Position numbers and translations under genes: made by a program. The notes beneath the pieces are model-generated. The model was given only the letters and a program-made list of their open reading frames with translations. It was not told the DNA's origin and did not search any database. 22,856 bases of DNA, taken from the IMG/VR virus record IMGVR_UViG_3300040788_000044, positions 1 through 22,856 of that record; one strand, 5' to 3'. Below, one piece after another: positions 1 to 22,856 of the stretch (the stretch's first letter is position 1; the number at the start of each line of letters is the position of its first letter). The stretch is from a virus.

Positions 1-1
1 C

Positions 2-22
2 CTGCTGTCGCTGATCTTCTGA
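2..22 (+). CDS. 3' end of an unidentified upstream gene (partial)
   Basis: The first bases read as six sense codons (LLSLIF) followed by TGA, and the HNH gene starts four bases later. That spacing fits the tight gene packing of the rest of the window, so this may be the tail end of a preceding phage gene. Six codons are too few to identify a product, and the reading could be chance. Confidence 0.2.
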   Translation: MLSLIF

Positions 23-25
23 CCA

Positions 26-364
26 GTGCCCAGCGCTCCTGTCGAGAGGCTGCGCGGCCGTTCAGGCCAGCGCCAGCGGCTGCGGCGGCTCAGACGGACC
101 AACGGGCTGTGCGAGCATTGCCTCGCTCGCGGGCGGACACGCAAGGCGGAGCGGGTAAACCACATCGTGCCGCTGGTGCGAGGTGGTAGCGACGCGGACG
201 GGAACACGGAGAACCTGTGCCTCAGCTGCGACAGGGTGGCGACGGCGAAGCAGTTCGGTTTCGAAGTTGCGAAGGGCGCGCGAGGCGTGAGTGCTTCAGG
301 CCGGCCGAGCGATCCTGATCATGCTTGGAACCGCGCTCGTTCAGGTACTGGCGAGGTTAGCTGA
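26..364 (+). CDS. HNH endonuclease, packaging-associated
   Basis: The product is a small (112 residue) HNH nuclease, GTG start. A basic Arg-rich N-terminus (residues 8-25) is followed by a zinc-knuckle pair C29/C32 (CEHC), the core NHIVPL with His46 as the expected general base, a GG turn at 53-54, and NLCLSC with Asn63, Cys65 and Cys68. The four cysteines probably hold a structural zinc. The usual last His of the motif (CxxCH) is Asp69 here, which is unusual. HNH genes next to the terminase are typical of HK97-like phages, where the enzyme works with the large terminase to cut cos-type packaging sites; that role is inferred from position. Another possible start is not obvious. The family call is secure and the exact role is not. 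Confidence 0.88.
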   Translation: MPSAPVERLRGRSGQRQRLRRLRRTNGLCEHCLARGRTRKAERVNHIVPLVRGGSDADGNTENLCLSCDRVATAKQFGFEVAKGARGVSASGRPSDPDHAWNRARSGTGEVS

Positions 365-365
365 A

Positions 366-382
366 CACCCCCCCGGGGGGTG
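366..382. other. C7G6 inverted repeat between HNH and small terminase genes
   Basis: Two perfect 8-base arms, CACCCCCC and GGGGGGTG, flank a single central C, just after the HNH stop codon. The rest of the gap (383-482) holds no ORF and no promoter that I can defend. In HK97-type phages the cohesive-end site lies beside the HNH/terminase genes, so this is a candidate cos or terminase-binding element. It could also act as a transcript hairpin, although no T-run follows it. Confidence 0.4.
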
Positions 383-482
383 AAAGTCTGGTGGCCTCGT
401 GCCCGGACACCGGAGCTCTCCACCGTGTGCACTGAGAAGAATTTCAAACCAAAAAGTTCGGGCTGATTTGCCGGGGTAGGTG

Positions 483-917
483 ATGATGGTGTCCCGGAAA
501 AAGGCCGAGCACGGCGTCGCCGAACCGGACTGGAAGCTGCTGCTGAAAGCCCCAGCAGAGCGGAAGGTGGCGGCGGCGCATTGGGAGCAGATCGTCGCGG
601 AGATGAGCGAGCGGGAGACCTTGTCGCCGCTCAACGCTCATGCAGTGCAGCGCCTGATCCTCGCCTACCTGCTGTTCGACCGTTGTTCGCTGGCGATGGC
701 CGAAGAAGGGGTGGTGACGCCGCCTCAAAAAGACAATCCAAAATCCATTCCCCGGCTCAGCGTTCACTTCCATGCGATGAAAGCCGCCGCCGCAGACGCA
801 GAGCGCCTTGAAGCGCAGCTCGGGCTGTCGCCGCAGCGGCGCAACAAGGTCGCGAAAGTGACAAAGAAGACGCGGCGCAATGTCGGTGCCGATGCCTTCC
901 TCAATGCGGGGACGTAG
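483..917 (+). CDS. terS: Terminase small subunit (P27-like)
   Basis: This DNA-recognition subunit would bind the packaging site and load the large subunit onto concatemeric DNA. The product is about 144 residues, mostly helical and charged. The central helices (about 40-75) and the C-terminal pattern LGLSPQRRNK (about 113-122) match the end of P27-family small terminases, followed by a basic tail (KVTKKTRR). The start is uncertain: GTG480, ATG483 and ATG486 follow each other, and I chose the first ATG, behind the weak GGGGTAGG ribosome-binding region. The gene sits between the HNH gene and the large terminase, which starts inside its 3' end (38-base overlap), implying translational coupling. 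Confidence 0.85.
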   Translation: MMVSRKKAEHGVAEPDWKLLLKAPAERKVAAAHWEQIVAEMSERETLSPLNAHAVQRLILAYLLFDRCSLAMAEEGVVTPPQKDNPKSIPRLSVHFHAMKAAAADAERLEAQLGLSPQRRNKVAKVTKKTRRNVGADAFLNAGT

Positions 918-2739
918 AGCCAAGGGGCCGACAGACCCGGTCTCTGCATGGGCGAAAGCCGCCGTCTCCGGAGATTTCGTGACAGGCGAGCTGGTGCGTC
1001 ATGCTGCCGAGCGACATTTACGCGACCTCGTCGATGCCAAGAAGAACGGATATTTCTGGCGCCCGGAGCTGGCGCAACGCGCGATAGATTTCTTCCCGTC
1101 GGTCTTCACGATCACGGACGGACCGGCGGAAGGAAAGCCGTTCAACCTCATACCCTACCAGCTGTTCGTGGTCGGATCACTGATGGGCTGGGTGAATGCG
1201 GAAGGCCGCTGGCGCTTCCGGTCCGGCTATGTCGAAACGGGAAAGGGTCAGGCCAAATCGCCCATGATGGCAGGGCTTGGACTCTATGCGATGGGCTGGT
1301 GCGGCTTCCGCCGTTCTCAAGTCTACTCGATCGCCGCAAACAAGCAGACCTCGATGGTGCTGTTCAAGGACGCAACGGCGATGTGCCGCGCACCGGTGCC
1401 AGGCTATAGCGACGAGGAAGCGCTCGAGCAGCTGGGCCATGTCGTCATTCGCGGCGAAGGCGACAACGCCTGGAAGATCGAGCATCCGGCCTCGCAATCG
1501 TTCTTCCTACCGCTGGCGGACGGGAAGCAGCAATCGGGGCCGCGGCCGCGCATGGTGCTGGCCGACGAGATACACGAGTTCTCTTCGGTCGATCAGATCG
1601 AGACCTGGCAGCGCGCAATCGACAAGATTGCGGGCAGCGCCATGATGGTGCTGGGCAGCAATACGCCGGCGACGTCGCAGCATGTCGGAACGGAGATTTC
1701 GGAAGCGGCGCAGGCCGTCGCGCGCGGGGATCTGAAAAACGAGACGGCTTTCGCCTTCGTTGCGCGGACCGACAAGAAAGACCGGGAGACGGTCTTCGAG
1801 AACGAGGATTGCTGGCCGAAGTCATTGCCGGCGCTGGGCATCACCTATCCGGTGACGAACATCCGCGAGGCGGTCGCGACTGCGAAAACGCGGCTTTCGA
1901 CGGCGAGTTCGGTCAAGCGGCTGTATTTCGGAATACCCACCGGAGCGGCGGATTTCTGGATCGACGAAGATGTCTGGGCGGCAGTCCAGGGCGAGGTCGA
2001 CGAAGAAACGCTGGAAGCGCTTCGGGGCTGCCCCTGCTGGCTCTCACTCGATTTGTCGAAGAAGAATGACCTTACCGCGCTGACCGCAACCTGGCGGGAT
2101 GGGGCAGGCATCCTCTGGCAGAAGACCTGGTACTGGACGACCAAAGTCGGCCTGCCGGACCGGGCCAAAGCCGACCAGGCTCCATATGAGGACTGGGTCG
2201 AGCAAGGCTGGCTGACAGCCGTCGACGGAGCCACGATCGACAAGAGTTACGTCGCTGCGCAGGTCGCGGCGATCTGCGCCGAATACGATGTTGTCGAGCT
2301 CGTCTTCGACCCGGCGCAAATGGCCGATTTCGAGACGGCCTGCGAAGACATCGGCCTGCCCGCGTGGCGGTATCTCGGACCGGACAAGCCCACGGGAGAC
2401 GGGTTGAAGATGGTTTCGCATGCGCAGGGCACGCGGGTAGTCTTCGAAGACCGACAATACTGCATGCCCCGCTCGATCGAGCGCTACGAAGACCGGATTT
2501 TGAAGGGAACAATCGTGATCGATCATTCCCCCATCACTTACAGCTGCGCGGCGAACGCCGCGATAACGGAAGACGGGATGAAGAACCGCGCGTTCGACAA
2601 GAAGCGATCGCGCGGCCGTATCGACGGTGTGGTGACCGGAGCGATGGGGGTCGGGGCGGCCGACGGCGCGGAACTGGGCGGAAAAGCCTATGGCGGCTCG
2701 TTCTTCGTCGACCTGGACGATGACGAGGACGCCAGGTGA
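880..2739 (+). CDS. terL: Terminase large subunit (HK97-like)
   Basis: This is the ATP-driven packaging motor and headful/cos nuclease. At 619 residues it has the normal two-domain length. ATPase domain: a degenerate Walker A at 119-127 (ETGKGQAKS), Walker B at 225-234 (MVLADEIHEF) with the catalytic Glu directly after Asp, and a coupling motif LGSNT at 258-262. RNase H-like nuclease domain: Asp391 in LSLDLSKKND, Asp477 in LVFDPAQ and Asp582 in GRIDGVV are the probable metal-binding residues. The start at 880 overlaps the small terminase; ATGs at 892 and 904 are alternatives that would shorten the overlap without touching any domain. The next gene, the portal, starts within its stop codon (GTGA). 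Confidence 0.97.
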   Translation: MSVPMPSSMRGRRAKGPTDPVSAWAKAAVSGDFVTGELVRHAAERHLRDLVDAKKNGYFWRPELAQRAIDFFPSVFTITDGPAEGKPFNLIPYQLFVVGSLMGWVNAEGRWRFRSGYVETGKGQAKSPMMAGLGLYAMGWCGFRRSQVYSIAANKQTSMVLFKDATAMCRAPVPGYSDEEALEQLGHVVIRGEGDNAWKIEHPASQSFFLPLADGKQQSGPRPRMVLADEIHEFSSVDQIETWQRAIDKIAGSAMMVLGSNTPATSQHVGTEISEAAQAVARGDLKNETAFAFVARTDKKDRETVFENEDCWPKSLPALGITYPVTNIREAVATAKTRLSTASSVKRLYFGIPTGAADFWIDEDVWAAVQGEVDEETLEALRGCPCWLSLDLSKKNDLTALTATWRDGAGILWQKTWYWTTKVGLPDRAKADQAPYEDWVEQGWLTAVDGATIDKSYVAAQVAAICAEYDVVELVFDPAQMADFETACEDIGLPAWRYLGPDKPTGDGLKMVSHAQGTRVVFEDRQYCMPRSIERYEDRILKGTIVIDHSPITYSCAANAAITEDGMKNRAFDKKRSRGRIDGVVTGAMGVGAADGAELGGKAYGGSFFVDLDDDEDAR

Positions 2740-4046
2740 GCTTGGCGGGATACCGTCTTTCGGCGGCAGCAGCGGCGGCAGCGGCGAAACAGGACGCGCA
2801 AATCAGCAACGCGACTGACAGCGCGGCGGTTGTCTCTGGACCGAGCGACGTGTTCGAATGGTTCGGCGGGGGAGGGAGTGCCGCCGGCATGTCCGTCACT
2901 CCTGAAACAGCGATGCGTTCGTCGACGGTGTGGCGATGCGTGACACTGATCAGCGGAGCGATGATGTCGGCCGTCCTCGGGGTCTATGAGCGCCTGCCCG
3001 ACGGCGGGCGGCGACCGGTTCCAGATCACCCTTATAACCGTTTCCTGCAGCTCGAGCCGAACGACGACATGAGCGGACCAGAGCTGATCGAACTCGAAGC
3101 GATCGCCATGCTGCTGCGCGGCAATGGCTATGGCTTGATGCGCGTCGAGCGGAACGGGACGATGACCGGCATCGACTATTTCCACCCGATCCGGGTGATG
3201 CCGTTCCGTTCGTCGGACCGATCGGTCTGGTACCGGTTCACGAACGAGGACGGGACGACCGAGGACCATCACAATAGTTACGTGCTGCACTTCCGTGCGC
3301 CCGGACGCCATATCGACGGCATCCGCGGCTTGTCGGCCATCAGCTATCATGCCCAGTCGATCGGCATCAATCTGGCGACCCGCGAGTACACGTCCGGCCA
3401 GTTCGAGCGCGGGCTGCTGACCAATGATTATTTCTCGTTTCCCGAAGGGATAACCGAAGAGCAGCGCGCCGCGTTCAAGGAGTTCCTGCGACGGCGCGCC
3501 GCCGGCGTGATGAACTCCCACAACCCGCTGCTGCTGGAACAGGGGGCGGAGTGGAAGCGCGTTTCCGTCTCGGCGAAGGACGCGCAGCTGCTCGAGCTGT
3601 TGCAGTATTCAGTCGTCGACGTCGCGCGCATTTTCGGCGTGCCGCCACACATGGTTGGCGAGACTTCCGCGGCGACGACCTGGGGAACGGGCATCGAGTC
3701 GATGACGACCGGCTTCAAGCTGTTCACCGTGATGCCGCACATGCGACGGTTCGCGAAGGAACTAACCCGAAAGCTGTTTCCGATCTCCGGCGCCAAAGTA
3801 TCCAGCCTGTTCATCGATTTCGACCCCGACGCCATCCAGGTCGGCGATGCAAAATCCCAAGGCGAATATTTCAGCCGGGCGCTCGGCGGCAACCAGCTGC
3901 CGGGCTGGATGAGCCGTAACGAAGTCCGCCGGGCGAAGAACCTGCCACCGATCGATGACGGCGACGAAGTTTATTATCCGACGGGCGCAGAGCCCGCCGC
4001 CCCCGATGCGCGCCAGACATCGGCGCCGAACGAACCCGAGGAGTAG
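2736..4046 (+). CDS. Portal protein (HK97 family)
   Basis: This protein forms the dodecameric ring at the capsid vertex through which DNA passes and to which the neck attaches. At 436 residues it is usual for HK97-type portals. Diagnostic stretches are STVWRCVTLIS near residue 63, LLRGNGYGLM near 127, DVARIFGVPPHMVG near 295, and SRNEVRRAKNLPPIDDGDE in the C-terminal clip region. The N-terminus carries a run of eight alanines after LSA, in a probably disordered arm. The GTG start overlaps the terminase stop by four bases, so the two are translationally coupled. The C-terminal end is Pro/Glu-rich and probably flexible. Confidence 0.97.
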   Translation: MSLAGYRLSAAAAAAAAKQDAQISNATDSAAVVSGPSDVFEWFGGGGSAAGMSVTPETAMRSSTVWRCVTLISGAMMSAVLGVYERLPDGGRRPVPDHPYNRFLQLEPNDDMSGPELIELEAIAMLLRGNGYGLMRVERNGTMTGIDYFHPIRVMPFRSSDRSVWYRFTNEDGTTEDHHNSYVLHFRAPGRHIDGIRGLSAISYHAQSIGINLATREYTSGQFERGLLTNDYFSFPEGITEEQRAAFKEFLRRRAAGVMNSHNPLLLEQGAEWKRVSVSAKDAQLLELLQYSVVDVARIFGVPPHMVGETSAATTWGTGIESMTTGFKLFTVMPHMRRFAKELTRKLFPISGAKVSSLFIDFDPDAIQVGDAKSQGEYFSRALGGNQLPGWMSRNEVRRAKNLPPIDDGDEVYYPTGAEPAAPDARQTSAPNEPEE

Positions 4047-4053
4047 CCCGACC

Positions 4054-4773
4054 ATGCACCGCAAGCTGTTCAACCTGGCCCAGGCCAATGCCGGAAAGGG
4101 GGCGGGTATCCGTTCGGAGACCGACGGGGACGTTGCCAACATCTATGTCTACGACATTATCGACGCGTACTGGGGCATCAGCGCGCAGGACTTTGTCCGG
4201 ACAGTCGCGAACATCGAGGGCGGCACCGTCAACCTTCACATCAACAGCCCGGGCGGCGACGTGTTCGAAGCACGCGCGATGATGGCGGCGATCGCCGAGC
4301 ACAAAGCGACATTCACGGCCAAAATCGACGGTCTGTGTGCGTCGGCCGCCACGGCGCTATCGCTGGCCTGCGACACGGTCGAGATCGTCGAGGGCGGTTT
4401 CTACATGATCCACAAGGCCTGGACGCTGGCGCTCGGCAATGCCGACGATATGCGCGCGTCAGCCGATCTGCTCGACAAGGTCGACGGGGTTCTGGCGGAT
4501 GGCTACGCGAAGAAGGCCGGCATGGATCGCGAAGCCGTCATCGCCGCGATGGCGGCCGAGACCTGGTACACCGCCGAGGAGGCGTTCGAGGCAGGGTTCG
4601 CAGACGCCGTGATCGAGATCGGCGGCGCCAAGAACGCCGCGCTGGGCTTCGACGTCAAAGCCTACGACAATGCGCCCAGTGCGCTGACCGAGACCCCTGC
4701 CGAGCCGGACTGGAACGCCGCGTTAGCGCGCCGCTCAGCCCGCGCCCGGCTTTACGAACGATCGGCCGCCTGA
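4054..4773 (+). CDS. Prohead protease, ClpP-like (S14 family)
   Basis: This is a ClpP-type serine protease of 239 residues that would cut the scaffold/delta domain from the capsid protein during head maturation. Visible features are NSPGGDV at 64-70 (oxyanion loop), GLCASAAT at 93-100 with nucleophile Ser97, and MIHKAW at 118-123 with catalytic His120. The third catalytic residue, an Asp, should lie in the following helix LLDKVDGVLADGYAKKAG. I chose ATG4054 over an in-frame upstream start at 3955, because the ClpP fold begins after it, the earlier start would overlap the portal by 92 bases, and CGAGGAG lies upstream. The gene is placed between portal and capsid, as in HK97. Protease and scaffold are not fused here. 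Confidence 0.94.
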   Translation: MHRKLFNLAQANAGKGAGIRSETDGDVANIYVYDIIDAYWGISAQDFVRTVANIEGGTVNLHINSPGGDVFEARAMMAAIAEHKATFTAKIDGLCASAATALSLACDTVEIVEGGFYMIHKAWTLALGNADDMRASADLLDKVDGVLADGYAKKAGMDREAVIAAMAAETWYTAEEAFEAGFADAVIEIGGAKNAALGFDVKAYDNAPSALTETPAEPDWNAALARRSARARLYERSAA

Positions 4774-4819
4774 CGCAGCCGTTCCGCACCCGGCGCCGGT
4801 CCCCCGGACGCCAACTCAG

Positions 4820-4842
4820 CCCCGCCAACCGGCGGGGTTTTT
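4820..4842 (+). terminator. Intrinsic terminator-like hairpin before the major capsid gene
   Basis: CCCCGCC (4820-4826) pairs perfectly with GGCGGGG (4831-4837) around an AACC loop, followed at once by TTTTT. This is the classic form of a rho-independent terminator. It ends 15 bases before the capsid ATG, so the capsid ribosome-binding site lies just downstream. It may limit read-through, or act as an RNA processing or stability element at the 5' end of capsid mRNA. No clear promoter is visible between the hairpin and the gene. Confidence 0.7.
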
Positions 4843-4857
4843 CTTTGGAGACAGTAC

Positions 4858-6111
4858 ATGAGCAATATCAAAGCGCTTCGGGACCAGCGCGCCGCGAAGG
4901 CAACGGAAGCCCGCAACCTGCTGGACCAGAACACCGGCGACGCCTTCACCAAGGAGATCGAGGCGCAGATCGACACGATCTACGAGGAGATCGACCGGAT
5001 TGATGCACAGATCACGCGCGCCGAGAGGCAAGCCAAGATCGACGGCGACGCCGCTCTGAACGAGAACGACGCCGAAACCGCCGAGCGGGTCCGGGCCGGC
5101 ATGACGCCCGACCAGCGCGAGCAGCGGGACCGTTACTCCGCCGCTTTCCGCGCGTTCATCCTCAACGGCGAGCGTGGCCTCACCCGCGAAGACGCTGACG
5201 CGCTGCGCGCCGGTTCAGTCCAGAACGCACAGTCGACGGGTAGCGGCGCTGCCGGCGGTTACCTGGTTCCGGAAGGATGGGGTGGGCAGCTGCTCGAAGC
5301 GCTTGCCGAGTTCGGCGGAATGCGCGAAGCGGCAACGGTCTTCTCTACCTCGGGCGGCAACCCGATCCCCTGGCCTACCGTGGACGAGACCGCCGTGGAA
5401 GGTGAGCTCGTGCCAGAGAACCAGGCGGCTACCGTCGGCGACATGACCTTCGGCACGACGCAGATTGGTGCCTACAAGTTCAGCTCGAAGATCGTCGCGA
5501 TCCCGTTCGAGCTGCTGCAGGATCAGGGGCCGGGTGTCGACATCGAGGCGTTTACCCGGCGTGCACTCGCGCAGCGCATCGCCCGCATCACGAACCGCCT
5601 GTTCACGACGGGCACCGGCACGGCTCAGCCCCAGGGCGTCGTCACCGGCGCAACTGTGGGACGTGCAGGTGCGGCAGGGCAGACGGCTTCGATCACTTAC
5701 GATGATCTGGTCGATCTCGAGCACTCGGTCGATCCGGCGTACCGTTCCATGCCGGGCGTCAGCTTCATGTTCCACGACACGACGCTGCGCCAGCTCAAGA
5801 AGCAGAAGGATGGCGATGGCCGGCCGCTGTGGGTACCCGGCATCTCGGTCAAGGAACCGGACACGCTGCTTGGCTACCGCTACCGCATCAACCAGCACAT
5901 GCCGCAGATGGCTGCGAGCGCGAAGTCCGTCCTGTTCGGCGACTTCTCGCAGTACCTGATCCGCGACATCATGCAGGTGACGCTGTTCCGGTTCGACGAT
6001 AGCGCCTTCATCACCAAGGGCCAGATCGGTTTCCTTGCGTGGAGCCGCCACGATGGCCGCCTGGTGAGCGCCGGTGCGCCCATCAAGGCCTACCAGAACG
6101 CCGCCGCCTAA
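4858..6111 (+). CDS. Major capsid protein (HK97 fold)
   Basis: This shell protein has 417 residues. The first ~75 residues are highly charged and heptad-like (RDQRAAKATEARNLL, then IDTIYEEIDRIDAQI), matching the N-terminal scaffolding delta domain that the protease removes. After a Gly/Ser linker (STGSGAAGG, about 122-130), the HK97-fold body begins with GYLVPEGWGGQLLEAL. Later stretches TTGTGTAQPQGV, LWVPGISVKEPDTLLGYRY and VLFGDFSQYLIRD are characteristic of this family. The cleavage site is inferred to lie in or before the linker. GGAGACA precedes the ATG. A terminator-like hairpin sits just upstream and two hairpins follow, so this highly expressed gene appears bracketed by RNA structure. 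Confidence 0.97.
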   Translation: MSNIKALRDQRAAKATEARNLLDQNTGDAFTKEIEAQIDTIYEEIDRIDAQITRAERQAKIDGDAALNENDAETAERVRAGMTPDQREQRDRYSAAFRAFILNGERGLTREDADALRAGSVQNAQSTGSGAAGGYLVPEGWGGQLLEALAEFGGMREAATVFSTSGGNPIPWPTVDETAVEGELVPENQAATVGDMTFGTTQIGAYKFSSKIVAIPFELLQDQGPGVDIEAFTRRALAQRIARITNRLFTTGTGTAQPQGVVTGATVGRAGAAGQTASITYDDLVDLEHSVDPAYRSMPGVSFMFHDTTLRQLKKQKDGDGRPLWVPGISVKEPDTLLGYRYRINQHMPQMAASAKSVLFGDFSQYLIRDIMQVTLFRFDDSAFITKGQIGFLAWSRHDGRLVSAGAPIKAYQNAAA

Positions 6112-6126
6112 GCGGTAGATACGAGA

Positions 6127-6150
6127 GCCGGGCGGGGCGACCCGTCCGGC
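6127..6150 (+). terminator. GC-rich hairpin after the capsid gene
   Basis: GCCGGGCGG (6127-6135) pairs with CCGTCCGGC (6142-6150), nine pairs with one G-U. Only a three-T run follows, so it would be a weak intrinsic terminator or an mRNA 3'-end protector for capsid transcripts. Confidence 0.45.
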
Positions 6151-6158
6151 CTTTCGCC

Positions 6159-6178
6159 GAGCGCCGTCAGCGGCGCTC
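6159..6178 (+). other. Second perfect hairpin after the capsid gene
   Basis: GAGCGCCG (6159-6166) and CGGCGCTC (6171-6178) form an uninterrupted 8-base stem with a TCAG tetraloop. It lies 17 bases before the next start codon and just upstream of that gene's ribosome-binding site (GGGAGAAAG). No T-run follows, so a terminator role is unlikely. A role in mRNA stability or translation is inference. Confidence 0.45.
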
Positions 6179-6195
6179 CGCGAAGGGAGAAAGAC

Positions 6196-6519
6196 ATGTC
6201 CAGCAAGCGTAAACCCGTCCCTGCCGCCAGCGAGCGCACTCCGGCCGAAGTCGAAGCGACCGAAGCCACTGTCGAGGAGGCGAAAGTCGAAGAGAGTTCG
6301 ACAGATGAGCCGAAAGGCGACGACAATCCGAAATCAGACGAGACAACGGGCAAGAACACACAAACCGGCGAAAGCATCGAAGCCCGTGTTCTGGTTGCGT
6401 TCGATGGTCATGCTCCCAATGACGTCATTCGGGTGAGCGAGAACGAGCGCGACCGGCTGGTTCGCGAAGGACGGTTGGATCCCCATCCGGCCGCCGTCGA
6501 GTACGCCAAAGGTCTGTAG
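6196..6519 (+). CDS. Small acidic protein of the head-neck region, unknown
   Basis: I do not recognise a named family with certainty. The 107-residue product has a long, low-complexity, Glu/Thr/Ser/Lys-rich first half (about residues 10-58) with no aromatics, likely disordered. A compact C-terminal segment follows, beginning ARVLVAFDGHAPNDVIRVSE, with the look of a small beta domain. Small proteins with this kind of C-terminal segment are common between capsid and connector genes in HK97-like phages. The gene is preceded by a good ribosome-binding site and followed three bases later by the connector gene. A head-associated structural or assembly role is inferred from position only. Confidence 0.75.
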   Translation: MSSKRKPVPAASERTPAEVEATEATVEEAKVEESSTDEPKGDDNPKSDETTGKNTQTGESIEARVLVAFDGHAPNDVIRVSENERDRLVREGRLDPHPAAVEYAKGL

Positions 6520-6522
6520 GCG

Positions 6523-6849
6523 ATGCTCGAGCCGATCACCCTGGACGAGGTCAAGGACGATCTGCGCCTCGACCAGGAGGACGACGCTCACGATCTTCAC
6601 CTCGACCAGTTGATCACGGCGGCGCGGCGGATGGTGGAGCTGCGGACGAACCGGAGCTTTAGCGGTGACGTCCCGACACTGGACGGCGACGATCGCATTC
6701 TTGCGAAGCGAGCGATCAGCCAGATCGTTGCGCACTGGTTCACCAATTCGGAGGCGGCGACGATGGACGCACGCGGCACGCCGGCCGAACTGCCGCTATC
6801 GGCAGGTTGGATCATCCAGTCGCTGCGCAAGTGGGATGCTGGAGAATGA
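6523..6849 (+). CDS. Head-tail connector (HK97 gp6-like adaptor)
   Basis: The product would form the ring that docks under the portal. At 108 residues it matches gp6-like adaptors, including the opening LEPITLDEVKDDLRLDQEDD, then a helix LDQLITAARRMVELRTNRSF and a second long helix (ILAKRAISQIVAHWF). The alternation of the LxxVKxxLRxD start and two helices is the signature of the family. It begins just after the acidic protein and its stop overlaps the ATG of the head-closure gene (ATGA), as in a coupled neck operon. Confidence 0.9.
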   Translation: MLEPITLDEVKDDLRLDQEDDAHDLHLDQLITAARRMVELRTNRSFSGDVPTLDGDDRILAKRAISQIVAHWFTNSEAATMDARGTPAELPLSAGWIIQSLRKWDAGE

Positions 6850-7172
6850 TCCGCGCCGGGTCACTCGACAAGCGCATCATGTTCCAGTGGATGGAGACGC
6901 GCGAGAACGAGTTCGGCGAGCCAGTGGCGCATGCTCCACAGGTGCTCGGCAAAACTTGGGCGAAGGTGATTTACGGCAAGGGGTCGGAGCGGCGCGCCGC
7001 CGCCGTCGAGGGTAGCGCCCTGCCCGCGACGTTCCAGGTTCGCGATAGTGCGCTGTCGCGCTCGATCGACACATCCATGCAGATTGCGTTCGATGGTGCG
7101 AACTGGGACATCGAGAGTAATGTGCCCTGGGGCAGGGATGGCCGGGAAATCACCGCCACGAGGCTGTCATGA
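6846..7172 (+). CDS. Head closure / head-tail adaptor protein (SPP1 gp16-like)
   Basis: A beta-rich protein of 108 residues. The beginning, IRAGSLDKRIMFQ, is the usual N-terminal strand of the phage head-tail joining family (AGxLxxRIxxQ), followed by a strand with TWAKVIYGKGSER and a mid-protein ATFQVRDS strand. This family seals the head after packaging and bridges the connector to the tail. An in-frame start at 6807 exists, but it would lie deep in the connector gene; ATG6846 gives the standard four-base overlap and the expected family start. Confidence 0.88.
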   Translation: MIRAGSLDKRIMFQWMETRENEFGEPVAHAPQVLGKTWAKVIYGKGSERRAAAVEGSALPATFQVRDSALSRSIDTSMQIAFDGANWDIESNVPWGRDGREITATRLS

Positions 7173-7558
7173 AGCTCAAGCTCTCCGGCGGTGAAGAGGC
7201 GCTTCGAAATCTCGAATACGTCACACAGAGCACCGGCGAACACCACCTGAGAGCCGACGCGCTCGAAGCCATTCAGCCGATCGTCGAAGACGCGAGAAAG
7301 CTAGCCCCCGTCGGTCAAGGCGATCTTCGTGACAGCATCGAGGGAACGATATTTGACGACGGCACGGTCGGCGTGATCATTGGCGACTGGAAAGGTCACT
7401 TTTTCGAGTTCGGCACGGTAAATATGCGCGCGACGCCGATGCTGATCCCGGCTGTCGAGGCCAACTCCGAACAGGTGCTTGACGCCTTCGGCGAGCGGAT
7501 CGCAGTGCGGATTAGCGGATCTTTCAATCCGCGCGCCGGCCTACGCGTGGATCTTTGA
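7169..7558 (+). CDS. HK97 gp10-like neck/tail completion protein
   Basis: The 129-residue protein has the pattern of the HK97-gp10 family: a helix (ALEAIQPIVEDARKLAPV), a GDLRDSI strand, then a buried strand ending HFFEFGTVNMRATPMLIPAVEAN. The EFGT and AxPMLxPA parts are the most conserved in that family. These proteins sit at the neck where head and tail join, probably as a tail-completion component. It overlaps the preceding gene by four bases (ATGA) and abuts the next. Confidence 0.9.
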   Translation: MKLKLSGGEEALRNLEYVTQSTGEHHLRADALEAIQPIVEDARKLAPVGQGDLRDSIEGTIFDDGTVGVIIGDWKGHFFEFGTVNMRATPMLIPAVEANSEQVLDAFGERIAVRISGSFNPRAGLRVDL

Positions 7559-7559
7559 C

Positions 7560-7970
7560 GTGGAAGAAGCACTGATCGCGCGTTTGCGCGCAAGCGAGGA
7601 CATCCGGGCCGTAGCCGGAACCGTCGGTGCGAGGGCCGCGATCGACCTGCACGAGCGCAAATCGAACGCTGAAACAGCTTTCCCAGCCTGTGTGGTAACC
7701 GCGATCGCGCCCGGTAGGACTTACAGCCAGGACGGACCCGACCGGCTGCGGCGGCGCCTCGTCCGGTTCGATTGCTTCGCGCTTTCCGCCGGAGCCTCGA
7801 TCATGCTCGCCAGGGCAATCATCGGCGAATGCGAGCGACCTGCTCTGCTGCAGGGGGTTCAGTTCGCGCCCGGCCAACTGCGTTTTGAAAGAAGTCTAGA
7901 TCCCGAGGATTTCGGCACGCTGCGGATATTCCGCACCGTCGCCGACCTCATCATTCCCGCGAACTGCTAA
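7560..7970 (+). CDS. Tail terminator-like protein (DUF3168 type)
   Basis: The product (136 residues from GTG7560) starts EEALIARLRASEDIRAVAG and continues with VTAIAPGRTYSQDGPDRL and a strand LVRFDCFALS, followed by a helix and a final strand ending RTVADLIIP. This order (helix, strand with a DGP turn, RFDC strand) is that of DUF3168 proteins, which cap the tail tube at the head end. The open frame extends upstream to 7479, but that part overlaps the gp10-like gene out of frame. GTG7560, one base after that gene's stop, restores the typical family start. Confidence 0.85.
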   Translation: MEEALIARLRASEDIRAVAGTVGARAAIDLHERKSNAETAFPACVVTAIAPGRTYSQDGPDRLRRRLVRFDCFALSAGASIMLARAIIGECERPALLQGVQFAPGQLRFERSLDPEDFGTLRIFRTVADLIIPANC

Positions 7971-7985
7971 CCAAGGAGCTCAAAA

Positions 7986-8441
7986 ATGGCGGATGATTAT
8001 GTGGAAGGCGTCGTCGCCTCCAACGAAGAACTATGGCTGACAGATGGTTCGGACACGCTGACCAAGCTGCTCGGCCTCAAGGAGATCAAGGAACCGAGCT
8101 ATATGGTCGAGGAGCAGGAGGACACCGACATGGAGTCCGGCGGCACGAAGACCTATCTTGCCGGCCTAGGCGACTGGACGACCTTCCAGGCCGTGATCAA
8201 GCACCGCCCCGGCAGCGCAACTCACCAGCTGATCGAGGAGCATCTGCTGAGCAAGCAGTATCGCGCCTTCAAGGTGGTGCTGCGCGCCAATAATGCCGGC
8301 TCCACCGTCGACGGCGAAGGCGAAATTCTTCTGCTAGGCTACGACAAGCCGAGCCGCGCCCAGGGCTCGATCAGCAATGCCACGCTGACCGGACGCGTGC
8401 GGCGCTACACCGAAGACGCGCCCGTCGCGCCGGCGGCCTAG
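7986..8441 (+). CDS. Tail tube protein
   Basis: This major tail protein, 151 residues, would polymerise in rings to form the tube of a long non-contractile tail. It starts ADDYVEGVVASNEELWLTDG and contains TKTYLAGLGDWTTFQAVI and a C-terminal strand SISNATLTGRVRRYTED, consistent with phage tail tube beta-sandwiches. A strong AAGGAG lies eight bases before the ATG, in line with high expression. It sits directly before the tail chaperone pair, the usual order. No Ig-like decoration domain is present. Confidence 0.88.
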   Translation: MADDYVEGVVASNEELWLTDGSDTLTKLLGLKEIKEPSYMVEEQEDTDMESGGTKTYLAGLGDWTTFQAVIKHRPGSATHQLIEEHLLSKQYRAFKVVLRANNAGSTVDGEGEILLLGYDKPSRAQGSISNATLTGRVRRYTEDAPVAPAA

Positions 8442-8443
8442 GC

Positions 8444-8887
8444 ATGGCGAACGCTTTTGAGGGAACCGCCGAATTCGAGTTCAGCGGCAAACCCTATCGC
8501 CTCACCCTGAACAACCGGGTGCTGATGGAGGCCGAGGACGTCCTCGGCTATTCGGCACTCGACGCGGCGGAGGAAGCAAAGGCGGCACTGGCGGCAGGCC
8601 GCAACCCGATGCTGCGCACGGTCATCGCGCTGTTCTACGGGGCGCTGGTCCAGAACCACCGGGAGGTCACGCAGGACCAGGCAATCGACATGTTCATGTC
8701 GGACGATCCGGCCGCGCAGGATGCGTTCAAGGCAGTGCTGCGGGGGACCGAGCCGCCCGCTTCGGTCGCGTCTAAAGCGGGAAACGCTCCGGCGGCGGCC
8801 ACGACGCCAAAAACGAAGCGTGGTGCTGGGAAAGGCTCTTCAAGGTCTGGCGGCGCGCGGGCTTCGCGCAGGAAGAGTTCTTCCTAG
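8444..8887 (+). CDS. Tail assembly chaperone, G-like (zero-frame product)
   Basis: The 147-residue product resembles the gene-transfer-agent gp10-type chaperone family. It opens ANAFEGTAEFEFSGKPYRL, a beta start with a conserved aromatic. Helical segments follow: VLMEAEDVLGYSALDAAEEA, a helix LRTVIALFYGAL, and DQAIDMFMSDD. From about residue 106 the zero frame becomes Ala/Lys/Ser/Arg-rich low complexity up to its stop, while the conserved-looking continuation is in the -1 frame. This is the arrangement of lambda G/GT: the short form binds the tape measure, and a minor frameshifted form recruits tube subunits. It starts three bases after the tail tube gene. Confidence 0.87.
   Translation: MANAFEGTAEFEFSGKPYRLTLNNRVLMEAEDVLGYSALDAAEEAKAALAAGRNPMLRTVIALFYGALVQNHREVTQDQAIDMFMSDDPAAQDAFKAVLRGTEPPASVASKAGNAPAAATTPKTKRGAGKGSSRSGGARASRRKSSS
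8807..8815 (+). promoter_or_regulatory. Probable -1 frameshift site (G to GT chaperone)
   Basis: The zero frame reads CCA AAA ACG and contains a run of five A. The Lys-tRNA on AAA 8810-8812 can slip one base back onto a perfect AAA at 8809-8811. It is not the canonical two-tRNA heptamer, since ACG would not re-pair well as AAC. The last stop in the -1 frame is at 8773-8775, so a shift between there and 8887 enters the downstream frame. Other slippage positions are possible but none has re-pairing as good. Confidence 0.6.
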
Positions 8888-9150
8888 CAACGCCGCGCTC
8901 GCTGCTCCTTTCACTATCGGGAGCGATGGAGCGTAGCGAGGCAGACGAGCGGCGGACCGCGTTCGGGGCCTGGCTCGGCGGACTGCTCGGCGGAATGTCC
9001 GATCCGAAGACTTATCCCAAGTTCGAAGAGCTGATCCCGCCGCCGGACGAAGCTGCCGAGACGGCACCGGAACCGGACGGCAAGCCGGAACCGGAAGCCG
9101 AAGCCGTCGGCGCTAAACTGTGGATCATGTATCTGAACTCGAAGCCTTAG
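8812..9150 (+). CDS. T-like C-terminal extension of the tail chaperone (made by -1 frameshift)
   Basis: In the -1 frame, the segment reads CWERLFKVWRRAGFAQEEFF, then LATPRSLLLSLSGAMERSEADERR, then a Pro/Glu-rich tail to TAG at 9148. The WxRLFxxWRxxGFxxEEFFxxTPRxLxxxL pattern matches the second tail chaperone of gene-transfer-agent-like tails (gp10.1 type). No ATG or GTG occurs in this frame between its last stop (8773) and 8926, which is after the conserved part. Expression by frameshift fits better than an independent start. A fusion of about 235 residues would result. A shorter product from ATG8926 would lack most of the family motif. Confidence 0.78.
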   Translation, partial: NEAWCWERLFKVWRRAGFAQEEFFLATPRSLLLSLSGAMERSEADERRTAFGAWLGGLLGGMSDPKTYPKFEELIPPPDEAAETAPEPDGKPEPEAEAVGAKLWIMYLNSKP

Positions 9151-9178
9151 CGGGCTCTTGCGCGAAGGAGGCCTCCCC

Positions 9179-12097
9179 ATGTCCAGCGGAGCCATCGCGC
9201 GGATGAGCGCGCATCTGGAATGGAACCTTAGCGATTTCCAGCGCGGCACGGTCTCGATCGAGAACGCGTTCAAGTCCGTCATTGGCCTCGCCGGTAAGAT
9301 GGCGGACGTCGTCGCAAACGCCGGAAAGCGGATGACCGTCGGCCTGACACTGCCGATCGCGGGAATCAGCGCATTGGTGGTGAAGGCCGCGAGCGATGCG
9401 GAAGAGCTTCAGTCGGCGTTCGACCACACCTTCGGGAAGATGTCTCAGGACATGAACCGCTGGGCGGCCGAGTCCGGCGACGCCATGGGGCGCGCCACGC
9501 AGGAAATGCAGGAAGGCGCGCTCGCCTTCGGCCAACTGTTCAAGGACGCCGCTCCGACGGAAGCAGCGGCAGCCAGGCTGTCGCATAAGTTCACGGAACT
9601 GGCGCAGGACGCGGCCAGTTTCTACAACACCGACTTCGACACCGCGATGGGTAGAATCCGCTCCGGGCTGACCGGAGAGGCCGAACCGCTGCGTGCCTTC
9701 GGCGTGTTCCTCAACGAGGCGGCCGTACAGTCCAAGGCGCTGGAGATGGGCCTGATCACGTCCGGGCAGGAGCTGGATGAGTACGGCAAGATAATGGCCC
9801 GATCGGCCCTCATCGCCGAAGGTCTGGTCGACGCTCAGGACGACATCGAGCGGACCTCGGGAAGTCTCGCCAACCGCATCCGCAAGATCAAGAGCGACTT
9901 TCATGAGCTAGCGGTCGAGATCGGCGAGTATCTGGAACCTTACGCGCAAAAGCTCGCCGCAATCGTCGAGCGGCTTGTCGGATGGTTTCGAAGCCTGCCG
10001 GAAGGAGTAAAGCGCGCGGCGGTCGGGTTCGGCGTGTTCCTGGCCGCCCTGGGTCCGCTCTCGATCGCACTTTCATTCATCGCGATCACGCTGCTGCCCC
10101 TGTTCCTGGTCAATATGGGACCGGTGATGCTGGCGATCAGCGCGATCGTGAACCCGATCGGCACGGTGGTGGCCCTGCTTGCCAAGTTCGGACTTTCCTG
10201 GACGGCCATTTCGACCGCGCTGAAGACCGTCCTGCCGCTCTTCCTGCGCATCGCCGGTCCGATCGGCGTCGTCATCACCCTGCTCCAGCTGTTCGGCGGC
10301 AATATCGCCAACGGGCTCAAGCTGTTCTGGGATCGCGTGAAAGAGGCAGTGGGGCCGGCGGCCGAGCAGCTCTGGGTGGCGATGGTCAATGTGGTCGAAC
10401 AAGTCCGCCTTGCGTTCGAAGACCTGCAGTCCTCGAAGCTTGGCAATTTCCTCTCGTTCGTGGCGGAGAAGGTCGGCCTGCTCATCGAGGTTGTCCTCGA
10501 GATGGCAGGCTACCTTGCAGGCTTTGTCCTGTCGGGAATCATCACCTTCGCCACCAACCTTGTCGACACAGTCGGGGGCGCAATCGAGTTCGTTCGGAAG
10601 CTTTTGACGGGCGACTGGTCAGGAGCGTGGGACGCCGCCGTCCAGACGGTCGGGCGGGCCGTGATCAGAATTGGCCAATGGGTGTCCCAGCTCTGGCCGT
10701 GGCTTGGCGGGCTCATCGAAATGCTTGGGCGTTTGACCGGAGCGGAAATCACCGCGCCCGAGGCGCCCACCCGCTACACCAAGATTACCGATCTGCGGAC
10801 CAAGGGCGAGGACGGTGGCCGCAATTACGGGACCGGCGGGGCCGGCAGATCATCGCGGTCGGCCGCGCGTGGCGGTCCAAAAGGTCCGTCAGCCGATGAG
10901 CTTGCCGAACGGCGCGAAGCCATCCGTCTCGAACACGAGATGACGCTGGCCCGTGAGAAAGGCGATCTTGAGGCGATCCAAGCGCTCGAACGACAACGCG
11001 ACCTTCGCGACATGATCGAGCGATACGAGCGCGCCGGGCTCTCGAACATCGAGGCCATGCTCGCCGCGGAACGCGACATGCAGGAAATCGACCAGGCCCG
11101 CATGGCTGCGCGCGAGCAGAAGCTGCGCGACCTGCGCATCGAAACCGAATACCGCGTCGCCGAACTGAACGACGATCATGCGCATCTGCGCTACCTCGAC
11201 CGTGAATACGAACTCGAAGACCTCATCACCGATCTGCGCCGGGAAGGTTACGATCTCGCCACGGCGGAACGCATCGCACAGGCCAGCCTGCTGCAGATCG
11301 AAGAGGCTCGTGCCCAGCAGATGCAGCGCCGGCTCAGCGATCAGAAGCGCGCGCACGAGATGGAACTGGCCCGGCTGCGCGGAGACAGCGAGGACAGCCT
11401 TCGGCAACGCGAGGAGCAGCTCCGCTACCGCGACCGCGTGGAGGAACTGCGGCGGACCGGCCTTGACCGTGTCGAAGCCGAAGATCGGGCGCGCGTGGAG
11501 GGCCTGGAGCGCGGCAAGGCGCATATGCAGGGAACGTTCCGGGACGCGTTCCGGGACGGTCTGCAGTCGGCGCTCAACGGCGACCTGAAGGGTTTCTTCG
11601 AAAACTGGATGAAGGACCGGACCTTCAAGGCGCTGTCGGACACGCTCGACAGGCTCGCTGACAGCCTGGCGAACCTGATCTCGGGTAACCGCAACGGCAG
11701 CGGCGGGGGCGGGCTGCTGGGTAGTCTTTTCGCCCTGTTCGGAGGTAGCAAAGGTTCGAGCGCGCCGACCGACCTGTTGGGCGGCACCCCTTACGGCGCG
11801 CCGGGTTTCAACACGGGCGGACGGTTCACGGTCAAAGGCTTTCCCGGCATCGACAAGAACCTGTTGTCGCTGAACGGGCGGCCGATCGCGCGCGTCTCCA
11901 GGGGCGAGATCATGAACATCGAGCGCGGCGAGCGAAAGGCGGCCCCCAAGGTCGAGAAGCATTACCATTTCAGCGGGAACCTGATGACGCCGGAGTTCTG
12001 GCAGCGCATCCAGGCGGGTGACTACGCCGCCGCGCAGCAGGGCGCGCAGTTGGCGGGGGCAAGCGCCTCCTTCTCAAGATCGAGGCGGCTGGGATGA
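9179..12097 (+). CDS. Tail tape measure protein
   Basis: This 972-residue protein sets tail length and helps DNA ejection. ATG9179 lies seven bases after an excellent GAAGGAGG; a TTG in frame upstream (9158) is not needed. Layout: N-terminal helices with KASDAEELQSAFDHTFGKM (conserved in tape measures), then a strongly hydrophobic block at about residues 280-370 (FLAALGPLSIALSFIAI and similar) that could cross a membrane, a Gly/Ser linker near 550, a long Arg/Glu-rich coiled-coil region (about 570-790), and a Gly-rich C-terminus. C-terminal parts include FNTGGRFTVKGFPGIDKN and RVSRGEIMNI, known from tape-measure C-termini. It follows the chaperone pair and overlaps the next gene by four bases (ATGA). 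Confidence 0.95.
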   Translation: MSSGAIARMSAHLEWNLSDFQRGTVSIENAFKSVIGLAGKMADVVANAGKRMTVGLTLPIAGISALVVKAASDAEELQSAFDHTFGKMSQDMNRWAAESGDAMGRATQEMQEGALAFGQLFKDAAPTEAAAARLSHKFTELAQDAASFYNTDFDTAMGRIRSGLTGEAEPLRAFGVFLNEAAVQSKALEMGLITSGQELDEYGKIMARSALIAEGLVDAQDDIERTSGSLANRIRKIKSDFHELAVEIGEYLEPYAQKLAAIVERLVGWFRSLPEGVKRAAVGFGVFLAALGPLSIALSFIAITLLPLFLVNMGPVMLAISAIVNPIGTVVALLAKFGLSWTAISTALKTVLPLFLRIAGPIGVVITLLQLFGGNIANGLKLFWDRVKEAVGPAAEQLWVAMVNVVEQVRLAFEDLQSSKLGNFLSFVAEKVGLLIEVVLEMAGYLAGFVLSGIITFATNLVDTVGGAIEFVRKLLTGDWSGAWDAAVQTVGRAVIRIGQWVSQLWPWLGGLIEMLGRLTGAEITAPEAPTRYTKITDLRTKGEDGGRNYGTGGAGRSSRSAARGGPKGPSADELAERREAIRLEHEMTLAREKGDLEAIQALERQRDLRDMIERYERAGLSNIEAMLAAERDMQEIDQARMAAREQKLRDLRIETEYRVAELNDDHAHLRYLDREYELEDLITDLRREGYDLATAERIAQASLLQIEEARAQQMQRRLSDQKRAHEMELARLRGDSEDSLRQREEQLRYRDRVEELRRTGLDRVEAEDRARVEGLERGKAHMQGTFRDAFRDGLQSALNGDLKGFFENWMKDRTFKALSDTLDRLADSLANLISGNRNGSGGGGLLGSLFALFGGSKGSSAPTDLLGGTPYGAPGFNTGGRFTVKGFPGIDKNLLSLNGRPIARVSRGEIMNIERGERKAAPKVEKHYHFSGNLMTPEFWQRIQAGDYAAAQQGAQLAGASASFSRSRRLG

Positions 12098-12675
12098 TCG
12101 AGCTGCCCGCAAGCCCGGTGCCGAACGGGATGGAGCCGCAGTTGCTTGGCCAAGGCTTCATCCAGCGTGGGGCTGCCTCGCTTCACGTCGACCGTCCGGG
12201 TTCCCGTTACGCGGTGACGTTCGGTTATCCGCCAATGGAGCCGGATATCGCGCGGCGGTTCATCGCGCGGCTGCTTCGCGCCAAGCGGCAGGGGCTTCGC
12301 GTAAAGCTCCCGCTGCTGGTCCCGCAGCCGGTTTCCGGCACGCCAATTGTCGACGGAGTGGGGCAGGCCGGCAGCAGGCTAAGGATACGCGGCCTTTCCG
12401 GCGGGTTTGTCATTCGCGAGGGAACGTGGTTCTCGGTCAGGGACGCGGCCGGCAACAGCTATTTGCACAATGTCACGGCGGACGTTTCGGCCAATGGCAG
12501 CGGGGTGGCCAATGTCGAGATCGAGCCGCCGCTTCGTGCGCCGCTTGCCAACAGCGCGCCGGTCGAGATGCGCGCGCCGGTGATCGAGGGGTTCATCGAT
12601 GGTGACGAGCTGAGCTGGCAGGTGCCGGTTAGCCGCCGTCTCGCCCTTGGCTTCACGGTCGAGGAATACGCATGA
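12094..12675 (+). CDS. Distal tail protein, first after tape measure (M-like position)
   Basis: This 193-residue protein is not assigned to a family with confidence. It shows beta-rich sequence: DRPGSRYAVTFGYPPMEPD, then a helix RRFIARLLRAKRQGLRV, and two later beta stretches. A Gly-rich middle (GFVIREGTWFSVRD) resembles the barrel domains of distal tail proteins. It is the first gene of the tip block, coupled to the tape measure by ATGA overlap and to the next gene by the same overlap. A role in the tail tip hub is inferred from that position. Confidence 0.75.
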   Translation: MIELPASPVPNGMEPQLLGQGFIQRGAASLHVDRPGSRYAVTFGYPPMEPDIARRFIARLLRAKRQGLRVKLPLLVPQPVSGTPIVDGVGQAGSRLRIRGLSGGFVIREGTWFSVRDAAGNSYLHNVTADVSANGSGVANVEIEPPLRAPLANSAPVEMRAPVIEGFIDGDELSWQVPVSRRLALGFTVEEYA

Positions 12676-13286
12676 GGCGGATAGCGCTGACCGGGCTTCT
12701 CAAGATCGAGCTGCCCGAGCGCATCCTGCGGTTCTGCGACGGCGGATTCATCACGTTCCAAGGCGAGGTTTACCGTTCGAAAGACGATGTGTTCGGCACG
12801 ATCGGCGGGGTGCAGCCGCTGAGCGAGGGTGTGGGGGACAGCGTTCCCGCATTGCAGATCACGCTGCTGCCACCGGACACTACTTCACCGGCGCTGCTTT
12901 CCCGCCCCGGCCATCAAAAGGCGCGGGTCCAGTTCTGGGTTGCCGAATACGATCCTGAGACGGGCGCCGTCCTGGCGAGCGACAAGCAGTTCGACGGACA
13001 GGTCGACCAGACGGTGTTCACGGTCGGGAAGGGCGAGCGTCAATTGACCGTATCGATCGTGAGCCTCGCGGAGCGCCTGTTCGAAGGGAACATCGGCAAC
13101 TCGCTTTCGCCCACGTTCCACAAGTCGGTCTGGTCGGGCGAGCGAGGGCACGACAACGCAAGCGGACTGACAGTTCCGGTCGCCTGGGGGGTCGAGTCCG
13201 GACGGCGCGGCACGAGCGGAGGTTCCGGTGGCGGCGGCTTCATGGACTCGACCTTTCGGGAAGCCGCGCGGCTGAGGCAATACTGA
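12672..13286 (+). CDS. Tail tip/hub protein, DUF2163-like position, unassigned
   Basis: The 204-residue product starts RRIALTGLLKIELPERI, followed by a segment FCDGGFITFQGEVYRSKDD that looks like the first beta domain of tail-hub proteins, and a hydrophobic strand ALQITLLPPD. The middle (KARVQFWVAEYDPETG) looks like a beta strand with a turn. The C-terminal part is Gly/Ser-rich (SGGSGGGGF), probably a flexible linker or end. In this order of genes (after the M-like protein, before the NlpC-like protein) a tip hub role is expected. Family recognition is uncertain. ATG12672 overlaps the previous stop by four bases. Confidence 0.72.
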   Translation: MRRIALTGLLKIELPERILRFCDGGFITFQGEVYRSKDDVFGTIGGVQPLSEGVGDSVPALQITLLPPDTTSPALLSRPGHQKARVQFWVAEYDPETGAVLASDKQFDGQVDQTVFTVGKGERQLTVSIVSLAERLFEGNIGNSLSPTFHKSVWSGERGHDNASGLTVPVAWGVESGRRGTSGGSGGGGFMDSTFREAARLRQY

Positions 13287-13702
13287 TGCTCGAACTCGAA
13301 CGGCGGCGGGTCGCCACGGAAAAGACGTTGGCCCGCTACCGGGGCAAGGCGTTCGACTGGCGAAGCGGGGTCACCTGCGTTCACCTTGCGCGCGCACATC
13401 TGAAAAACATGGGCCACAAGCCTCCGACCCTGCCGCGCATCCGGAGCGCACTGGGAGCGAAGAAGGCACTGCGCGCGCAGGAGTGGGAGAGCGTGGTGGA
13501 TATGCTCGACGCGCTGCTGCCCCGGATCGCCCCGGCGCAGATGATGCTGGGCGATCTGGCCGCCGTGCCCGGCGAAGGCGGCTTCGACGCGATCTGCGTG
13601 TGCGCGGGACCGCTGAAGGTGTTCGGGTGGCGGGAGGACCATCCCGAACTGGTCGTGCTCGATATCGATCTTGACGAACTGAAGGGTGCGTGGCGTGGCT
13701 AA
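13286..13702 (+). CDS. NlpC/P60-like small tail protein (DUF6950-like)
   Basis: The 138-residue product carries FDWRSGVTCVHLARAHLK (about 25-42) with Cys35 at the place where NlpC/P60-type peptidases have the nucleophile, and a downstream GDLAAVPG strand with Asp. The match is to the small DUF6950-like tail-associated proteins, which are thought to be degenerate or specialised NlpC-like enzymes. A full Cys-His-polar triad is not obvious: the His candidate (HPE, near residue 121) sits late. It may help the tail cross the cell wall, as lambda K does, or be structural only. It starts one base before the end of the previous gene's stop (TGATG). Confidence 0.7.
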   Translation: MLELERRRVATEKTLARYRGKAFDWRSGVTCVHLARAHLKNMGHKPPTLPRIRSALGAKKALRAQEWESVVDMLDALLPRIAPAQMMLGDLAAVPGEGGFDAICVCAGPLKVFGWREDHPELVVLDIDLDELKGAWRG

Positions 13703-16700
13703 AGCCCTGAGGACTGTCGGAAAAGTCGCGGGCGTCGTCTCAACCATCGCGTCCTTCATCCCCGGCGGGCAAGGCATCGCCGTTGTTGCGGGAGCCGTGT
13801 CGGCCGTTTCCAATGTCGGTTCGCAGATTCTGGCCAAGCCACCCCCCCCGCGGGGCTCTATCAGCCAGATACTGGTAGAGACGAACCCACCCCAGCCTTA
13901 TGTCATGGGCGAGGGGTATTTCGCCGGAGTGCTGCGCCACGATGCAGGCTATGGCGCAACGCTGAAGAAGGTGCCGAACCCTTATCGTGTAATTGTGGTC
14001 GTCTGTTCGGGCGGCGGTCCTGTCCAGTCGATCACGCCAAAGGTCGAGTTCGCGAACGTTTCGAGCTGGTATTCCGGCTTCCTCTATACCGACACGCAGC
14101 TTGGGGCGACGCCGGAGACGAGCGCGCTAAGCCCGCATTTCGGGGGAATGCCGGGCTGGGGCAGCAGCTACAAGCTGTCGGGACAGGCGGCCATCCTGTG
14201 GAACCTGAAGTTCGACCGCGATGGCAAGCGGTTTGCGAGCGGCGTGCCGGTGCTCGGGGCGGAAGGCCGCTGGGTCAAGGTCTACGATCCGCGAAAGGAC
14301 AGCACCTTCCCGGGCGGTTCTGGCGCTCACCGGCTCGGCAACGAGGCAACTTACGAGTGGAGCGAGAACCCGGCGCTGCACGCGGGCACCTATGCTTTCG
14401 GCCGCTACCAGAACGGCAAGCGCACGATCGGCATGGGACTGCCCGCCGACGGGATCGACTGGCAGGTCATCGCGGCATGGGCCAATGTGTGTGACGCCAA
14501 CTCCTGGACCATGTTTGGCGTGGTCTACGAGCCGGGCGATCGCTGGGCGAATCTCAAGGACATCTGCTTCGCAGGCGGCGGCGAACCAGTCGCGGGCGGT
14601 AAACTCACCTTCCGCTATTCCGCCCCTGTCGTCGCGCTCGACACGATAACGGAAGCAGACCTCACGGACGGACCCCGTTCCGTCACCCCGATGCAGTCGT
14701 TTCGCGATCGCATCAACACGGCCATTCCTAAATATCGCAGTCCGGCGCACAACTGGGAGCTGGTCGACGGGGAGGCGGTATCGATCCCGACGTTCCTTGC
14801 CGAAGACGGCGAGGAAAAGCGTGAGACCTGGCCCTTCAACTTCGTCAAGAAGCCGGGGCAGGCGGCGCAGCTCGCGACTTACCGCATCTGGGACAGCCGT
14901 GAAATTGCGCCGGTCCAGCTGGTTTGCAAGCCGCGCCTTCGCGCCTACCGCCCGGGCGAGTGCCTGGAACTCGACCTTCCCGACATGAGCCTCTCGGGCA
15001 AGTTCATCATCCTGAGACGCCAGCTCGACCCGGCCTCGATGACGGTCACGCTGGAACTCATGGGGGAGACGAGCGCCAAGCACGCTTATTGTCTCGGCCA
15101 GACCGCCACGCCGCCACCTACGCCTGCCCTGCAGCAGACGCCCCAGCAGAAGGACGAGGTCGCCGCCGCGCTCTATGGCGGGACGACGCTGAACCCGCGC
15201 GGCTCCTATTCCGATACCGCAACCTACAACCCGGACGACCTGGCCGTGTGGCTGAGCGCGGAAGGGGGAGACGGAAAGACCTACTACCGGGTAGGCGAAG
15301 GCCCTACCACAGGAGTCGATCCTTCCGACGCATCGGTATGGGCGCTGTTCATCGAGGGCGGGGCCGGATCGAACGGGCTGACGACAGGGCGGCTGACGAT
15401 CTACCGGCGGATCTCCTCGACGCCGGCGTTGCCGAGCACGAGCGCAACCTTCAATATCGAGACCGGGATACTCACCGGCCAGAACAACGACTGGGCCGTG
15501 GGCGAGCCGGTGCAAGACCCGCAAAGCCCGCTGCCCCTGTTCCTGGCGGACGTTTATTACGCGACCGCCGGAACGAGCGTCACCATCGAGCCGGGCGACT
15601 GGGTAGGCCCCCGCCGCACGGGCGGGCGGATAGGCGGCTTCGATACGATCGACTTCAGCCGGACGGACATCTTCGACAACAAGAACCTTGGCGCGATCGA
15701 CGCAGACGCGGACATCAAGCTGGGCGATATCGAGGTCGGGGCGACGAAGACGCGGGTATTCCGGCAGACGACTGCGCCCTCCTCGCCGAACAATGGCGAC
15801 ACGTGGGTAGACATTTCGCAGGTGCCGAACGTCACGCGGGTGAGGGTAGGCGGTAGCTGGCAGATCGCGGCGAACTACATCACCGGGACCGGGCAGATCA
15901 GCGACGACGCGGGTCTTGGAAACACGGCCGTGTGGAGCAGTGTCGGCGGACGGCCGACCAACCTGTCGGACCTCGACAACCCGCGCGCGGTCAAGATAGA
16001 CGGAGTTGCCGGCGGAGCGACCCGCAATCGCGTCTACCGGCAGACGGGCGCACCGGGCGGCGCCGGCGAGGGTGACTTCTGGCTCGACGGGCCGGTGACG
16101 AAAGTTCGGCAATCCGGCGCATGGCGGGACGCTGCAAACTATACGACCGCGACGAGCGAGCTGACGGACGACGCCGGGCTCGGAAACCGGGCCAACTGGT
16201 CGGGAGTCCAGGGCAAACCGGCCGAGATCGAGGACGGGCGAATCGCGGCAGGCCTGGACCCGTCGGGCAATGTCTCGCGGCCGCTTCCGGCGGTTATCAA
16301 GACGCAATCCGATATATTGTCGAGGGGTGGCGGGGGAACCTTCACCGGCGACACGGACGCCCAGCGCAACAGCCGGATCACCATATCGAACGGGGCGATC
16401 TCGGGCATCGGCTCGGGCAGCGGAGCGGAAGTCGCGAACGAGCGGCTGCGCATCGCCTTCGACACGGGCGGCACGGGCGGATTCGCGAGGGCTGTCCTCA
16501 GGCGGAACGCGGGCGCGATCGACGTCGACACTGCCGATCTGCCGGGCATCGTGCAGAACCAGCAGATCGGGGTCGACGGCAACGGGCTCATCCAGGGCAT
16601 CGGCCAGGGGCTTGGCACGCGGGTCGCGAACAGCAAGATAACCGCGAGCGATGCCTATGCGAGCAACCTGCTTCGCCGGGCCAATGGTGGCGGCGACTAT

Positions 16701-17723
16701 ACGGGCGAGCTTGACGCCGAGCGGACCACGGGCAAGTCGCTTTCTCTGCTGACCGACAGGACCGCCGACAACATCGCCGAAAGCGCAGCACGGAAATGGG
16801 CGGCGGAAAGCGGGGCGGACTTTAGCCCGAACAATTCGCAGACCTGGACGCGCACCTACACGGTGAAAGTTGACGATAACGACCCGCTGCGCGGCCCTGA
16901 TGGCGACCTCGTCCCAACCTCTCCAACGGGTACCGGACAGGGAACTCGCCTGCTGGTTTCCGCCGTCACCCTTGGCACCGGCACCGATTCGGAGACGAAC
17001 GCGCTTTTCAGATGGACCGGTTCAAGCTGGGCACTCACTCAAATCTCGAACAAGGGACAAGGCAGCAATCACCCCGTATTTCAGATTTCGAATGGTGAGC
17101 CGCGCCTAAGGACCTCGCACCCCAATTATTACACGGTCCGGGTGACGCATACATATCTCAACCAGGCACCAATCCTGCCATGGGAAGAACTTGGGCGAAG
17201 GCCGAACGAACCGGTTGACGCCATTGACAGGGGCGCTCGGCTGACGATCCCCGGCTCTGGCCAGACGCTTAACTCGCAGCGCAACCTGCCGCCGATCGCG
17301 GCGATGAACCTTCGCTACAAGAACACCGTTCCGCTGACGGTTTCGAACATCACGCAGACGAGCGCCACCGTGAGCCGGGCGGCAGGCGCCGTGCTGCTTG
17401 GGAGCCAAAGTCTTTCCTACAACGCGGCGAGCAGGGTCATCTCGGGCTCGGCGGGTGAGGCGAAGAACCTGTTCGGTTACTTCATCGAGGACACGAACAG
17501 CCAGAACTGGGGAGGGGCCAAGACGCTCCACCTCACCGAAGACGGCAACGCCATCTACAGCGACGACCGGATCGTCTGGCTTGGAAGCGCCCGTGTCACC
17601 TTTGCCGACAGCGGCGGGGGCGGAGGCTCCGGGGGCGGAACCGGCGGTGGCGGTGGCGGCAATTCCGGCGGCGACCTCACCCCGCCGCCCGGCGGGGGCA
17701 ATCCGAACTGGAACGAGCCATGA
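13695..17723 (+). CDS. Large tail tip protein (lambda J / GTA gp15-like)
   Basis: A 1342-residue tip protein. GTG13695 gives AKALRTVGKVAG with GAAGGG nine bases upstream; GTG13686 is an alternative. The N-terminus is hydrophobic with a Gly/Ala stretch, followed by PPPPRGSISQIL and GEGYFAGVLRH, as in J-like tip proteins. The hub region covers about residues 40-470. Residues about 495-560 (SYSDTATYNPDDLAVW, then DGKTYYRV) look like a small carbohydrate-binding module of the CBM5/12 kind. Two near-duplicate units lie at about 673-765 and 765-853, and another repeated pair at about 875-1015. It ends in a Gly-rich tail (15 Gly in 23 residues) and Pro/Gly. The gene is flanked by an 8-base overlap before and ATGA after. 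A role in host binding is inferred. Confidence 0.88.
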   Translation: MAKALRTVGKVAGVVSTIASFIPGGQGIAVVAGAVSAVSNVGSQILAKPPPPRGSISQILVETNPPQPYVMGEGYFAGVLRHDAGYGATLKKVPNPYRVIVVVCSGGGPVQSITPKVEFANVSSWYSGFLYTDTQLGATPETSALSPHFGGMPGWGSSYKLSGQAAILWNLKFDRDGKRFASGVPVLGAEGRWVKVYDPRKDSTFPGGSGAHRLGNEATYEWSENPALHAGTYAFGRYQNGKRTIGMGLPADGIDWQVIAAWANVCDANSWTMFGVVYEPGDRWANLKDICFAGGGEPVAGGKLTFRYSAPVVALDTITEADLTDGPRSVTPMQSFRDRINTAIPKYRSPAHNWELVDGEAVSIPTFLAEDGEEKRETWPFNFVKKPGQAAQLATYRIWDSREIAPVQLVCKPRLRAYRPGECLELDLPDMSLSGKFIILRRQLDPASMTVTLELMGETSAKHAYCLGQTATPPPTPALQQTPQQKDEVAAALYGGTTLNPRGSYSDTATYNPDDLAVWLSAEGGDGKTYYRVGEGPTTGVDPSDASVWALFIEGGAGSNGLTTGRLTIYRRISSTPALPSTSATFNIETGILTGQNNDWAVGEPVQDPQSPLPLFLADVYYATAGTSVTIEPGDWVGPRRTGGRIGGFDTIDFSRTDIFDNKNLGAIDADADIKLGDIEVGATKTRVFRQTTAPSSPNNGDTWVDISQVPNVTRVRVGGSWQIAANYITGTGQISDDAGLGNTAVWSSVGGRPTNLSDLDNPRAVKIDGVAGGATRNRVYRQTGAPGGAGEGDFWLDGPVTKVRQSGAWRDAANYTTATSELTDDAGLGNRANWSGVQGKPAEIEDGRIAAGLDPSGNVSRPLPAVIKTQSDILSRGGGGTFTGDTDAQRNSRITISNGAISGIGSGSGAEVANERLRIAFDTGGTGGFARAVLRRNAGAIDVDTADLPGIVQNQQIGVDGNGLIQGIGQGLGTRVANSKITASDAYASNLLRRANGGGDYTGELDAERTTGKSLSLLTDRTADNIAESAARKWAAESGADFSPNNSQTWTRTYTVKVDDNDPLRGPDGDLVPTSPTGTGQGTRLLVSAVTLGTGTDSETNALFRWTGSSWALTQISNKGQGSNHPVFQISNGEPRLRTSHPNYYTVRVTHTYLNQAPILPWEELGRRPNEPVDAIDRGARLTIPGSGQTLNSQRNLPPIAAMNLRYKNTVPLTVSNITQTSATVSRAAGAVLLGSQSLSYNAASRVISGSAGEAKNLFGYFIEDTNSQNWGGAKTLHLTEDGNAIYSDDRIVWLGSARVTFADSGGGGGSGGGTGGGGGGNSGGDLTPPPGGGNPNWNEP
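15715..16255 (+). repeat. Imperfect tandem duplication inside the J-like gene
   Basis: Two adjacent units of about 90 codons share the pattern VFRQTTAP/VYRQTGAP, GDTWVD/GDFWLD, GSWQIAANYITG/GAWRDAANYTTA, and ISDDAGLGNTAVWS/LTDDAGLGNRANWS. Unit 1 is 15715-15990 and unit 2 is 15991-16255. They are too different at DNA level for a recent copy, so the duplication is old or kept by selection on protein structure. They probably form repeated beta domains along a tip fibre. Confidence 0.8.
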
Positions 17724-18190
17724 GCTACACAAGATCAACCCGCAACCTTCCGCTGCGCGACGAGGCGCTGCCCTATGACGAAGTGGGCCCCGGCCTTTAC
17801 GAGGACGAAGACCTGTTCGAACTCGATACGGGCGAGCTTGTCGCCGTGTCGCAGCAGATCGAGCGCGATGCTTCGACCGGGGGGATTGTCGTCATCGCCT
17901 GGTGGCGCGTCGTCAAGGAGGACGGCTCGACCGACCTTTCCGCCGGCGAGATGGAATACGAACACCGGCTGGCGGTCGACGGGGCGGTCGTCGAAGAGCA
18001 CGGGTCCGGGCCGATCGTGCGCGCCGTGTTGCTCGCGATGCTGGGCGAGCCGCAAGAGCCCGATGCCCCGCCCGTCATCGATCCCGCTGTCGCAAGAAAC
18101 ATCTCGGTTCGCACGCACCTGGCTTCGAGAGCGCGGGCCGCCGAGCCCGCGCGAGCGGGCGAGCTGCTGAACCCGGAGGGCGCCGCATGA
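17720..18190 (+). CDS. Unknown protein after the tail tip gene
   Basis: 156 residues, acidic and without membrane segments. Its N-terminal half has a run of Asp/Glu (LYEDEDLFELDTGEL), a central VVIAWWRVVKEDGST strand pair and a beta stretch MEYEHRLAVDGAVVEEH. The C-terminal third is Ala/Arg/Pro-rich and probably disordered. I do not recognise a family. ATG17720 overlaps the tail tip stop by four bases, and its own stop overlaps the next start, so it belongs to the same translation chain. A tail accessory role is inferred from context only. Confidence 0.8.
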   Translation: MSYTRSTRNLPLRDEALPYDEVGPGLYEDEDLFELDTGELVAVSQQIERDASTGGIVVIAWWRVVKEDGSTDLSAGEMEYEHRLAVDGAVVEEHGSGPIVRAVLLAMLGEPQEPDAPPVIDPAVARNISVRTHLASRARAAEPARAGELLNPEGAA

Positions 18191-18591
18191 TCGACCAGCT
18201 GATGGCGGGCTCCAACCTTGCCGACCTCCTCCGCGCGCTGCGCGTGCTGGTCTCGGTGACCGGCATGCTCGTCATGATCGATTCGCTCGGTATTTGCCTC
18301 CGCCGCGACGAGACCCCGCCGCACAAACCGATGTGGAGCGCTGCCGCCTGGCTGATCGGCGGCGGCACGGTCGCGATTGCCAACATGTTCCTGCTGTCGC
18401 GCGGGAGCACGTTCGTCGGCCCCGGAGCCGAACCTGTCGAGCAGCTGGCCACCGTGCTGCTTTACCTCGGCCTCGCGTCCGCGTTCACGGTCCGCGCGAT
18501 CAGCCGCGCGCGGCGGCCCTGGCTGATCGTCTCGTCCGCCGCCGGCATGGCCGCGTACGGCGTTTTCCTGACGACGGCGGGCTGGGCATGA
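18187..18591 (+). CDS. Four-helix membrane protein, holin candidate
   Basis: 134 residues with four hydrophobic segments at about 18-36, 51-71, 86-104 and 111-130, and short charged loops (CLRRDETPPHKP between the first and second). Small multi-helix membrane proteins just before an endolysin gene are typically holins or antiholins. No family assignment is secure, and four helices is at the upper end for classic holins. Coupled by ATGA overlaps to the unknown gene before and to the second membrane protein after. An alternative is an unrelated membrane protein that modifies the host surface. Confidence 0.72.
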   Translation: MIDQLMAGSNLADLLRALRVLVSVTGMLVMIDSLGICLRRDETPPHKPMWSAAAWLIGGGTVAIANMFLLSRGSTFVGPGAEPVEQLATVLLYLGLASAFTVRAISRARRPWLIVSSAAGMAAYGVFLTTAGWA

Positions 18592-18965
18592 GCACAACCG
18601 CGGCGAAATACGCCCCCGTCATCCTACCCCTAGCCGGAGGCGCCCTGGCCTTGAACGACGCGATACTGGTGCAGGTTCTTTCCGTGTGCGTCGGGCTGAG
18701 CATGGGGGCGGCCTGGCGGGCGGGGTCGCTGCTGAACGACGGGAAGGAATGGCGGGCGGTCTGGCGCGATCTGCTGGTGTCGGTCTTCATCGGCGGCGCG
18801 AACGCGGTTCTCACCCTTGCCCTTGCCGACTTCGCGGACCTCGGTCCGCTGATGGCAATGGCACTCGGCGTGCTCGTCGGCGCGACGGGCCTTCGCGCAG
18901 TGCCCGAGGTCAAGGCGGTCGTGGTCGACCTTCTGAAACGCCGGCTGACCGGCGGCGACAACTAA
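18588..18965 (+). CDS. Membrane protein next to endolysin, holin candidate
   Basis: 125 residues from ATG18588, with hydrophobic segments at about 8-22, 26-44, 62-79 and 85-103, a central basic loop (KEWRAVWRD) and a basic C-terminus (DLLKRRLTGGDN). Three or four helices with a charged cytosolic tail directly before an endolysin are a good holin profile. The ATG overlaps the previous stop (ATGA), and the endolysin follows 16 bases later. Whether this gene, its upstream neighbour or both make the lysis pore cannot be told from sequence. Confidence 0.78.
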   Translation: MSTTAAKYAPVILPLAGGALALNDAILVQVLSVCVGLSMGAAWRAGSLLNDGKEWRAVWRDLLVSVFIGGANAVLTLALADFADLGPLMAMALGVLVGATGLRAVPEVKAVVVDLLKRRLTGGDN

Positions 18966-18981
18966 CCAAGCGGAGACAGCA

Positions 18982-19368
18982 ATGGCTTTCAGACTGGGAG
19001 CGCGCAGCCGCGCGCGCCTCGACGGCGTGCATCCCGACCTCGTCCGCGTGGTCGAACGGGCAATCGAGATCACACCCGTGGATTTCACCGTGCTCGAGGG
19101 CTTGCGCACTCTGTCCCGCCAGAAGAAGCTGGTTGCGGCCGGCGCTTCGCGCACCCTTCGCTCGCGCCACCTGACCGGACATGCGGTCGATCTTGGCGCG
19201 TGGGTCGGCGGGACGGTGCGCTGGGACTGGCCGCTCTATCACCGGATAGCGCCGGCGGTGAAGGCGGCAGCGGCCGAGCTTGGCGTTCCGATCGAATGGG
19301 GCGGCGACTGGCGGAGATTCAAGGACGGCCCGCACTGGCAGCTGCCCTGGCGAACTCACCCGGCCTGA
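18982..19368 (+). CDS. Endolysin, M15 family peptidase (L-alanyl-D-glutamate type)
   Basis: A zinc peptidase of 128 residues that would cut the peptide stem of peptidoglycan. Motifs: LEGLRTLSRQKKL (38-50), then SRHLTGHAVDLGAW (61-74), the SxHxxGxAxD signature with zinc ligands His63 and Asp70, and KDGPHWQL (114-121) with His118 as the third ligand and Asp115 nearby. This is close to the M15C endolysins of T5-type phages. There is no signal peptide or SAR domain, so holins must release it. A weak CGGAGA ribosome-binding site precedes the start. The two membrane proteins just upstream are probable partners. Confidence 0.94.
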   Translation: MAFRLGARSRARLDGVHPDLVRVVERAIEITPVDFTVLEGLRTLSRQKKLVAAGASRTLRSRHLTGHAVDLGAWVGGTVRWDWPLYHRIAPAVKAAAAELGVPIEWGGDWRRFKDGPHWQLPWRTHPA

Positions 19369-19414
19369 CCGGCTGAACCCCTCTTTCAATCAACCTCAAC
19401 GAAAGGACTGAACC

Positions 19415-19819
19415 ATGGCTTTCAAATATTCCGACCGGGTCCGCAATGCCTGCGCCCAGGCAATCGAAACAACGATCGGCACATCTCCCACCCTTCGCAT
19501 CCGCTCTGGCGCGGAGCCGGCCAGCACGAGCGCCGCCAGAACCGGAACCGTGCTGGCCACGATAGCGATGCCTTCGAACTGGGCGGAGCTTGCGGCGACG
19601 GGGCAGCTCGTCAAGTCGGGCGTGTGGGAGGACAATGCTGCGGACGCCGCTGGCAATGCGGGTTATTTCGACATTACCGGCACGGGCTCAACCGTCGATA
19701 TCCAGGGCAACGTTACCGCGACCGGCGGGGGCGGCGACATGCAACTTGATAATGTGAATATTAACGCCGGCCAGCAGGTGACGGTCACGAACTTCAGCCA
19801 GCAGATCGGCGGGGCCTGA
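19415..19819 (+). CDS. Small structural protein, probable tail or fibre component
   Basis: 134 residues starting [17 protein letters not shown], then a Ser/Gly/Thr-rich beta region ([20 protein letters not shown], then [17 protein letters not shown]). This kind of start and the GQxVTVTxF ending occur in many phage proteins of unknown role. The protein is likely beta-rich with no membrane segment. It begins a new gene group with its own AAAGG ribosome site, 46 bases after the endolysin. The next gene starts four bases after its stop. A role in the virion is inferred. Confidence 0.8.
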
Positions 19820-19823
19820 CAAC

Positions 19824-20804
19824 ATGGGCGCGTTCGCCAACAGGGTGAAGGTCGCGACGAGCACCACGGGAACCGGACCCGTGACGCTCGGCGCGGCCGA
19901 GCCGGGCTGCCAGACCTTCGCGGCCGGGGGCGTGGGCGAGGGGCAGCTTGTCTCATACCTGATCGAGGACGGGCAGAGCTGGGAGATCGGATCCGGCTGG
20001 CTTCAGGCCGGCCAGCAATTGTCGCGTGGGATCAGGCAGTCGTCGACCGGTGCGCTGCTGAACCTTTCCGGAAACGCGACGGTGGCCCTGATCGTCTCGG
20101 CCCGCGACATGGACGGGGCGATGCAGGCAATCGGTTCGCCCATGTGGTCCTATCACAAGGCTTACGGGCCGCAATCGACGTCCAGGATAACCGTCGGCAC
20201 GGCGAATGCGAGCATACAGGGAAACGAGACTTCCCACGACCCCCGTGTGGCAGGCCCCGCCCTGCAACAGGTAGGAATCACCTATACCGCAAATGACAGC
20301 GCAAGCTCGCGCGCCGGTCTCTTTCCCAACGCAAACGCATTCATTCTTGTCCCCGGCTTCCGGTTCATCTCACAATTCACCATCCTTCAAACGCCGCCGA
20401 CCTACCAGCTTTTTACCGGCGGCTCAGGCAACCCGGTGATGACCGAGCCTTCCTCCCACAGCAATGCCGTGGGCATCGCCAAGGACAGTTCGGACACCAA
20501 CTTCCAGCTTCTCGGTCGGGGAGCGGGGGAAACGCCCATCAAGTTCGATCTCGGCCTCGCCCCGGTGGTGGGCGGGTTATACGAGGCGAGGCTGTGGGTG
20601 GACACGCCGGGGGTATTCGAGGGCAGCATCCACCGGCTCGACAACGGCGACCATGCGCGCACCGGCCGTATCCTGACCGGCGTGACGACGCCAGCCCGCG
20701 CGTATGGACCGTCGACATTCCTCGGGCACAACAGCACTCACGCAACGCCGCCCGCCAGCTTGCTGTTCATGTTCCACGCATTCAAGAACGGACTGGTGGT
20801 CTGA
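19824..20804 (+). CDS. Tail fibre-like structural protein
   Basis: 326 residues. The N-terminal ~100 residues ([59 protein letters not shown]) match a small domain often found at the start of phage fibre and tip proteins. Then follows a longer unique region rich in Asn/Ser/Gly/Pro with many turns (for example [19 protein letters not shown]), probably the C-terminal host-facing part. I cannot name the receptor or fold. It lies between a small structural gene and the repeat gene, so it probably belongs to the tail fibre set. Confidence 0.82.
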
Positions 20805-20808
20805 CGCC

Positions 20809-21726
20809 ATGATCGGTTCCAGCCCCATAGGGCGCCATCCGATCGGCTTTGCGGGCGGCCAAGCGCCACCGCCAGCGGTAGTGCAGGCGAGCGCCGCAGG
20901 CTTTCTCGGCCTTGGCGGGTCCGCCACTGCCAAGGCAGCGGTTACCGCCGGGGGGGCGGGCACGCTCGATCTTGCCGGGGCAGCGCAGGGCCAAGCGGCC
21001 GTTACCGCTGGCGGCGCGGGATCGCTCGGCCTTTCCGGCGCGGGCGATGCCGATATCCTGGTGCGTGGACAGGGCTCTGGCGCGCTCGGCATTAGTGGGA
21101 CCGCCACCGCCGGGACGGCGGCGCAGCCGGGGGCGAACGCCAGCGCGGAAGGGAGCCTGTCCCTTACCGGGAGCGCTGAAACCACCGCGCGGATCGCGGC
21201 GGGGGGGAGCGGATCGCTCGATCTTGCCGGTTCGGCGGCGGGCGACGTCCAGCTACGCCGTGCGGCCAGCGGGGGGATGACGCTTGGCGGAGACGCTTCG
21301 GGTCGGGTGCTGGCGAGGGGCGAGGCCGAGGGCACGCTGTCACTCACCGGCGAGGCCAGCGCCAGCGGCAAGCAGGTTACCACGGGCAGCGCGCAAGGGG
21401 GACTTTCTCTTGACGGAGCGGGGGCGGCAAGAGTGCGGATCGGCGCGGCGGGCTCAGGCACCCTTGGCCTTGATGGAACCGCCACCGCAGGGGCAGGCTC
21501 ACGCGGCGAAGCAAGCGGCACGCTCGATCTTACCGGTGGCGCGGAAGGCAAGGCCCGGATCGAGGCGACGGCGGCGTCGGGACTTTCGGTTACCGGGACC
21601 GCGCGGGCCATCCGGGCGGGGAGGATCGCGCTCGTTACCCCTCCGCGCCGCACGCTGCTGGCAAGGCAGCGCAGCCGAACGCTCGTTCCCCCGCCGCAAA
21701 AGAGCCGCGTGATGGAGATGCACTGA
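20809..21726 (+). CDS. 20-residue repeat protein, probable fibre
   Basis: 305 residues, composed mostly of Gly, Ala, Ser, Thr and Leu. After a short head (IGSSPIGRHPIGFAGGQAPPP), twelve units run from residue 24 to 269. Ten have exactly 20 residues, one has 24 and one 22. The core is GxGxLxLxGxA, for example AGGAGTLDLAGAAQGQA. A basic tail (RRTLLARQRSRT) closes the protein. Such a regular pattern suggests a beta-solenoid or a fibrous trimer shaft. ATG20809 is preferred over upstream starts that overlap the previous gene. There is no signal peptide or membrane segment. The function is not known; its place after the fibre gene suggests virion use. Confidence 0.8.
   Translation: MIGSSPIGRHPIGFAGGQAPPPAVVQASAAGFLGLGGSATAKAAVTAGGAGTLDLAGAAQGQAAVTAGGAGSLGLSGAGDADILVRGQGSGALGISGTATAGTAAQPGANASAEGSLSLTGSAETTARIAAGGSGSLDLAGSAAGDVQLRRAASGGMTLGGDASGRVLARGEAEGTLSLTGEASASGKQVTTGSAQGGLSLDGAGAARVRIGAAGSGTLGLDGTATAGAGSRGEASGTLDLTGGAEGKARIEATAASGLSVTGTARAIRAGRIALVTPPRRTLLARQRSRTLVPPPQKSRVMEMH
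20878..21615 (+). repeat. Twelve-unit 60-base repeat array in coding sequence
   Basis: Codons 24-269 of the repeat gene break into twelve units with a 60-base period (units 2 and 3 begin at 20938 and 20998). Shared DNA stretches such as GCTCGATCTTgCCGG recur (near 20968, 21211 and, with a variant, 21522). Unit 5 has four and unit 9 two extra codons. Units diverge at DNA level, so the array is not a fresh expansion. Confidence 0.85.
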
Positions 21727-22064
21727 TGGTTTTCGAAGCCCCCCACCGCCCCGGCGCGGTCGAGGAATATGTGTTCGACATGTCCCCTTATCTTGGCGAC
21801 GGCGAAGTGGTAACCAGCGTCACGATCGTGCCGAGCGTCGCCGCCGCCTCTTTCGGACTTCGTATCCGGAGCGACGGCGACTACGCCCCGCCACCGACCG
21901 ATGGGAAGACGATCCGCTTCCATCCGGAGATCGCGGAGGCCGACCGCGATAACCCTCACTTCGACGGCTACGGCGTCCGCCTTCCTCTCATCGTCACTTT
22001 CGAGACCAACACCCAGCCGCCCCGCGTGGTGCCCGAACGCGTCGAGCTTCGAGTCCGACGCTGA
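21726..22064 (+). CDS. Small beta-rich protein after the repeat gene, unknown
   Basis: 112 residues without membrane segments. It reads as beta strands and turns: EEYVFDMSPYLGDGEVVTSVTIVPS, then a FGLRIRSDG strand, KTIRFHPEI, and VRLPLIVTFET. The C-terminal part is basic (VPERVELRVRR). I recognise no family. The pattern (strand-rich, short, downstream of fibres) fits a fibre accessory or tip protein. It starts in the previous stop codon (TGATG), so it is coupled to the repeat gene and may function with it. Confidence 0.78.
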   Translation: MVFEAPHRPGAVEEYVFDMSPYLGDGEVVTSVTIVPSVAAASFGLRIRSDGDYAPPPTDGKTIRFHPEIAEADRDNPHFDGYGVRLPLIVTFETNTQPPRVVPERVELRVRR

Positions 22065-22102
22065 GCCTAATCCTTCCACCACCTCCACGAAAGGACCGAG
22101 CA

Positions 22103-22294
22103 ATGTTCGATATCACCGTTCCCTCTCCCGTCACGACCACCGCGCGCTACCTTATGAGCAGCCTTGGCACCGTGCTCGTCACGCTGGGCGTCCTCACGGA
22201 CAGCACCTGGCAGACGGTCACTGGCCTCGTCACCGCGCTGCTTCCCGTAGGTTACGCGATCTACAAGCAGATCGCGCTGCGTCGTGGTGCATGA
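22103..22294 (+). CDS. Small membrane protein, holin-like
   Basis: 63 residues with two hydrophobic segments at about 15-35 and 39-57 and a basic end (YKQIALRRGA). This resembles small phage holins of the Pam3 gp28 kind (short N-terminus, two helices, WxxxxG between, basic tail). It is preceded by a good GAAAGGA ribosome site and sits before the spanin genes. It is therefore a third holin candidate besides the two before the endolysin. Confidence 0.72.
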   Translation: MFDITVPSPVTTTARYLMSSLGTVLVTLGVLTDSTWQTVTGLVTALLPVGYAIYKQIALRRGA

Positions 22295-22421
22295 ACCCGT
22301 CCGCCGCCGCGACGTGCTGAAGCGCCGCTTCGTCTTCCGCTCGGCGGTCGACGGGCGGTTCGTCAGCCGCGCCTACGCGCTGCTGTTTCCAAGAGAGACG
22401 GTCAAGGAGCGGGTGCGATGA
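22287..22421 (+). CDS. Tiny basic protein of the fibre-lysis border
   Basis: A 44-residue frame from GTG22287 (GTG22284 also possible) to TGA22419. It reads HEPVRRRDVLKRRFVFRSA, then VDGRFVSRAYALLFPRETV. The DGRFVxRxYAxxxPxTTV type of pattern is frequent in small phage and prophage proteins of unknown role, which supports it as a real gene. It overlaps the end of the holin-like gene and its stop overlaps the ATG of the spanin gene (ATGA). The function is unknown; the high Arg content suggests nucleic acid or membrane contact, which is inference. Confidence 0.62.
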   Translation: MHEPVRRRDVLKRRFVFRSAVDGRFVSRAYALLFPRETVKERVR

Positions 22422-22856
22422 GGTTCGGGCTGGGCGAAAAGCTGCTGGCCGGGGCGGCGGCGCTGGCGCTGCTGTTCGCGGGCGTGCAGACGTGGCGGGT
22501 GGACCGGCTGACCGACAGGCTCGACGCCGCGCAGATCGCGCTCGGAGCCGAACGGGCGAGCCACGAAGCGACGAAGACCGGTTACGCCGCCGCACAGGAA
22601 CAGGCCGCGCAGGCGGAGACGGCCCGACTTGAGCGGATCGCATCGCAACAGAAGGAAATCACCGATGATATCGTGCAGGACTATCGTAGTCGCCTTGCTG
22701 CCAATCGCGCTCGTTACGAACGGTTGCGGGAGAGAGCGCGAACCGATCGAGCCGCTCCCGGTGCGCCCGCAGGTGAGCCAGTGCCCGGCCTTCCCGCTGC
22801 CCCCGGCCGAGCTGCTGAAGGCCCCGGTGACCGACTTCCTGCCGAAGACGATCTCG
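22418..22856 (+). CDS. Inner-membrane spanin, Rz-like (partial)
   Basis: The frame from ATG22418 runs to the window end with no stop (146 codons). A short N-terminus is followed by a single hydrophobic helix (about residues 8-23: LLAGAAALALLFAGV), then a charged coiled coil with Gln/Ala/Glu/Arg (about 28-105), and a Pro-rich end. This is an i-spanin layout: an inner-membrane anchor with a periplasmic coiled coil. An Rz1-like lipoprotein is embedded in the +1 frame. Together they would join and disrupt the outer membrane after the endolysin has worked. The C-terminus lies outside the window. Confidence 0.82.
   Translation, partial: MRFGLGEKLLAGAAALALLFAGVQTWRVDRLTDRLDAAQIALGAERASHEATKTGYAAAQEQAAQAETARLERIASQQKEITDDIVQDYRSRLAANRARYERLRERARTDRAAPGAPAGEPVPGLPAAPGRAAEGPGDRLPAEDDL
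22665..22856 (+). CDS. Outer-membrane spanin, Rz1-like lipoprotein, embedded (partial)
   Basis: A second frame (+1 relative to Rz) opens at ATG22665 with GAAGGAA seven bases upstream and stays open to the window end (64 codons). It codes for ISCRTIVVALLPIALVTNGC: a short basic-hydrophobic signal with Cys21 in a lipobox-like TNGC, followed by a Pro-rich stretch (EPIEPLPVRPQ, then PAFPLPPAELL). Pro-rich lipoprotein plus embedding in an Rz gene is the hallmark of lambda-like Rz1 o-spanins. It would be anchored in the outer membrane and pair with the Rz coiled coil. Confidence 0.75.
   Translation, partial: MISCRTIVVALLPIALVTNGCGREREPIEPLPVRPQVSQCPAFPLPPAELLKAPVTDFLPKTIS

Follow-up and report, generated by a model that had tools for sequence, protein, structure and literature searches.

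A conserved GGGAAAC heptamer and a probable -1 frameshift in the tail assembly chaperone gene of an uncultivated siphophage-like virus

Tail genes of the virus record

The stretch of DNA analysed here (the window) comprises the 22,856 bases of an IMG/VR virus record (IMGVR_UViG_3300040788_000044). Its genes follow a siphophage-like head-tail order of terminase, portal, protease, capsid, connectors, major tail protein, chaperone region, and tape measure. The features of the tail region are listed below.

7986-8441, + strand: major tail (tube) protein gene (Pfam Phage_TTP_11 and PHROG major tail protein)
8444-8887, + strand: gene G, tail assembly chaperone, with a zero-frame product of 147 aa (PHROG 2115, AlphaFold, and gene order)
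8773-8775, + strand: TAA, the last stop of the -1 frame and the upstream limit for a slip
8779-8785, + strand: candidate slippery heptamer G_GGA_AAC (P-site GGA to GGG, A-site AAC to AAA)
8785-9150, + strand: putative T extension in the -1 frame (domain conserved in five lineages, PHROG 19318, and Phage_TAC_6 in relatives)
8444-8785 joined to 8785-9150, + strand: predicted GT fusion of 235 aa
8786-8887, + strand: dual-coded overlap of the basic G tail (frame 0) with the start of the T domain (frame -1), from substitution phases
8809-8813, + strand: A-run put forward as slip site by a sequence-only reading; not conserved and rejected in that role
9179-12097, + strand: tape measure protein gene (PHROG; start and ribosome site from sequence)

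The major tail protein gene product matched the PHROG major tail protein with an E value of 5.8e-6 and Pfam Phage_TTP_11 with one of 1.4e-4, the latter short of the curated cut-off. The best PHROG tape measure match of the 9179-12097 product had an E value of 1.9e-25. Its start is probably ATG 9179, located after AAGGAGG, while the mechanical ORF call gives TTG 9158 instead. Locally, the major tail protein gene is followed by G, GT (through the T extension), and the tape measure gene; the chaperone gene is flanked by the same two genes as in lambda-type G/GT pairs. Elsewhere in the window, an ORF at 20704-21726 contains imperfect 43-nt repeats and is rich in Gly, Ala, and Ser.

The zero-frame product of G matched the tail family PHROG 2115 (E 3.6e-7), and the PHROG tail family was matched by all eight aligned G proteins. 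The AlphaFold model of G exhibited a mean pLDDT of 70 with disorder in the final 40 residues, and it resembled predicted phage tail assembly chaperones at a modest E value of about 1e-2 and a probability of about 1. Matches of the model to PDB folds were weak (best Z 4.0), and no match to solved structures was obtained with the G sequence.

The open -1 frame and its domain

Beginning at 8776, right after TAA 8773-8775, the frame at -1 to G stays open up to the stop at 9148-9150. It overlaps the 3' end of G without a start of its own, as the second frame does in lambda-type G/GT pairs. The sequence-only reading had described this frame as lacking ATG and GTG before ATG8926, quoted the peptides ERLFKVWRRAGF and TPRSLLLSL from it, and proposed that it is reached by a -1 frameshift yielding a G/GT pair. 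Both peptides were found in the frame, in which ATG8926 was confirmed as the first start codon, TTG being absent upstream as well. The sole near-cognate codon ahead of it, CTG8902, is located within a conserved domain (T) with the motif WxWE...TPR...DPKTYP.

The T domain of the window matched PHROG 19318 (E 1.8e-5). It matched none of the Pfam or NCBIfam models, falling short of the curated cut-off of Pfam PF09550 (Phage_TAC_6). Short stand-alone proteins served to define both Phage_TAC_6 and NCBIfam TIGR02216 (rcc01693 family). Among the T-domain relatives, L009 and L011 matched these families, L009 with 25.1 bits against Phage_TAC_6, above the Pfam cut-off of 23.4; counting E values up to 1, four of nine T domains did so, that of the window not being among them. 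Alignment to its relatives would place the T domain of the window in Phage_TAC_6. A structure model of T (pTM 0.45) gave no structural match below an E value of 0.04, and comparison of the T sequence with solved structures returned a chance-level match only.

Relatives were sought by their G protein or T domain; the heptamer itself did not serve as a query. Four further lineages were identified, L002 through G and L003 (with the near-identical L004 and L005), L016, and L017 through T. All five lineages, including the window, are uncultivated virus records, and the four relatives come from other metagenomes. Their identity to the window was 45-65% for G and 36-54% for T. Scans of a genome contigs collection found no relatives, and among plasmids and named phages searched by G or T there was no convincing one. 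In L002, L003, L016, and L017 alike, the T domain lies at the same position in the -1 frame of G, as the sequence-only reading had expected of related phages, and none has an independent start at the domain.

These comparisons bear on whether T might be a separate gene, started at ATG8926 or a non-standard codon or reached by re-initiation after G. The corresponding downstream gene of Tetraselmis virus S20 is indeed annotated with its own ATG. However, a start at ATG8926, within the conserved domain, would drop the W-x-W and TPR motifs; no ATG, GTG, or TTG precedes it in the -1 frame of the window, and L017 has none ahead of the domain. Moreover, the bases before ATG8926, TCACTATCGGGAGCG, contain no more than a weak GGGAG, 5 nt from it. 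A separate gene is highly improbable.

Between the window and L003, 58 of the 109 changes 3' of the G stop hit the third base of a -1-frame codon (p 1.5e-5); past the G stop, this frame evolves as coding sequence. In the overlap (8786-8887), substitutions were spread evenly over the codon positions of both frames, unlike in the flanking parts, so that the two frames are not separable by phase there; both are constrained. The G stop occupies the same column in the window, L002, and L003, kept via the Leu codon CTA, which accounts for 2.7% of the Leu codons of the window.

A single -1 difference could also arise from an indel, G and T being one frame broken by a one-base sequencing error or mutation in the contig. 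Yet four independent relatives from other metagenomes share both the frame relation and the in-register heptamer, which refutes an error, and the G stop column is kept through the rare CTA codon; this explanation is hardly credible.

In the window, the G tail behind the heptamer (34 codons, 8786-8887) is rich in Lys, Arg, and Ser and overlaps the T domain. Those of the relatives are alike, with 34-41 codons. It is conceivable, though doubtful, that this basic tail is a selected functional segment lying over the T domain, in which case G and GT would carry different C-terminal arms and G would be no mere truncation.

GGGAAAC in five lineages

A scan of gene G for in-register XXXYYYZ heptamers revealed exactly one, G_GGA_AAC at 8779-8785. 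It begins 3 nt past the -1-frame stop TAA and about 30 nt upstream of the A-run, and such an X_XXY_YYZ heptamer in register within the overlap is a feature of lambda-type G/GT genes. The predicted genes of the window, 6,847 codon steps in all, contained only five in-register heptamers with Y = A or T. The chance of one in a stretch of 34-37 codons is about 0.025-0.03, and that of GGGAAAC about 0.005. A GGGAAAG at 8828 was considered as well and rejected as off-register.

GGGAAAC occurred in all four relatives, in register and at the corresponding position (L002 3327, L003 2467, L016 1959, and L017 1974), so that both the heptamer and the frame relation are kept, as in lambda-type pairs. The codon before the Gly-Asn of the heptamer varied among the five lineages (GCG, GAG, GTG, TCG, and GCG, encoding A, E, V, S, and A), its third base being G in every one. 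Likewise, the Gly was encoded by the rare GGA (16% of Gly codons) in five of five. Given the amino acids and the codon usage of the window, the joint chance of the kept G and GGA is about 3e-7 with the lineages taken as independent, a figure that is overstated, as the five share ancestry. As a control, elsewhere in G a single codon was kept at 4 of 29 invariant residues, and third bases were identical at 13 of 109. The heptamer and the frame stand beyond chance because they are conserved across five lineages. Direct observations comprise the open frame that lacks a start, conservation of both the T domain and the in-register heptamer, and the gene order.

The sequence-only reading had placed the slip at the A-run, perhaps as a less studied single-tRNA event rather than one at a canonical two-tRNA heptamer. 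The run of five A at 8809-8813 with an in-frame AAA at 8810-8812 is present as described; it falls within the open -1 frame, and A_AAA would permit re-pairing of tRNA-Lys in that frame. However, the conservation expected of the run was absent: between the heptamer and the G stop, L003, L016, and L017 have no run of at least four A, and L002 has AAAA. With the canonical GGGAAAC upstream of the run and in register in all five lineages, a single-tRNA slip finds no support, and the A-run is very unlikely to be the slip site.

A lambda-type frameshift in the tail chaperone gene

Judged from sequence comparison, G of 147 aa and GT of 235 aa are very probably produced by a lambda-type programmed -1 ribosomal frameshift at GGGAAAC. 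Most ribosomes would translate G alone (8444-8887). In a minority, the tRNA-Gly paired to GGA and the tRNA-Asn paired to AAC (8780-8785) would slip by -1 onto GGG and AAA, and translation would continue in the -1 frame to 9150, yielding GT. By analogy with lambda, the tape measure protein would be coated by G, and GT, the rarer form, would recruit the major tail protein through its T part. That ribosomes slip, how often they do so, and what roles G and GT play are inferred here.

Single folds and a consensus fold gave no conserved downstream RNA structure at the usual spacing (z-scores +0.8 to -2.1). A weak stem in the consensus fold covers the codons for WxWE, about 35-50 nt downstream. An upstream Shine-Dalgarno-like stimulator was not conserved among the lineages. 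Stimulatory RNA structures are frequent at frameshift sites but not universal (PMC3483164).

The frameshift of the window most likely belongs to the conserved tail-chaperone -1 frameshift of lambda and many long-tailed phages. The slip heptamer of lambda is G_GGA_AAG, its last base being G where that of the window is C. Both systems lie between the genes for the major tail protein and the tape measure, and in lambda, likewise, ribosomes slipping by -1 on a GGGAAA-type heptamer towards the end of G give a minor longer form (mechanism reviewed in PMC5009743). In contrast to lambda, G of the window continues for 102 nt (34 codons) past the slip, and the likeness is one of gene position and slip site. 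GGGAAAC itself is the predicted site of tail chaperone -1 frameshifts in Burkholderia phage KL1 (gp18/gp19, PMC3483164) and Caulobacter phage Colossus (PMC3556154), and it was reported for the G-T frameshift of haloarchaeal HCTV-1 (PMC5009743). The KL1 and Colossus heptamers are identical to that of the window, a likeness drawn on the slip site and not on the proteins. KL1 differs from the window in slipping immediately ahead of the gp18 stop and in having an additional gene before the tape measure.

The analysis corrects the slip site and provides annotation for an uncultivated phage group whose T domain escapes standard family models, and the nucleotide-level conservation of GGGAAAC in five lineages makes a useful comparative example; the understanding of tail-chaperone frameshifting is unchanged.

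Other candidate slip sites were observed outside the five lineages. In L009, a more distant relative whose G protein differs, the Phage_TAC_6 domain sits in the -1 frame, and an in-register A_AAA_AAG (2902-2908) lies right after the -1-frame stop. In Tetraselmis viridis virus S20 (NC_020840, L010), the gene before the tape measure contains an in-register C_CCC_CCG (3438-3444), and its -1 frame continues into the separately annotated next gene (3486-3791); this is probably a G/GT frameshift that annotation has missed. In a sister group, which likewise encodes this T domain in the -1 frame, GGGAAAC is replaced in register by GGGCCCT (L011 2490 and L019 1980) or, at the same place, by GGACCCT (L020). 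With C as Y, such a Gly-Pro site would be unusual for slippage.
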